Source of the DNA: Erysipelothrix sp. HDW6A
GTDB taxonomy: Bacteria; Bacillota_I; Bacilli_A; Erysipelotrichales; Erysipelotrichaceae
Assembly: GCF_011400295.1 (NCBI RefSeq)
Contig: NZ_CP049859.1
Span: forward strand, 1,364,001-1,428,000
Length of the DNA: 64,000 bases
Direction: 5' to 3'
Shown piece after piece: positions 1 through 64,000 of this stretch; the first letter of the stretch is position 1, and each line of letters begins with the position of its first letter. The translations under genes were made by a program, and so were the position numbers. Below the pieces are notes generated by a model. It was not told where the DNA came from, made no database searches, and was given only the letters and a program-made list of their open reading frames with translations.

Positions 1-793
1 TTCCATATAAGACGATGGAAAGCAAATCAGACGTCTGAGGAGACAAAGCTGATATATCAGAAATTTTATTGTTGTATAAATACAATCCATTTCTATACTG
101 ATTTCCTGCTAACGCTGATACATCTTCAATCAAGTTATCATCTAACCACAAGTTTTGGAGTGATTTTCCTGCTAGCGAAGAAATATCCACAATTTTATTC
201 TCAGACAAGTAAACTGTATTTAAATTTTCCAAGTTAGACAAAAACGATATATCAGAAATACCCGTATTTGTTAACGCAATATGAGTTAACAGCGGAAGTT
301 TAGATATCGCCTGTATAGATACATCATCTAGTTTTGTATTAGAAAAATTCAAACTACTTACTTTAGGTAAATTACCAATCAGAGAAAAATTATTGATTGG
401 AGTAGAATTGTTACTTACTCTAATTATTCCTAAATTTACTAAATTCTCTATTGGCTTGAAATCTTCGATTGAGTGATAATCGAAAATAATCGTTTTTAAC
501 TCCATAGCATATTCAAGTCCATTTAACTGTTTGACTTCATTCCCAACAGATTTATTAATTTGAATAGACTTCAATTTCTTAATGTTTGTCTCAGTAATTG
601 GTTCAGTTGCTGATAGTTTAAGGGCACTTCTTACATAATTAAGAAGATTTTGATCGGTAAATTTATCTTCTATTCCTCCCTCAACAATTTGTATATTTTT
701 TTTTTGGACATCATCAGCATCAATCTGTTGAAGACTTACAACACTAGAAATAACAATAACCAATGCAATTATAGTTCTAATATACCTTTTCAT
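1..793 (-). CDS. Secreted leucine-rich-repeat (internalin-like) protein, C-terminus beyond window
   Basis: I read this frame by hand: it is open from an ATG at 793 (preceded by an AGGAGGT ribosome site) to the window edge without a stop. The first ~26 residues are a signal peptide (MKRYIRTIIALVIVISSVVS). From about residue 75 on there are tandem ~22-residue leucine-rich repeats of the internalin/LRR_4 type, with units such as LNTVYLSENKIVDISSLAG and QNLWLDDNLIEDVSALAG. Such proteins are normally exported, often wall-anchored, and bind host or surface ligands. The anchor, if any, lies outside. It stands next to a decayed IS, on the accessory side of the window. Confidence 0.85.
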   Translation of the reverse strand, partial: MKRYIRTIIALVIVISSVVSLQQIDADDVQKKNIQIVEGGIEDKFTDQNLLNYVRSALKLSATEPITETNIKKLKSIQINKSVGNEVKQLNGLEYAMELKTIIFDYHSIEDFKPIENLVNLGIIRVSNNSTPINNFSLIGNLPKVSSLNFSNTKLDDVSIQAISKLPLLTHIALTNTGISDISFLSNLENLNTVYLSENKIVDISSLAGKSLQNLWLDDNLIEDVSALAGNQYRNGLYLYNNKISDISALSPQTSDLLSIVLYG

Positions 794-981
794 ATTACGA
801 ACCTCCTATTAATAGTTTATCACTTAACTTTACTAACAAACAGTTAAAAAGTGAAATATTGTATATAAATACAATATATATTAACAAATTATCGACAAAT
901 GGAAATTGTTGTGATTATAACATCAAAACTAACAAACCGTCATTCCGATTTCTAATCAAACTAAACTGTTCTAGTCAAGCA

Positions 982-2114
982 AAGCTGCTACAGTAAGGTA
1001 GAGTTTGCATAGACCTGATAAGGTGGTTTTCCATTGATAAATGTATAGGGGCGTTTGGAATTGTATCAATTTTCTTCAAAATCTAAAAACGTCGAATCCA
1101 TTCTTTCTTTTGTTGTAAATGAATAAAGGGTGGTACATTCATGTTTCAATGTATTAAAGTATTGTTCCATGACCGCATTATCATAAGGAAACCCTGCACG
1201 ACTCATACTTTGCTGTATGTGTCTTTTTTTTCAGTAATCCGTAAATGTGTTTCTGGTAAATTGACTGCCTTGGTCACTGTGAAGTATCAGTCCTACCTCT
1301 GGATAATATCTATGAATCGCTTCTTGTAGTGTGGTAATCGTAACTGAGTATTCATGTGATTACCAAACTACAAGAAGCAATTCTACGATCGTATACATCC
1401 TGTATAGTGCAGTTATATTGTGGTGTTCCATTTGCTAAATATAAATAGGTGAAGTCAACGCACCACACTCGATTGGGTTTTGAAGCAATGAAATGTTGTT
1501 GAACAAGATTGGGAAACACGAGATGCTGCTTCTTGCTTTTATAAGTCTGTTTTTTACGACGAATACTTGAAGCCAATTTCATTTCTCTCATATACTTTCG
1601 AACTGTTGAAAGTGAATATGGATATCCTTGATTGGCACAATAGTCACGCATCATTTTGGATCCCATTGTACCTTTAGATTGATGAAACGTTGTACTTCTG
1701 CTTTCTTTTCATATTAAGCTGCTTTGCGTTGTTTAAGATAATTATAATATGCGTTTGTACTCATTTGGAATTTACGACAAAGCCATCGTATTCCAAACTC
1801 TTCTCCATGATGCCGAATAAATTGATATTCGCTTATTCGATTTCCTTTGCAAAGAATGCCGCTGTTTTTTAGATTCTTCAAAAGATAGTGCTACTTCTTC
1901 GATATATGGATTGTTTTGGCATTCTTTGCGGAGTTCTTTAAGTCAGTATTGAAGTGTTCCACTTCCAAAGTAATATTCCTTAGAAAGGCTTTTAATGGTT
2001 CTTCCTTCTTTTAAATGGAGTTGAATAATTTCATTTTTAAGTTCATTGGTATATCTTTTCATAGTGTTCTCATTGATTTCATTTTATCATTTTTCCACCC
2101 AGTTGTAGCAACTT
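982..2114 (-). mobile_element. Decayed IS3-family insertion sequence
   Basis: A region of about 1.13 kb holds a broken IS3-type transposase between imperfect terminal inverted repeats. The left end (982-1003, AAGCTGCTACAGTAAGGTAG) matches the reverse complement of the right end (2094-2114, AAGTTGCTACAACTGGGTGG) at 15 of 20 positions. Flanks AAGCA (977-981) and AAGTA (2115-2119) could be a decayed target duplication. The exact ends are inferred from the repeats only. Confidence 0.8.
988..2062 (-). pseudogene. Degenerate IS3-family transposase (orfA and orfB remnants)
   Basis: Reading leftward from ATG 2062, the orfA part begins MKRYTNELKNEIIQLHLKEG, an HTH of IS3 type, and already has an in-frame stop after GSGTLQY. 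The orfB core appears after frameshifts: VWCVDFTYLY carries the first catalytic Asp, HSDQGSQFTRNTF the second, and NAVMEQYFNTLKHE the Glu of the DDE triad. The end reads NSKRPYTFINGKPPYQV. Stops interrupt the frame after FTDY, after LDFEEN and before YEKKAEVQ. With several frameshifts and stops it cannot make transposase. The longest surviving open piece is 1352-1666. Confidence 0.88.
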
Positions 2115-2186
2115 AAGTATACTAGTACAAAGCATTCAAAATAAAATTGTGTCTCATGACAACACTCTTTTTCTTAAAAAAGTAAC

Positions 2187-2208
2187 AAAGCCACTAAAAA
2201 GTGGCTTT
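2187..2208 (-). terminator. Rho-independent terminator of the glycosidase gene
   Basis: An 8-bp stem AAAGCCAC/GTGGCTTT with a six-base loop lies just past the glycosidase stop. Reading leftward it is followed by a T-rich stretch. Confidence 0.75.
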
Positions 2209-2216
2209 TACAATAA

Positions 2217-3644
<1,428 letters not shown>

Positions 3645-3658
3645 CTAAATTACTAAAC

Positions 3659-3696
3659 AAAATTGCACTGAAGAATAAACCTTCAAATGCAATTTT
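3659..3696 (-). promoter_or_regulatory. Intercistronic hairpin between EIIC and glycosidase
   Basis: The transcript can fold AAAATTGCA with TGCAATTTT, and inside that TGAAG with CTTCA. No T-tract follows, so this looks like an mRNA-processing or stabilising hairpin rather than a terminator. Function is inferred. Confidence 0.45.
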
Positions 3697-3702
3697 ATTA
3701 TT

Positions 3703-4977
3703 TTATTGATTGTTCAATTCTTCTTGGTAAGCACGCTTGTCAGCAATCTTGAAGAATGGATAGTAGAGTAAAGTATTTACTAATGTTGCAATCACTACAA
3801 TTATTCCTAAAGCTAATCCACCTTTAATAAAGGAAGCAATAATTGTTGGAGTTGCCCACGGCAAACTAATCGTCGGATTAAATGTAACTGTACCAATGAC
3901 TTTTATTATTCCCATAGAAATTACTCCTGGAATTAAGCTTGAGAAAACAAATGGGAAAAAGAAAATTGGGTTCATGATTATAGGAAATCCGAAAACAATA
4001 GGTTCGTTGATGTTGAATATATTAGGTATGAGTGACAATCGTCCAACACTTCTTAAGTGTTTTGATTTAGCAAAACTTGCAAGCAATGCTAGACCGAGAG
4101 TGTTACCAGTGCCACTATTAAATATACTCCAGAATATTACAAAGAAAGTTGCGTATGGTAGTGGTTCTCCTGCTGCAAATGCGCCAATACATGCAAGCAT
4201 GGCTGCAGATGTCACTGGGCGGTATACTGATGTGACTGCGGAAGGGTGTATCCCAAAGAACCACATGAAGTTAGCAAACGTATATACGCCAATTAATGCC
4301 CATGGTGAGCTACCAAACGACATGATAGGTTGAGCAACTACAGTACTTACAAAAGTGAAAATATTATTATAACTTGTAAAAGTAAATAGATATTTTATTG
4401 CAGTTACTAGGATAAATAGGATCATTGAAACAAATACTGGAGACAATGAATCAGAAACCATTGTAGGAACACTCTCTGGTAATTTCAATTTTATATTTTT
4501 CTTTGATAAGAAAACATAAAGCTTAGGAACAACGATAGAAATAATCATAGCAACAAAAATTCCATCAGATCCAAGATTACTTGATTTTAATGCTGAAATT
4601 GATTCTTCCCCTACAGCAATAGTTTGTGGCATTAGAACCAAGAATACAGCAAGGGTTAAAGTAGCAACTACAATACCATTCTCATTCTCAGCCTGTGCAT
4701 ATTTGTACGCGATTGTTACAACAATATAAATTGCCAGCATATTAAGTGAAGCTGCTAACACCTCATTTAACACCGAGCTCAGACCAATGTTACTTAGAAA
4801 TTCTAACCACGGTTTTACCGGGAAATTTGTAAGTACGGCAATCATTGAAACACCTAGTGAAACAGGCATCGAAAGCATCATACCCGCTTGCAAGGCATTA
4901 AGAGTCTTATTCTTACTTAACTTCTCAGCTAGAGGTCCGATAATACTCTCCATTTTTTCTTGAAGCAAACTAAACAT
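3703..4977 (-). CDS. PTS permease EIIC, lactose/cellobiose family
   Basis: This 424-residue membrane protein is a PTS EIIC of the Lac (CelB-like) family. Family marks include FGIHPSAVTSVY near residue 240, NSGTGNTLGLALL near 290 and the sugar-site motif NIFNINEPIVFGFPIIMNP near 320. It moves a beta-linked disaccharide across the membrane and needs separate EIIA and EIIB proteins. Neither is encoded nearby, so they must come from elsewhere. An AGGAGG ribosome site precedes the ATG. It lies upstream of the GH1 glycosidase and downstream of an AraC regulator, all on one strand. Confidence 0.92.
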   Translation of the reverse strand: MFSLLQEKMESIIGPLAEKLSKNKTLNALQAGMMLSMPVSLGVSMIAVLTNFPVKPWLEFLSNIGLSSVLNEVLAASLNMLAIYIVVTIAYKYAQAENENGIVVATLTLAVFLVLMPQTIAVGEESISALKSSNLGSDGIFVAMIISIVVPKLYVFLSKKNIKLKLPESVPTMVSDSLSPVFVSMILFILVTAIKYLFTFTSYNNIFTFVSTVVAQPIMSFGSSPWALIGVYTFANFMWFFGIHPSAVTSVYRPVTSAAMLACIGAFAAGEPLPYATFFVIFWSIFNSGTGNTLGLALLASFAKSKHLRSVGRLSLIPNIFNINEPIVFGFPIIMNPIFFFPFVFSSLIPGVISMGIIKVIGTVTFNPTISLPWATPTIIASFIKGGLALGIIVVIATLVNTLLYYPFFKIADKRAYQEELNNQ

Positions 4978-4988
4978 ATTCTCCTCCT

Positions 4989-5010
4989 TAAGGTAAGTTC
5001 AATTACCTTA
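4989..5010. promoter_or_regulatory. Perfect inverted repeat, candidate operator of the beta-glucoside operon
   Basis: TAAGGTAA, six bases, then TTACCTTA: a perfect 8-bp dyad directly upstream of the EIIC ribosome site. It could bind a regulator, or fold in the 5' leader. No poly-T follows. Confidence 0.5.
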
Positions 5011-5085
5011 TACATCTATATTAGAACTAAGATCAATAATAAAATATTCTTAAATTGCCAAATAACTAGCTAAAATTAACCTCGT

Positions 5086-5114
5086 AAAAAGACTATCAAA
5101 TAATTTTGATAGTC
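5086..5114 (-). terminator. Terminator of the AraC-family gene
   Basis: A 10-bp perfect stem GACTATCAAA/TTTGATAGTC with a four-base loop is followed, reading leftward, by TTTTT. It touches the stop codon of the regulator gene, so the regulator and the permease are probably separate transcripts. Confidence 0.85.
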
Positions 5115-6028
5115 TAAGAGTTGTTTTGTCTGAATTCTTTAGGTGTCATTCCATATCTCTTCTTAAACACATTAATGAATGATTTAAAGTTTCCATATCC
5201 ACATTCAAAACATATTTCTGAAATCATTTTATTCGTATTAATGAGTTCATAAACAGCGTGATTCATGCGAACATCATTTAATACGTCTAAAAATGTAACA
5301 CCTTTGTTTTTCTTGAATATTTTAGAGATATACTGGGGAGAGCAGTAAAACATATCTGCCACATCAAGAAGTTTAATGTTTTTATCATAGTTTTTATGTA
5401 TGTAAGAAATTATTTGCGATATTAGTAAATCACTATCCCTCATATCACTATTGATAAGCACAGGATCTTTAGAAATAAAGTTTTTCGTTAACACGGACAG
5501 AAATTTATAGAAAGCCGAATTAAACAACATCAAATCATTTATTTCATACTTATCAGAATCACAATCATAATCAAATATATCAGTAAACTCTAAGTACACT
5601 GAAATTAAGTCTAGATATTGATAATAAGATTCTGTTGACTGAATTGAAATTGTATTACATTCAAGATTATTAAGTATATTTTGCGGGACAATACTTTGCA
5701 GGTATAATCTACTAATTAGCAAAGTTACTTTTTCGCATTTTTCAAGTGCTTCAGAATCATGGAGTATTCCACTTGGAATAAGGAGAAAATCGCCAGAGGA
5801 TAATAAATATGAATTAGTGCCCAGTGTAATTCTTTGAAGTCCACTTTTTACATATGTAAACTCATACCAATCATGAAAGTGGCTTTCTACTTTGAACCCT
5901 TTTAAGGGACTATGGGTAATAAGCACCATATTCTGACGAGAGTTTACTTTTTTATTTCGACTATGATCTAGTAGTGTCACATCTTCATATCTTTGATCAT
6001 ATTTATAGCTAAAGCTTGATTCACTCAA
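5114..6028 (-). CDS. AraC-family transcriptional regulator with cupin sensor
   Basis: This 304-residue protein has an N-terminal cupin-like domain (SHFHDWYEFTYVKSG, residues ~50-65) and a C-terminal AraC DNA-binding domain from about 205. The two helix-turn-helix units are LLDVADMFYCSPQYISKIFK and ISEICFECGYGNFKSFINVF, and it closes with the family ending RYGMTPKEFR. Regulators of this build usually activate sugar-use genes. Its place directly upstream of the EIIC and GH1 genes suggests it controls them with the beta-glucoside as signal. That target is inferred. Confidence 0.9.
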   Translation of the reverse strand: MSESSFSYKYDQRYEDVTLLDHSRNKKVNSRQNMVLITHSPLKGFKVESHFHDWYEFTYVKSGLQRITLGTNSYLLSSGDFLLIPSGILHDSEALEKCEKVTLLISRLYLQSIVPQNILNNLECNTISIQSTESYYQYLDLISVYLEFTDIFDYDCDSDKYEINDLMLFNSAFYKFLSVLTKNFISKDPVLINSDMRDSDLLISQIISYIHKNYDKNIKLLDVADMFYCSPQYISKIFKKNKGVTFLDVLNDVRMNHAVYELINTNKMISEICFECGYGNFKSFINVFKKRYGMTPKEFRQNNS

Positions 6029-6171
6029 AGCAATCCCCTCCTTGTTCTTAAATGATTAATCTACTTTAGATAATATCACAGTTCTAAAATTATTAACAAA
6101 CGATTAATTCTATTCATTTATGATTAGTGTAAAAATGACTGAGTCACTAGTAAACTCCATAATGATAGACT

Positions 6172-6200
6172 TATGAATATTGTTTGGAACGATATTCATA
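6172..6200. repeat. Perfect 9-bp inverted repeat upstream of broken lipoprotein gene
   Basis: TATGAATAT and ATATTCATA are separated by 11 bases, about 40 bp before the lipoprotein start and within its likely promoter or leader. It may be an operator; no regulator is assigned. Confidence 0.5.
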
Positions 6201-6241
6201 TAGTTTAGATTTGATGTCACGTATCAATCTTAGGAGGAAAA

Positions 6242-6933
6242 ATGAAAAATAAAATCTTAAGTATCTTACTATTAGCGTTACTTGCTCTCACTGCGTGTGG
6301 AAAAAAAGAAGATGCAATACCTAATAATAAAACCGAAGGAACATCTGAAATTTCCGTTAAACCAGACAGCAATAGTAACAACGATTTTAAAGAGTTGCAA
6401 ATTGTTGAGTCTGTACACGCTACAGAAGATGATAATTTCTCATATACTTATTCTGTTATTATTGAAAACCCAAATAGCGACTATGAAGTAACCATTCCAC
6501 GATACAAAGTAGAAGCTTTTGATGAAAACAATAAATCCATTACATACTATGAACAGTTATTACCATACATGGGACCTAACGATCGAATTGCATTCTCTTC
6601 AGCAGTTATCACTAAAGACACTAAAGCACAAAAATTGAATTTACAATAACAAATGACCCTATTGAATATGTAAAATCAACATCTTTTAATTATAAAGATT
6701 CTTTCACATTCGAAAATACTAACGAAACAAAAGATCAAAATTCAACTGTAATTGTTGGTGATGTAATTAGTAACCTACCCAATGACCAAGATCAAATTGC
6801 GATTACAGTATTACTAAGAAAAGACGGAAAAATTATCCATGGTGTGCGTTCTGGATAAGCCACTCCTTTTGAAGCAAAAAATTACTCAGATATTGACTAT
6901 GACACTTACGAATTATCTGCAATGATTTGGTAA
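6242..6933 (+). pseudogene. Frameshifted lipoprotein gene
   Basis: It starts with a good ribosome site (AGGAGG) and a lipoprotein signal, MKNKILSILLLALLALTACG, so the mature protein would be lipidated at Cys19. The intact frame ends at 6649, but the next frame continues without a break as KIEFTITNDPIEYVKSTSF and reaches NYSDIDYDTYELSAMIW. One A missing from a run of As near 6630 explains the shift. A second lesion, TAA after GVRSG (6856-6858), breaks the restored frame. The middle part (ENPNSDYEVTIPRYKVEAF) resembles FxLYD-type extracellular beta domains. Function unknown. Confidence 0.8.
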
Positions 6934-6953
6934 TTTTCCTAAAACAGATAAAT

Positions 6954-6977
6954 AAAAACCACTTGATTGTGGTTTTT
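6954..6977. terminator. Bidirectional terminator
   Basis: AAAAACCAC/GTGGTTTTT, a 9-bp stem with A and T runs on both sides, lies between the convergent lipoprotein remnant and the zinc-ribbon gene and overlaps the latter's stop. Confidence 0.85.
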
Positions 6978-7161
6978 ATTTTAATCTTTCAGGTTTTTGA
7001 ACAAATGATCGAATGACAGTACCACATTTCAAGCATATTATATAATGAAGCTGTTCTCTTTTCGCCGATAGTTTCCGAGTTGAAGAGACATACGCTTCAA
7101 CTCCTTGTATACCTGCAACATTTTCTTGACTACCACAGTGTGGGCATTTTTCATCATTCAT
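6976..7161 (-). CDS. Small zinc-ribbon protein
   Basis: This is a 61-residue protein if started at the ATG at 7161, which has AGAGGGGTG in front; a longer reading from 7185 has no such site. Two Cys pairs, CPHCG near the start and CLKCG near residue 44, form a likely zinc ribbon. The sequence between them is basic. Such proteins are often nucleic-acid or protein adaptors, but nothing here fixes the role. It converges with the broken lipoprotein gene. Confidence 0.7.
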   Translation of the reverse strand: MNDEKCPHCGSQENVAGIQGVEAYVSSTRKLSAKREQLHYIICLKCGTVIRSFVQKPERLK

Positions 7162-7284
7162 TATAATCACCCCTCTTAAGCTCATAATATCAGAAATATA
7201 TATTAAAGAAAACAGTGTGCAAAGTAATTAAAGAATACTATCTATTATGAGATAATCTAAACAACTTGTGTTAAGGAGATTCAG

Positions 7285-8352
7285 ATGAACGAGTTATTTC
7301 TGTTATGCTTACGTCTAGGCTTTACTGCTTTTGGTGGCCCTGCTGCTCACATCGCTATCTTGGAAAACGAAGTGGTTGAAAAAAGAAAGTGGATTAATAG
7401 CCAAGAATTCCTTGAATTAATGGCTTTCACTAATATTATTCCAGGCCCAAATTCAAGTGAAATGGTAATGGCTGTGGGGTATCACCACTCAAAAAGGAAA
7501 GGACTTATCGTAGCAGGCTTTGCATTTATCCTACCTGCACTTTTAATAACCAGTTTAATCACCTTGTTTTTTATCTCTTCAGATTTATCGGTTCTAGAGA
7601 CTCTTACACTCGCTGTAACTCCCCTTTTGATTGTGATAATTGCATCTGCTCTCATAAAACTAATAAAGAAACAAGAAAAGAGTTTCCTTAACATCTTCCT
7701 ATTCATAAGTGCGTTAAGTTTAAAACTTCTAAACGTTAATGAAATAATAATCTTCATTTTAGCAGGTCTTCTTTATTTAATTGCTGATAAACTGAAAACA
7801 ATAAAGCTCTTAATAGTAGAACCTATTTCTCTTTTCGTCATTTTTCTTAGTTTCTTTAAAATTGGAGCCACTCTTTACGGAAGTGGTTATGTATTAATGT
7901 CATACTTAAAAACAGAGTTTGTTGATACATTAAGGATCCTTACCGAGCAACAAATAACTCAAGCATTTGCGAGTGGTGAACTTACTCCTGGCCCAGTCTT
8001 CACTACTGCTACATCTCTTGGCATTATAATGGCAAATATCCCTGGAGGGATTATAGCCTCAATTGGAATTTTCATCCCTTCATTTACATTTATGTTACTG
8101 CTTATGCCATTTAAGAAAAAACTAAGTAGCAATCAAATCATTAAGAAAATACTACAAGGGATTTCTATTGCTGCACTGGCAATTATGGCGCATGTCGTTA
8201 TTGATTTATTATTATCAATATCGAACAACTCGATACTCATATCATTTTTACTTATTAATTCATTAATTGTCTACAAATCTAAAATGAACTCAATGATTTT
8301 GCTCCCCATTAATGCTCTTATCTATTTTCTTGTTACTGCACTCATAAAATAG
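7285..8352 (+). CDS. Chromate transporter family (ChrA/CHR) membrane protein
   Basis: This 355-residue polytopic protein has two homologous halves typical of long-chain CHR proteins. The first half carries FTAFGGPAAHIAILENEVV and IIPGPNSSEMVMAVGY; the second carries ASGELTPGPVFTTATSLG. The family moves chromate, perhaps by exchange with sulfate, although in many Firmicutes the true substrate is unknown. It starts after AAGGAG and seems to be a single gene, divergent from the zinc-ribbon gene. Resistance to chromate cannot be claimed from sequence. Confidence 0.85.
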   Translation: MNELFLLCLRLGFTAFGGPAAHIAILENEVVEKRKWINSQEFLELMAFTNIIPGPNSSEMVMAVGYHHSKRKGLIVAGFAFILPALLITSLITLFFISSDLSVLETLTLAVTPLLIVIIASALIKLIKKQEKSFLNIFLFISALSLKLLNVNEIIIFILAGLLYLIADKLKTIKLLIVEPISLFVIFLSFFKIGATLYGSGYVLMSYLKTEFVDTLRILTEQQITQAFASGELTPGPVFTTATSLGIIMANIPGGIIASIGIFIPSFTFMLLLMPFKKKLSSNQIIKKILQGISIAALAIMAHVVIDLLLSISNNSILISFLLINSLIVYKSKMNSMILLPINALIYFLVTALIK

Positions 8353-8414
8353 TGCAATCTATCAAAAGATTAGAAAATTCAAATGAAGCATGCAATTATT
8401 TGAAAACATTTTTC

Positions 8415-8442
8415 TTGCATTTTAATGTGAACGTGTTATAGT
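8415..8442 (+). promoter_or_regulatory. SigA-type promoter of the cold-shock gene
   Basis: TTGCAT, a 16-base spacer, then TATAGT. It implies a leader of about 75 bases before the ATG, in keeping with the long leaders of cold-shock mRNAs. Confidence 0.7.
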
Positions 8443-8522
8443 TTCAAGTGATAAGATAAAAAATACTCAATAATGCCTTTTGTTATTATTTGTGTACTTA
8501 TTCTAGACAGGAGGTATTATAC

Positions 8523-8726
8523 ATGGAATCAGGAAAAGTAAAATTCTTTAATGCAGAAAAAGGCTTCGGCTTTATTATTGTTGACGGTTCAAACGAAGAA
8601 ATCTTCGTTCACTTCTCAGCAATCGTATCAGAAGGATACAAAACTCTAAATGAGGGCCAAGCAGTATCATTTGATATTGTTGATGGACAACGCGGTAAAC
8701 AAGCCGACAATGTTCGCGGACTTTAA
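8523..8726 (+). CDS. Cold-shock protein, CspA family
   Basis: A 67-residue single cold-shock domain protein. Both RNA-binding motifs are present: [15 protein letters not shown] (RNP1) and EIFVHFSAI (RNP2). I start it at ATG 8523, seven bases after an AGGAGG site, not at the upstream in-frame codon at 8490. Cold-shock proteins bind single-stranded RNA and melt secondary structure. It is a single gene with its own promoter and terminator. Confidence 0.95.
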
Positions 8727-8734
8727 TTTAAACT

Positions 8735-8757
8735 AGAGCCTAAGGGCTCTTTTTTTT
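8735..8757 (+). terminator. Terminator of the cold-shock gene
   Basis: AGAGCC/GGCTCT stem with a four-base loop followed by seven Ts. Confidence 0.9.
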
Positions 8758-8782
8758 ATGTATGCACAAGAACGCACAAAAA

Positions 8783-8802
8783 AACTCCTCTTCTAAGGAG
8801 TT
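8783..8802 (-). terminator. Orphan terminator facing left
   Basis: AACTCCT/AGGAGTT stem with As at 8777-8784, which read as a T-tract on the minus strand. No intact minus-strand gene ends here. A short minus-strand open piece ending at about 8805 (VKQPNQLLKHSYNASFRLND) precedes it and could be a gene remnant. Confidence 0.6.
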
Positions 8803-9178
8803 AATTATCGTTTAATCTGAACGATGCGTTATAAGAATGTTTAAGCAACTGATTTGGTTGCTTTACAAGGTTAACATTTTATTTCAATAAAAGCAAATGA
8901 AAAGATATAAATAGTTTAATTTTCATTGTTTATACATGGGATTCCTTACTAATCCATTAATCATTATTGAATTTACACTCATAACTCTATCTAGTAGTTA
9001 TGATTCGAGGTATAAAACGTCTTTGTTCTCATATGATATTATTCTTGTAATGGGCCTAACAATCTTAATCCCCTACAATCGGATACCTATAATAACTTTT
9101 ATTCAATTGAAGTGTATGCAAGCTTCTAAGTCTCATATAGACATGGTATATTTACTCCAAGATACAGAGAGACATACT
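8803..9178. other. Gene-poor region with possible remnants
   Basis: AT-rich stretch. On the minus strand there is only the ~25-codon open tail ending near 8805. On the plus strand a frame is open from 8936 into the VOC remnant, but its residues upstream of 9179 resemble no family I know and no ribosome site supports a start there. I see no RNA gene. Confidence 0.4.
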
Positions 9179-9611
9179 ATGAATAGAATAAACTTGATTT
9201 GCTTAGGTGTAGAGAACATCAATACTTCTTTAGACTTCTACAAGAGTTTGGGTTTTAATACATTGGCTAAAGTGAACGCAGGAATTGTCTTCTTTGATAA
9301 CCAAGGATCCAAACTTGAGTTATTTCAAATTGATGAGCTCGCTAAAGATATTAATTTTAGTAAATCCTCCGAGTGTTTGTAAGAATTGCTTTTCAGGGAT
9401 TACTTTAGCCTGTAATATGAAGTCAATGCAAGAAGTTGATGACCTCTTTAACTTAGTCAATCAAATTGGTGGCACTATAGTTAAGAGCCCCGAAACAGTC
9501 TCTTGGGGTGGATACAGTGGTTATTTCCAAAATCCCGATGGATATTATTAGGAAGTAGCTTATGCTTATGATTGGATGTTTGATGAAAATGATATGCTAA
9601 TAATTGATTAA
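9179..9611 (+). pseudogene. Broken VOC (glyoxalase/bleomycin-resistance) family gene
   Basis: From ATG 9179 the frame reads MNRINLICLGVENINTSLDF, a classic VOC N-terminal half, to a stop at 9380-9382. The second half continues in another frame (FSGITLACNMKSMQEVDDLF, then GGYSGYFQNPDGYY). A TAG at 9549-9551 stands where family members have Trp in GYYWEVAY, and the frame then continues as EVAYAYDWMFDENDMLIID to TAA at 9609. So there is one frameshift near 9365-9380 and one nonsense change. The intact form would be ~143 residues, a metal-dependent small enzyme or binding protein of unknown substrate. Confidence 0.85.
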
Positions 9612-9622
9612 TAACGTTAATA

Positions 9623-9645
9623 AAAGGGAGCCAAAGACTCCCTTT
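9623..9645. terminator. Bidirectional terminator between VOC remnant and 86-residue protein
   Basis: AAAGGGAG/CTCCCTTT stem, seven-base loop, with A and T runs on the flanks. Confidence 0.8.
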
Positions 9646-9677
9646 TCGCTTTAATAAGCTATTTCTTGATTTCATGA

Positions 9678-9938
9678 TTACTTTGTAGAATAGACCTTCC
9701 CTACAATACCTTTAATACCTTCAACCGCTATGTCCTCAGGAAGTACAAACCATAAAGGTGTTTTACCAAATAAAGGAAAACCTCCTGGTTTTACATTATC
9801 ACCATTCCAACGTATAGCATAGGTGTCTTTGTTCTTCCATTTAACCAAAGCCACAGAATAACTATCAGGTCCACCATCATATAGAACACGGATATCAGTT
9901 GCCGAACCACTTACTTCTTGCGGAATAATATATGTCAT
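9678..9938 (-). CDS. Conserved-looking small protein of unknown function
   Basis: This is an 86-residue protein with a good ribosome site (AAAGGAGG) and its own terminator side. I recognise no named domain. It contains NKDTYAIRWNG and the compact stretch GFPLFGKTPLWFVLPEDI, and lacks Cys, a signal peptide and membrane segments, so a soluble beta-rich cytoplasmic protein is likely. It stands alone between two terminators. Confidence 0.65.
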   Translation of the reverse strand: MTYIIPQEVSGSATDIRVLYDGGPDSYSVALVKWKNKDTYAIRWNGDNVKPGGFPLFGKTPLWFVLPEDIAVEGIKGIVGKVYSTK

Positions 9939-10008
9939 TGTAATTCCTCCTTTACCTAATTATATCACTTATAGATAAGATACAATTGAATATACCTCTA
10001 TAAAAACA

Positions 10009-10043
10009 CCCCAGTATCAAGTTTGGGGACGTGAATACTGGGG
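10009..10043 (-). terminator. Hairpin terminator after the GNAT gene
   Basis: CCCCAGTAT/ATACTGGGG, a 9-bp GC-rich stem with a 17-base loop. Read leftward it is followed by TGTTTTTA. It lies about 70 bp past the acetyltransferase stop. Confidence 0.7.
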
Positions 10044-10111
10044 CAATATTAACTAATGTTAACTAAAGTATAACACAAGTTAATTGTTTATATATATTTA
10101 AGGCTTACTTT

Positions 10112-10387
10112 TTATTTCTTTAGTACATCTGAATATTCAGCTTTACGTTTAAATTCCTGAGCTGCGAAAGGACAAAGTGGCATTATTACTTTATTGATTT
10201 CACGTGCTAAGTCGACTACATGTTTTACAAGGTCTTCTGCAATTCCTTGTCCACGATAGTCAGGATTTACATAGGTGTGATCGATAATTAATATGTTCTC
10301 ACCTGCTTGTTGGTAAGTAACCTCACCAATTTCATCACCATTATCATTTAATACATAAAATCTTTTCTCCCCTGCTAATATTTTCAT
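10112..10387 (-). CDS. Small GNAT-like N-acetyltransferase (YjdJ/COG2388 type)
   Basis: 91 residues, the usual length of the minimal GNAT group COG2388. The acetyl-CoA loop is visible as YVNPDYRGQGIAEDLVKHVV (residues ~39-58), followed by the conserved VIMPLCPFAAQEFKR, where PLCPFA is the group's hallmark. Substrate is unknown. An AGGAGG site precedes the ATG. Confidence 0.85.
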   Translation of the reverse strand: MKILAGEKRFYVLNDNGDEIGEVTYQQAGENILIIDHTYVNPDYRGQGIAEDLVKHVVDLAREINKVIMPLCPFAAQEFKRKAEYSDVLKK

Positions 10388-10461
10388 ACTATATCCTCCT
10401 ATGAAATTATTATATCATCAATCATTAATATCTTAAACGATTGTTTAAATATTAAACAAAA

Positions 10462-11733
10462 TTAATCAACATCGTAATCTTTCTTTCTACCTGGGTATAG
10501 TACATTACGTCTTTTTGCATCAAAGTTTTCTGTATCTTTATCCATTACTGCACTTGCTCTCTTAATAACATTGTAGCCAAACTTATCACGGAGCTTGTCA
10601 ATCGTATCATCGATTATAGCTTGTTTTTGATTGGATTCTTTTGTGTTTTCAAAGATAGATATTTGTTCGAATTCGGGATTATCAATAAGATTTGAAACAC
10701 TGATTCCAATACTACGAAGTGGAATATTAAAAGTATAGTTCTCTTCTAAGAGCATCATTGCAGTTTTTAGTATTTCAGTACTGTTGTTTGTTGCTTTAGA
10801 TATTCGTTTTTGTCGTGTAATCGTGACTAATTGAATATCTCGCAGAGAAATTGAAATGGTAAAACCTTTCATTTTTTCATCATGCAGTCGTGAAGCTACA
10901 CTGTCAGCAAGGTGTCTGAAAATTATCTTCGCTTGATGGTTTGTATTTATATCGTGAGGTGGAGTTGTACTATTGCCAATACTTTTTGGAGCTGGCATAA
11001 CACCTGAGTAATCGACATCCCCCTCTTCTATACCATTAGCAAATTCCCACATCTGCAATCCTTTAACACCAAAATGCTTTTCTAGCTTCTTTACAGAACT
11101 TGTTGCAAGATCACCAATGGTATAAATACCCAATGCATTTAATTTCGGTGTCGTTTGCTTTCCAACATATAATAATTCACTGACTGGGAGCGGCCAAACA
11201 ATTTCTTTGTAGTTTGATCGAGTAATAATGGTCATACCACTTGGTTTGATTAAATCACTTCCAAGTTTCGCAAACACTTTATTCCAACTAACACCTACAG
11301 ATACTGTCAGTCCATACTCTTCTAATACTCGCCTTTGCATCTCATACGCTAAATCATAAGGTTTACCAAACAAATGATAGGATTCAGTGACATCAATCCA
11401 TGCTTCGTCCGCTCCATAAGATTCGACTTTATCTGTATATTCACGATAAATATCCTTAACTTTACTGGTGTAGTACATGTACAAATCTGAATGTGGAGTC
11501 ACAACAACTAAATGAGGACATTTCTTCTTAGCATCTCTTAAGGTTTCTGCTGTCTGAACTCCGTACTCTTTCGCCTTAAGATTTCTAGCTAGGACAATTC
11601 CACTTCTACTTTTCTCATCACCGCCAACACACATCGCAACGTTTCTTAACTCCGGATTCATCATTTCTTCAATTTGAGCGAAACAATGATTAATATCGAT
11701 ATGAAAAATAATTCTATCTTTAATCTCACTCAT
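10462..11733 (-). CDS. dinB: Y-family DNA polymerase (DinB/Pol IV-like)
   Basis: This 423-residue translesion polymerase begins HIDINHCFAQIEEMMNPELR. Against E. coli Pol IV the metal ligand Asp8 and the steric-gate Phe are kept, but the second Asp of DMD is Asn and the next residues are His-Cys. The second catalytic pair is SYGADEAWIDVT (usually S-L/I-DE). The clamp-binding motif QISIF lies near residue 360. It would copy past DNA damage in the cytoplasm. The altered motif places it in a divergent DinB subgroup. There is no LexA-like site I can confirm. Confidence 0.85.
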   Translation of the reverse strand: MSEIKDRIIFHIDINHCFAQIEEMMNPELRNVAMCVGGDEKSRSGIVLARNLKAKEYGVQTAETLRDAKKKCPHLVVVTPHSDLYMYYTSKVKDIYREYTDKVESYGADEAWIDVTESYHLFGKPYDLAYEMQRRVLEEYGLTVSVGVSWNKVFAKLGSDLIKPSGMTIITRSNYKEIVWPLPVSELLYVGKQTTPKLNALGIYTIGDLATSSVKKLEKHFGVKGLQMWEFANGIEEGDVDYSGVMPAPKSIGNSTTPPHDINTNHQAKIIFRHLADSVASRLHDEKMKGFTISISLRDIQLVTITRQKRISKATNNSTEILKTAMMLLEENYTFNIPLRSIGISVSNLIDNPEFEQISIFENTKESNQKQAIIDDTIDKLRDKFGYNVIKRASAVMDKDTENFDAKRRNVLYPGRKKDYDVD

Positions 11734-11823
11734 TGTTTCACCTCATTTCTTTATCACTATTATACACACGAAATGTATAGTTTTTTGATTTATTCTCTGA
11801 AACATGGTTTTTCCTAAATTTCA

Positions 11824-11852
11824 TTGTTATATTATTCTATCTAGCATATAAT
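11824..11852 (+). promoter_or_regulatory. SigA-type promoter of the amino-acid permease
   Basis: TTGTTA, a 17-base spacer, TATAAT, about 25 bases before the ribosome site. Confidence 0.8.
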
Positions 11853-11885
11853 TGTAGAGCTTTGTCTATATTAAAGAGGGAAACA

Positions 11886-13226
11886 ATGGATACTAAACAA
11901 CAAAAATTTGGACTCTTCACGACAATCGCTATGATTGTTGGTGTTGTCATCGGTTCAGGAATATTTTTTAAGGCAGATGAAATACTAATTGCTGCTCAAG
12001 GAAATACACTTGTAGGTGCTTTACTACTTACAGTGGGAGCAATTGGAATTGTCTTTGGTGGATTATCAATCGCCACCTATGCACGTGAGAACAGCACTGC
12101 AGGTGGCCTAATAACTTATGTGGAAGATGCTTGGGGTAAGACTCTTGGTTATCTTTCCGGATGGTTTCAAGCTATTTTCTACTATCCTGCAATCATTGCT
12201 GTACTAAGTTGGATTGCAGCGGTTTACTTAGGAATAATATTTAACATTACAAATCCGGAAGATTATCGACTCTGGTTAATTACACTGATCATTATCGCAA
12301 GTTCATTTGGACTCAATATCTTAAATACTTATGCAGCAGGTAAATTTCAAAATATTACCTTAATTATTAAAATAGCGTCGTTGCTTCTTATTTCTTTTGC
12401 AGCATTATTCTTAGGTGATAAACAGAACTTCATCGCTGACTCTACAAAAAATATAGAATTGAATTCTGGAATATTCGTTGGTCTTATAGCATGTGCTTTC
12501 TCGTACGATGGATGGTTTGTTGCCCCTACGATTGCTCATGAAATTAAAGATCCTAAACGAAACCTGAGTCGTGCTCTCGTTCTCGCTCCACTAATTATTC
12601 TTGTTGTTTATCTAATATACTTTATTGGCGTCTCAACCTATCTTGGAGCAGATACTGTAATTGAGCTAGGCGACCAATCCGTTGGTGTTATGGCTCAGTC
12701 TCTATTTGGAAAATATGGTGGCCAGTTTATATATGTATGTGTTGTTATTTCAATTCTAGGATCTATTAACGGTTTAGTGCTTAGCTACATTCGACTTCCC
12801 TATTCATTAGCATTAAGAGATCGTTTCCCAGCATCATCAACATTTAAGAAAATGAATACTAATTATAGCATTCCATTAAACTCTGCATGGTTAACAATAT
12901 TCCTTGTATTATCTTGGATTGGTTTACATGCTCTCAGTGTTTTTAAAATTAATATTCTTGGTTTAAACTTCTCATTCCTTCAAATCGATAGTTTACCGAT
13001 TGTATTAACTTACTTCTTCTATGTATCACTTTATATTGCACTAATAAGAAAACAAATTAAAACAAAACAGTATAGCTTTAGAGATGGTATCTTATACCCT
13101 GCTTTAGCAACTCTTGGAGCATCACTTGTTCTCTATGGAGGGCTCACACAACCAGGAGTTCTCATTTATTTCTTTATTTCCTTTGCAGGAATTGCAGTTG
13201 GATACCTATTTATGCATAAAGACTAA
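11886..13226 (+). CDS. APC-family amino-acid permease
   Basis: I start it at ATG 11886, five bases after AAAGAGGG, giving 446 residues; an in-frame TTG at 11862 lies upstream of this site. It is a ~12-helix protein whose first helix carries the APC substrate loop VGVVIGSGIFFKADEI. FVGLIACAFSYDGWFVAPTI near 200 and HEIKDPKRNLSRAL are typical of the L-type/SteT-like branch. It would move neutral amino acids across the membrane, by exchange or with protons. Exact substrate cannot be told. Single gene with its own promoter and terminator. Confidence 0.88.
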   Translation: MDTKQQKFGLFTTIAMIVGVVIGSGIFFKADEILIAAQGNTLVGALLLTVGAIGIVFGGLSIATYARENSTAGGLITYVEDAWGKTLGYLSGWFQAIFYYPAIIAVLSWIAAVYLGIIFNITNPEDYRLWLITLIIIASSFGLNILNTYAAGKFQNITLIIKIASLLLISFAALFLGDKQNFIADSTKNIELNSGIFVGLIACAFSYDGWFVAPTIAHEIKDPKRNLSRALVLAPLIILVVYLIYFIGVSTYLGADTVIELGDQSVGVMAQSLFGKYGGQFIYVCVVISILGSINGLVLSYIRLPYSLALRDRFPASSTFKKMNTNYSIPLNSAWLTIFLVLSWIGLHALSVFKINILGLNFSFLQIDSLPIVLTYFFYVSLYIALIRKQIKTKQYSFRDGILYPALATLGASLVLYGGLTQPGVLIYFFISFAGIAVGYLFMHKD

Positions 13227-13229
13227 AAA

Positions 13230-13258
13230 AGAGCGTTTCATCAAGAAACACTCTTTTC
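13230..13258. terminator. Bidirectional terminator
   Basis: AGAGCGTTTC/GAAACACTCT stem with one mismatch, A run on the left and T-rich on the right, between the convergent permease and the 61-residue gene. Confidence 0.75.
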
Positions 13259-13266
13259 TTTTATCA

Positions 13267-13452
13267 TTATTTCTTAAAAACTTCTTTTGCTTTTTCAACT
13301 AAATCTTCAGTTGCTTCTTTTACATCATCAACTGCATCAGTAGTTTTTTCTTTAGCATCTTCGGCGAGGTCTTTGGCTTTATCAACAACATCTTCTGCAG
13401 AGTCTTTGACTTTGTCCATTGCCTCTTTTGCTTTATCTAAAATATCATTCAT
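13267..13452 (-). CDS. 61-residue amphipathic repeat protein (LEA/apolipoprotein-like)
   Basis: The protein is nearly all Lys, Asp, Glu, Ala and Val. Units of about 11 residues with an AKxxAED-like pattern (DKAKEAMDKVK, DKAKDLAEDAK, EKAKEVFKK) predict one long charged amphipathic helix or coiled coil, as in LEA-type or CsbD-neighbouring stress proteins. No signal peptide or membrane segment. It has a strong ribosome site (AAGGGAGGG). Low complexity makes homology unreliable; a role in stress or membrane surface binding is only a guess. Confidence 0.7.
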   Translation of the reverse strand: MNDILDKAKEAMDKVKDSAEDVVDKAKDLAEDAKEKTTDAVDDVKEATEDLVEKAKEVFKK

Positions 13453-13505
13453 CTTACAACCCTCCCTTAATCATAGTATAAAACGATTTGGGAAGTTTTT
13501 TCAAG

Positions 13506-14225
13506 TTAAACGATTTCAATATTATGATAATAGTTTTGAACGTCTTCTACTTCATCAAGCATAGCAATCATTTTTTCATACATCGGCATATCTTCTTCAG
13601 ATAGCGTGACATACTCGTGAGCTAAGTAAGTAATCTCTAATACATCAAAATTTATTTCACCTAGTTTTTCTTCAATTGCATCTTTAGCTTTATGAAGACT
13701 TGAAGGTTCTACAGTTACAGTGATTGTGCCTTCTTCAAGTTCAATATCTTGAAGTTCAACATCATTCTCCAAGAGAACTTCCATAATTAATTCTTCGTCA
13801 TCATAAGCAAACGAGAGAAGTCCTACATGGTCATAACCGTGCATTACAGAACCATTAACACCCATCTTACCTTTAGACTTAGTAAAGCAGTTACGTACTT
13901 CACTAACCGTTCTATTATCGTTATCCGTTAAGCACTCAACAATAAATGTCGAAGCACCAGGTCCAAACCCTTCATAAACTACTGAATGGTAGCTTTCATC
14001 AGAACCACCTTTTGCTTTATCGATTGCACGTTTAATTACGTCAGCAGGAACTTGTTTTGCTCTTGCCTCATCAATCATACGCTTCAATCCAACATTCATT
14101 TCTGGATCAGGAACTCCAGCTTTTGCTGCCATGTAGATTTCCTTACCATAACGTGAATATACCTTTGTTTTTGCTGCGGCTGTTTTAGCCATTGATGCTT
14201 TACGAACTTCAAATGCGCGTCCCAT
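13506..14225 (-). CDS. YebC/PmpR-family protein
   Basis: This 239-residue YebC-family protein has the usual N-terminus (MGRAFEVRKASMAKTAAAKT), then SRYGKEIYMAAKAG and AIDKAKGG, and VVYEGFGPG at the domain junction. YebC proteins are described as DNA-binding regulators and, more recently, as ribosome-associated helpers for proline-rich stretches. Which applies here is unknown. The form matches the YeeN/YeeI branch rather than the main YebC branch. It lies 18 bp after pheT and may be cotranscribed. Confidence 0.93.
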   Translation of the reverse strand: MGRAFEVRKASMAKTAAAKTKVYSRYGKEIYMAAKAGVPDPEMNVGLKRMIDEARAKQVPADVIKRAIDKAKGGSDESYHSVVYEGFGPGASTFIVECLTDNDNRTVSEVRNCFTKSKGKMGVNGSVMHGYDHVGLLSFAYDDEELIMEVLLENDVELQDIELEEGTITVTVEPSSLHKAKDAIEEKLGEINFDVLEITYLAHEYVTLSEEDMPMYEKMIAMLDEVEDVQNYYHNIEIV

Positions 14226-14243
14226 ATATCTTATCTCCTGTTT

Positions 14244-16616
14244 CTATCGTATCTCAACATTTAGTTTTTCAACAAGTAATGTTTCTATCTGATTCATTAT
14301 ATCATTAATTTCTTCAACTTCTAAAGTGCGATTTTGACCAAAGCTTAATTCTAAGGCAATAGATTTCTTATCTCCAAGTTTCTCAGATTCAAAAACATCA
14401 AAGACATTTAATCCTACTAAGTAACGTTTCGAACCTTTTTCAATTAATTGAATTAAGTCTTGAACAACAACATCTTTATCACAAAGAATAGATAAGTCTC
14501 TAGTAACAACAGGATACTTAGAAATTGCTGTTGCTTTAATTTGACCGGATTTACGTGATAATAGTGCATCTAAATCAATCTCACAGTAAACTGCATCTGA
14601 TAAATCATTAGCAGCTACTACTGTTGGATGAAGATGTCCTAGAGTCCCGATTACTTGACGATCTAATGTAATAACAGCACTTTTGAATGGGTGCATTACA
14701 TGAGTATCAAGGTCTTTTGTTGTAAAACCAATACGTTTACTTTGATAACCAAGCTTATCAAGAAGTGATAACACCATACCCTTTAGAGTATAGAAATCTA
14801 ATTTAACGGCTGCTTTAGTCCAATTTTCTTGACCAACAACTCCTTGTCCAATAAGCGCAAGACGTGTAGAATTCTTCTCTTTAGAATAAATTCTGCTATG
14901 TTCGAAATATAAACCATCTTGTATCTTATGTGAGTTATTGTATGCTAATGTCTCCAACATTGAAGGATAGAGTTGATTACGAATAAATGCTCGTTTATCA
15001 CTCATTGGACTCATTAATGATACGGGTTCACCCAATGCCATAAAGCCTTTTGTAAATGATTCTTCAACAAGAGTGTAACTATTAATTTGATTCGCACCAA
15101 AACCTAGTAACACAGATTCGATTAATCTAATAGTTCTTTGAAGTGGTGTTAATGTTCCCATTGTTAAATCAAGTAGTGGTAATGTCTCTTCTAAGACATC
15201 ATAACCAACGATTCGAATTACTTCTTCAATAAGATCAACATCAAGTTCGATATCACGACGATAAGATGGAATAGTACATGTAATCTCATCACCATTGACT
15301 GTTGGTTCAAAATTAAGTCTCTCAAAGACGTTTACAAGCGTTTCTAGAGATAAAGCTGTTCCAAGGTAGTCATTGACTCGTTTTAAGCCAACTGACACCT
15401 GTGGAGCTTTAAAACCGATGACACCATACTTAACAGTCTCTTCAAGTCCATCTGCATCAGCATATTCTTTAAGAAGATGAACAGAACGAGCAATAGCAAG
15501 TTCTAAACCTAATGGATCCATTGGTTTTGTAAAGCGTGCTGAAGACTCTGAGAAAATACCCAAGCGTGTTGATGTCTTACGTACAGACACATTATTAAAA
15601 CGTGCTGCTTCAATAATAATTCCACGAGTATTATCGGTAATCATTGAATTTCCTAGACCCATGATACCAGCAATCCCAACAGGAGTATCTCCGTTCATGA
15701 TGACTAAGTCACCTTTTTGTAAGGTGTATTCTTTTTCATCTAAAGCGAGATACGTTCCTTCAACATCATCTTTTACTGTTAATGATTGGTTTGCAAGGAA
15801 ATCAATATCATAGTAATGAAGTGGTTGCCCAGTTTCTAGCATTACTAAGTTAGAGATATCAACAACATTATTAATAGGTTTAATCCCTGATGCAATTAAT
15901 ACTTCACGAATCCATAATGGAGATTGTTTAATTGTAACTTTATTAACGACTTTTCCATAAAACGATGTCGCTTTCTCTGTTTCTGATCCAGTAGTAAGCG
16001 ATGTTTTTGAACCTTCATCTTCTGTACCATCAAGTGTAGGTAATGAAACACTTCTTTCAAATATTGCCCCTACTTCTTTTGCAACAGCAAACATGGATAA
16101 GAAGTCAGAACGGTTAGGTGTTTGTGAAACATCTAGTATTTCATCATCCATACCTAAAGCAACTGCTGGGTTTGATCCAGGTTCTGCTGGTTCTAAAACT
16201 ACAATTCCTTCTTTTTGTTCTTCTGTTTGATATTTCTCAGCAACTCCGAGTTCATTAAGAGAACAAATCATACCTCGTGATTCAACACCACGGATGCTTG
16301 TTTCTTTAATTGATAAACGAGGAAGTTCTGCACCAACAAGTGCTACAACAACATATTGGTCCTTCGCAATATTCGCTGCACCACAAACAATCTGTTCAAC
16401 ATGCGACCCAACATTAACTTGAGTAACATGTAAATGATCACTGTCTGGGTGTGGAACACATTCTAAAACATGTCCTACAACTAATTGAGTACCTTGAATA
16501 ATTGTAGAAATACCTTCAACTTCAAGTCCTGCATTGGTAAGACGGTCTGCAATTTCTTCTGTGCTAATGCCGTCTAAGTTAACATAGCGTTCTAATAATT
16601 TTCGACTAACTAACAT
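14244..16616 (-). CDS. pheT: Phenylalanyl-tRNA synthetase beta subunit
   Basis: A 790-residue full-length bacterial PheT. Domains in order: EMAP-II-like tRNA-binding domain (residues ~40-150, with VGHVLECVPHPDSDHLHVTQ), B3/B4 editing domain, B5 (~400-475), the catalytic-like core and the C-terminal ferredoxin-like anticodon-binding domain (YPVVTRDLSILCDKDVVVQD, ~700 on). With PheS it forms the alpha2beta2 enzyme charging tRNA-Phe. It begins 11 bp after pheS and shares its T-box control. Confidence 0.98.
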   Translation of the reverse strand: MLVSRKLLERYVNLDGISTEEIADRLTNAGLEVEGISTIIQGTQLVVGHVLECVPHPDSDHLHVTQVNVGSHVEQIVCGAANIAKDQYVVVALVGAELPRLSIKETSIRGVESRGMICSLNELGVAEKYQTEEQKEGIVVLEPAEPGSNPAVALGMDDEILDVSQTPNRSDFLSMFAVAKEVGAIFERSVSLPTLDGTEDEGSKTSLTTGSETEKATSFYGKVVNKVTIKQSPLWIREVLIASGIKPINNVVDISNLVMLETGQPLHYYDIDFLANQSLTVKDDVEGTYLALDEKEYTLQKGDLVIMNGDTPVGIAGIMGLGNSMITDNTRGIIIEAARFNNVSVRKTSTRLGIFSESSARFTKPMDPLGLELAIARSVHLLKEYADADGLEETVKYGVIGFKAPQVSVGLKRVNDYLGTALSLETLVNVFERLNFEPTVNGDEITCTIPSYRRDIELDVDLIEEVIRIVGYDVLEETLPLLDLTMGTLTPLQRTIRLIESVLLGFGANQINSYTLVEESFTKGFMALGEPVSLMSPMSDKRAFIRNQLYPSMLETLAYNNSHKIQDGLYFEHSRIYSKEKNSTRLALIGQGVVGQENWTKAAVKLDFYTLKGMVLSLLDKLGYQSKRIGFTTKDLDTHVMHPFKSAVITLDRQVIGTLGHLHPTVVAANDLSDAVYCEIDLDALLSRKSGQIKATAISKYPVVTRDLSILCDKDVVVQDLIQLIEKGSKRYLVGLNVFDVFESEKLGDKKSIALELSFGQNRTLEVEEINDIMNQIETLLVEKLNVEIR

Positions 16617-16627
16617 AATTTCCTCTC

Positions 16628-17659
16628 CTACTCGTAACGTTTAAATTGCTCAATAAAGCGTTTATCATTTGTATAGAATGAACGGATATCTTCAATACCG
16701 TACTTAAGCATTGCGATACGTTCAACCCCTGCTCCAAATGCAAAACCAGTAAGTGTTGGGTCTGTATATCCTGCATCTCTTAATACATGAGGATGCACCA
16801 TACCAGCACCTAGGATTTCAATCCATCCTGTATGCTTACATACATTACAACCTTTACCATTACAAATATGACAGGAAACATCAACTTCTACTGATGGCTC
16901 TGTAAATTGGAAATATGATGGTCTAAAGCGGATAACACGATCATCTCCAAACATACGTTTAGCGAATAATGACAACGTTCCTTTAAGATCACTTAATGTT
17001 ATGTTATGACCTACTACTAAGCCTTCTGTTTGAACGAATTGATGTGAATGTGTTGCATCATCGTCATCACGACGGTATACCTTACCAGGGCATATTACCT
17101 TTAATGGAATATGTGGTGCATTCTCTTCAAGAGCACGTGTTTGAATTGCAGTTGTATGCGTACGTAATAATGTGTGTTCATCAATATAAAATGTATCTTG
17201 CATTTCACGAGCTGGGTGATCTTGAGGAATGTTTGCACGTTCAAAGTTATACAAATCAAGCTCGATTTCATCACCTTCGACAACTTGATAACCCATCTCA
17301 CGGAAAACATCTTCAATTTCACGTTGAATAATAATCAATGGATTTTGAGCTCCAATTGTAAATTCCGGACCAGGAAGTGTAATATCAATTGCATCTTCCT
17401 TCATTTTTCGTTCTAAACGAATTGCTTCAAGTTCAGAAACCTTTTGTTGATATGCTGATTCAATCTTTTCTTTGACTTCATTTACTTTCTTACCAAACAT
17501 TGGACGTTCTTCATTGGATAAGTTTCGCATTTGACCCATCACTGAAGTTAGATGTCCTTTTTTACTTAAATATGCAATTCTTACTTCATTTAATTGTTCT
17601 AAAGTTTCAGCCTTATTAATAGCTTCTAACCCATTAACAATAATATCTTTCAGTTCCAT
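16628..17659 (-). CDS. pheS: Phenylalanyl-tRNA synthetase alpha subunit
   Basis: Started at ATG 17659 because AAGGGAGGAT stands in front, giving 343 residues; a TTG six codons upstream is not needed. N-terminal coiled coil (residues ~1-90), then the class II core with motif 2 around [12 protein letters not shown] and [14 protein letters not shown], and motif 3 [15 protein letters not shown] near the end. It holds the Phe and ATP site. First gene of the pheST operon under the T-box leader. Confidence 0.98.
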
Positions 17660-17678
17660 AATATCCTCCCTTAACAAT

Positions 17679-17890
17679 AAAAAAGTACCGCACGTCCAGG
17701 AACGTCGAGCGCGGTACCATCCTGATTTATACTTGAGTATACATCTCTTATGTTCTTAACGCGAACTTACGAAGGTGATTAGCCTCTCTCTAAGGTGAAT
17801 TCATTGAGCATCTTATATGGTTTTGCAGCACCAACCACTCTCTTTAATAAGATTACTTAACTACTAGTCCTCTTCATCGATTTATACGCC
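17679..17890 (-). ncRNA. T-box riboswitch, Phe-specific
   Basis: The leader carries, 5' to 3' on the minus strand: GAAGAGGACUAGUAG (AGUA region), AGAGAG followed by a GNUG-type GGUUGGUG, then GAAUUCACC with specifier UUC (17799-17797), and the T-box core AGGAUGGUACCGCG (17723-17710). The core overlaps a terminator whose stem is GUACCGC... closing at 17685, with Us after it. Uncharged tRNA-Phe would pair UUC and the T-box bulge and turn on pheST. Confidence 0.95.
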
Positions 17891-17894
17891 TTTT

Positions 17895-17923
17895 ATTATA
17901 GCAAAAGACCGATTAGATAACAA
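17895..17923 (-). promoter_or_regulatory. SigA promoter of the pheST T-box operon
   Basis: TTGTTA, 17 bases, TATAAT, placed directly before the T-box leader. Confidence 0.85.
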
Positions 17924-18008
17924 GGAAACAATACTGAGTTAGTGGTAAAATCAGTCTAACGAAAGAATAAAGCACGATACCATACAGATTTCTTGGTTTA
18001 TCCTACGG

Positions 18009-18440
18009 TTATTCAATGATTTTTGAATAGCCAAAGGACTTTTGGTGGAACCCGTACTTCTGATAAAATTCATGAGCAGCTTTGCGCTCATCTCTCATGC
18101 CGCTATTCAAGGTCATGATATTTATTCCTTGATTTTTACACCACTTCTCAACAAACTGAAGCATTGCTTGAGCATAGCCTTTACCACGATACTTACCATC
18201 AACAACCAGTGCAAGAATACGGGCATACAGTTCATCACTTTCGAACTGATGCATAACGCAGTAGCCACACATCCCTACAATCTTACCACCAAAATCAACT
18301 CCAATAAGGTAATAACTCTTGTCTTCTAGAATACCAGTTAATCTTTTCTTGATTGAATACGGCTCACTAGGATAGCCTAAGTCACTAAAGAGTGGAGTCA
18401 GCGATTCAAAGTCATTTATCTCTATGTTTCGTACAATCAT
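18009..18440 (-). CDS. GNAT-family N-acetyltransferase
   Basis: 143 residues, one GNAT domain. The acetyl-CoA loop reads VVDGKYRGKGYAQAMLQFVE (~78-97), and the C-terminal ERKAAHEFYQKYGFHQKSFG is the usual GNAT ending. An AGGAG site precedes ATG 18440. It sits 14 bp downstream of a HAD phosphatase on the same strand, probably one transcript. Substrate unknown. Confidence 0.88.
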   Translation of the reverse strand: MIVRNIEINDFESLTPLFSDLGYPSEPYSIKKRLTGILEDKSYYLIGVDFGGKIVGMCGYCVMHQFESDELYARILALVVDGKYRGKGYAQAMLQFVEKWCKNQGINIMTLNSGMRDERKAAHEFYQKYGFHQKSFGYSKIIE

Positions 18441-18454
18441 AGTGTCTCCTAATA

Positions 18455-19309
18455 CTATTCGCGATTCGCAATATACTTCTTAATATATCGTGACCAACCA
18501 TTTTCATCATTATTATAGTCAGTTACAAACAAAGCATGCTCTTTAACATAGTCGGAAGCATTTAACATTGCTATAGAGTTTTCTGATGCCTTAAACATCT
18601 CTATATCATTCTCTCCGTCGCCTATTGTTAGGATTTGTTGATTAGCAATTTGAATCTTATTTGCAAGACGTAAAACAGCTTCTAACTTTGTAGCATCCTT
18701 ATGTGATATCTCTACATTTTTATAGTACGAAGAAGTAATATGGTAATCTTCAAAATCTGGTAAAGTATTTAAAAACTCGATAACATCATCTTTATCACTT
18801 ACAGTTCCAAAGTTTAAATGTATTTTTTCAATACCTTCACTCTCTTTTATTTTATTTACTAATGATTCTACATCTAATAACTTTCGACTTCGATTAAAGA
18901 AACGAATTACCTCTTCTCGTTCTTCTTCTGACTTTGCAACAATGTTCTTCAAAGAGTCGTTATCTGTGATAATATCGCCAAACATGGCAACTGTAATTAC
19001 GGCTTTGAAGTCTTGAAGTTGGCGAAGTAAAGGTAGTATACGGTCTTTATCCATTAATACCTTTTCAATATATTTCTCATGTTGGTGGTCATAGATTGCT
19101 GCCCCGTTCGATGTAATCGTATAACGAATAGCGTTCGTTTCCAATACATTAACAGGAAGCCCTTTTAAATGACGACTTGTAACAAGTGTTACAAAGCGAC
19201 CTTCATGATCCAACTCCTTGATATAATTGAAGTTTTCTTGCGAAATACTTCGGTCAGAGCTAAGTAATGTTCCATCAATATCTGTAGCAATTAATTTTAT
19301 TGTTTTCAT
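18455..19309 (-). CDS. HAD-superfamily Cof-type sugar phosphatase
   Basis: 284 residues, HAD subfamily IIB (Cof). Motif I is ATDIDGTLLSSD with the nucleophile Asp10 and Asp12; motif II is the Thr/Ser near VTSRH; motif III/IV is IGDGENDIEMFKASENSIAM. The family removes phosphate from sugar phosphates or flavin precursors in the cytoplasm. Many paralogues occur per genome, so the substrate is open. Confidence 0.92.
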   Translation of the reverse strand: MKTIKLIATDIDGTLLSSDRSISQENFNYIKELDHEGRFVTLVTSRHLKGLPVNVLETNAIRYTITSNGAAIYDHQHEKYIEKVLMDKDRILPLLRQLQDFKAVITVAMFGDIITDNDSLKNIVAKSEEEREEVIRFFNRSRKLLDVESLVNKIKESEGIEKIHLNFGTVSDKDDVIEFLNTLPDFEDYHITSSYYKNVEISHKDATKLEAVLRLANKIQIANQQILTIGDGENDIEMFKASENSIAMLNASDYVKEHALFVTDYNNDENGWSRYIKKYIANRE

Positions 19310-19347
19310 ACTTTCCCCTCATCCACTCTTTTAGTGTATCTACATTT

Positions 19348-19851
19348 CTATTTATTCTTTAGTTTACGTATTTCAAATTCAGAGTTATATAAGACTTCTT
19401 TACGAACAACATCAAATTTACACTTATCAAAATCTTTACGTACAGAAATAGTATTTAAGCACTCATACCCAAGTTTTCGATACAAACGAATTGCTTTCTC
19501 ATTTCTAGCTGCCGCCTCAATATAAAGCGATTCCGAATAAGTACGAACAATTTCCTCAACAAGCACAATTACTCGCGTTCCAATTCCTTTGTTTTGATAA
19601 ATAGGTAAGACAAATATGTCTTCCAACCAATCGATACCTGCGCCACGACTTCCCAAATGGACAAAGCCAATCAATTCTTGATGATATACAATAAAATATA
19701 ATTGATGACCTTCTTGTGTCCAATGATGTAAATCTTCTAAAGCCGCTTCATCTGATTGTTTAATACCATTGTGAGACAACCAAAAAGATTTAATAAGCGA
19801 GAGCGCTTGCGACTTTTCATTGCGATATTCTTGAAGTAAAATATCGGCCAT
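19348..19851 (-). CDS. GNAT-family N-acetyltransferase
   Basis: 167 residues. The GNAT core shows as WLEDIFVLPIYQNKGIGTRV (~75-94) and EAAARNEKAIRLYRKLGYEC (~112-131). The last 30 residues are basic. Strong AAGGAGG site before ATG 19851. It precedes the HAD and second GNAT genes on the same strand with gaps of 38 and 14 bp, so the three may form an operon. Substrate unknown. Confidence 0.88.
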   Translation of the reverse strand: MADILLQEYRNEKSQALSLIKSFWLSHNGIKQSDEAALEDLHHWTQEGHQLYFIVYHQELIGFVHLGSRGAGIDWLEDIFVLPIYQNKGIGTRVIVLVEEIVRTYSESLYIEAAARNEKAIRLYRKLGYECLNTISVRKDFDKCKFDVVRKEVLYNSEFEIRKLKNK

Positions 19852-19950
19852 TACATTTCCTCCTTTACCTTTGAAACACGCTATGATTTAACTATACCAA
19901 GACAAGTCTTGTTTCTCAAGATTTCACTGCAGTTTAGGTAATCTTCCATA

Positions 19951-19976
19951 AAAAAAAGATAATCTTATCGATTATC
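19951..19976 (-). terminator. Terminator of the zinc transporter operon
   Basis: GATAATC/GATTATC stem, five-base loop, then eight Ts reading leftward. It abuts the permease stop. Confidence 0.9.
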
Positions 19977-20780
19977 TCATTTTCTTACAACTTTATTTAT
20001 TTGTTGAGTAACAATTGTGATCATGAGTAAAGCAATACTTAATAAGACAATAGTTCCTCCAGGTGCTAAATTAAGGTAATAAGAAGCTGCAAGACCTCCC
20101 CAAACAGAGACTAAGGAATACACCATAGCAATAAACATTGTTTGGCGATAACTTTTTTCAAGTTGAAGTGATGTTGCTGTTGGAATTACCATTAATGACG
20201 AGACAATTAATGCACCAACGATTCGAGATCCTACAGAAATTGTGATTGCAGTTAATATCATAAAGATTGTATTGACTCGTTTTACATTAATTCCTGATAA
20301 CGTTGCCGCTGTTTCGTCAAAAGCAATAAAGAAGAAATCTCTATAATAATATAAAGAAATAATCACAATGATTACTGATAGGATGATTGCATACATACTA
20401 TCACTTCCACCGATCGCTACAATACTACCGAATAGGAAACTATTGAAACTTGCTGGACTTTCTACAAATCCTAACAATACTGCTGATAATCCTATCCCAA
20501 AGGCCATGATGATTGCGGTTGCTAGTTCTGTATATTTACCAAATCGATCTTGAATATACTGAATACTTAAAGTAGCGACTATCGCCATTAGAATTGCTCC
20601 TAGAAGTGGATTCACATTAAGAATCAATCCAATCGCAATACCACTTAATGAAACATGGGATAATGCATCACCAACCATAGACATTCTTTTAAACACAATA
20701 AGGTTACCAATCATTGGAATCACAATTGCTAAGAGTCCTCCAACAATAAATGCGGTTCTCATAAACTCATATCGAAACAT
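19977..20780 (-). CDS. Zinc/manganese ABC transporter permease
   Basis: 267 residues, ABC-3 family (ZnuB/MtsC type) with about eight membrane helices. Family marks: GDALSHVSLSGIAIG (residues ~37-51), which contacts the ATPase, and KRVNTIFMILTAITISVGSR. It forms the channel of the importer. Its start overlaps the ATPase gene end by 14 bp, so the two are translationally coupled. Zn rather than Mn is inferred from the partner binding protein and operator. Confidence 0.92.
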   Translation of the reverse strand: MFRYEFMRTAFIVGGLLAIVIPMIGNLIVFKRMSMVGDALSHVSLSGIAIGLILNVNPLLGAILMAIVATLSIQYIQDRFGKYTELATAIIMAFGIGLSAVLLGFVESPASFNSFLFGSIVAIGGSDSMYAIILSVIIVIISLYYYRDFFFIAFDETAATLSGINVKRVNTIFMILTAITISVGSRIVGALIVSSLMVIPTATSLQLEKSYRQTMFIAMVYSLVSVWGGLAASYYLNLAPGGTIVLLSIALLMITIVTQQINKVVRK

Positions 20781-21453
20781 TAGGATCTACCTCACTTACA
20801 GAGTAATCAAAGACTTCAAACACTCTATTGATTCTACTTTCTTGGTGACTGTGTTGATGGGTAATCATGATAATCGTGATATCGTGTACTTCATTTATGT
20901 GGTCAAGCAAAGTATAAAGCGCTTCTATTGACTCTTTATCAAGACCACTTGTAGGCTCATCCAATAATAGAATTTCAGGATTCATCATGAGTTCTCGTGC
21001 AATAAGGACTCTTTGAAGTTGTCCACCTGACAATGTGCTAATGAGTCTATGTGCGTACTCTTCCATCCCTACATGACGAAGTGTTTTCATAGCTTCTTGA
21101 ACACGACGATGATTACTAAAATTAAAGAAATTTCCTTTGGGTAAGCGTAAGAGTATTACTTCCAATACTGTTGCCGGAAAGGCAGAAACTTGGAGCAATC
21201 CTCCTTGAGGAACATATCCTAAAGATGCATAGTTTTTTAATTGCAGTACATCTGTCCCAAAAAGTTCTACGGATCCCTTTTGAGGCTTCAGTAAGCCTAA
21301 AAGCAATTGCATCAACGTTGACTTGCCGCTACCATTCGAGCCCACAATCGCTACAAAATCACGTGCTTGAATGTCAAATGAAACGTCTTTAAGTACAGCT
21401 CGCTTCTCATATGAAAAGCTTAGATTTTTAACTTGAATTACTGGATTATTCAC
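20767..21453 (-). CDS. Zinc/manganese ABC transporter ATP-binding protein
   Basis: 228 residues with a complete ABC ATPase set: Walker A VGSNGSGKSTLMQ, Q-loop GYVPQGG, signature TLSGGQLQRVLIARE, Walker B ILLLDEPTSGLD and the H-loop MITHQHSH. It powers metal uptake through the coupled permease. Overlaps both neighbours (8 bp with the binding-protein gene, 14 bp with the permease gene), a tight three-gene operon. Confidence 0.95.
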   Translation of the reverse strand: MNNPVIQVKNLSFSYEKRAVLKDVSFDIQARDFVAIVGSNGSGKSTLMQLLLGLLKPQKGSVELFGTDVLQLKNYASLGYVPQGGLLQVSAFPATVLEVILLRLPKGNFFNFSNHRRVQEAMKTLRHVGMEEYAHRLISTLSGGQLQRVLIARELMMNPEILLLDEPTSGLDKESIEALYTLLDHINEVHDITIIMITHQHSHQESRINRVFEVFDYSVSEVDPNVSI

Positions 21454-22381
21454 GAATTAACCCTTCTTTCAATGAATTGAAGTTTTCTTGCATTAAAGAA
21501 AGATATGTATCTCCTTTAGCAATTTGTTCCTTAGTTAAAGATTCAATTGTGTGTAAGGGAAAGACCTTTACACCTGTTTCTTTTGTAATAACATCAATGA
21601 GTTTTGTAGCATTCGATGGATCGACAAAGAATGCTTTAATACCTTCAGTTTGAATTGTATCTAAGATGTTCTCTAGCTCTTTAGGAGTAGGTTCTTCTTT
21701 TAACATACTTGCCATCAATCCCTTTTGATGAAGTCCATAGTCATGAGCTAGATAAGCATAAGCTTGATGATCTACTAAGAAATCATGATTTGGTAGTGAC
21801 TTAAGGCTTTCAAAGTCTCTGTCTAAATCTTGAAGTTTTGAAATATACGATCTTGTATTGCTTATATATGTATCTTTATTATCTGAGTCAATTTCAGAAA
21901 GAACATCTCGAATTAGCGATACTTCCTTAATGGCATTTTTAGGACTAAGCCATGTATGAGGATCAAATGCTCCATGATCATGTCCATCATGGTCGTCATG
22001 GTCATGCTCTTCATGGTCATGGTCTTCCTCGCTGTTTTCAATTAAATTAACAACAGAACTGAGTTCTACCGTTTTGACTTTATCTTTATTTAATGTTGAT
22101 AATACTGATTCAAGCCATGGTTCCATACCAGCTCCATGATAAACAAATACATCCGCATCATGAATTGCTGCAACAACTTGTGGACTTGGTTCATAGTCGT
22201 GAGCATCAACACCTTCTGGCATTACTAATTTAACAGTAGCCTTATCCCCTGCTACTTCTTGAGTAAAATCATAAACCGGATAAAAACTGGTCATAATTAC
22301 TAAATTCTCTGTTTGTTTAACGGATTGTGAACAGCCTACCAACATAAATAATACTGCTACAATCGATATAATCTTTTTCAT
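21446..22381 (-). CDS. Zinc-binding lipoprotein of ABC importer (ZnuA/AdcA-like)
   Basis: 311-residue cluster A-I binding protein with lipobox LMLVGCSQ-type signal (FMLVGC, Cys17). A His/Asp-rich loop at ~119-136 (EDHDHEEHDHDDHDGHDHG) is the mark of Zn-specific members; metal ligands are expected in YHGAGMEPW (His82), FDPHTWLSP (His142) and VDHQAYAYL. It captures Zn at the cell surface and hands it to the permease. First gene of the operon behind a Zur-like operator. Confidence 0.93.
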   Translation of the reverse strand: MKKIISIVAVLFMLVGCSQSVKQTENLVIMTSFYPVYDFTQEVAGDKATVKLVMPEGVDAHDYEPSPQVVAAIHDADVFVYHGAGMEPWLESVLSTLNKDKVKTVELSSVVNLIENSEEDHDHEEHDHDDHDGHDHGAFDPHTWLSPKNAIKEVSLIRDVLSEIDSDNKDTYISNTRSYISKLQDLDRDFESLKSLPNHDFLVDHQAYAYLAHDYGLHQKGLMASMLKEEPTPKELENILDTIQTEGIKAFFVDPSNATKLIDVITKETGVKVFPLHTIESLTKEQIAKGDTYLSLMQENFNSLKEGLIRE

Positions 22382-22392
22382 ACTCCACCTCT

Positions 22393-22413
22393 AGTTGCAA
22401 ATGATTCGCAACT
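22393..22413. promoter_or_regulatory. Zur-like operator of the zinc importer
   Basis: AGTTGCAAAT-G-ATTCGCAACT, a 10-1-10 dyad with one mismatch. It lies from just after the -10 box into the leader, over the expected transcription start. The 10-1-10 layout suits Fur-family repressors. Zn dependence is inferred from the genes it controls. Confidence 0.75.
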
Positions 22414-22416
22414 ACA

Positions 22417-22445
22417 ATTATAGATATCTACCTCCAAATTGTCAA
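22417..22445 (-). promoter_or_regulatory. Consensus SigA promoter of the zinc importer operon
   Basis: TTGACA, 17 bases, TATAAT: a perfect consensus. A strong promoter with a repressor site over its start fits a gene silenced until zinc runs low. Confidence 0.9.
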
Positions 22446-22493
22446 CAAAAATAATTCATAAGCATATGTAATGTATTAGTATACCTTTTCACA

Positions 22494-22499
22494 TATAAT
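22494..22499 (+). promoter_or_regulatory. Probable -10 box of the NADH oxidase gene
   Basis: TATAAT 25 bases before the ATG. No good -35 hexamer is visible at the proper distance, so the promoter may need an activator. Confidence 0.5.
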
Positions 22500-22523
22500 G
22501 AAAGCGTACACAGGAGGTATGTT

Positions 22524-23870
22524 ATGAAAGTTATAGTTATCGGCTGTACTCACGCAGGTACATCCGCAGTTAAGTCTATACTTAACGAAACAAAAGACGT
22601 AGAAGTTACTGTCTACGAAAGAAATGATAATGTATCATTTTTATCATGTGGTATTGCACTCTATGTTGGAGGTGTTGTTAAAAACGCTCAAGAATTATTT
22701 TATTCAAATCCAGAGGAACTAAGCGCACTTGGTGCTAATGTATTTATGGAACATAATGTTACAGACATTGATGTTGATTCTAAAACTGTAACAATTACAA
22801 ATTTACTAACAGATGAAAGTTTCACAGATACATACGATAAATTAGTTCTTACAACAGGTTCATGGCCTATTACGCCACCTATTCCAGGAATTGAATCAAA
22901 CAATATTCTACTATGTAAAAACTACAACCAAGCTAAAGAAATCATTGCACGCAAGACGGATGCAAAACGTATCGCTGTAGTTGGTGGTGGTTACATTGGA
23001 ATCGAATTGGTTGAAGCGTTTGTTGAATCAGGTAAAGAAGTAACTTTAATAGACGGTCTTGATCGTATATTAAATAAATACCTTGATCCAGAATTTACAG
23101 ATGTTCTTGAAAATGATTTAAGAGAACGTGGTGTAAACATCGCCCTTAACCAAACTGTTAATAAATTCGTTGCTGATGAAACAGGTCAAGTTAAGACAGT
23201 TGTTACATCTAATGGAGAATACGAAGCTGATATGGTAATCCTTTGCGTTGGCTTTAGACCAAGTAATGAACTTATCAAAGATAAAGTTGAAACATTACCT
23301 AACGGAGCTATTAAAGTCAACGATTACATGCAAACAAGCCGTCCAGAAATTTATGCAGCTGGTGACAACGTTGCTGTTCACTACAATCCAAATGGTGAAC
23401 ATGCATACATCCCACTTGCAACAAACGCAGTTCGTATGGGATCCCTAGTTGGTAAGAATATTCTCGAAAACAAAGTTAAATACCGTGGAACACAAGGTAC
23501 ATCAGGATTGTATCTCTTTGGTTACAACATCGGTTCTACAGGAGTTACTGTTAACTCAGCACCTGCATTTGGACTCGAAGTTGACAGTGTAATTGTAGAA
23601 GATAATTACCGTCCAGAATTTATGCCTACTACAGAAAAAGTTCTTATGAAACTTGTCTGGGAAAAAGGAACAGGACGTATTGTTGGTGGACAAGTACTGT
23701 CTAAATACGATATTACCCAATCAGCAAATACATTATCACTAGCAGTTCAAAATAAGATGACAATAGAAGATCTAGCTTATGTTGATTTCTTCTTCCAACC
23801 TCATTTTGACCGCCCATGGAACTACTTAAACCTATTGGCTCAAGCAGCATTAGATAAAGACAAGAAATAA
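22524..23870 (+). CDS. nox: NADH oxidase (water-forming type), FAD-dependent
   Basis: 448 residues, pyridine nucleotide-disulfide family. FAD fold at the N-terminus (MKVIVIGCTHAGTSAVK), the single redox Cys42 in SFLSCGIALYVGG that is the mark of Nox and NADH peroxidase, NAD fold IAVVGGGYIGIELVEAF near 152, and the second FAD motif EIYAAGDNVA near 275. It recycles NADH and removes oxygen in the cytoplasm, important in fermenters. NADH oxidase is favoured over peroxidase or CoA-disulfide reductase by similarity; sequence alone does not fully separate these. Confidence 0.9.
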   Translation: MKVIVIGCTHAGTSAVKSILNETKDVEVTVYERNDNVSFLSCGIALYVGGVVKNAQELFYSNPEELSALGANVFMEHNVTDIDVDSKTVTITNLLTDESFTDTYDKLVLTTGSWPITPPIPGIESNNILLCKNYNQAKEIIARKTDAKRIAVVGGGYIGIELVEAFVESGKEVTLIDGLDRILNKYLDPEFTDVLENDLRERGVNIALNQTVNKFVADETGQVKTVVTSNGEYEADMVILCVGFRPSNELIKDKVETLPNGAIKVNDYMQTSRPEIYAAGDNVAVHYNPNGEHAYIPLATNAVRMGSLVGKNILENKVKYRGTQGTSGLYLFGYNIGSTGVTVNSAPAFGLEVDSVIVEDNYRPEFMPTTEKVLMKLVWEKGTGRIVGGQVLSKYDITQSANTLSLAVQNKMTIEDLAYVDFFFQPHFDRPWNYLNLLAQAALDKDKK

Positions 23871-23874
23871 ATAC

Positions 23875-23900
23875 AAACGCACATCTCACGATGTGCGTTT
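23875..23900. terminator. Terminator of nox, possibly bidirectional
   Basis: AAACGCACATC/GATGTGCGTTT, a perfect 11-bp stem with a four-base loop, between the convergent nox and DUF956 genes. Confidence 0.85.
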
Positions 23901-23912
23901 AGTGTATCTAGG

Positions 23913-24290
23913 TTATTTTTTTCTTTTAAATAAGGATAGTAATCCTTTTTTTATAACGTCAAAAAATGATAATGAGCGAACAATTTTATTAGCGTCAAAG
24001 TGATTGCGAACTTCCCGAAGGAGTTTCTTATTATTGCGTGATGAAAATTTGAGTTGTTGACCCGCTAGGGTTACAATTACAAATCTTGATATCCATCTGC
24101 CTTTAAAGTTAACAGATGCAGCAATGTGATCAATTTGGTCCCAAGGGATTTGGATAAAATCTCTAGCATTTTTATCGTTGTAAAACTCAAATGCATTATC
24201 CCCTACCATTATTTTTCCATAGCTACTCAACCCCAAATACGATGTACCAGGAGTTGTATAATCTACTCTACTATTCATTGACTCTATCAT
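23913..24290 (-). CDS. DUF956 family protein of the mannose PTS operon (ManO-like)
   Basis: 125 residues, the usual DUF956 length. It has TTPGTSYLGLSSYGKIMVGD near the start and IQIPWDQIDHIAASV in the middle, both typical; a basic tail ends KKGLLSLFKRKK. The family always follows man/lev PTS genes, and a role in tuning the operon has been proposed. It is the last gene of this operon, 24 bp after the IID gene. Confidence 0.88.
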   Translation of the reverse strand: MIESMNSRVDYTTPGTSYLGLSSYGKIMVGDNAFEFYNDKNARDFIQIPWDQIDHIAASVNFKGRWISRFVIVTLAGQQLKFSSRNNKKLLREVRNHFDANKIVRSLSFFDVIKKGLLSLFKRKK

Positions 24291-24314
24291 TAACTCACCT
24301 CAATTTTGAAATTA

Positions 24315-25232
24315 CTACATAATTTGTGCCCAGCGAGCTAAAATACCAATTATGAATAATGCAACGATAATGATGATTGGAGAAACTTTTTTCTTCAATA
24401 ACCAGCTGCATAATAATGTAAGTAATAACGCTGCTAAACCAGGAACTAATTGGTCAAGGTTTTGTTGTAGTGTTGTTACTTTCTCTGGATTAAGTCCAGT
24501 TGCACCTAAAGATGCAAATTGTTCAAGAGCACTCTTAATTCCTGCTGCACCTTCTGGGATTTTACTCCAGTCAATGAAAGCACCGTCTGCTTGAGTAACT
24601 GTTGATACGATAGGTGTGAATGAGATTGAAACCCAACGTTGTACTAGGGATCCAATAATAAACATACCTAGGATTGAAGCACCTTGTGTAATCTTACCTA
24701 AAAGTCCACCAGATAAGTCTTTAGCAATTGTTGTTCCCACTTTGTATCCGAATTCTTGTGTATACCACATAAATCCAATACGAATAATATTCCATGCAAA
24801 GAAGAATAATAATGGTCCAACAATGTTTCCACTTAATGCTAATGTAGCACCTAAAGCTCCAAGAATTGGACGGAGTGTAAACCAGAATACTGGGTCACCA
24901 ACACCTGCTAAAGGTCCCATCATACCAATCTTAACACCTTGGATTGCTACATCATCAACTGGCATTCCGTTAGCTTTCTCTTCTTCAAGAGCAAGTGTAA
25001 CTCCCATAACTGGTGATGATACATAAGGGTGTGTGTTGTAGAACTCAAGGTGACGTTTTAAAGCTGCCTTGCGATCTTCATCTGATTTGTATAATTTTTT
25101 GATTGCTGGAATTATTGAATAACACCAGCCACCATTTTGCATACGTTCGTAGTTCCATGAACCTTGAAGGAACTGATGACGCCACGCTACTGCTAATCGA
25201 TCTTTTTTCGTTAATCTAATTTCGTTTGACAT
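24315..25232 (-). CDS. manZ: Mannose-family PTS subunit IID
   Basis: Started at ATG 25232 (GGAGGAG in front), 305 residues. It opens RLTKKDRLAVAWRHQFLQGS and has NGGWCYSIIPAIKKLY, then GVKIGMMGPLAGVGDPVFWF, all typical of IID (Man family). Membrane partner of IIC in the sugar channel. A bacteriocin-recognised extracellular region exists in relatives; whether here is unknown. Confidence 0.95.
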   Translation of the reverse strand: MSNEIRLTKKDRLAVAWRHQFLQGSWNYERMQNGGWCYSIIPAIKKLYKSDEDRKAALKRHLEFYNTHPYVSSPVMGVTLALEEEKANGMPVDDVAIQGVKIGMMGPLAGVGDPVFWFTLRPILGALGATLALSGNIVGPLLFFFAWNIIRIGFMWYTQEFGYKVGTTIAKDLSGGLLGKITQGASILGMFIIGSLVQRWVSISFTPIVSTVTQADGAFIDWSKIPEGAAGIKSALEQFASLGATGLNPEKVTTLQQNLDQLVPGLAALLLTLLCSWLLKKKVSPIIIIVALFIIGILARWAQIM

Positions 25233-25246
25233 TTTCACTCCTCCTC

Positions 25247-26059
25247 CTAGTAATCGTTTAAGATGTCGCCTAATGGATCGCCTGAACCGCCGCCGCCATT
25301 ACCGCCACCTGAATTTTCTTTAAGTCCTAAGTAAATTAATGCAATAGAAACACCAATTGCACCAAGTGAAATCAATGTTAATTGAGTAATGATTGCGAAA
25401 ATGAATCCTAGAACGAAGAATGGCCATGTTTCCTTTGTTGCCATCATGTTGATAACCATTGCGTAACCAACTGCAGCAACCATACCACCACCAACAGCCA
25501 TACCACCTTGAATTACAGCTGGCATTTTGTTAAGCGTTTCAGTTACTAATTCTGAAGGAACAATACATAGTGCAAGTGCTGGAATAGCAATACGAACACC
25601 TTGCATAACGATTGCAAGAATATGCCACATTTCAACACCACGGATATTTCCTTTTTCTGCATTGCTGTCCATTAAGTGAACCAAAGGAATCGCTAATGTA
25701 CGAGCAATCATTGTTAAGAATAAACCTGCTACTGATAATGGAACAGCAACTGCGATTGATGTTATGATAACATCTTTTGAAGCTACGTTTCCGCCTTGTA
25801 AACCAAGAACCATGATGATTGCAGAAGCTACAGATGCTAAAGCAGCATCAGGAGCAACAGCAGCACCAACGTTAGCCCAACCAAGTGCCATAAGTTGTAA
25901 ACTACCACCTAGGATAATTCCTTCTTCTAAGTGTCCACTTACTAATCCAATTAATGTACATGCAACTAGTGGTTGGTGGAATTGGAATTGGTCAAGAATC
26001 CCTTCCATACCAGCTAGAAATGCAATAAACACGATTAATAGTATTGTTACTATATTCAT
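25247..26059 (-). CDS. manY: Mannose-family PTS subunit IIC
   Basis: 270 residues, polytopic. IIC marks: ILDQFQFHQPLVACTLIGLV (~22-41), GGSLQLMALGWANVGAAVAP (~51-70). The C-terminus carries an added Gly/Ser-rich run (GGGNGGGGSGDP) and an acidic tail, found in several Firmicutes ManY. It overlaps manX by 4 bp. Forms the transport channel for mannose/glucose-type sugars with IID. Confidence 0.95.
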   Translation of the reverse strand: MNIVTILLIVFIAFLAGMEGILDQFQFHQPLVACTLIGLVSGHLEEGIILGGSLQLMALGWANVGAAVAPDAALASVASAIIMVLGLQGGNVASKDVIITSIAVAVPLSVAGLFLTMIARTLAIPLVHLMDSNAEKGNIRGVEMWHILAIVMQGVRIAIPALALCIVPSELVTETLNKMPAVIQGGMAVGGGMVAAVGYAMVINMMATKETWPFFVLGFIFAIITQLTLISLGAIGVSIALIYLGLKENSGGGNGGGGSGDPLGDILNDY

Positions 26060-27051
26060 TTTTTATCTCCAATCTTAGCTAATTCATCTTTTGCTTTTTT
26101 CAGCATATTATCAAAGTTTTCTGAAGAATCTGCTGGGACTTTACGAACATCAACAGATACTCCCATATTTTTAATTGTTTCTAAAGCTTCTAAGTCACTA
26201 TTATCCATTGCAACTGCACGTGTTACAACAACTTTACCTGTTGAGTGAGCAATTGAACCTAAGTTAACCTCTTTTAAGTCCATACCACCTTCTAATACAC
26301 GTACTACATCTTGTGGTGTTTCAAATAATAACAATGCTCTCATACCACCAAAACGAGGGTCTTTGGATACTTCAATCATTTTATTAATTGGAACAACATT
26401 AGCTTTTACCCCTGGAGGCGCAGCTTGTTCAATCATGTTACGACGTAAATCATCTTTCGCTACTGAATCTGAAACAACAATGATACGATCTGGATTTGTT
26501 GATTTAGTCCATGCTGTAGCAACTTGTCCGTGTAATAGACGAGTATCAATACGAGCTAATACGTATTTGATCTTTCCATCACCAATGACAGTACCTTCAG
26601 GAATTGCACCTTGTTTTTGTGTTGGTGCTGCTTCTGATACAACTACTTCTGGTTCTAACTCTTCTGGAAGAGCTTTAACCCCTTCTCGAGCTGTTACAAG
26701 TACTTTACTTGCTATTTCATGAGCAACTTCTGATGAAAATCTAGCAGCAAATGCTTCAATTAACATTGGTAAGTTTAATCCAGTAAGGATAGCCCACTTA
26801 TCTTGATGACCTTCAATCAATGCACTAGCTTGATTAAATGGAGTGCCACCCCATAAGTCAATCATAAAGACAATTTCGTCTGTATCGAAAGATGCGACTG
26901 CTTCTTCCATTTTTCTCTTGATATCTTCTGGTCCTTCACTTGGCATTAATGTACATGCTTTAACATTAGCTTGTTCACCAAAGATCATAGTTGCAGATTG
27001 AAGAATACCGGTTGCCAGTTCTCCATGACTAGCAAGAATAATTCCTACCAT
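26056..27051 (-). CDS. manX: Mannose-family PTS subunit IIAB
   Basis: Started at ATG 27051 with AAAGGGG in front, 331 residues. IIA domain first, with the phosphorylated His9 in ILASHGELATG; a flexible linker around 128-158 (ELEPEVVVSEAAPTQKQG); then IIB with its phospho-His174 in RIDTRLLHGQVATAW. It takes phosphate from HPr and passes it to the incoming sugar. First gene of manXYZ-DUF956. A CRE-like site lies upstream; no LevR/ManR gene is adjacent. Confidence 0.95.
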   Translation of the reverse strand: MVGIILASHGELATGILQSATMIFGEQANVKACTLMPSEGPEDIKRKMEEAVASFDTDEIVFMIDLWGGTPFNQASALIEGHQDKWAILTGLNLPMLIEAFAARFSSEVAHEIASKVLVTAREGVKALPEELEPEVVVSEAAPTQKQGAIPEGTVIGDGKIKYVLARIDTRLLHGQVATAWTKSTNPDRIIVVSDSVAKDDLRRNMIEQAAPPGVKANVVPINKMIEVSKDPRFGGMRALLLFETPQDVVRVLEGGMDLKEVNLGSIAHSTGKVVVTRAVAMDNSDLEALETIKNMGVSVDVRKVPADSSENFDNMLKKAKDELAKIGDKK

Positions 27052-27581
27052 ATTGCATCCCCTTTCCATTTAGATACATGAATATGTGACTTACGAATTT
27101 TTAAACCATTCGAAAACGCTTTCTTAATGTTGTAAAAAAATATCACTTTGGAAATGGTTTAATAATATCTTATGTCTCGACAAACATATCACACAATAAC
27201 ACACAATGCAAAACGGTAAATTCCATTAAAAAGATTGTAAAAAAATATATACTTGACATCCATTTTTTTCAAAATTACGATGATATACAAGTAATTATCT
27301 TTCAAAGAAAAAAATACATTGTTTAAATTTCCCCTATTTAGTGGATATTTTTAATACCAAAGTTTGTACATTGAAAATAATATTTCAAAATTAAAGAACT
27401 AATAATGAAATGACTGTTATTAAAATTAGTAAGTAAATTAATCACAAACAATGCGTAATGAAAGAATATCTTTAGAATACGGAAATATTTTCACATGTTG
27501 AATAGACCAGAACGCCTTATTTCACAATAAAAAAGAAGAAAAATATTCTTCCTTCTTAGATAATAATTATAAATTAAAGTA
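27052..27581. other. 530-bp non-coding region upstream of the man operon
   Basis: Very AT-rich, with no gene on either strand. It holds the CRE-like site (27111-27124), a spaced inverted repeat AAACCATT (27103-27110) / AATGGTTT (27153-27160), and near 27530-27556 a weak hairpin with a T-tract that may end the zinc peptidase transcript. I tested for a sigma-54 site and found none with correct spacing. Confidence 0.5.
27111..27124. promoter_or_regulatory. CRE-like catabolite control site upstream of manX
   Basis: CGAAAACGCTTTCT matches TGWAANCGNTNWCA at all but its first and last positions. It lies about 60 bases before the manX start and could bind CcpA. Confidence 0.55.
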
Positions 27582-28286
27582 TTAATCTCTTCGACTATCA
27601 CGGATTGCGATATAACGAGCAAGTGTTGCCAATACACTGACTAATGAAGCAACATAAGTCAAGGCAGCAGCTGTTAGCATCTTCTTTGAACCTGATAACT
27701 CATTTTGGTTCAACATACCGTTAGAACCAATTATTTTTAATGCTCTAGCAGAAGCATCGAATTCCACTGGAAGTGTAATGAGCTGAAATAATGCAACGAC
27801 AGAGATTGCAATAATCCCAACGTCCATCAGAAAGCCTAACGCTCCACCAGCAAGACCTAACATAAATGCAAAAGCACCTACATTACTACCTACGATTGCA
27901 AGTGGCAATACTTTATTTCGTACTGCAATAAAGACATAACCTGTCGCATGTTGGATAGCATGTCCTACCTCATGCGCTGCAATTGATACAGATGCGATAG
28001 AGGTTCCATCGTAGACATCTGGTGATAAGGCTACAACTTTACGTGTCGGATCATAATGGTCACTCAGTGTGCCTCTATTTGATCGAATAACTTGAACATC
28101 GAAAATACCATTCTGTTGTAAGATATTTCGTGCAACATCAGCACCAGTTAATCCAGCTGAAGTACGAACATTCCTATACTTACTATATGTTGATTGCACA
28201 AAGAGTTGTGCTGCTAAAGAGATAATTCCAGCTATAATTACAAAACCAATACCTGTCATATTAAATAATGAATATCGAAATGGCAT
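27582..28286 (-). CDS. Membrane zinc metallopeptidase (YugP-like)
   Basis: 234 residues, family Zn-peptidase 2. The zinc motif HEVGHAIQH lies near residue 105, after SPDVYDGTSIASVSIAA. Membrane helices are at the N-terminus, at about 120-170 and near the C-terminus. The N-terminal part SKYRNVRTSAGLTGADVAR is typical. Role in the cell unknown; the family is widespread in Firmicutes. Single gene. Confidence 0.92.
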   Translation of the reverse strand: MPFRYSLFNMTGIGFVIIAGIISLAAQLFVQSTYSKYRNVRTSAGLTGADVARNILQQNGIFDVQVIRSNRGTLSDHYDPTRKVVALSPDVYDGTSIASVSIAAHEVGHAIQHATGYVFIAVRNKVLPLAIVGSNVGAFAFMLGLAGGALGFLMDVGIIAISVVALFQLITLPVEFDASARALKIIGSNGMLNQNELSGSKKMLTAAALTYVASLVSVLATLARYIAIRDSRRD

Positions 28287-28307
28287 AAGTGTTCCCCCTT
28301 CTCTTTT

Positions 28308-28329
28308 AAAAAAAGGAGCTAGGCTCCTT
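28308..28329 (-). terminator. Terminator of the HU gene
   Basis: AAGGAGC/GCTCCTT stem, three-base loop, seven Ts reading leftward. Confidence 0.88.
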
Positions 28330-28346
28330 ATAATGTAAAACGTTTC

Positions 28347-28631
28347 TTATTTAACAGCGTCTTTAAGAGCTTTTGCAGGTTTGAATCCTACGCTGTGTGA
28401 AGCTGCAATACGGATTTTTTCTTTTGTTTGAGGATTGAAACCATCACGGGCTGCACGCTCACGAACTTCAAATTTTCCGAATCCTGCTAAGTCAACTGTT
28501 CCTTTATCTTCAAGAACTGATTTAACTTCTTCTAAGAAAGCTTCCACAAATTCATTTGCTTGTTTTTTGCTAATATCTAATTTAGTTGCAATTGCTTCCC
28601 CGATTAATTTTTTGTTGTATGTTTCACTCAT
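28347..28631 (-). CDS. hup: DNA-binding protein HU
   Basis: Started at ATG 28631, where GGAGGT precedes with proper spacing; the longer reading from 28655 runs over this site. 94 residues. It has the HU/IHF fold with the DNA-binding arm GFGKFEVRERAARDGFNPQT and the ending VGFKPAKALKDAVK. HU bends and packs DNA. Single gene with its own promoter and terminator. Confidence 0.96.
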   Translation of the reverse strand: MSETYNKKLIGEAIATKLDISKKQANEFVEAFLEEVKSVLEDKGTVDLAGFGKFEVRERAARDGFNPQTKEKIRIAASHSVGFKPAKALKDAVK

Positions 28632-28655
28632 ATTGAAACCTCCATTCATATTCAA

Positions 28656-28684
28656 ATAATAACACTTAAGACTGTAAAAAACAA
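28656..28684 (-). promoter_or_regulatory. Promoter of hup
   Basis: TTGTTT, 17 bases, TATTAT, 25 bases before the start. Confidence 0.65.
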
Positions 28685-28783
28685 GCTATTAAGGCTTTGT
28701 TTCGCAGTATTATGAGATTTTGTAGTGATAAGTTTGTGAATCAACTTACAGTTAGAATTAGATGTTAAGAATATTAAAAAAGA

Positions 28784-28810
28784 AAAACGATAGAATGATA
28801 CTATCGTTTT
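28784..28810 (-). terminator. Terminator of the cmk-der-gpsA operon
   Basis: AAAACGATAG/CTATCGTTTT, a 10-bp stem with flanking A and T runs, just past the gpsA stop. Confidence 0.9.
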
Positions 28811-29814
28811 TAAAATGAATTATTTTCTGCTTTTAAATCACGTTCCATAAGATCACTGATTGCTTCTGATGGCGATTTACCTTCATAGACAACTAGATAT
28901 ACTTGTTCAGTGATTGGCATTGAGATATTTTTCTCTTTTGCTACTTCATGAACAACTTTTGCTGCAAAGACTCCTTCAACAGTTTTTGTGTTATTGTCAA
29001 AAAAGTGTTTAGCAGAGTTGTTTTTTCCAATTGAGTATCCTGCTTGGAAGTTTCTTGAATGTGGACTTGTACAGGTAACAATTAAATCACCAACACCACA
29101 AAGTCCTAAGAATGTTTCAGCTTGGCCACCATGTGCAACACCATAACGTGTCATCTCTGCAAGCCCACGAGTCATAAGAGCCGCTTTAGCATTATCTCCT
29201 AATCCTAGTCCTGACAGAACACCACTTGCTACAGCAATGATGTTTTTTATAGCAACACCAATCTGAGCACCGATAGTGTCTGTGTTGGTATATACTCTAA
29301 AATAATTATTTGAGAATAAATTTTGGACAATAACGGCAGCTTCTTCATCATCAGAAACAGCATTAATTACTGTAAGACCTCTCTCAACAACTTCTTCTGC
29401 GTGAGACGGTCCTATGAGACTTACAACAGCACTTCGTTTACTCTGATCAACTGAATTCTTAATGACATCCATTAATAATTCATGAGTTACTGGATGAAAT
29501 CCTTTAGCTACATTAATAATAAGTGTCGGTTTTTCTAATATATCATTTAATTGCTTGGATACTTCTTCAACAGCACCTGTAGGCACTGCTAGTAACATCA
29601 CATCAGCATCATTTAGTCTCTCTAAATCTGTGGTTGCATCAAGATCATCATTAAGCTTTACTCCTGGAAAGTATGCTTCATTGTAACCGTGTAGATGAAT
29701 ATCAACGACTTCATCAAGTTTTCTTCCCCAGATTAATACTTCGTGACCATTATCTGCAAGTACATTCCCTAAAGCTGTACCCCAGCTACCAGAACCTAAA
29801 ATACCTATTTTCAT
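28810..29814 (-). CDS. gpsA: Glycerol-3-phosphate dehydrogenase [NAD(P)+]
   Basis: 334 residues. NAD-binding fold GILGSGSWGTALGNVLADNG at the start, GPSHAEEV near 140, and KNIIAVASGVLSGLGLGDNA near 190 with the catalytic Lys. It makes sn-glycerol 3-phosphate from DHAP for membrane lipid synthesis. Its start overlaps the der stop by 4 bp, the common der-gpsA arrangement. Confidence 0.97.
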   Translation of the reverse strand: MKIGILGSGSWGTALGNVLADNGHEVLIWGRKLDEVVDIHLHGYNEAYFPGVKLNDDLDATTDLERLNDADVMLLAVPTGAVEEVSKQLNDILEKPTLIINVAKGFHPVTHELLMDVIKNSVDQSKRSAVVSLIGPSHAEEVVERGLTVINAVSDDEEAAVIVQNLFSNNYFRVYTNTDTIGAQIGVAIKNIIAVASGVLSGLGLGDNAKAALMTRGLAEMTRYGVAHGGQAETFLGLCGVGDLIVTCTSPHSRNFQAGYSIGKNNSAKHFFDNNTKTVEGVFAAKVVHEVAKEKNISMPITEQVYLVVYEGKSPSEAISDLMERDLKAENNSF

Positions 29815-31124
29815 GATTCTCCTCGCTTTCGAACAATAATATGGATTGGTGTTCCTTCAAAATTAAATGCACGACGCAATGAATTCTCAATATATCTTCT
29901 GTATGAGAAGTGTACAAGATCAGGATCATTTACAAATATTACAAATGTAGGTGGTGCTACAGAAACCTGAGATGCGTATAGTATTTTAGCCCTTTTACCA
30001 TGGTGTGATGGTGGCGGAGACATACGAATCGCATCATGAATAACTTCATTCAATACACTAGTACTAATACGACGTTGACTGTTTTCATAAGCTTCTTCTA
30101 TCATTGGAATCAATGTATGAACACGTTTCTTTGTCAGTGCAGAAACAAATGCGATTGGTGCATAACTTAGATAGACAAATTCCGCTTCAATTTTCTTACG
30201 AACATCTTCCATCATTGTTTCTTCTTTATCGACTGTATCCCACTTGTTATAAACGATAATAACTGGTTTCCCTGCTTCATGAGCAAAGCCTACAACGTGT
30301 TTATCTTGTGCACGAATACCTTGTTCACCATCAAGCACAAATAAAACAACATCACTACGCTCAATTGCTGTCATAGCACGTAAAACAGAATATTTCTCAA
30401 CATCCTCATAAACTTTTCCACGCTTACGAATACCAGCAGTATCAATTACCACAAAATCACGATCATGATAACGGAACGGAGTATCAACAGCATCACGGGT
30501 AGTACCTTCTATATTCGATACAATAACTCGTTCTTGACCAAGAAGTGAGTTTACTAATGAACTTTTACCAACATTAGGACGACCGATAATTGAGAACTTT
30601 AACTCATCAGTATAGAGGGTTGTTTTATTATCAGGTAGTTTACTAATAACACTATCTAAAAGGTCCCCTACACCGATACCATGAAGGCTACTTACTGCAA
30701 TAGGGTCATCATAACCTAAAGCATAGAACTCATAAATATCAGCTTGGAATTGAACATCATCAACTTTATTTACAGCAATGATTACAGGCTTTTCTGTTTC
30801 ACGTAATAATCTCGCAATATGATGATCATCATTGGTGATTCCTTCCATTGCACTTACTACAAAAAGAATAACATCCGCTTCATCTATTGCAATTTCAACT
30901 TGCATTGCAATTTCTTCATCAAAAGGCTGGTCTTCAATTTGAATACCACCTGTATCAATAAATCTTAAATTTTTTGTAAGCCAGGTAACTTTACCGTAAA
31001 GACGATCACGGGTTACACCTGCTTCTTCATGAACAATGGAAAGTCTTTCTCCCATAATTCTATTGAATAACGATGATTTACCTACATTGGGGCGACCTAC
31101 TATTGCTACTACGCCATCAATCAT
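29811..31124 (-). CDS. der: Ribosome-assembly GTPase Der (EngA)
   Basis: 437 residues with two tandem GTPase domains, GRPNVGKSSLFNRIMG near the start and GRPNVGKSSLVNSLLG near 183, plus the C-terminal KH-like domain (RRAFNFEGTPIHIIVRKRG). Each has DTGG/DTAG and NKVD/NKWD motifs. Needed for 50S subunit assembly. Overlaps cmk by 8 bp. Confidence 0.98.
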   Translation of the reverse strand: MIDGVVAIVGRPNVGKSSLFNRIMGERLSIVHEEAGVTRDRLYGKVTWLTKNLRFIDTGGIQIEDQPFDEEIAMQVEIAIDEADVILFVVSAMEGITNDDHHIARLLRETEKPVIIAVNKVDDVQFQADIYEFYALGYDDPIAVSSLHGIGVGDLLDSVISKLPDNKTTLYTDELKFSIIGRPNVGKSSLVNSLLGQERVIVSNIEGTTRDAVDTPFRYHDRDFVVIDTAGIRKRGKVYEDVEKYSVLRAMTAIERSDVVLFVLDGEQGIRAQDKHVVGFAHEAGKPVIIVYNKWDTVDKEETMMEDVRKKIEAEFVYLSYAPIAFVSALTKKRVHTLIPMIEEAYENSQRRISTSVLNEVIHDAIRMSPPPSHHGKRAKILYASQVSVAPPTFVIFVNDPDLVHFSYRRYIENSLRRAFNFEGTPIHIIVRKRGES

Positions 31125-31779
31125 TTAAATTCCTACTCTCTATATACTCCATTATTAAGGAGACTACTTCATCAATTGATAAATGAGTTGTATCAATCTC
31201 TAAAGCATCTTCTACTTTAATGAGAGGCGATGATTCCCTATTCATATCACGATAGTCTCTTTCGACTAACTCATCATATAAGGAATCAAAACTAACTTCA
31301 TGTCCTGCTTTTAACAACTCTTCATAACGACGTTGGGCACGAACTCCAACATCAGCTGTTTGGTAGATTTTTACTTCAGCATCAGGAAGGACTACTGATG
31401 TAATATCTCGTCCATCTAAAACAAATCCTTTTTTACTTGCTATTTTACGTTGCATTCCTACTAAGATTTCACGAATTGAGGCAAATTTTGATACTTTTGA
31501 TGCACCTTGGGAAACTTCATCAGAGCGAATTAAACGAGAAACATCATCCCCATCTAAGAAGATAGATCCATCAGTTTTTAAACTTATTTCACTCTTTTGA
31601 GCAACTTCTAAACACGCAGCTTCATCTTCTAAGTCAACATGTTCTAAGATACATTTTAATGCTACAGCACGATACATTGCTCCTGTATCGATGTGTGTAT
31701 AATTTAATGCTTTCGCTAAACGTTTAGCGATGGTACTTTTACCGGACGCACTAGGTCCATCAATTGCTATATTTATCAC
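31117..31779 (-). CDS. cmk: Cytidylate kinase
   Basis: 220 residues. P-loop IAIDGPSASGKSTIAKRLA at the N-terminus, then HIDTGAMYRAVAL and LDGRDITSVVLPDAEVKIYQ. It phosphorylates CMP and dCMP. The usual Firmicutes order cmk-(rpsA)-der is kept but no rpsA stands between. It follows the acidic membrane protein gene by 19 bp. Confidence 0.97.
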   Translation of the reverse strand: MINIAIDGPSASGKSTIAKRLAKALNYTHIDTGAMYRAVALKCILEHVDLEDEAACLEVAQKSEISLKTDGSIFLDGDDVSRLIRSDEVSQGASKVSKFASIREILVGMQRKIASKKGFVLDGRDITSVVLPDAEVKIYQTADVGVRAQRRYEELLKAGHEVSFDSLYDELVERDYRDMNRESSPLIKVEDALEIDTTHLSIDEVVSLIMEYIESRNLND

Positions 31780-31798
31780 TATCTCACCTCAATATTTT

Positions 31799-32779
31799 TT
31801 AAATAATCTTACTAAATTGTACTGCAATTAATACAATAACCACGAAGATTGCAAGAAGTAGAATTGCTAAAACCGCATTTAACATTCTATTTGTTCTTAC
31901 AATTGTATCACTCATATCTTCAATGTGTTTTTCTTGATCCACGATACGGTGTTGTAATGTCTGTGTTTGTTCGATGAGTTCTCTATGGAACGCATCATTT
32001 GTTAGAGCATCAACATCTAAAGAATCAATATCAAAATTATCATCTAAATCCAGGTCTAACTCTTCATCAACAATTAATTCTTCATCAATATCTTCTATGT
32101 CACTGAAATCTTCTGGAACTTCATCCAAATAACTTTCTAGAGTCATAGGTACATCTTCAACCATTTCCTCTTCATATGCAGGTTCGGAAGGACTTGCTGT
32201 TTCTTCTTCGTCCATAACCATCTCTTGAACTGCTAGAGCTATTGTTTGATCTAAATCTGCATTTTCTGAAGGAGTAACCGTCTCGTCCTCCATTAGTGTA
32301 TCCACGGAAAAGATACGTGTTGATTCCATTTCTTGATCTTCTGATACAGCTAAGTCCGAATCAATCTCGTTAAGAACAGCTTGAATCGGATCATCTGCCG
32401 CTTTTCTAATTGTAGGACGTCCTGTAATTTTAGACATAATATTAGATTGTGTATCCTCATCATCACGATACCCTTTCTTAACATTATATTCCTTAACCTC
32501 ATCTAAGAAGTCTTTTAGATACGTACTTTCAAATGTATCAAAAGTAACCGGTTGTTGAACTGGCTTATCCTTCACTAAAAGTTCCTCTTCAATGTTATTA
32601 TGACGTGCACGTTGAGGCTTGTGTTCCTCTCCCTCAGGCAGATTCATCTTCTTAAATTGATCATCAATCTGATTCAAGCGATTAGCAAATTGTGAAAGTT
32701 CTCTAGACTCAACATCACTCTCAATTGAATTGGATAATTTTTGGTGTAAGTCACGATTTTTTTGTACACGAGATTTCAT
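31799..32779 (-). CDS. Tail-anchored acidic protein of unknown function
   Basis: Started at ATG 32779 with AAAGGAG in front (the open frame reaches 32839 but without a site), 326 residues. A basic N-terminal ~70 residues is followed by a long acidic region (~140-255, blocks such as DIEDIDEELIVDEELDLDLD), a short coiled coil (~265-295, HRELIEQTQTLQHRIVDQEK), and one C-terminal membrane helix (MLNAVLAILLLAIFVVIVLI) ending in a few residues. No known domain. This layout puts the body in the cytoplasm. Upstream of cmk, likely same operon. Confidence 0.75.
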   Translation of the reverse strand: MKSRVQKNRDLHQKLSNSIESDVESRELSQFANRLNQIDDQFKKMNLPEGEEHKPQRARHNNIEEELLVKDKPVQQPVTFDTFESTYLKDFLDEVKEYNVKKGYRDDEDTQSNIMSKITGRPTIRKAADDPIQAVLNEIDSDLAVSEDQEMESTRIFSVDTLMEDETVTPSENADLDQTIALAVQEMVMDEEETASPSEPAYEEEMVEDVPMTLESYLDEVPEDFSDIEDIDEELIVDEELDLDLDDNFDIDSLDVDALTNDAFHRELIEQTQTLQHRIVDQEKHIEDMSDTIVRTNRMLNAVLAILLLAIFVVIVLIAVQFSKII

Positions 32780-32879
32780 CAAACAACACTCCTTTAAATT
32801 AATAGATATAATATCGAACATAAATGTCCAGACTATCAATATTATAACAAAACTTTAGTGCGATTGGTATTTTAACGTA

Positions 32880-32910
32880 AAAGATTTATGGCTATTCACC
32901 ATAAATCTTT
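32880..32910 (-). terminator. Terminator of ribU
   Basis: AAAGATTTATGG/CCATAAATCTTT, a 12-bp stem with a seven-base loop, followed leftward by TTTAC and a T-rich stretch. Confidence 0.8.
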
Positions 32911-32915
32911 AAGTT

Positions 32916-33434
32916 CTAATTAATTTTATCCAGATAACGTTCCATTATTGTCATTATTACTAAAAGAATTACTCCTTTAAAAATGTTGAATGGTAAGAAG
33001 ATTGCTATCAATTGTGACATTGCTGTGCTCTTATCCATTCCATATAATGGGAAAGTTACGTAATAGTTTATTAAGTGCATCAACCCTACTGTTATTAGTA
33101 GTCCGATAGCTGACAAGGCAATTTTCTTTACAATTGGTTTGCCTTTTGCAAGTAATACAGGAATCATCATTAATACTGCGAAACTAAAGTTTGCTAACTC
33201 TCCTGCTAAGTTTGAATTATTTGAAATAGCTATAACGTGAATAACATTCTTTAATAATGCTATGAGGATACCGTATACTGGCCCCATCATATAGCCACCA
33301 ATTAGTACTGGTAAATCACTAAAATCCATCTTTAGTGGAACACCAGGTAATGGTAATTCAAAATAATAAAATATGGCAGATATCGCTACTAGTATTGATA
33401 CCTGTGTCATATGTCGAGTACTCATTTTTTCCAT
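32916..33434 (-). CDS. ribU: Riboflavin ECF transporter substrate-binding subunit
   Basis: 172 residues with ~5-6 membrane helices. ELPLPGVPLKMDFSDLPVLI near 27-46 and GPVYGILIALLKNVIHV near 52-68 are RibU marks. It binds riboflavin and works with a shared ECF energising module encoded elsewhere. The FMN riboswitch directly upstream confirms the substrate. An AGGAGG site lies seven bases before ATG 33434. Single gene. Confidence 0.95.
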   Translation of the reverse strand: MEKMSTRHMTQVSILVAISAIFYYFELPLPGVPLKMDFSDLPVLIGGYMMGPVYGILIALLKNVIHVIAISNNSNLAGELANFSFAVLMMIPVLLAKGKPIVKKIALSAIGLLITVGLMHLINYYVTFPLYGMDKSTAMSQLIAIFLPFNIFKGVILLVIMTIMERYLDKIN

Positions 33435-33487
33435 CGTTTTGCCTCCTATTAGAAAAAAGTAATACTCAAGGCAAATAACATGAAAAA

Positions 33488-33592
33488 AAGACTTCTTTCA
33501 TCCAGACTTTACTGTCGCCACTGGAGTTTCACCAGTTCAACCCGAAGGCTCGCGGGTTTACCGCCGGTCGGGAATTTCACCCTGCCCTGAAG
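33488..33592 (-). ncRNA. FMN riboswitch
   Basis: The minus strand reads AGGGCAGGGUGAAAUUCCCG, ACCGGCGGUAAACCCGCGAG, then CUGGUGAAACUCCAGUGGCG, ACAGUAAAGUCUGGAUG and AGAAG: all conserved parts of the RFN element. A U-run follows at 33482-33488. It would shut ribU off when FMN is plentiful. Confidence 0.97.
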
Positions 33593-33634
33593 TACATATA
33601 CATTATAGACAGAATTACGTTGTAAGTCTAGAAA

Positions 33635-33656
33635 AAAACACAGTTTCCTGTGTTTT
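33635..33656 (-). terminator. Terminator after efp
   Basis: AAAACACAG/CTGTGTTTT stem, four-base loop, with a T-tract leftward. Ends the comG-efp transcript ahead of the riboswitch. Confidence 0.9.
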
Positions 33657-34212
33657 AAGCGCGTCCAGAATATTTTCCGTCTGTAGTATTAACCATCACT
33701 ACTTCACCTTCACTAATGAATAAAGGCACACGGATTTCGTATCCAGTTTCTACAACTGCATTCTTTTGTGCATTAGTTGCTGTATCACCTTTAACTGCTG
33801 GTTCAGCTTGAGTAACTGTTAGTGCAATTTTTTCAGGTAAGCTAACACCTAATACTTCGTTTTCAAATGTTGTGACAGTAACATCTGAGTTTTCCTTCAT
33901 GAAATTTAATTCCCACTCTAAGCGTGATTTTTCAATTTCAATTTGTTCGTATGTTTCACCATCCATGAAGACAATAAAGTCTCCTGAATCGTAAAGGTAT
34001 TGCATTGGTCGTTTTTCGATATGTGCTGGTTCAATCTTATCTCCACCGATAAAGGTTAACTCAGTTACTGAACCAGAACGCATATTACGAACTTTAGCTT
34101 TAATAATCATTTGACGTTGAGCTGTTTTATTATGTGATGTATCAATAACTACATATAAGTTTCCCTCATGTAAGATTGACATACCTGATCTTAAATCATT
34201 TGATGAAATCAT
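33655..34212 (-). CDS. efp: Elongation factor P with atypical loop
   Basis: Started at ATG 34212 (CGGAGGATG in front), 185 residues, the standard length. Three beta-barrel domains; EPAVKGDTA and the ending TDGKYSGRA are typical. Gapless alignment with B. subtilis EF-P (MISVNDFR...) puts Gln at position 32, where Lys (or Arg) is modified: KPGKGAAF is replaced by KTAQRQMI. EF-P rescues ribosomes stalled at polyproline. The loop change implies no modification or a different one. It follows comGG by 13 bp, so it shares the competence operon's transcript. Confidence 0.95.
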   Translation of the reverse strand: MISSNDLRSGMSILHEGNLYVVIDTSHNKTAQRQMIIKAKVRNMRSGSVTELTFIGGDKIEPAHIEKRPMQYLYDSGDFIVFMDGETYEQIEIEKSRLEWELNFMKENSDVTVTTFENEVLGVSLPEKIALTVTQAEPAVKGDTATNAQKNAVVETGYEIRVPLFISEGEVVMVNTTDGKYSGRA

Positions 34213-34225
34213 ATTACATCCTCCG

Positions 34226-34561
34226 TTATCTAATAACAAAACTTCCGTCTGTAATTATATCATATTCACGGTAATATTCCATAATTCCTGACGCTTTTAT
34301 TATTAGAATTGTATCATAAACGACTGCATTTAAGCGAATTCCCTCATAATAATGATAAAATTCTATTTCATCACTGTCTCTTATCTTCGAGAAAAGTTGC
34401 GTTTCAGCTTGAATGCGCAATCGAACGACATTTAAGTAATGATCCATCAGTAGATGTTTTTGGACCGATAAACATACATTTGTAAACCATGATACAAAGA
34501 ACAATAACAACACCAATGTACTCGGAAGAATAAATCCCTTACTCGATTTCAAAGCAACCAT
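34226..34561 (-). CDS. comGG: ComGG-like minor pseudopilin
   Basis: About 111 residues. N-terminal KSSKGFILPSTLVLLLFFVS is a basic leader plus hydrophobic helix where ComGG stands in competence operons. Start uncertain: ATG 34561 or TTG 34552 (AAGGATGG before the latter). Overlaps the comGF end by ~20 bp. Assignment rests mostly on position. Confidence 0.65.
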   Translation of the reverse strand: MVALKSSKGFILPSTLVLLLFFVSWFTNVCLSVQKHLLMDHYLNVVRLRIQAETQLFSKIRDSDEIEFYHYYEGIRLNAVVYDTILIIKASGIMEYYREYDIITDGSFVIR

Positions 34562-34916
34562 CCTTAGCACACACTCTTACAAAATTAGTATTAGCAGTAA
34601 AGCTTAATACACCTTCAAGTAGAATTTCATATCCTGGTTCTCGTATGATTCGTGATTTGTGTTGTTTAATAACGAAGACGTCATTGTTGTAGTTGTAGGA
34701 TATTTCATTGTCTTCATACATGATATTACTAGCACGAGATAAACTCTGTAACAGTTGAACCTTAAAGAGTTCTTCTTGACTGATCGTAGGCACCTGAGTA
34801 TTAAGCATTACCTTTAAAAGACTGTTTGATAACAACAATAAACTAGTCACAAGTAATAAGGCAACAAGTGTTTCTAGAAGTGTAAAAGCATCTGAACTAT
34901 TTTTTCGACTAAGAAT
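34539..34916 (-). CDS. comGF: ComGF-like pseudopilin, probable ATT start
   Basis: The prepilin signal RKNSSDAFTLLETLVALLLV is read in this frame upstream of the first ATG/GTG/TTG (GTG at 34850). The frame is open back to a TGA near 34955 and holds no ATG, GTG or TTG there. ATT at 34916, after GGTGGTGATTGT, is the best start, giving 125 residues. AFTLLE matches ComGF of other Gram-positives. It would join the DNA-uptake pseudopilus after cleavage by prepilin peptidase. Confidence 0.7.
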   Translation of the reverse strand: MLSRKNSSDAFTLLETLVALLLVTSLLLLSNSLLKVMLNTQVPTISQEELFKVQLLQSLSRASNIMYEDNEISYNYNNDVFVIKQHKSRIIREPGYEILLEGVLSFTANTNFVRVCAKDGCFEIE

Positions 34917-34978
34917 ACAATCACCACCATTACCATCATTGAAAGAAGTAGTTCAATTAGTAGAAATCCTTTACTCAC
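34874..34978 (-). CDS. comGE: ComGE-like mini-pseudopilin (34 residues)
   Basis: GTG at 34978 lies across the comGD stop (TGTGAGTAA) and starts SKGFLLIELLLSMMVMVVIV, a clear prepilin N-terminus at the place of ComGE. A stop follows after 34 codons, so only the hydrophobic helix is made; ComGE usually has ~80-120 residues. Its 3' part overlaps comGF by 43 bp in another frame. It may be a truncated gene or a true mini-subunit. Confidence 0.55.
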   Translation of the reverse strand: MSKGFLLIELLLSMMVMVVIVFLVEKIVQMLLHF

Positions 34979-35261
34979 AGCGATATCTTCCATATCCTAG
35001 TTGGATTACACAGTGTCGACCGTTATAGTGAAAACTCTGTGCATGATTTACGTTTCCATTTCGATTGAATGTAATATCTTCTGTAAGCTTAACTCTTTTA
35101 TCAAAATACATGGCCTCAATTTGCTTATGAACAATATCGTTAGGTGAAGATTTATGAAACATAAGCAAATTCATAGGGAAAATACTTTGTAGTAAAGTTA
35201 TGGTTGATACTACAATCAGTAACTCTATGAGTGTAAATCCTTTATCGTGATGCTTGCCCAT
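34971..35261 (-). CDS. comGD: ComGD-like pseudopilin
   Basis: 96 residues, prepilin signal KGFTLIELLIVVSTITLLQS with cleavage after Gly. The C-terminus GRHCVIQLGYGRYRCE resembles ComGD endings. Overlaps comGC by 20 bp and comGE by 8 bp. Somewhat short for ComGD (~140 residues). Confidence 0.82.
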   Translation of the reverse strand: MGKHHDKGFTLIELLIVVSTITLLQSIFPMNLLMFHKSSPNDIVHKQIEAMYFDKRVKLTEDITFNRNGNVNHAQSFHYNGRHCVIQLGYGRYRCE

Positions 35262-35532
35262 TTATCACCTTGATTGCCGTACCGTCGCTGCAAAACGATT
35301 GCCTTTCCGTAATAAATGAATCAGATACAAGTTGTTGGATTGAAGTAGGAACACTATCATTCTTTAGTTGCCATTGAAGTATTGCTGAATCAACTATTTT
35401 TAACTGTGCATCGCATCCTTTATTATTGATTACAGACATTGTACTTTGAATATTAGGCATTGTTAATAGAAACAACACAACAATCACGGCCATAACCAAA
35501 ACCATTTCAATTAATGTGAATCCTTTTTTCAT
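35242..35532 (-). CDS. comGC: ComGC major pseudopilin
   Basis: 96 residues. MKKGFTLIEMVLVMAVIVVL is a textbook prepilin start, cut after Gly4. Two Cys (NKGCDAQLK and RQSFCSDG) match the disulfide pair of ComGC. It builds the transformation pilus shaft. Overlaps comGB by 4 bp. Confidence 0.93.
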   Translation of the reverse strand: MKKGFTLIEMVLVMAVIVVLFLLTMPNIQSTMSVINNKGCDAQLKIVDSAILQWQLKNDSVPTSIQQLVSDSFITERQSFCSDGTAIKVINGQASR

Positions 35533-36476
35533 AATACCTCCATTATTTTCATTGGAATCATTAATGCAGTATAGAAGCCATAAAGAGTCAGTGCAACAGC
35601 AATATACGCCAGTAGCATTATTATTCGACTCCCTGTTTGAATCTCTTTTCTGATGACTTCCTTACTGTGTTCTTTGTAATCTCGAAAAACCTCCATAACT
35701 TTATCTTCAAATTGACATTGTAAGAGCATCATGGATAAGGTTTCATCAAAAGTATGACTGTCAAACGATTCATACAAGAAGAAGCCTACTTCTAACTTGC
35801 TATGAATATGATAAGTTAGCCATGAGAGAATAGATTGATTAAAGATGTTTTTAATTTCAAGTAAGGCGTATCGTGTGTCATTCGTGATTTCAAACATATT
35901 GATACTTACGTTAATAAATCGAATTGTATTCACTATTCGAAAAACTTTACTCCACTTGCTTGCTAAAATCCATATCCACACTTTTTGTTTACGGTATAGA
36001 ATAAGCAATAATAGAAGTACAATAATAAGAATTACTACGATTCCAATAACTGCGCTAAACATTAATTTAATCATTGTCAATTGTGATAAATCTACCGAAA
36101 AGTCAGCCAACATTCCTTGAATCATATGACTTAAACCAAAAACAAAGTAAGCCATTAACAGCACACAAAACAACAATACGATTAGAGGATAAACTAGAGG
36201 TTTAATTAACATACTCAGAATCTCTAAAAGTAGTTTGTTTTCTTCATGTACTGGTTTTACAATGACACTTGCATCATTAGCACTTTTTAATATTTCAGGA
36301 TAGATATCACAAAACAATTGGTCAATTGACCCATACTCACAATGCAACTTATCATTAATCTGATCAATCGATAACTTCATCTTTACGTATAGAAGAATTA
36401 GATCAAAGTGTTGTCTTATTCGATAAGTCTTTAATGATTTTTTGAATGTCCCTTCTTTGAGCAATTTCATAGTCAA
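35529..36476 (-). CDS. comGB: ComGB membrane platform protein
   Basis: 315 residues, GspF/PilC family, with membrane segments near 95-120, 140-165 and at the C-terminus (IMLLAYIAVALTLYGFYTAL). The opening RIRQHFDLILLYVKMKLSID is the usual first cytoplasmic helix. It overlaps comGA by 74 bp, unusually long; the true start may lie within a few codons of 36470. Anchors the pilus motor. Confidence 0.88.
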   Translation of the reverse strand: MTMKLLKEGTFKKSLKTYRIRQHFDLILLYVKMKLSIDQINDKLHCEYGSIDQLFCDIYPEILKSANDASVIVKPVHEENKLLLEILSMLIKPLVYPLIVLLFCVLLMAYFVFGLSHMIQGMLADFSVDLSQLTMIKLMFSAVIGIVVILIIVLLLLLILYRKQKVWIWILASKWSKVFRIVNTIRFINVSINMFEITNDTRYALLEIKNIFNQSILSWLTYHIHSKLEVGFFLYESFDSHTFDETLSMMLLQCQFEDKVMEVFRDYKEHSKEVIRKEIQTGSRIIMLLAYIAVALTLYGFYTALMIPMKIMEVL

Positions 36477-37290
36477 CGATAACCTCCCCTGTATCTTTTC
36501 GTATTAAGCTCTGAAAGACTACACCACAGACGATTTCTTCAATATCATATAAACTGACACCCAAGTCTTGCATACGTCTAAGACTCTGTTTAATTGAACC
36601 AGCATGCATAGTTGACACAACAAAATGGCCACTCAATCCAGCACGTATCAAGACTTCAATTTCTGATTTAGTACGAATTTCACCAATCATAATAATATCT
36701 GGATCATGGCGTAGTAGTTGTGTAAGAGTACCTTCTATTTGCTTTGATTCAATCTGTATCCACTTACGATGATATCGTTCAATAGGATTTTCAATTGTGT
36801 AAACATGTCGATGCTCCAATGCATTTAGGCAATGAAATAAGCTTGTCGATTTCCCTGATCCTGTCTTCCCTACAAACAGAACAATACCTGCTTCATTTTT
36901 TAAGAGTGACAATATATTCTGACTCACTTTTGAGCATGAGATAATATCATCTATGGATAAGACCTCATGAATATTCAGAATCCTAATGACTCCTGTCTTG
37001 TGCTCATAAGATTCCATAGCTGCAAACCTTAAATAGTATTCCTTTTCATTAACAATCCAAGTAAATGTACCTGTTTGAGCTTGAATGGACGTTAAATCAA
37101 AGTGTGCGATAAACTTTAAATGCTTATAAATGGCTTCAACATCAAGATTAGTATACTTTTTAATAAACACTTTATGACTTCTAAAAACTATCTCCGACCT
37201 TTCCTTGTTTATCTCAAAGTGTATGTCACTAATTTTTAATTCAATTGCATCTCTAAGCATTCCATTAAAAACCACAATAATATCTTTCAT
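36403..37290 (-). CDS. comGA: ComGA traffic ATPase
   Basis: 295 residues, GspE/PilB family. Walker A LFVGKTGSGKSTSLFHCLNA near 140, Asp box DPDIIMIGEIRTKSEIEVLI near 195-215, His box SGHFVVSTMHAGS. It drives assembly of the DNA-uptake pseudopilus from the cytoplasm. First gene of comGA-GB-GC-GD-GE-GF-GG-efp. The usual four-Cys zinc site is not evident. Confidence 0.93.
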   Translation of the reverse strand: MKDIIVVFNGMLRDAIELKISDIHFEINKERSEIVFRSHKVFIKKYTNLDVEAIYKHLKFIAHFDLTSIQAQTGTFTWIVNEKEYYLRFAAMESYEHKTGVIRILNIHEVLSIDDIISCSKVSQNILSLLKNEAGIVLFVGKTGSGKSTSLFHCLNALEHRHVYTIENPIERYHRKWIQIESKQIEGTLTQLLRHDPDIIMIGEIRTKSEIEVLIRAGLSGHFVVSTMHAGSIKQSLRRMQDLGVSLYDIEEIVCGVVFQSLIRKDTGEVIVDYEIAQRRDIQKIIKDLSNKTTL

Positions 37291-37310
37291 ACTATTAAAT
37301 AGAGGACAAT

Positions 37311-37341
37311 AAAAAAAGAACCTAGATTTTAAACTAGATTC
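37311..37341 (-). terminator. Terminator of the MBL hydrolase gene
   Basis: GAACCTAG/CTAGATTC with one mismatch, followed leftward by seven Ts; it overlaps the stop codon. Confidence 0.7.
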
Positions 37342-37961
37342 TTAATAAACGGATTGATTTTTAGTTCATTGTTCAGTGTTGTGATGTTACCATGCCCTGG
37401 ATATAACGTTATATCTTTATCACCAAATTCATCAATAAATTCTTTGAGTGATTGATTCATAGTTTGCATACTACCACTTGGTAAGTCTGTTCTTCCAATT
37501 GATTGGTTAAATATAAAGTCTCCATCAAATATATCATTTCCAATGATATAAGAGATAGAACCACTTGTATGTCCTGCTGTTTTTATTACATCAAATTCAA
37601 AAGGACCAATATCTAAAGGTTCACAATCAATACCTATTGCATCTGCTTCAACAATAAATGGCTCAGGTGTTTGATTTGATAGATTCACATTAGCGTTCTT
37701 TAAGTAATGTAATTCTTCATGGTACATATATACAGGACATTGATATTTCTTAGCAACTGCATCTACTCCAGAAATATGATCAAAATGTCCATGTGTTAAT
37801 AGTATTGCTAATACATCTTTATCATGTAATTGAGCTTCAATTCTTGATATATCATTGTGTGGATCTGCACAAGGATCAATAATCACAACTTTATTATCAA
37901 TTTCTAGTAGATATGTATTCGTTTGTACATATCCCATTTCTAATTGTTTTACTTTTATCAT
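37329..37961 (-). CDS. MBL-fold metal hydrolase (YqgX/glyoxalase II-like)
   Basis: 210 residues. The metal motif THGHFDHISG lies near residue 56; other ligands are in TAGHTSGSISY and FDGDFIF, and YPGHGNIT ends the fold. Small members of this group hydrolyse thioesters or similar bonds. In B. subtilis the related yqgX also lies just upstream of comGA, so the neighbourhood is conserved. Function not fixed. Confidence 0.9.
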   Translation of the reverse strand: MIKVKQLEMGYVQTNTYLLEIDNKVVIIDPCADPHNDISRIEAQLHDKDVLAILLTHGHFDHISGVDAVAKKYQCPVYMYHEELHYLKNANVNLSNQTPEPFIVEADAIGIDCEPLDIGPFEFDVIKTAGHTSGSISYIIGNDIFDGDFIFNQSIGRTDLPSGSMQTMNQSLKEFIDEFGDKDITLYPGHGNITTLNNELKINPFIKNLV

Positions 37962-37975
37962 AAGTAATAGAAAAA

Positions 37976-37992
37976 AAGTCGATATTCGACTT
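37976..37992 (-). terminator. Terminator of rpmG
   Basis: AAGTCGA/TCGACTT stem with a three-base loop and seven Ts leftward. Confidence 0.88.
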
Positions 37993-38140
37993 ATTTTTTC
38001 TCTTTATGCAGTGTGTGTTTACGATCACGTGGACAGTATTTTTTTACTTCCATGCGCTCTAATTGAACTTTTTTATTACGTGATGCGTAGTAGTTTTCTT
38101 CACCACATTCTGTGCATTTTAAGATAGCTTGAGTTCTCAT
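37991..38140 (-). CDS. rpmG: 50S ribosomal protein L33
   Basis: 49 residues, read by hand: MRTQAILKCTECGEENYYAS, ending KKYCPRDRKHTLHKEKK. The four Cys (CTEC and YC..., with the second pair partly degenerate to a single Cys) and RKHTLHKE are typical of L33. Only one Cys of the second zinc pair is present, so this may be a reduced-zinc form. Single gene with its own terminator. Confidence 0.93.
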   Translation of the reverse strand: MRTQAILKCTECGEENYYASRNKKVQLERMEVKKYCPRDRKHTLHKEKK

Positions 38141-38204
38141 AATTACCCTCCAATCGCTATTGCGTAGCTATTATATCATAATTTTATATGAATGCCTATA
38201 TATT

Positions 38205-40289
38205 TTAATATTTATCTTTGAAGTAATGTTCCATAACGTCTGCAGTAGCATTACCACACATATTACTTACACCTTGGCCTTCAGAGTCAAGCATTGCTGC
38301 AGGAGCAATACAACTTACAGCAATCTCAGGAGATTCAAACGGTGCATAAGCGATATAGGTACTATTTCTTACATACAAAGTCTCACCTTTTTCTGATTTA
38401 GAATAATCTGTGTGATACATTTGAGCAGTTCCTGATTTACCGGCAGGATTAAATGGTGCATTAGGACGTCCATACCCTTGTCCAGAAGTTATATAAATTC
38501 TCATACCTTCTTGAATGACCTTTAAGGCATGTTGATTCGTAAGTGTATTGATAGGTGTGATTTCATTTTCATAATAGGTGTTTTTTGTATCATGTTCTAA
38601 TACCTCAGTTACAAGTCTTGGTTTTAAGCGTGTACCACCATTTGCTATGGTGCTTACATATTGATTAAGCTCAAGTGCATTATAACTATCAAACTGTCCA
38701 ATCGCAAAGTCTAAAAGCTTACCAGATTCATTGGTAGGCCCTTTATCTCCTACCTCTTCTCGTGGATAATCAATCCCCGTAATATTTCCAAGCCCGAATT
38801 GACTGTAATATTGACGCATAAGTTTAAACGTTTCATCAGCATTTTCAAATCGTAATGGTCCATTCGGTATATATTTTGCACCACCTAGTTTTATTGCCAT
38901 CTGATACATATAAATATTACTGGAATATTGTAAAGCACTACGTGCATCAACATAACCAATTCCAGATCTCCACGATGTTCTAACTGGTGAAGACTGAATA
39001 TACATTGGCTCATCTAAAATCTTATCATATTCACCAATAACACCTTGGTCAAGCGACATATATACCGTTGCAGGTTTTACGACTGAACCTACTGGATAAA
39101 CTCCGGTAGATAGTAAAACACTCTGAACATCGTTATAGTAAGTTCCGTCATCTTTACGTTTCATAGCCGCTATAGCTAAGATATCACCTGTATTGGGATC
39201 AGAAATTACCATATGTGCTTCTTTAGACATGTAACGTTTTGGATTTTGTCTAACTTTTTCTATGTGACTAATAAGTGTTTCTTCTACAAGCTTTTGTAAT
39301 TCTACATCAATTGATAATTTCAAGTCATAACCTTTTTGACCTGAATCAATTTTATTAGGTTTGTTACCAGCATTCACTTCATATTTACTATCAATTCCTG
39401 ATAAAAATGATTCATATTGGTACTCAAGACCGAAGCTACCAACCTTATCACTTGTTTTATAACCCATACCTAAGAAATAATCGAGTTTTTCTGCGCGAAT
39501 ATCCCCAACAGACCCAAACAGATACTGCAAATCAACCTCATTAGTGACTTCTCGATCATACTCAACGATATAATCAAATCCAGGAAACTCTCCTAAATGT
39601 TCTGTTAGATAGGTTACTTCCTCTATGGACACACCTTCCTTTATTACTGCCGGTGCTCCAAGAAGAATGTTTTGCATTTTAAACAAGACAAAATAAGCTG
39701 CTCTTTGATCTTCAGTAATTTCATCAAGCATTTCATCAGTAATTCTTGATTTTAAGAGTTTCTCGTACTCACTTGTATTGTTTGATACTTGTTTGTATTC
39801 TTCATCACTAACAAGATTGCGTTTCTCTTTATCGTTGATTCTTAACCAAATCACCTTTAAATCATCATTAGAAAGTTTTTCTTTGGCACTACCTTCTTGA
39901 TTCGGTTTAATATCAAAATGTTCTGATACTTTCATTGCAAGTTCTAATTGTTCTTTTTCTTTCAAACTGCCAACGGGTGAATATGTAATGGACATCTTCG
40001 GTGTATTGGTAACCAAACTCTCCATATTTCTATCATACATTTCTCCACGCATCGTTTGACGACGAATTGGTGGTGTTTGATTCTGTTCATAGAGTGTTTG
40101 ATAGTGATCTGCTTCAATAATTTGAATCGTATAAAGACGCCATACTAATACACCAGCTACCACTACAAGAAGCGCAATAAATAATTTTAGACGAATATTG
40201 ATTATCTTATTTAGATTAATGTCTTTTTTTAAGTGTTCACTACTGCCACTATAGTCATTAACTTTGTCTTTTGTATTTCGACGTTGCAT
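38205..40289 (-). CDS. Class B penicillin-binding protein (PBP2/PbpA-like)
   Basis: 694 residues. One N-terminal membrane helix (LKLFIALLVVVAGVLVWRLY), a PBP dimer domain with QTMRGEMYDRNMESLVTN, then the transpeptidase domain. Active-site motifs: SVVK in VYPVGSVVKPATVY (Ser nucleophile), SSN in LQYSSNIYMYQMA, KSG in AGKSGTAQMYH. It cross-links peptidoglycan outside the membrane. PbpA-type (elongation) seems more likely than division FtsI; not settled. Confidence 0.92.
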   Translation of the reverse strand: MQRRNTKDKVNDYSGSSEHLKKDINLNKIINIRLKLFIALLVVVAGVLVWRLYTIQIIEADHYQTLYEQNQTPPIRRQTMRGEMYDRNMESLVTNTPKMSITYSPVGSLKEKEQLELAMKVSEHFDIKPNQEGSAKEKLSNDDLKVIWLRINDKEKRNLVSDEEYKQVSNNTSEYEKLLKSRITDEMLDEITEDQRAAYFVLFKMQNILLGAPAVIKEGVSIEEVTYLTEHLGEFPGFDYIVEYDREVTNEVDLQYLFGSVGDIRAEKLDYFLGMGYKTSDKVGSFGLEYQYESFLSGIDSKYEVNAGNKPNKIDSGQKGYDLKLSIDVELQKLVEETLISHIEKVRQNPKRYMSKEAHMVISDPNTGDILAIAAMKRKDDGTYYNDVQSVLLSTGVYPVGSVVKPATVYMSLDQGVIGEYDKILDEPMYIQSSPVRTSWRSGIGYVDARSALQYSSNIYMYQMAIKLGGAKYIPNGPLRFENADETFKLMRQYYSQFGLGNITGIDYPREEVGDKGPTNESGKLLDFAIGQFDSYNALELNQYVSTIANGGTRLKPRLVTEVLEHDTKNTYYENEITPINTLTNQHALKVIQEGMRIYITSGQGYGRPNAPFNPAGKSGTAQMYHTDYSKSEKGETLYVRNSTYIAYAPFESPEIAVSCIAPAAMLDSEGQGVSNMCGNATADVMEHYFKDKY

Positions 40290-40308
40290 AAGACTCTCCT
40301 TTACTCAA

Positions 40309-41637
40309 TTACCACTCTTCTTTAGCTTGTTGGCGCGCTTTAGCACGAGCTTTCTTTTGATCTCTAATTTCTGCACGAATCATATCACGACGTTTACGTT
40401 GCATCATTGATTCGATTTCTTGTTTTCTCTTTTTCTTGTATCCTGGTTTAACTTTTTGATTTTTACGGTTTAATACTTGAACTACTTCCGGATCAAGTTT
40501 CTTAGTTCTCTTTTGTACGGCATAGAATGGTCTAGCATCTTCAAGAACACCATCTTTAACACGCTTAAATTGGAATTGAATTCCTGTTTTGAGTAGTTTA
40601 TTTACAGCTGATTGATCTTTGTCGCCAACGATACTAATTGCATATCCTTCACGCCCACTACGTCCTGTACGTCCTGTTCTATGGGTATAGAAATCAAGAT
40701 CATGACCTGGCATGCCGGCATTGATCACATGACTAATTTCAGGTAAATCAATACCACGTGCAGCTAAGTCAGTTGCGACGATATAGCGGATTTTCTTACT
40801 ATGAATACGACTAACTACTTGTTTACGTCCACGGTCACTTACGTCACCATGGATTTCAACACAATCAATACCGTAATCACGAAGATACTCTGCAATTTCC
40901 TTTGCTTGTGTCTTTGTATTCGCAAATACAATTGCAAGAAGCGGATTAATTGCAGTTAGTACATCCAATACCGATTCATTCATATCACGATGTCTCTGAT
41001 TGACAAGAATATGTGTAATTCTTGGTTTTAGGACTTCCTCTTCTGAGAAAATCTCAATTGGATTGTGTAAGTATTTCTTTACAAAACTACGAAGACCTTG
41101 AGGAATCGTTGCACTGTAAAGCATAAAAATTGCATGATCTTGAATACGTGATGCAATGGTATCTACTTCATCAATGAATCCATAGTCTAGCATCATATCA
41201 GTCTCATCAATGACTACTGCTTTGACAGTGTCAAGACGCAAGGTATTCCACCCCAGGATGTCTATAAACTTTCCTGGAGTAGAAATAACAATGTGTGGTT
41301 GTTTCGCTAGTTTAGGTTTAAGTTTGGAATTCTCCATACCTCCAATAGCTAAAGTAATATCGATTTGATTGTTGATCTCTTGCATAACCTTTGCAAAGTC
41401 ATAGATTTGCATTGCAAGTTCACGTGTTGGTGCGATAATAATCGCTTGTGTTTGTTGGCTTTCAACATCTAATAATTCATTAATCGCAAATAGAAAGGCA
41501 TGAGTCTTACCCGTTCCAGTTTGAGAACGCACTATTAAATCACGTTTTTTTGGTATTTCTTTAAGAACTTTTTCTTGCACTGAAGTTAATTGTTTAAAGT
41601 GATTTTTTCTAAATAGTTCTTGGTTTAAATGATTCAT
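40309..41637 (-). CDS. DEAD-box RNA helicase
   Basis: 442 residues. Motif I SQTGTGKTHAFLFAI, Ia PTRELAMQ, motif II is DETD rather than DEAD, motif III SAT, motif VI HRTGRTGRSG. A basic C-terminal tail (~375-442) rich in Arg/Lys should bind RNA. It would unwind rRNA or mRNA, perhaps in ribosome assembly or cold. The DETD form is seen in the YfmL/related group. Confidence 0.93.
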   Translation of the reverse strand: MNHLNQELFRKNHFKQLTSVQEKVLKEIPKKRDLIVRSQTGTGKTHAFLFAINELLDVESQQTQAIIIAPTRELAMQIYDFAKVMQEINNQIDITLAIGGMENSKLKPKLAKQPHIVISTPGKFIDILGWNTLRLDTVKAVVIDETDMMLDYGFIDEVDTIASRIQDHAIFMLYSATIPQGLRSFVKKYLHNPIEIFSEEEVLKPRITHILVNQRHRDMNESVLDVLTAINPLLAIVFANTKTQAKEIAEYLRDYGIDCVEIHGDVSDRGRKQVVSRIHSKKIRYIVATDLAARGIDLPEISHVINAGMPGHDLDFYTHRTGRTGRSGREGYAISIVGDKDQSAVNKLLKTGIQFQFKRVKDGVLEDARPFYAVQKRTKKLDPEVVQVLNRKNQKVKPGYKKKRKQEIESMMQRKRRDMIRAEIRDQKKARAKARQQAKEEW

Positions 41638-41652
41638 GAATAATCTCCTTTC

Positions 41653-42294
41653 TTATAAAATAATTCCTTGAATAACATTATATTCTTCTAATAAAATATC
41701 ATCAAAGTGTTTAATTTCTCTTAAATGTCGATAACGATTGTTGAGATATGTAAGATAATCTTCATCTTGACTGTCTTTAAGTATCGGTCCAATCCATTTA
41801 TCGTAGTCGCTTAGTTCGATGGTGTCTTGACTTTTTATGACTTTCATCATAAATGTTGGAATATTTCGATCTAATAAGTAACGTTCATCAATAATTTCAA
41901 AGCCACCTTCGGCTAGTGATTCGCGTAGCCATGGTAACTTGGTATTTGCTTGAATAATAATAATGTCACTATCGTTAAAGTCATAGTCTTCCAATATCAT
42001 CCAGATTGTTTCTGCACCCATACCTGCGAGCACATAACAATTAGCATCACCTTCAAACCCTTGTAAACCATCTCTTAATTCTAAAGAGACCTTATCACTA
42101 ATTTCATATTTATTAACATTTTGACGAGCTTGCTCAAGTGGACTTGAAGCAATATCTAATGCATAAGCATATTCAGCTTTCCCTTCAAGAATCGCTTTAA
42201 CAACGAGTAAACCGTGATCGGTTCCTACGTCAACAAGGCGACATCCATCGGGAATTAAGTCGAACAGCGTTTCAAGACGGTTGGATAATTTCAT
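41653..42294 (-). CDS. trmK: tRNA (adenine(22)-N1)-methyltransferase
   Basis: 213 residues. SAM motif [20 protein letters not shown] near 20-40, and [10 protein letters not shown] at the catalytic region. The DVGTDHG form is the mark of TrmK. It methylates A22 in tRNA. It overlaps the rpoD stop by 4 bp; rpoD-trmK is a conserved pair in Firmicutes. Confidence 0.94.
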
Positions 42295-43670
42295 CGTTTG
42301 TCTACAAAATCTCTCAATCGTTTGGAACGTGTTGGATGTTTAAGCTTTCTAAGAGCTTTAGCTTCAATTTGTCGAATTCTCTCACGCGTTACATTGAATT
42401 CTTTTCCTACTTCTTCTAGTGTACGTGTACGTCCATCTTCAAGACCAAAACGAAGACGAAGTACCTTTTCTTCACGTTCAGTAAGACCTTCTAAAACCAT
42501 ATTGATTTCTTCTTTTAGAAGTTGGTTGTTTGCATAATCATCTGGTGATAATGCCTCTTTATCTTCAATGAAGTCCCCTAAGTGAGAGTCATCCTCTTCA
42601 CCAATAGGTGTTTCTAATGAAACTGGATCTAATGCGATTTTTTGAATCTCACGTACTTTTTCAGGAGTCATATTTTCCATTTCAGCTGCAATTTCTTCCG
42701 CTGTTGGTTCACGTCCTAATGTTTGTACTAATGATCGTTGAATACGAGTTAATTTATTAATTGTTTCAACCATGTGAACTGGAATACGGATTGTACGAGC
42801 TTGGTCAGCGATTGCACGAGTAATAGCTTGACGAATCCACCATGTTGCGTAGGTTGAAAACTTAAACCCTTTCGTATAATCAAATTTCTCAACAGCTTTA
42901 ATTAAACCCATATTTCCTTCTTGAATAAGATCAAGGAATAGCATTCCACGACCTACATATTTTTTAGCGATTGAAACTACCAGACGTAAGTTTGCTGAGA
43001 TTAAGATACGACGTGCCTCCATACCATCAAAATATGTTGTAACACAGTTATCAATATATGACATTGATGACTCATCATCAGCATAGTGTTCCTTCAGTTC
43101 ATCAAATAAGTCTTCAATACGAATTGTTTCTAAGAATTCCTCAAAGTCCTCATCTTCAATATCTGGGTAGAATGTATCACGATACATTTTATGCATCAAT
43201 TGACGAGCTTCCTCACCCTCTTGAAGACGACGAGCAATTTCAGGTTCGTCCTTAGCATCAAGTAAGTTAACACGACCAATTTCTTTTAGATACATCTTAA
43301 CTGGATCGTTAATACGAACTAAGTTTGCACTTGTAAGCTCATTTTCATACGAACTTAAGTCAACTTTATTCATTGAATCATCAAATGGTGCATCAGGGTC
43401 AACTTCTTCAATTTCATCATCAATGAAATCATCGTCATCATCAGATACTAGTAATTCTTCTTCTGAAATATCTTCTTCATCATCTGAATCTTTTAATTTA
43501 ATATCATTGTCACTAATCCATTGAAATAACTCATCGTTTTCTTCATCAGATAAATTAAGGTGACTAATAGCTTTTTCTATTTCGTCATTAAGTAAATGAC
43601 CTTTCTTTTCAAATTGTTTGAGTAAACTTTCCTTTACCTCATCAAATGTCTTAAGATTTTTGCGTGCCAT
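42291..43670 (-). CDS. rpoD: Primary RNA polymerase sigma factor SigA
   Basis: Started at ATG 43670: AGGAGG is seven bases ahead, while the ATG two codons upstream is too close. 459 residues. Region 1.1 at the start, a strongly acidic stretch (~55-85), region 2.4 in [20 protein letters not shown], region 4.2 helix-turn-helix [20 protein letters not shown] and the ending [13 protein letters not shown]. Recognises the TTGACA/TATAAT promoters seen in this window. Part of dnaG-rpoD-trmK. Confidence 0.98.
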
Positions 43671-43681
43671 ACACATACCTC

Positions 43682-45430
43682 CTACTTAAGTGTGTTTCTT
43701 TTTTGTTGAATTGCTTCATTCAACAAGCGTATTTTTTCATCAAGTTGTTGTTGATGACTACCTTCGTTTTTTAAACTTAATATCCCCATTCGGACAAGCT
43801 CTCTTCTTACAATTTCAATGTTTTCACTTAAACTGTCTTTATCGTATTCGCCCGCAATATCACTCAGATCAATTTCAATGACTAATTGTCTCATAGAATC
43901 GTGAATATCAAGTGATAAAATATCTGCGAATTGTATTGAATTTTCAGTGCGATAAACATCTAAAATTACAAGCGCTAAATTTGTTGCCAAATCGGATATT
44001 AAGAATCCAAGTTGGTCACGGAATACATATGCCGCTTCTTTGGAATTAAGCATTTGTTTCAATATTGCTTGTTCTGGAATTGATACATCATGCCTTTTTG
44101 GAATTTCTACAATCGTTTTAGTTGAAACAGGCATCTGACGTCTTTCTGTTTGTTTCGATAGCACAGTATTTAATACTGCCATATCGAGTTTGGTTACGTC
44201 AGCAACACGTTTCAAATAATAACTTTGTGTTAATTCATCTTCTGTTTTTAGATGATCAATTACAAACTCAGCAACACGTTTATTCTTTTCAAAGCTTTCA
44301 GTTCCATAATTGCCTACTGCATAGCTAATTATGAAGTCTAACCAGTGAATTCTGTCTTCAATACCTTGTTTAACAGTATCTCCACCTAATTTTCGAACTG
44401 CGTCATCGGGATCTAAACCACTATCATTATACCATACTGATACATTGCACTGACTCTCTTTTAATCGCTTCCCAATGGCGTATGTAGCTTCTATACCTGC
44501 TCTATCACCATCATAGGCTAAGACGACATTGGAACTGCATTGTTTGAGTAGACGTATCTGCTCATCAGTACATGCGACCCCTAATGTAGCAACAGTATTA
44601 GGCATACCTGCTTTGGTCATTGCGATAACATCAGTAACACCTTCACAAACGACTACAAACTCCATACTGCGTGCTTGGTCCTTAGCGATGTGAAAGTTAT
44701 AAAGGGTACGACCTTTGGTATAAATAGGCGTCTCAGAAGTATTGATATACTTCACCGAGTTACTATCACTTAATGCTCTAGCACTAAAGGCAATAACTTT
44801 TCCAAAAGGATTCATAATTGGAAACATGATTCGATTGTAGAATACGTCCCGTATACCATCATCGGACATCCTTACTAAGTCTGCCTCAATGAGTTCTTCT
44901 TGAGTAAATCCCTTTGCAAGGAGATAGTTCGCAAGCTGATTGTTACCACCTGCAACTCCTAGCCTGAACTGACGAATAAGATCTTGAGAATATCCCCGAC
45001 CTTCAAGTTTATCCAAAGCCTCTTTACCATCACGAGAAAATAATTGATAAGAAGTGAACTGTTCAGCCTCTGCCATCGCCTCTAAAAGACGTTGGGTATG
45101 CGTATCAACAGGCCGAGTCTGTGTAGATTCATATTCACTTAAATCGATATTAACCGTACTTGCTGCTTTGATTACTGCATCAATAAAGCCAATCTTCTCA
45201 AAGTTTTGAATGAATGAGAATACGTTACCTCCTGCTCCACAAACAAAGCACTTATAAATCTGACGATCAGGAGAAACAGACATTGATGGGTCGTGGTCAT
45301 CGTGAAAAGGGCAAATACCTAAATAATTTTTGCCCTTACGAGTTAAGGTCATATACTGTGATATTGTATCAACAATATCAACCTTAGACCTTACATCATT
45401 AATTACATCTTCAGGCATTCGCCTCATCAC
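43682..45430 (-). CDS. dnaG: DNA primase
   Basis: 582 residues. CHC2 zinc finger [14 protein letters not shown]...CFVCGAGG (~40-66), then the TOPRIM catalytic core ([16 protein letters not shown] near 265; [11 protein letters not shown] near 310), then the helicase-binding C-terminus. It lays RNA primers for replication. Start may be 45430 or the third Met four codons later. Follows glyS by one base; macromolecular synthesis operon. Confidence 0.97.
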
Positions 45431-45431
45431 A

Positions 45432-46814
45432 TCACCCTAAAATTTCTTTACGTAATAGTTCTTTTGCTTCTTCAATTGTTACACGTTTTTGTTCCATTGT
45501 ATCGCGATAACGAACTGTGATTGAATCATCTTCAAGTGTATCAAAATCTATTGTTACACAGAATGGTGTTCCAATTGCATCTTGACGACGGTAACGTTTA
45601 CCAATTCCTTGTGTCTCATCAAAATCACATACGAATTCTGATGTGAATTGAGCCATTACTTCCATTGCCTTTTCACTTAATTTCTTAGAAAGTGGTAAGA
45701 ATGCAACTTGTATTGGAGCAACCTTTGGTGAGAATCGCATAACGATACGTTTTTCATCATTTTCTAAAGTTTCTTCATCATACGCTTCACAAATTAGTGC
45801 AAGCATTAAACGTTCTACACCCAATGCTGGTTCAACAGTATAAGGAATGTATTTCTCATTTGTTTCTGGATCATGGTATTCCATGCTTACTTTTGAATGT
45901 TCTTGGTGTTTTTTAAGGTCATAATCTGTACGGTCTGCAATACCCCATAATTCATCAAATCCCCATGGATAACGGTATTCAATATCTGAGGTAGCTACTG
46001 AGTAGTGTGACAACTCTTCGGCTTCATGCTCACGCATTTGTAAGTTTTCACGATTAATTCCTAAATCAACAAGCCAATTCATACAGAATTCTTGCCAATA
46101 GCTATACCATTTTAGATCTTCTCCTGGTTTTACAAAGAATTCTAATTCCATTTGCTCGAATTCACGAGTTCTAAAGATAAATTGTCCTGGAGTAATTTCA
46201 TTTCTAAATGATTTACCAATTTGTCCAATACCAAATGGTAACTTCTTGCGCATTGTACGTTGAACGTTTCTGAAGTTCACAAACATACCTTGAGCTGTTT
46301 CAGGACGTAGATAAATTGCATTTGCATTATCTTCAAGAACACCTTGGAATGTTTTAAACATTAAGTTAAATTGACGAATTGAAGTAAAATCATGAGCACC
46401 ACAATTTGGACAAGGAACATTATTTTCTTTAATATAATCTTCCATCTCTTTTAGCGTCATAACTGCAGCATTAACACTGCCACCACTAAACTCTTCAATT
46501 AATTTATCAGCACGGTGACGTGTATTACATTTACGGCAATCCATCAACGGATCGTTAAATGTATCTAAGTGTCCACTTGCTTTCCAAACGGAAGGATTCA
46601 TTAATATTGCTGATTGAATCCCAACGTTGTATGGGTTTCTTGAAACGAATGATTCCCACCATATACGTTTAACATTTTCCTTTAATTCGACACCTAAAGG
46701 ACCAAAATCCCATGTGTTCGCTAAACCACCATAGATTTCACTACCTTGGTATACAAAACCACTAATGCGAACGTGATTCACAATGGTCTCAAAATCAAAT
46801 CTTTTCTCACTCAT
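45432..46814 (-). CDS. glyS: Glycyl-tRNA synthetase, single-chain class II
   Basis: 460 residues, the alpha2 type. Motif region [20 protein letters not shown] at ~25-44, zinc-type [11 protein letters not shown] and CPNCGAHD, motif 2 [20 protein letters not shown], motif 3 [14 protein letters not shown], then anticodon domain. Charges tRNA-Gly. Overlaps recO by 4 bp. Confidence 0.97.
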
Positions 46815-47533
46815 ACTTCATATTCTCCTATCTCTTTTATTAATTCCCACGTTTTTAAACGAATATCAAAATAAAACTCAATATACTGTAATAGACGTTC
46901 CACTACAGCATCAATTTTTCCTTCTGCTGCATATTTTGATACATCAGATTTGCTAAACAAACCTTTCATCATCATGAGCAAGTATTTAGAATCTTGACGA
47001 TGACTGTGTCGATTACAGAGAAATCCACCCTGTCTCACTGAGAATTCATTGATTAAAGGTGAACCACAAACTACACAACCCGATACATCAGGATTAAATC
47101 CATGTCTTTCAATAGTGTTAACTAAGAACAACACAAGTTGATACCGTGAATCTGACTCTTGCATGAATTTATGAAATGCGTCATAAACCCATTTCTCATT
47201 CTCACCAGAGTATGTTCGTACGAGAACTTCTCGAATCAATGACATATCTAATAGCCACGACATATTACTGCGAAGTTCTTTGTAGTTGTTAAGAATATCT
47301 CCCCCAATAATACGGTTAAGACGGTTCTCTTGCGAATTAAAACGGTATCTTACATACGTAAATTCTAAACCTAAATTACCCTGTTTCGATTTTGGCTTGT
47401 AATAAGCTGGCAAGACAAGACGTATAAGTCCTGATGTTTCTCCCAGAAACTGTACCATGCCATCGGTTTCTCGATAAGGCGTTATTGAAAGAACATAACC
47501 ACATTCACTATGATTCGTATTCTGTCTCAACAT
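46811..47533 (-). CDS. recO: DNA repair protein RecO
   Basis: 240 residues. N-terminal OB fold with [21 protein letters not shown]-terminal zinc part [20 protein letters not shown] followed by CNRHS. Loads RecA at gaps with RecR. It starts 26 bp inside era, a long overlap that suggests coupling. Confidence 0.95.
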
Positions 47534-48404
47534 AGCCCAATTGATTTAACATCTTCGCACGATTTCGCCAATTCTTTTCAACCCGTACATAGGTTTCCAA
47601 GAACACTTTGCCGCCGATTATTGTTTCAAGCTCTTCACGAGCTTTTTCTCCGATTGCTTTAATCATTCTACCTTGTTTCCCAATAACCATTCCTTTTTGG
47701 GAATCTCTATCGACTAGGATGACTGCATCAATTATCGTCGTATCTTTCTTTTTAACAATTCTCTCAATCGCAATCGCTACAGAGTGAGGAATTTCTTCCT
47801 CTGTTAATTCAAGAATTTTCTCTCTAATAATTTCTGCATAAATAAATTGTTCTGGATACGCACTAACCTGATCTTTAGGATAGTACATGACCCCTTCTTC
47901 CATATACTCTAAACTTACTTGAATCAAACGATCAACATTATCATTTGTAAGTGCAGATATTGGAATGATTTCTTTAAAGGTTCCATCATCATAGAATGCG
48001 ATTTTTTCGATAAGTTCATCTTTTGTCATAGCATCTACTTTATTGATAAGAAGGAACACTGGTAATTTAGTGCTTCTGATTCGTTCAAGAACAAATTGAT
48101 CACCTTTACCAAAAGCTTCAGTACCGTCAATAATGTAATAAATTAAATCCACTCCCTTAAAATGAGAGTATGATGCTTGATTCATTCTACTACCTAATTC
48201 GTGCTTAGGTTTATGAATACCTGGTGTATCGATGTAAATGAGTTGATACTCTTCTTCAGTTAATACACCTATAATTGCATCTCTTGTCGTTTGTGCCTTT
48301 GGTGACACAATTGCGATTTTTTGTTTAACGATTTGATTAATAAGTGTTGATTTCCCTGCATTCGGACGACCAACAATTGAAATAAATCCTGATTTAAATC
48401 CCAC
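47508..48404 (-). CDS. era: Ribosome-assembly GTPase Era
   Basis: 298 residues. G1 SIVGRPNAGKSTLINQIV, G2 TTRDAIIGV, G3 IDTPGIHKPKHELG, G4 NKVDAMT, and a KH domain with MVIGKQGRMIKAIGEKARE near 245. Binds the 3' end of 16S rRNA. Shares one base with the cdd gene end. Confidence 0.98.
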   Translation of the reverse strand: MGFKSGFISIVGRPNAGKSTLINQIVKQKIAIVSPKAQTTRDAIIGVLTEEEYQLIYIDTPGIHKPKHELGSRMNQASYSHFKGVDLIYYIIDGTEAFGKGDQFVLERIRSTKLPVFLLINKVDAMTKDELIEKIAFYDDGTFKEIIPISALTNDNVDRLIQVSLEYMEEGVMYYPKDQVSAYPEQFIYAEIIREKILELTEEEIPHSVAIAIERIVKKKDTTIIDAVILVDRDSQKGMVIGKQGRMIKAIGEKAREELETIIGGKVFLETYVRVEKNWRNRAKMLNQLGYVETEYES

Positions 48405-48799
48405 TATAACACATCCTTCTTTCCAAACATCATTGGTAGAAGGTTCTTAATATTAGTTGTCATTTCTTCTTTACCATTTGATAAATAAATAGGTGTCTCT
48501 TCTTCTAAAAGCTCAGAGAGTACTTGTCTGCAAATGCCACATGGACCAGCTAAGATATCACCATCTGTTACTATCGCAATTCCTTGAATATCACCTGAGC
48601 GATATCCATGAGAATATGCTGCAAAGATTGCGGAACGTTCTCCACAGTTTGTAGCTCCAAAGGACGCATTCTCAATGTTTGCTCCAATGAAATACTCATT
48701 ATCACTAGTAAGTAGGCATGCTCCTACATGATAGTTTGAATACGGTGCATAAGCATTCTTCATTGCTTCATTTGCTTTTTTAATTAGTGTTTCTTTCAT
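48404..48799 (-). CDS. cdd: Cytidine deaminase
   Basis: 131 residues. Zinc and catalytic motif NCGERSAIFA (Cys53-Glu55) and GPCGICRQVL. It turns cytidine into uridine for salvage. Sits between dgkA and era as in many Firmicutes; 4-bp overlap with dgkA. Confidence 0.96.
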   Translation of the reverse strand: MKETLIKKANEAMKNAYAPYSNYHVGACLLTSDNEYFIGANIENASFGATNCGERSAIFAAYSHGYRSGDIQGIAIVTDGDILAGPCGICRQVLSELLEEETPIYLSNGKEEMTTNIKNLLPMMFGKKDVL

Positions 48800-49146
48800 A
48801 ACACCCTCCTTGCAACGATAATTATTGCGATTGTTATTGCATAGAACGCTGCCAAGAGAACAGCTGCAGCGGCAATATCCTTAATACGTTTAACTTGGAA
48901 ATTATGTCTACGAATCATTAAGTCACAGAGATCTTCAATTGCAGAATTTAGAAACTCAGTAATTAGCACTACAAATATAGCACTAATCACAAACAACCAC
49001 TCATTACTATCTATTTTTAACCAAACAAAGAAACCAACAGATCCTATTGCCATAAGAACTTGGATTAAGATACTTCGATCATATAGTATTCCTGCTTTAA
49101 TTCCTGAGAAAGCTGCTTGGAATTTTTCTAGAAATCGTCTAACCAT
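48796..49146 (-). CDS. dgkA: Undecaprenol/diacylglycerol kinase
   Basis: 116 residues with three membrane helices and the family motif EFLNSAIEDLCD (usually E-x-N-T/S-A-I-E). In Gram-positives this enzyme phosphorylates undecaprenol to recharge the wall-lipid carrier. 8-bp overlap with ybeY. Confidence 0.94.
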   Translation of the reverse strand: MVRRFLEKFQAAFSGIKAGILYDRSILIQVLMAIGSVGFFVWLKIDSNEWLFVISAIFVVLITEFLNSAIEDLCDLMIRRHNFQVKRIKDIAAAAVLLAAFYAITIAIIIVARRVL

Positions 49147-49582
49147 GTTTTGGTGCTATCTCTTTCAGTATTTCGTGTTGTAAACCAAACATTTCTTTTT
49201 CTTCTGCTTCACTGTGATGGTCATAACCCAATAAATGTAAATAACCATGAACCACCAAGAAACAAAACTCTCGTTTCAAAGTATGCCCATAGTCCTTAGC
49301 TTGTCGACGTAAGGCATCCACACTAATGATGATATCTCCCATTAGTAATTGTCCTTCATCAACATCTCCATCTACAAAACTTAATACATCTGTAGGTCTA
49401 TCAACATCACGAAAATCTCTATTGTACTGGTGAATCGTCTCATCATCAACAAGTACCACATTCACAATGACATTCTCATCATGTTCAACCACCTCTAATG
49501 TTTTACTTAAGAGAGGTTTTAAATATTGCTTATAAGCACGCCACGACGTCTCCTGGCTATTGTTTATAAAGTTAATTTCCAT
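49139..49582 (-). CDS. ybeY: Endoribonuclease YbeY
   Basis: Started at ATG 49582 (AGGATG eight bases ahead), 147 residues. Zinc motif HGYLHLLGYDHHSEAE fits H-x3-H-x5-H. Processes 16S rRNA 3' end and takes part in ribosome quality control. Usually follows phoH directly; here the whole phosphate regulon lies between. Confidence 0.96.
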   Translation of the reverse strand: MEINFINNSQETSWRAYKQYLKPLLSKTLEVVEHDENVIVNVVLVDDETIHQYNRDFRDVDRPTDVLSFVDGDVDEGQLLMGDIIISVDALRRQAKDYGHTLKREFCFLVVHGYLHLLGYDHHSEAEEKEMFGLQHEILKEIAPKHG

Positions 49583-49690
49583 AGTTATCACATCCTAAAC
49601 TATTATAACATAGTGGTACAAGCATTGAAATACGATATATCCACTATTCTTCACACTTTTAGTCCTTTAATTATACCCTAAACATTAAAA

Positions 49691-49716
49691 AAACAAAGTG
49701 AATTAACACTTTGTTT
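49691..49716 (-). terminator. Terminator of the pst-phoU operon
   Basis: AAACAAAGTG/CACTTTGTTT, a 10-bp stem with six-base loop, Ts leftward. It overlaps the phoU stop and separates it from ybeY. Confidence 0.9.
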
Positions 49717-50344
49717 AACCGAAGTCGACGCGTTGGCCATTTACGATGTAAATCACCTGTTCACAGATATTCTTACTGTGGTCCCCAGCCCGTTCGATAT
49801 TACGCAATATTTCCGCTAGTTGAAGTGGAAATATATGAGTTTCCGACATATCAGCATACCTATCGACTATCGTTTTAAATCCTTGATCTAAGAGGTCGTC
49901 TTGCTGAGCAGCTTCATACGCTTTCTTGACATCTTTTTCTTCTAAAGCTTCAAGGACTAGATCGAAATTAGTCATAAAAATTGAAGCCATCTCAAAAATA
50001 CCTTCTTGAAAGCTTCTCATATCTTCGTCACCTTTAATAACGAAACGCCCAATGTTTTTGGCATAATCACCAATTCGTTCTAAATCAGTCGCAATCTTAA
50101 TCCCGCCTATTAGAAGTCTTAAATCACGAGCTACTGGTTGTTGAAGACTTAGTGCTGATATCGCACTGTTATTAATTGTATGATCAATGTTGTTAATGAT
50201 TTCATCTCGTTCAACAACTTTTAGCGCCAATACTTTATCGTTAGACTGTAGAGCAGTAATTGCCTCACTCATTGCATAACGAACTTTAGTAGCCATGTTT
50301 GTCAGTTCATTTTCAAACTCAATCATTATGTCTTGAATTCCCAT
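49715..50344 (-). CDS. phoU: Phosphate transport regulator PhoU
   Basis: Started at ATG 50344, with GGAAGG ahead, 209 residues; two PhoU repeats of three helices, with ATDLERIGDYAKNIGRF and EILRNIERAGDHSKNICEQV as the metal-binding motifs. It restrains PhoR signalling when Pst is busy. Last gene of pstSCAB-phoU, its start overlapping or abutting the pstB end. Confidence 0.95.
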   Translation of the reverse strand: MGIQDIMIEFENELTNMATKVRYAMSEAITALQSNDKVLALKVVERDEIINNIDHTINNSAISALSLQQPVARDLRLLIGGIKIATDLERIGDYAKNIGRFVIKGDEDMRSFQEGIFEMASIFMTNFDLVLEALEEKDVKKAYEAAQQDDLLDQGFKTIVDRYADMSETHIFPLQLAEILRNIERAGDHSKNICEQVIYIVNGQRVDFG

Positions 50345-50345
50345 A

Positions 50346-51104
50346 TTAACCAAACCTTCCTGTTATGTAATCTTCTGTACGTTTATCTTTTGGTGTGTGG
50401 AACAACACTTTAGTGTCATCATATTCAATAACCTCTCCTAATAAGAAGAAGGCTGTCTTATCACTAATACGCGCTGCTTGTTGCATGGAGTGCGTTACAA
50501 TCACAATTGTATAATCACGTTTTAGTACTTCGATGAGCTCTTCTACCTTCGCAGTAGCTATTGGATCTAATGCTGAAGTAGGTTCGTCCATTAGGATAAC
50601 TTCTGGCTTTAGTGCAATTGCTCGTGCGATACAGAGACGTTGTTGTTGCCCTCCAGATAGTCGGAGTGCTGATTGATGAAGACGATCCTTCACTTCATCG
50701 TAGAGTGCCGCTTGTTTCAATGAAGAAATAACAGCTTCATTCAGTATTTTTTTATCTTTTATCCCTTGTACCCTTAAACCATAAGCAACATTATCAAAGA
50801 TACTCATTGGAAATGGATTAGGTTGTTGGAAAACCATCCCAACTTTAGTACGAAGCGATACAATATCAAGCTTTGAATCGTATATGTTCTTACCATTAAA
50901 TTTTACATCACCTTCAATACGACATGAAGGAATAAGATCGTTCATTCGATTTAATGTGCGTAAGAATGTAGATTTACCACATCCAGACGGGCCAATAAAT
51001 GCCGTAACTTTATTCTTTTTTATATCGATATTGATATCTTTTAGGGCGTGGTTGTCGCCATAATAAAGATCCAGATTTCTAACTTCAAAACTGTTTAGAT
51101 TCAT
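50346..51104 (-). CDS. pstB: Phosphate ABC transporter ATP-binding protein
   Basis: 252 residues. Walker [21 protein letters not shown], signature [16 protein letters not shown], Walker [21 protein letters not shown] after Walker A is the PstB hallmark. Powers phosphate import. 4-bp overlap with pstA. Confidence 0.97.
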
Positions 51105-52327
51105 GCTTGTCCCAACTTTCTATTCAAGCGTTTGCTTAAGAGTTTAACACTAACATTAAGCAATAATACGAGCACTAAGATAATAATTGATATGGCACTC
51201 GCTAATTCAAAGTTTGGTTGTTCCTGCCCCATTACTGACCAAATTTGTACAGCAAGGGTTGTAGCTCCTTCACCAACACGAGGTGCATCGTTTACGAAGG
51301 TTCCCATTGTATAAATTAATGCTGCCGATTCTCCAATAATACGACTAACTGCAAGTAATACTGCGGAGAGAATCCCTGGAAGTGCGGATGGTAAGATAAC
51401 TTTAAATATCGTTTGTGTTTGACTAGCACCAAGAGAAAGTGATGCTTGTCTATATGCCTGTGGTACGACAATTAAAGACTCTTGCACCGAACGTATTATA
51501 ACTGGCAAAAGAATGACTGCCATTGTGAGGGATCCTAACAGAATACTTAATCCCTTAATATTAAATAATGTTGTAATAGGATATAAAACAACAATACCCA
51601 TAAGACCAAAGATAATACTTGGTACACCTGCTAACATTTCTATACAGCGTTCAATAAAGCTATTGAAACGATTGGGCTCTGCAATCTCTGTTAAGTAGAT
51701 TGCAGCAAAAATTCCAAGTGGCAAGGCAAATAAAAGTGATAGACCGATTAACATCAAGGTTGCAAGTAAGGATCCCCAAATCCCTCCACCTGGTGTTTGA
51801 TAATAGACGGTGTTTAGTGAGACACTTGTATCAAGTTTCGAAACCATGGACTGAGCATTGTCAGCGAATATAGTCCCCATCAATATTATGTCTCCTGATT
51901 CATCGTAAGCATCAATCTTTTCAATTTGATCTCCTACATTAACCGTTAGCGAATTACCATACCCTGAGCCTTTTGTTGCATTAATAGATTCACGAAACGG
52001 AGAGTTTTCATCAACATAGGAAACCTTAATAAGTTTTGCTTTCTCATGACTTATCGCATCTTCGAATGCTATCCCATATTTCTCACTAAAGAATTCATTG
52101 TCTTTCAGATCATCAGGTCTTTCAAAGTGTGTTGCTTGAGAATCTTCCCAAGTAATTAAATAGTTCTGTGTCCAATAATTATTCGTCAACATCTCCATAC
52201 TCAGAGAATCTTTACCTTGGATAACGACAAAACCAAATATTGCCACAAGCACTATTAGTGTAAGTGATGAAGCGAGATAGGTTAGTGCGTTAAGAAATGC
52301 ATCTTTAATTTTACGTGTTCGTGTCAT
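51101..52327 (-). CDS. pstA: Phosphate ABC transporter permease PstA with extra outer domain
   Basis: 408 residues, about 110 longer than usual PstA. Membrane helix 1 at ~20-40 is followed by an extracytoplasmic insert of ~145 residues (~42-185), then the normal permease core ([20 protein letters not shown] on) with the EAA-like loop [20 protein letters not shown]. The insert has [20 protein letters not shown], a PDZ-like look that I cannot confirm. Channel half with PstC. Confidence 0.93.
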
Positions 52328-53253
52328 TTCCCTTCATCCCCTATCTTTTGTTTTAACTTATGAATTAAGAAATTAGATATTAATATTGTAATCATTAGGA
52401 CGATACCAACAGAGAATCTTACGTCATAGTCAAGTCCTGTAGTCTCCTTTAAACCAGAAAGCATTGTAGACGTAAGTGTACGAGTGATATCAAAGGGATT
52501 CCAAGTAGGACCCATTGATTTATTTCCCGCAACCATGGATACTGCTGTAGCTTCTCCAAATGCCCGCGCTAACCCTAAAATCAAACCTGCAAAGATTCCG
52601 GATTTAGCACTTGTAAGTACTACTTTAAAATTAGTTTGTGTTTTAGAAGCACCGAGAGCAAGTGACGCTTGTTCTAATTCAGGACGTACTGCCTTAATTG
52701 CAACAATAGATAGTGATGTCATTGTTGGTATGACCATAATAGCCAACAAAATAACAACAGCTAACATTGAACGACCACCAAAGGTAGTATATCCAAAAGT
52801 AAGTGCCATCTTATCAACCCAAGAAACAATGACCCCTGATGCAAAGACCCCATATACTACAGACGGAATAGCTGCCAACAGCTCAATAACTGTAGTAAAA
52901 ATTGTGTCTAGTGGTTTAGGAGCAATTTTGGCGATAAAGAGTGCCGTAAGAACCGAAATTGGAAATGCGATAAGCATAGCTAGAAACGCTGTCACTAGTG
53001 TATTGATAATGATAAACAATACACCATAAACTCCTTGATCAGCACGCCATTCAAAACCACTTAAAAACGAAAGGATGTTCAGAGACCCTTCATAGCTCGG
53101 CATAAAAACTGAAATACCTTTTTGAACAATAAATACAAAGATAAAAAGAATCATTGACGCCGAAAGAATTCCAGCAAGCTTAAATAAGCTACGGAATAAT
53201 ACATCAACCAGTCTTTTTCTTTTTTGATATCCTAATAACTTTTCTGGATTCAT
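52324..53253 (-). CDS. pstC: Phosphate ABC transporter permease PstC
   Basis: Started at ATG 53253 (AGGGTG ahead), 309 residues, six helices. EAA-like loop LEQASLALGASKTQTNFKVV near 205 and ARAFGEATAVSMVAGN near 240 are PstC marks. Partner of PstA; overlap of 4 bp. Confidence 0.95.
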   Translation of the reverse strand: MNPEKLLGYQKRKRLVDVLFRSLFKLAGILSASMILFIFVFIVQKGISVFMPSYEGSLNILSFLSGFEWRADQGVYGVLFIIINTLVTAFLAMLIAFPISVLTALFIAKIAPKPLDTIFTTVIELLAAIPSVVYGVFASGVIVSWVDKMALTFGYTTFGGRSMLAVVILLAIMVIPTMTSLSIVAIKAVRPELEQASLALGASKTQTNFKVVLTSAKSGIFAGLILGLARAFGEATAVSMVAGNKSMGPTWNPFDITRTLTSTMLSGLKETTGLDYDVRFSVGIVLMITILISNFLIHKLKQKIGDEGK

Positions 53254-53295
53254 AAAACACCCTACTTTCAAGCGAAAAGCTTAGACAAGCTAAGC

Positions 53296-54201
53296 TTATT
53301 CAAATTCATTCCAAGTCTTAATTGTACCGTTAAATATATCTACAAGTTGTTTTGCACTAGCATCTTTAATTTTTGTATTGGATGATGAAACTACCACTAC
53401 AACCGCATCTAGTGCATAGACACCTGAAGTCAATCCTTCAGAAACTGGTTCTTCTGCTTTAAATTCACGTGAAGCAAATCCGATATCAATTGCATTCGCT
53501 CCATCTTTTTCTGCTCCTAGAGCACGTTTATACGCATCTCCAGACCCTGTTGCATTTGGTTCATACTTGAAGTTACCTGCTAAAGGAATAAAGGATTTAA
53601 CAGCTGCAGTTAGAGTTTTATCAACTGAAGTTGATCCGCCTGTTTTCAATGTAATTGAACTGTTATCTTGTTCTACAATAGGATGATTCTTTGCAAGTTG
53701 TGCCCATGGTGTACCTGAAGCAGTATCAACAATTCCTCCTGCCGCTAACACGACTTGTCTACCTTCAGTAGAATTTGCGAGATAATCAATGAAAGCTAAG
53801 ACTAATTGTTGTTTCTCATCACTTCCGAAATCCCCATCTGCACGTGTTACATAAGAGAATGGACGTGCTAACTTATAAGAACCGTTGTTTACTGTTTCAA
53901 CTGTAGGTTCTACTCCTTCATAAGATAAAGGACTTAGCTTATTTGCTTCAAAATCCGTTGTTAAGGAAACATATCCAATTCCTGATGGACTCGCTCCTAC
54001 TTGTTTGGCCATATCACCATTTGCTGTTGTTTCAGCACTGTTGCTTGTTAATGCATCCAAACCAATAATTGATTCAAAAGCTTCGCGTGTTCCCGAAGAA
54101 CTATCACGAGTATATACTTTAATTTCTTCGCTACTGGATGGATTACTTGAACAACCTACTAAAACAAGAATACTTAATAATAATGCTAAAGTTTTCTTCA
54201 T
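53296..54201 (-). CDS. pstS: Phosphate-binding lipoprotein PstS
   Basis: Started at ATG 54201 (CGGAGGAAG ahead), 301 residues. Lipobox LVLVGCSS, mature Cys at ~18-20. Phosphate-site sequences are TRDSSSGTREAFES near residue 30 and GSGDAYKRAL near 230. It binds phosphate outside the membrane. First gene of the operon, behind the Pho boxes. Confidence 0.95.
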   Translation of the reverse strand: MKKTLALLLSILVLVGCSSNPSSSEEIKVYTRDSSSGTREAFESIIGLDALTSNSAETTANGDMAKQVGASPSGIGYVSLTTDFEANKLSPLSYEGVEPTVETVNNGSYKLARPFSYVTRADGDFGSDEKQQLVLAFIDYLANSTEGRQVVLAAGGIVDTASGTPWAQLAKNHPIVEQDNSSITLKTGGSTSVDKTLTAAVKSFIPLAGNFKYEPNATGSGDAYKRALGAEKDGANAIDIGFASREFKAEEPVSEGLTSGVYALDAVVVVVSSSNTKIKDASAKQLVDIFNGTIKTWNEFE

Positions 54202-54242
54202 ACTTCCTCCGATGCAGTCTATCATTTCTGCTATCTGTATCC

Positions 54243-54292
54243 TATCAAGGAAAGATTAAAGAACTATCAATTAAATGTTAAGATTCTGTTAA
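54243..54292 (-). promoter_or_regulatory. PhoP box array (five hexamers at 11-bp steps)
   Basis: On the minus strand, in order: TTAACA (54292), TTAACA (54281), TTGATA (54270), TTAATC (54259), TTGATA (54248), each 11 bp from the next. This is the PhoP dimer layout known from Bacillus (TTaACA with 5-bp gaps). It stands upstream of pstS and implies activation by PhoP on low phosphate. Confidence 0.9.
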
Positions 54293-54299
54293 CAAAAAA

Positions 54300-54333
54300 A
54301 TCTTATGTGCTCGGTTATCCAAACACATAAGAT
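54300..54333 (-). terminator. Terminator of the phoH-phoPR transcript
   Basis: ATCTTATGTG/CACATAAGAT, a 10-bp stem, with seven Ts leftward; just past the phoR stop and before the Pho boxes. Confidence 0.9.
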
Positions 54334-54336
54334 ATA

Positions 54337-55536
54337 TTAAAGTATTATTGTAAAGCATGTACCCTTTTTAGGTTCGCTAGTAACATCGATGGTCCCATCA
54401 TGAGATTCAATGATGGACTTACTAATTGCCAAGCCAAGTCCACTGCTTCCGTTTTGTCGACCACGAGCAGGATTCCCTCTAAAGAATCTCTCAAAGATAT
54501 GAGGTAAGATTTCTGGATTTATTCCTTCTCCATTGTCTTTAAAATCAATTTTTATACGATTATTTTTTTCACTACAATTGATACGAATCTCTCCATCCTT
54601 TGCATAGTTGATTGCATTGTTGAAAAGATTTAGGAAAACTTGACTCAGACGGAACTGATCAGCATCCAACTCTAAATTAGATGGACAATTCAAGATAACA
54701 CGAATGTTTGCTTGATGAAGCTCTTGACGACGTTCATGTATTAATCCATCAAAGAATTGTTTGAGATTGAAGTGCGTCTTCTCTAAGTATACTTGATTGG
54801 ATCGTAAACGTGATTGTAACAACAAGTCATCAACAATCTTTTGAAGACGATTGTTTTCTTTCTCAATTTGCTCATGAAACTCTTTCGCTGTTTCTGGATC
54901 ATCAAAGTCTTCACGGTTCAGGATTTCTATCATTCCCTTAATTGATGTAATCGGTGTTCTAAGCTCATGGGAAGCATCAGCAATAAAACGTTTCTGCATT
55001 TTTTCACCATCAACAACGCGCGTAACATCTTGGAATATCAACATACATCCATTGTAACGATTATCTTCGCTTACGAGTGGAATAGATAACACTTGGTAAT
55101 CCACTTCTTCGTGATTTAACTGTCTTACAAATTGCTTTTCATTTAAGAATGCATCAAGAAGAATTTGTCGTATATGAATATCAATAACACTGTCATAAAC
55201 GTTAACTGCTTTCTCACCAATTAATTTATCGAAGTATTGATTACTTACTTCAAAGTCTCCTCTTTGGTTAATGTATACAAGTGGTGAAGGGATTGCATTG
55301 ATTAAGGCTTTTAGCTTATCAAATGCATCATCAGCTCTTACGTTTGCAGCATCAGCCTCTTGTTCAACATTCTTCACAATACTTGATAGTTCTTTGTCTT
55401 GTTTAAAGTAATACATAAGCCACGCAACAATCTGAACGAGAATAAACAATAATATAGCAGCTCTATTATTTGCCCAAACTGTAAGTGCTCCTGTTATTAA
55501 GAATATAATAATATTCAATTTAAATTCTTTTGGCAA
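54337..55536 (-). CDS. phoR: Phosphate-responsive sensor kinase PhoR
   Basis: 399 residues, starting at TTG 55536 with GTAGG ahead. Two close membrane helices at 7-45 with almost nothing outside, a coiled segment, a PAS domain (~70-165, LINAIPSPLVYINQRGDF), then His kinase: H box FIADASHELRTPITSIKGMI, N box FLNLFNNAINYA, G boxes DNGEGI and GSSGLGLAI. It phosphorylates PhoP. Lacks an outer sensor domain, so the signal must come via Pst/PhoU. Overlaps phoP by 17 bp. Confidence 0.93.
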   Translation of the reverse strand: MPKEFKLNIIIFLITGALTVWANNRAAILLFILVQIVAWLMYYFKQDKELSSIVKNVEQEADAANVRADDAFDKLKALINAIPSPLVYINQRGDFEVSNQYFDKLIGEKAVNVYDSVIDIHIRQILLDAFLNEKQFVRQLNHEEVDYQVLSIPLVSEDNRYNGCMLIFQDVTRVVDGEKMQKRFIADASHELRTPITSIKGMIEILNREDFDDPETAKEFHEQIEKENNRLQKIVDDLLLQSRLRSNQVYLEKTHFNLKQFFDGLIHERRQELHQANIRVILNCPSNLELDADQFRLSQVFLNLFNNAINYAKDGEIRINCSEKNNRIKIDFKDNGEGINPEILPHIFERFFRGNPARGRQNGSSGLGLAISKSIIESHDGTIDVTSEPKKGTCFTIIL

Positions 55537-56191
55537 CGTAACCTACCCCTCTCAACGAATTAATTCGTACATTGGACGTTTCCAATTTGTTTCTTAATTT
55601 AAAAATATGTACGTCTACGATACGAGTATCGCCATCATATTCATAGTTCCATATTTCTGATAATATTTGATCTCTACTTAATACAATGTTTTCATTACTT
55701 AGAAGGTATACAAGTAAGTCAAATTCTTTTTTCGTTAATTCTATGAGCTCATCATTAATCTTTACTTCATGTTCATCTAAAGACACAGACACATTACCAA
55801 CTTTTATATAGCGATGATGAGAATTCGCATATGCACGTCTTAGGTGTGCCTTGATTCGAGCAGTAAGCTCTCGTGGAGAAAATGGTTTGGTAAGATAATC
55901 ATCGACACCAGCTTCAAAGGCTTCTAGAATATCTGTTTCTTCGTCTTTGGCAGTAAGCATAATAAGAATTGCATTCAAACCAGCAGAACGGAATTTAGCA
56001 ACCAGTTCAACGCCTGAATAATACGGAAGCATCCAATCAATGACAATCGCATCATAGTTATTCTTTAGAGCCAATTCAAGCCCTTCACGGCCATCTTTAG
56101 CAGAGTCGACTTCATACCCTAGTTGTTTAAGGTCATAGCGTAGAAGCCTCCTAATCCCCTCTTCATCTTCAATAATTAGTAGTCTCATCAT
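55520..56191 (-). CDS. phoP: Response regulator PhoP
   Basis: 223 residues. Receiver domain with phospho-Asp52 in IVIDWMLPYYSG, Lys in LTKPFSPREL, then an OmpR-type winged helix (ELTKKEFDLLVYLLSNENIV; RGVGYVAKRI). Binds the direct TTAACA repeats upstream of pstS. Starts 23 bp inside phoH, an odd coupling. Confidence 0.93.
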   Translation of the reverse strand: MMRLLIIEDEEGIRRLLRYDLKQLGYEVDSAKDGREGLELALKNNYDAIVIDWMLPYYSGVELVAKFRSAGLNAILIMLTAKDEETDILEAFEAGVDDYLTKPFSPRELTARIKAHLRRAYANSHHRYIKVGNVSVSLDEHEVKINDELIELTKKEFDLLVYLLSNENIVLSRDQILSEIWNYEYDGDTRIVDVHIFKLRNKLETSNVRINSLRGVGYVAKRI

Positions 56192-57146
56192 TCAACTTGT
56201 CTCCTTCTGCAAACTTCTTAAGAATCTTGATAACAAGTGGATGTCGCACCACATCAGTATGACTTAAGTTTGCAAACGCTATTTCTGGTATATCTTTCAA
56301 ATATGCTTGAGCTATCTTCAATCCCGATTGTTGCTTACGAGGTAAATCGATTTGATCCACATCTCCAGTAACAATCATTTTAGAATTTCTCCCCAACCTT
56401 GATAAGAACATCATCATTTGCGCTTTTGTAGTATTTTGAGCTTCATCTAGAATAATCACCGCATCATCCAAAGTACGACCTCTCATGTATGCAAGAGGTG
56501 CAATTTCAATTATACCTTTTTCAATATAACGCTGGGTACGCTCAGTAGAGAACATATCATCTAAGGCATCATAAAGTGGTCTTAGATACGGATCAACCTT
56601 TTCCTTTAAGTCTCCAGGTAAAAATCCGAGGTTCTCTCCTGCTTCAACAGCAGGACGTGTTAAGATAATTTTAGATATTTCATTTTTCTTAAGCTGTTCA
56701 GCTGCATAACATACTGCTAAATATGTTTTACCAGTACCTGCAGGACCAATTGCGAACGTTAGGTCATGGACCTTCATTGCATCAATAAGTTGTTTTTGAC
56801 CTAAGGTTTTTGCGCGAATTGGTTTACCATTAAAGGTTCTTGTAAGAATCGCATCCATCATTTCGATAAAACGATCAATATGACCTTTATCAACAACCTC
56901 AAAGAGATAATCCAAATCACTCATTTCTAATCGTTGATAGCGTTCAATTACCTGTGTCGCTAGATTTAAGTAATCAAGTGCTTTTTGAACATCTTCTTCA
57001 AGACCAACTACTTCAAGAACATTGTTTACTAAATTAATTCTTACACGATATCTTTTTTCTACTTCAAAGATTGCTTTGTTTTCAATTCCTGCGAGTTGTT
57101 GCAGGCTTACATCTTTTTCTAATAAATCAAATATACGAGTTGTCAA
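56169..57146 (-). CDS. phoH: PhoH-family ATPase
   Basis: 325 residues from a TTG at 57146, seven bases after GGAGGT. N-terminal KH-like part, then the P-loop FAIGPAGTGKTYLAVCYAAE near 135 and FLSRLGRNSKMIVTGDVDQI near 245. Paired with YbeY in most bacteria in RNA handling; here separated from it by the phosphate regulon. It lies ahead of phoP, with overlap. Confidence 0.94.
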   Translation of the reverse strand: MTTRIFDLLEKDVSLQQLAGIENKAIFEVEKRYRVRINLVNNVLEVVGLEEDVQKALDYLNLATQVIERYQRLEMSDLDYLFEVVDKGHIDRFIEMMDAILTRTFNGKPIRAKTLGQKQLIDAMKVHDLTFAIGPAGTGKTYLAVCYAAEQLKKNEISKIILTRPAVEAGENLGFLPGDLKEKVDPYLRPLYDALDDMFSTERTQRYIEKGIIEIAPLAYMRGRTLDDAVIILDEAQNTTKAQMMMFLSRLGRNSKMIVTGDVDQIDLPRKQQSGLKIAQAYLKDIPEIAFANLSHTDVVRHPLVIKILKKFAEGDKLNDETTNY

Positions 57147-57180
57147 ATAGCAGACCTCCTTGTTTCTACTATCATAACAT

Positions 57181-57209
57181 AAAAAAATCTGTATCTTACG
57201 ATACAGATT
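57181..57209 (-). terminator. Terminator of rpsU
   Basis: AATCTGTATC/GATACAGATT, a 10-bp stem, with seven Ts leftward, between rpsU and phoH. Confidence 0.9.
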
Positions 57210-57214
57210 AGTTT

Positions 57215-57400
57215 TTATTTACGTTTCTTACGGCGCGCTTTACGTGCAGCCTCAGATTTCAATTTGCGACGAACGCCTGGTTTTACATAAAACTCTCTTT
57301 TGCGAGCCTCAGCAAGGGTTCCATTACGAGATACTTGACGTTTAAAACGACGTAATGCGTCATCTAAACCTTCGTTCTCTTTAACTACTACTCTCGACAT
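57215..57400 (-). CDS. rpsU: 30S ribosomal protein S21
   Basis: Started at ATG 57400 (GGGAGG ahead), about 61 residues: [20 protein letters not shown] and the very basic tail [18 protein letters not shown]. Standard S21. Single gene with promoter and terminator. Confidence 0.97.
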
Positions 57401-57431
57401 GACTAACCTCCCTTCTGATGCAAGCATTATA

Positions 57432-57459
57432 ATTATAACAAATGAGATTCAAAATGCAA
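57432..57459 (-). promoter_or_regulatory. Promoter of rpsU
   Basis: TTGCAT, 16 bases, TATAAT, about 32 bases before the start. Confidence 0.75.
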
Positions 57460-57624
57460 TATTTCAACGCGTATTCTTAACGTTTTTTTAAGGAAATTGC
57501 TTAATATATGCATATAACCTTAACAATCGCCTTTATCGAGTCACTATCCAGTAATAATATACTGCCTTAGAAACTATACCACAAACACAATTACGAATAC
57601 AAGATGAACTTTTGGTTAAAATGA

Positions 57625-57652
57625 TTGTGCTTTCTGAAAAAATAACTATAAT
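57625..57652 (+). promoter_or_regulatory. Promoter of the thioredoxin-like lipoprotein gene
   Basis: TTGTGC, 16 bases, TATAAT, just before the GGAGG site. Confidence 0.6.
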
Positions 57653-57671
57653 AGTTACATGGAGGATTTAT

Positions 57672-58196
57672 ATGAAAAAGAAATTAATAGCTATTTTAGC
57701 ACTGATTTTTATAATCACAGGATGTTCAAGCGGGTCAAAAGACTTCATGAGCGGTTATAAAGGTTTCGATAAGAAGGATCACCATTATGTACAAACTTCT
57801 GCAGAAGATATGTTTAATAAGCTAGAAGCTAAAGAACCAGGTCTATACTATTTTGGTTTTGATACATGCCCTTGGTGTGTTGCCCTTGTACCTGTTCTTG
57901 AAAATGTAGCAACAGAAGTAGATCAAAAAATCCAATATCTCGATATTAGAAGTGATGATTTTAATAAATATAGTAAAGCAGAAGAACGATACTTTGCTTT
58001 CAACGATACATTACCAACACAATATAGAAATGATAAGTTTCAAGTTCCATTCCTAGTTTCAATTAGTAAATCAGGTAACATTGTAACACACCTTGGAACT
58101 GTCGATGATCACGATGGACAAACACCATTATCAGAACAAGACATTGATTTCTTATCAGTACGTCTAAAGGAAATGTTCCTTAATACAACTAAGTAA
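57672..58196 (+). CDS. Thioredoxin-fold lipoprotein with CPWC
   Basis: Started at ATG 57672 (GGAGGA ahead), 174 residues; the frame upstream has no site. Lipobox FIITGCSS, mature Cys ~19. Thioredoxin fold with the redox pair in FGFDTCPWCVALVPVL near 65 and the cis-Pro in FQVPFLVSI near 130. It would act in disulfide exchange outside the membrane. Bacteriocin-transport accessory (Trx-like) proteins look similar. It lies just ahead of comC, whose pilin targets have disulfides (ComGC), but a link is inference. Confidence 0.83.
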   Translation: MKKKLIAILALIFIITGCSSGSKDFMSGYKGFDKKDHHYVQTSAEDMFNKLEAKEPGLYYFGFDTCPWCVALVPVLENVATEVDQKIQYLDIRSDDFNKYSKAEERYFAFNDTLPTQYRNDKFQVPFLVSISKSGNIVTHLGTVDDHDGQTPLSEQDIDFLSVRLKEMFLNTTK

Positions 58197-58203
58197 TACA
58201 ATT

Positions 58204-58232
58204 GTTGATTTCGAAAGAAATCAACTTTTTTT
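58204..58232 (+). terminator. Terminator of the lipoprotein gene
   Basis: GTTGATTT/AAATCAAC stem, six-base loop, seven Ts, 8 bases past the stop. Confidence 0.85.
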
Positions 58233-58246
58233 ATGGTTTCTTCTTA

Positions 58247-58969
58247 ATGCAAGCTATTTATATAGTGGTGATAACTTTGATAGTCATTTGGATTATTGCA
58301 TCAATCGTTAGTTCTTTTATGAATTGGCTCGTTTCTACAATCATAAATAATGATTCTTTACTTAGAAGCCGCTCGCGTTGTGACTTCTGTCAACACACTT
58401 TATTTTGGTTTGACTTGATTCCTTTCTTTAGTTTTATATTCCTAGCTGGTAAGTGTCGCAACTGTAAGCATACTCTTAATAAAAAAGAATGGTTCATTGA
58501 ACTTTTCTTCCCATTGTTAATTTTCTACTTATTTATGAACGCACAATCATTTGAACATTTCCTTATTCATTTCTCTATTGCTTTTATCCTTATTACAGAA
58601 TCGCTTATCGATATCCAACTGCAAATCGTTTATGATACAACTCACTATCTTCTCCTAGCCCTTACAGGCCTTTTAAGGCTCCTAAACGGTATACCTCTTA
58701 CAGATAGCCTAACTTTCTGCATACTACTCACTACAGCGTTGTATGTAGTCTCTAACAAAACAGGTGGTATAGGTATGGGTGATGTTAAACTCTTGGGGGT
58801 TCTATCCTATTTGTTGTCTTTAGATCAATTTGTAGTTGCTTGGTACATTACAATCATCTCAAGTCTGACATATTCCTTATTTCTTTTACTTAAAGGACAT
58901 GGCACAAAAACACGAATTCCCTTTATCCCATTTATTTCAATTGGTGTTATTGCTACACTTTTGATATAA
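58247..58969 (+). CDS. comC: Prepilin leader peptidase (ComC-like)
   Basis: About 240 residues from ATG 58247; the frame upstream passes through the terminator, so it is not used. No clear ribosome site, thus the start is uncertain. Zinc pairs CDFCQHT and CRNCKH near 45-80, then the peptidase core with Asp in SLIDIQLQIVYD and GIGMGDVKLLGVLSYL near 185 (catalytic GxGD). Cuts and methylates prepilins such as those of the comG operon at 34-36 kb. Confidence 0.88.
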   Translation: MQAIYIVVITLIVIWIIASIVSSFMNWLVSTIINNDSLLRSRSRCDFCQHTLFWFDLIPFFSFIFLAGKCRNCKHTLNKKEWFIELFFPLLIFYLFMNAQSFEHFLIHFSIAFILITESLIDIQLQIVYDTTHYLLLALTGLLRLLNGIPLTDSLTFCILLTTALYVVSNKTGGIGMGDVKLLGVLSYLLSLDQFVVAWYITIISSLTYSLFLLLKGHGTKTRIPFIPFISIGVIATLLI

Positions 58970-58993
58970 AAAAACCAACAGAAGTTGTTGGTT
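58968..58993. terminator. Bidirectional terminator between comC and HD hydrolase
   Basis: AACCAACA/TGTTGGTT stem with a five-base loop and A/T runs. Confidence 0.85.
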
Positions 58994-59648
58994 AAAGGTT
59001 ATCTTTCATTTCTTCCATAAACTCATTGTAGAAATCAACGAGTAATTGATGGCGTGTTTCTGCAATCTTAATACCTTCAGGAGTCAAAATCCATTCACGT
59101 AGTAGTAATAGTTTTTCGTTGAAATGATTGATTGGATTTCTTTCAAGATTACGATATTCTTCGATGTTTTCTGGAGCAATTCCTTCTAATTTAGGATCAT
59201 GAAAGGGATGTTTCTTAGACCCTGCATAGTAGAAAGTACGTGCTATACCTACTGCTCCCATAGCATCAAGTAAATCAGCATCGCTGACATACTGTGCAGG
59301 GAAAGTTTTATTCTTAATGCCATAACCGCCACGATAGCCTATTTGCTTGATACCATCGATAATTAGGCTTTCTTTACCTTCAAGGTCAAGATTCCACTCA
59401 CCAAAGAGTTTTAGTAAGTCGGAACTCATATCATCACTAGGATTGATTTTATCATCAAAGACATCATGAAAGTATGCGATAACTAGAGCAGCAAACAATT
59501 CTTCATCATCATAATGCATTAAACGTGTTGTAAGATTTACAACACGTTTTGTATGATAATAATCATGACCCGTATATTCTTGAGCAAATAACTCAAAAAT
59601 TTTGGAATCGATTGTTTGAATTGTTTGTTGCTGTTTACTACTTAACAT
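58992..59648 (-). CDS. HD-domain phosphohydrolase (YedJ-like)
   Basis: 218 residues. HD motifs: [20 protein letters not shown] near 20-40, AYFHDVFDD near 58, and [20 protein letters not shown] near 120. Such enzymes cut phosphate esters of nucleotides. Overlaps the ptsI end by 11 bp, so it is cotranscribed. Substrate unknown. Confidence 0.88.
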
Positions 59649-61341
59649 ATTGACTTAGAAGTTCTAATACTTCTTCAGTCGTTGCTTTGTTAAGTGCTTC
59701 TTCAGCAAGTTTTTGCATTTCTGCAAAGCTTAGATCACGGATAATACGACGTGCTTCTAAGATTGATGAAGCAGACATTGAGAATTCATCAAGTCCAAGT
59801 CCTAATAACAATGGAATTGCTTTTTCATCTCCTGCCATTTCTCCACACATTCCACACCATTTACCTTCTTTATGAGCACCATCAATTGTCATCTTAACAA
59901 GACGTAGAATTGAAGGGTTATAAGGTTGGTAGAGGTATGAAACTTTTTCGTTCATACGGTCTGCAGCCATTGAGTATTGAATTAAATCATTTGTACCAAT
60001 ACTGAAGAAGTCAGCTTCTTTAGCAAATTGGTCTGCAAGCATTGCTGCTGCTGGGATTTCAACCATCATACCTAATTCAATATCATCACTGTAAGCAATA
60101 CCTTCTTTGGATAAGTTTTTCTTTTCATCTTCAACAAGAGCTTTAGCATCACGGAATTCTTGTAATGTAGCGATCATTGGGAACATGATACTTAATTTTC
60201 CATAAACACTTGCACGTAATAATGCACGAAGTTGTACTCGGAAAATGTCAGTACGGTCTAAACATAAACGGATTGCTCGGTATCCTAAGAATGGGTTCAT
60301 TTCATGTGGGAATTTGAGGTAAGATAATTCTTTATCTCCACCAATGTCGAGTGTACGAACAACAACACGACCTGGTGCCATATTTTCTAATACTTCTTTA
60401 TATGCTACGAATTGATCTTCTTCTGAAGGAAGTTCTGAAGCATCCATGTATAAGAATTCTGTACGGTAAAGACCCACTCCTTCACCACCATTATTTAGAA
60501 CACCTTCAACATCTTTAGGTGTACCGATATTACCTGCTAATTCAACAACATGTCCATCAGTTGTTTTTGATTCAGCATCTTTAAGAGCTTTTAAACTTTC
60601 TTTATGGTCTGCAAAAGCTTGTCCTTTAGCAGCATATTCTTCTTTTTGTGCATCACTTGGGTTAAAGATAATAACACCATCGATTGCATCAAGAATAATA
60701 TCTTGACCATGTTCACACTTATCTAAAAGTGCACCTGCTCCAACAACTGCAGGAATTTCTAAACTACGAGCCATAATAGCTGAGTGGGATGTACGTCCGC
60801 CAATCTCAGTTGCAAAACCTTTAACAAAATCACGATTTAATTGAGCTGTATCGGATGGTGTTAAATCTTCAGCAACAATCACAACTTCTTCATTGATAGT
60901 TGTTAAGTCTGGGATGATTAATCCTAATACATGAGTTTGAATACGATATGTTACGTCTTTAATATCTGCAGCACGTTCACGGAAGTATGGATCATCCATG
61001 CTTTCGAACATACCAATAAATGTTGATGCGATTTGATTTACAGCAAATTCAGCATTCACATTCTCAGATTTAATAACTTCTTCGATTTGTCCAACAAATT
61101 CAGGATCTTGAGTAACCATTAAGTGAGCATCAAAAATTGCGAGCTCTTCATCTGCCAAACGTCCAACTGCGTTTGCTTTGATTGCCTCAATATCATTTTG
61201 AGTTGCAGTAATTGCGTCTGCGAGCTTTTTGATTTCTTCATCAACATTAGCCTCACGACGTTCTACATTTACAACAGGATGTTGTAATTTGAATACTTTT
61301 GATACTGAAATTCCTGCCGAAGCAGCGATACCTTTAATCAT
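59638..61341 (-). CDS. ptsI: PTS enzyme I
   Basis: 567 residues, full length. The phosphorylated His186 is in [23 protein letters not shown]-binding regions include [28 protein letters not shown] and [11 protein letters not shown], and [10 protein letters not shown] near 500 carries the catalytic Cys. It takes phosphate from PEP to HPr, feeding the mannose and beta-glucoside permeases in this window. ptsH is not adjacent, which is unlike the usual ptsHI operon. Confidence 0.97.
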
Positions 61342-61374
61342 ATAATTTTCTCCTCCACTCAGTACAACACTTCT

Positions 61375-61403
61375 ATATTATCATTTTTTGATAGCCTTAT
61401 CAA
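61375..61403 (-). promoter_or_regulatory. Promoter of ptsI
   Basis: TTGATA, 17 bases, TAATAT, about 33 bases before the ATG. The -35 lies in a small hairpin GATAAGGCTATC. Confidence 0.65.
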
Positions 61404-61445
61404 AACAAAAAAGGTTTTTTATTTAAATGATATTACTTCATAGAA

Positions 61446-61467
61446 AAAAGACGTCTTAGACGCCTTA
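61446..61467 (-). terminator. Terminator of the V-ATPase operon
   Basis: AGGCGTC/GACGTCT stem (one G-T pair), three-base loop, Ts leftward; overlaps the atpD stop. Confidence 0.82.
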
Positions 61468-62055
61468 CATTTTCTTTACTTTCTTCATTCTGAGGAATTC
61501 TTCACGATCTTTTTCTTCAAGAGCATCTGAAATAACTCGAATGTTGTTTTCTAAATCAGGAATCACAATTTTATCGAGAGCATTAGCCCGTTTTCGACTC
61601 TTTTCAATAGCCTTAGCAAGGCGATACATTCCATTGTCTAGCTCAGCTAGTTTAACAGTGTAATACTTCACCTGTCTCATCTTAATGAATACATCATCAA
61701 GTGTTGAGTTTGAGATGCCAAGTGAGAAAGGAATTTCTAAAGGTTTCTCTTCTAGAGTAACCTTAGGAATCTCAATCCCCATTACCGAACGATAGACAAT
61801 CTTAATATCATCCTCTATAGGCATTAACTTCGCAAGACGATCAATAACACCATAACTAACGTTAGCACGCTGTAAAGCTACGTACGCCTCTTCATAGGCA
61901 ACATCAATCACATCCCGGAGTTCCTTAACATCATCCATGAGCTTTGTAAGCTCCTGCATCAGAATCATTCGTTTGCGATCCATTAGATCATAACCAACTC
62001 TTGCTAAACGCAAGGATTCTTTATTCGCAAGTAAGTTTCCCTTAGTGACTAACAT
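61465..62055 (-). CDS. atpD: V-type ATPase subunit D
   Basis: 196 residues. Long coiled-coil helices at both ends, with TKGNLLANKESLRLARVGYD at the start and EKSRKRANALDKIVIPDLEN near 150-170. It is the central stalk of the A/V-type ATPase. Last gene of the operon; begins 1 bp after the true end of atpB. Confidence 0.95.
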   Translation of the reverse strand: MLVTKGNLLANKESLRLARVGYDLMDRKRMILMQELTKLMDDVKELRDVIDVAYEEAYVALQRANVSYGVIDRLAKLMPIEDDIKIVYRSVMGIEIPKVTLEEKPLEIPFSLGISNSTLDDVFIKMRQVKYYTVKLAELDNGMYRLAKAIEKSRKRANALDKIVIPDLENNIRVISDALEEKDREEFLRMKKVKKM

Positions 62056-62056
62056 C

Positions 62057-63501
62057 TTAGTTTACTCCATCGAAAAGTGCATCATCAAATAAAGTAGGTG
62101 CATTAATCTTAAAGTAGTTAACAGCCTTAGAATTGTCGTAGTTTGCATTTAATGTATCTGCATCAAGTCTGTCTAAATCATATTTAGGTAAAAGCGACAG
62201 TAAATGCCAACCAATATCAAGTGTTTCAGTTATTTGACGGTTTGCCTTATCCCTTGCCCTACAAAATAAGCTTCAAAAAGATTACCAAATGCAAGATAAC
62301 GTTGATCATGACGTGATAATTCATCCAGACCAATTACAGATGCTAGGTTTCGTACATCAATAACACGTGCATAAGCAGCGAAAAGCTGTGAAGAAACACT
62401 ATTGTGATCACCACGAGTTAAGCCTTCACCAATACCATCCTTCATTAAACGTGAAAGTGATGGCAAGACATTGATTGGTGGATAGATACCATTTTGTTGC
62501 AGGTTGCGATCGAGTACAATTTGACCTTCTGTAATATAACCAGTACAGTCAGGAATTGGATGCGATATATCATCATTTGGCATAGTTAAAATTGGAATTT
62601 GAGTCAATGACCCTGTACTTCCTTCTATACAGCCTGCTCGTTCATACATTGAAGCAAGATCAGAATAAAGATATCCTGGATACCCTTTACGACCTGGAAC
62701 TTCTTCTTTTGAAGAGCTGTACTCACGTAAAGCTTCACAATACGAGGTGATATCTGTCATTACAACTAAGATATGCATATTTTTTTCAAAAGCTAAGTAT
62801 TCAGCTGCTGATAAAGCAAAACGTGGCGTTAAAATACGTTCAATAATTGGATCGTTTGCAAGGTTTAAAAACATTGTAACGTGATCCATGACACCGTGAT
62901 CAATAAATGTTTGTTTAAAGAATGCGGCAACGTCATGTTTTACACCCATTGCAGCAAATACAATCGCAAAGTTTTCATCATTGTCACCGTGAAGTTTGGC
63001 TTGACGCACAATTTGAGCAGCTAGCTCATTATGAGATAAACCACTTCCTGAAAATATAGGTAATTTTTGACCACGTATTAAAGTGTTTAAACCATCGATT
63101 GCACTAATACCCGTATTAATAAAATCTCGTGGATAAATTCTTGAAACTGGATTAATAACACGACCATTAATATCACGTGATTCTTCAATGAAGACATCAC
63201 CCAAACCATCGATTGGTTCACCAGAACCATTAAAACTTCTACCTAGAATTTCTTCTGATAGACCAATTTCAATAGGACGACCTGTAAGTTTTGTCATGAC
63301 ATTATTCTTTGACAAACCTTCTGTATTTTCAAATACTTGGATTAATGCACGTGTTCCTTGAAGTTCAATGATACGTCCAAGGCGTTTATGATTATTTTCA
63401 TCGATAAGTTCTACGAGTTCGTCAAACGAAGCTGTCTCTACCCCATCAATTGCAACTAGAGGACCATTAACACTTTCTAAACCTTTGATATATATACTCA
63501 T
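62057..63501 (-). pseudogene. atpB: V-type ATPase subunit B with C-terminal frameshift
   Basis: The first 418 or so residues are an intact subunit [21 protein letters not shown], then nucleotide-site-like [20 protein letters not shown], and the conserved ...[13 protein letters not shown]. There the frame stops (RQTVK, end at 62230). In the next frame the expected tail continues without break: [20 protein letters not shown] to FDDALFDGVN, end 62057. A run of three Gs at 62251-62253 would be four Gs in an intact gene. Full protein would have ~481 residues. Either the gene is mutated or the base was lost in sequencing. Confidence 0.93.
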
Positions 63502-63512
63502 GTTTATTCCTC

Positions 63513-64000
63513 CTAGTCTATCGATGCAAGGGCTGCATCAATTTTTTCATAATATGTCTTAAATTCATCTAAGTCAGTATCAATGACATATTTAACACCA
63601 ATAATTTCTTCGAAAATTCGTGTTTCAATAATAGCATTCATCGGTTTTTGTTCTTTAAGAAGTTCTAAGGACTTATTATATGCATAGGCAATAAGCTTCA
63701 TCATTTCATATTGTTTAGGTAATGAAACTGAACTATCAAATTTATGGAATGCATTTTGTTGTAGATAACCTACTCGAATTACACGAGCAATCTCTATAAC
63801 TAATTTTTGACGGTCTGCTAAAACATCTTGTCCAATTAGTTTCACAATTTCCATGAGGCTTGTTTCCTCATTAAGAATTGATAAAAGAAGTTGGCGATAT
63901 TCTAAGTAGTCTTCAGCGATGTTCTCCCCATACCAATCTCGTAATTGTACGAGGTATTCACTATAACTTTGATTATAGTTGATTGAGGGAAAGTGACGTA
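63513..64000 (-). CDS. atpA: V-type ATPase subunit A, C-terminal part
   Basis: Open from the window edge to the stop at 63513, about 162 residues. [15 protein letters not shown] at the edge is the family motif (HFPAI-W), and the rest is the helical C-terminal domain ([20 protein letters not shown]). Catalytic subunit; the ATP site is outside the window. Lies 11 bp before atpB. Confidence 0.95.

Follow-up and report, generated by a model that had tools for sequence, protein, structure and literature searches.

Glutamine at the tip of a rebuilt, proline-free loop in the only elongation factor P of Erysipelothrix sp. HDW6A

We analysed a window of 64,000 nucleotides (positions 1,364,001 to 1,428,000 of contig NZ_CP049859.1) from Erysipelothrix sp. 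HDW6A, whose genome (G000) is one contig of 2.04 Mb with a completeness rating of 94%. The gene for elongation factor P (EF-P), efp, lies there in the neighbourhood comG/efp/RibU/cmk/der. A preliminary description of this DNA, which spanned the first 44 codons of efp, had pointed to a glutamine where B. subtilis EF-P carries its modified lysine. The features of the gene, all on the minus strand, are:

33655..34212 (including the stop codon; ATG at 34212): efp, elongation factor P of 185 residues, window type, with a non-canonical loop
34108..34128: codons of the beta3-beta4 loop, K29-T-A-Q32-R33-Q-M35 (KTAQRQM; KPGKGAA in the B. subtilis type)
34117..34119: Gln32 codon CAA, the loop apex, at the position of the modified Lys32 or Lys34 of other bacteria
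34111..34116: codons of Arg33-Gln34; a basic residue is always present at 33 or 34 if residue 32 is not Arg
34126-34128: codon of K29
34114-34116: codon CGT of R33
34108-34110: codon of M35

Between efp and the downstream gene for a RibU-like riboflavin transporter (32916-33434) lies an FMN riboswitch (RF00050, 107 bits, 33486-33598, minus strand), and since it separates the two genes the RibU-like gene is probably under separate control.

The encoded protein is certainly a member of the EF-P family and falls outside every characterised modification class. It scores 232.7 bits against TIGR00038 over positions 1-184 (cut-off 185.8), all three EF-P domains of Pfam were found (the KOW-like domain I and two OB domains), and it aligns without gaps to S. 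aureus EF-P and likewise to Lys-type EF-Ps. The AlphaFold2 model (mean pLDDT 90; TM 0.91 to S. aureus EF-P 6rk3) has strands at residues 18-29 and 35-43, so residues 30-34 form the tip of the hairpin, with Gln32 in its middle. The domain III stretch VKGDTAT, with the GDT motif through which EF-P contacts the E-site codon, is preserved, as are the C-terminal Y181 and R184. Both earlier statements, that Gln32 replaces the modified Lys32 and that the rest of the protein is normal, were thus borne out. The position is not, however, universally modified as the preliminary description had it: among the 1,166 EF-Ps surveyed by Volkwein et al. (2019) the tip is Lys in 81%, Arg in 15% and Met, Gln, Asn or Ala in about 4% (PMC6544042).

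The genome search returned a single EF-P, so no second, canonical copy, which would have refuted the claim, is hidden in this genome; one copy per genome is the number for Erysipelothrix. The loop NKTA[Q/M]RQM was found in 13/13 Erysipelothrix genomes; its tip is Met in three and Gln in most, and the closest named relatives are E. anatis and E. aquatica (88% EF-P identity). Since the 12 further genomes of the genus have this loop too, sequencing error does not explain Gln32. A residue this rare could by itself suggest an artefact (a sequencing error, a pseudogene or a misaligned loop), but given 13 concordant genomes, an open frame, a gapless alignment and an apex position confirmed on the model, we accord this explanation practically no weight.

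Loops with such tips have been recorded before. In the survey, Met and Gln tips amount to 0.77% and 0.6% and never occur with proline two residues upstream, and the window protein fits this group exactly (Gln32, Thr30, no proline at -2). The suggested new EF-P type is therefore not wholly new, since non-Lys tips including Gln and Met are on record, as rare but uncharacterised variants in the accessible text of the two papers (PMC6544042, PMC11611912); in that text, the survey gives frequencies and E. coli point mutants and describes no clade, relocated basic residue or enzyme background. A literature search found no EF-P study in Erysipelothrix or Mollicutes, nor one on the Erysipelotrichales/Mollicutes type, in the openly accessible literature.

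We also searched for the known modification enzymes, as the preliminary description had proposed, and could confirm their absence for some of them. EpmB was found in 0/13 Erysipelothrix genomes (the control matched), and the EpmA model gave only sub-cut-off matches in the genus, the best being LysRS-like and lying in a LysRS-sized frame of 501 residues; the window protein is accordingly not placed with the beta-lysyl EF-Ps. The YnbB-type family PF06838 had no match in the host genome, where the best match of the YmfI model (196 bits, cut-off 238) is FabG in the fatty-acid operon. EarP was unmatched in the 13 Erysipelothrix genomes and likewise in the control genomes, so that this search had no positive control. 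The YmfI-model match at G000:C1:1098043 was rejected as an EF-P reductase: it lies between fabD and fabF and scores above the FabG cut-off. In another Erysipelothrix genome, an additional EpmA/LysRS-like frame (G012:C22:55071-55835; 285 residues, 169.6 bits, below the cut-off) lies near LysRS.

Actinobacterial EF-P keeps its lysine in a PGKGP loop, whereas PGKG is completely replaced in the window protein. What the two would share is work without tip modification, for which the Actinobacterial protein is a stated exception to the requirement (PMC11381351). The Lys32 EF-P of B. subtilis and S. aureus, which carries 5-aminopentanol and depends on YmfI, YnbB and GsaB (PMC5885033), has the same fold and single-copy housekeeping role (45-49% identity and TM 0.80-0.91 to the S. 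aureus structures), but the window protein is devoid of Lys32, Pro30 and Gly31 (Gln32 and Thr30 instead), and its host is without YnbB and answers the YmfI model with FabG alone. EfpL (YeiP) of enterobacteria is the other precedent for action without modification, working with an unmodified Arg tip (PMC11611912), as is predicted here for Gln32. Its loop is, however, two residues longer (nine against seven) and it accompanies a normal EF-P, whereas the window protein is the sole EF-P of its host and scores 127.5 bits against the EfpL model (cut-off 216). Arg32-rhamnosyl EF-P of the EarP type likewise has a proline-free loop, and sister branches of the window type have an Arg tip, but the apex is Gln32 in the window and Gln or Met in the genus.

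In the family, whose named members are Erysipelotrichaceae and Breznakia, the commonest loop is NKTAMRQM, with NKTARSAM, NKTARSAT, NKTARSGM, NKTALRQM and NKTAMAKM on side branches; the sister family has NKTARAAA or NKQGRLSG. Elsewhere in the class, families f8 and f19 have NKTAMRKM and NKTAMRQM, and families f5 and f16, which we take to be Mollicutes from their reading of TGA as Trp, have KTGRAQG, KTGRQQG, KSGRGQA and KQGRGQA. A maximum-likelihood tree of 129 EF-P sequences places the window protein in a clade of 84 sequences, made up of Erysipelotrichales, code-4 Mollicutes and relatives, which splits from the Lys-type half at a support of 99/98. Within this clade Lys29 is invariant (84/84) and neither Pro30 nor Lys32 occurs (0/84 each), while residue 32 is Met in 41 sequences, Arg in 33, Gln in nine and Leu in one (codons ATG for Met, CAA for Gln, TTA for Leu and mostly AGA or CGT for Arg). 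Gln as the lineage character was rejected: Met is commoner, and three Erysipelothrix carry it. What characterises the lineage on the alignment is the entire KTA[M/Q/R].. loop, devoid of Pro30 and common to Mollicutes and other Erysipelotrichales. Of the lineage-wide change suggested earlier, the whole loop therefore stands and Gln by itself is confined to Erysipelothrix.

The basic residues of the loop follow a strict pattern. Arg32 occurs without a basic residue at 33-34 in 33 sequences, a non-basic residue 32 occurs with Arg or Lys at 33 or 34 in 51, and both or neither in none (33/0 versus 0/51, over 18 distinct loop sequences); as these sequences are related, the pattern represents mainly one switch in the tree and about three later events, not 84 independent cases, and its Fisher value is accordingly too strong. 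Arg33 is present in 46/84, and its change to Ala is always paired with Lys34, on three separate branches (KTAMAKM in f1, f19 and f8). The loop frame is 94-100% conserved in the family (N28 and K29 1.00, T30 0.96, A31 0.98, M35 0.94) against a protein mean of 75% (0.75), which points to constraint on the loop and speaks against decay. Within the same class, but in the opposite half of the tree, there are VKSARSAAF (L110 and L116, f9), TKSARSGAL (L119, f11), two EF-Ps with the altered loop HVLQNKVAY (L131 and L132, f21) and NVPTKRGSV (L138, f20), which appear to be further independent departures from KPGKG. In two assemblies a frameshift or stop interrupts the window-type efp (G185:C1:2430932-2431479 and G195:C224:58148-58700), possibly a sequencing error; a second, cassette-borne EF-P (described below) is intact in G185, not in G195.

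Polyproline translation appears to be still needed, since ValS keeps its PPP (PYS[IL]VIPPPNVTG in the 8/8 Erysipelothrix genomes in which it was read) and Der (29811-31124 in the window) has SPPPS; the 65 ORFs of the window hold one PPP and one PPG. This bears on the idea that the protein gave up polyproline rescue and either drifts or keeps a secondary role only, such as working together with the ABCF protein YfmR independently of modification, as in B. subtilis. B. subtilis EF-P K32A is indeed inactive on polyproline yet supports growth without YfmR (PMC11381351), several relatives of Erysipelothrix hold a second, Lys-type EF-P, and in two drafts (G162 and G132) that kind alone was found. 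Erysipelothrix itself, however, is without such a copy and yet keeps PPP in ValS and Der, the loop is conserved above the protein average and the GDT motif of domain III is in place. With these PPP motifs, VKGDTAT and Y181/R184 all kept, loss of function is unlikely, and we consider this idea quite improbable. A changed target, also offered in the preliminary description, is unlikely as well because ValS keeps PPP. Outside the window, an IleRS-like gene (G000:C1:1454002-1456532) is apparently split over frames of 727 and 203 residues with one TAA; it is a single frame of 908-948 residues in relatives, and the split in the host is either a sequencing error or a real break.

We favour the reading, to which we give a probability of roughly 0.57, that the window EF-P needs no modification of residue 32 for its action and that Arg33/Lys34 and Lys29 make the contacts near the CCA end in its stead. 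It was one of the options raised at the outset and, while it stays an inference from sequence, it is the best of them because the change is lineage-wide, no canonical second copy exists, and neither a dedicated EpmB or YnbB nor a confident EpmA or YmfI was found. Modification at residue 32 would not be needed, since there is no chemistry common to Met, Leu, Gln and Arg that one enzyme could exploit, and this variation likewise argues against a single enzyme acting there. The protein is the housekeeping EF-P of Erysipelothrix, its gene keeping the ancestral position on the chromosome behind the comG-like operon, and would enter the E site beside P-site tRNA-Pro like other EF-Ps. To judge from the sequences, the clade swapped the Lys-type tip (KPGKG) for the loop K-T-A-x-x-x-M, which has no proline. 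The most likely order at the tip is Lys, then Arg, then Met, the last step placing the basic residue at 33 or 34; a further change from Met to Gln would have followed in the majority of Erysipelothrix.

Polyproline rescue is commonly held to require modified EF-P, and a tip changed to Met or Gln kills E. coli EF-P: among the single changes given in the accessible text of the survey, K34Q and K34M, and also P32S and G33A, yield inactive proteins (PMC6544042). A Gln or Met tip would therefore work only with compensation by the rest of the loop. The same dead mutants would also fit a modification that has moved and not been lost, placed on the invariant Lys29 or on Arg33 by an enzyme outside those known; both residues are at hand (84/84 and 46/84), and Arg is glycosylated in EF-Ps of the EarP type, as the same text reports. 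Lys29 is, however, also invariant in the aligned Lys-type EF-Ps and so is no special sign, the three branches with Ala33 and Lys34 would not be tolerated by a dedicated Arg33 enzyme, and no conserved extra enzyme gene adjoining efp was seen within the window. We hold a moved modification to be unlikely, if less so than a lost polyproline function. Under action without modification, a large natural clade whose sole EF-P has a Met or Gln tip, in cells with PPP in ValS, would make the real role of the modification, and possible substitutes for it, testable with one recombinant protein.

Many Erysipelotrichales hold, next to the window-type copy, a second EF-P (EF-P2) with HVKPGKGAAILKTKM, about 42% identical to the window protein. 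These Lys32 copies form one clade (100/99) in the Lys-type half of the tree, and it is the window-type copy that keeps the comG/efp/RibU/cmk/der neighbourhood; the Lys32 copies were therefore rejected as the ancestral orthologue of the window efp. EF-P relatives with Lys32 in the same lineage, which the preliminary description had named as an objection, thus exist in the order, but they leave the finding standing, being a distinct paralogue associated with genes for candidate modification enzymes. EF-P2 usually has a PnuC-like membrane protein gene in front of it, and 7-41 bases behind it comes a short-chain dehydrogenase (SDR) gene; this SDR scores 157-175 bits against the YmfI model and is only YmfI-like, since FabG models match it too. 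A gene of the YnbB family (PF06838, about 500 bits), mostly convergent, lies as a rule 0.8-6 kb away and once 35 kb. Examples of the cassette (PnuC-like gene, Lys32 EF-P, SDR, usually convergent YnbB) are:

L098:5736-10238
L101:3816-8867
L148:6653-12450
L150:5869-9809

In L098 (genome G153) the cassette has the comG operon on one side and the window-type efp on the other, a place that is empty in the window.

Among 98 genomes, each at least 90% complete, YnbB was present in 37/37 genomes with EF-P2, 60 had neither, and one had YnbB with no EF-P of any kind found (G186, 92% complete), a co-occurrence with a Fisher p of about 3e-26 when kinship is ignored. With EF-P2 and YnbB together in 37/37, the modification enzymes would go with the Lys32 copy rather than with the window-type one, and the cassette looks like a portable unit of EF-P and modification, absent from Erysipelothrix. 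In B. subtilis, 5-aminopentanol on Lys32 strictly depends on YnbB and YmfI, and GsaB is required as well (PMC5885033); GsaB was not seen beside the cassette, and 5-aminopentanol-type chemistry on EF-P2 is our guess. This linkage of Lys32 EF-P, SDR and YnbB, a new by-product of the analysis, gives an independent comparative hint to the core B. subtilis enzymes of that type of modification.

Tentatively, and with somewhat less than even odds, we propose for the Erysipelotrichales and Mollicutes together that rebuilding the whole loop dispensed with tip modification, with the basic side chain shifted from 32 to 33/34 in the Met/Gln branch, and that many relatives keep or acquired a modified EF-P, with its own candidate enzymes (SDR and YnbB), through the portable cassette. 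If so, two EF-P chemistries coexist in one cell, and the cassette-bearing relatives are natural strains with both EF-P kinds. In two drafts, G162 (L172, 100% complete) and G132 (L169, 95%), the Lys32 cassette EF-P is the sole EF-P found, with no window-type copy beside it, hinting that either kind may suffice. In L148, the interval between the cassette SDR and YnbB (8109-10825) holds a SCIFF peptide maturase gene and a decarboxylase-like PLP gene that weakly resembles lysine/arginine decarboxylases.
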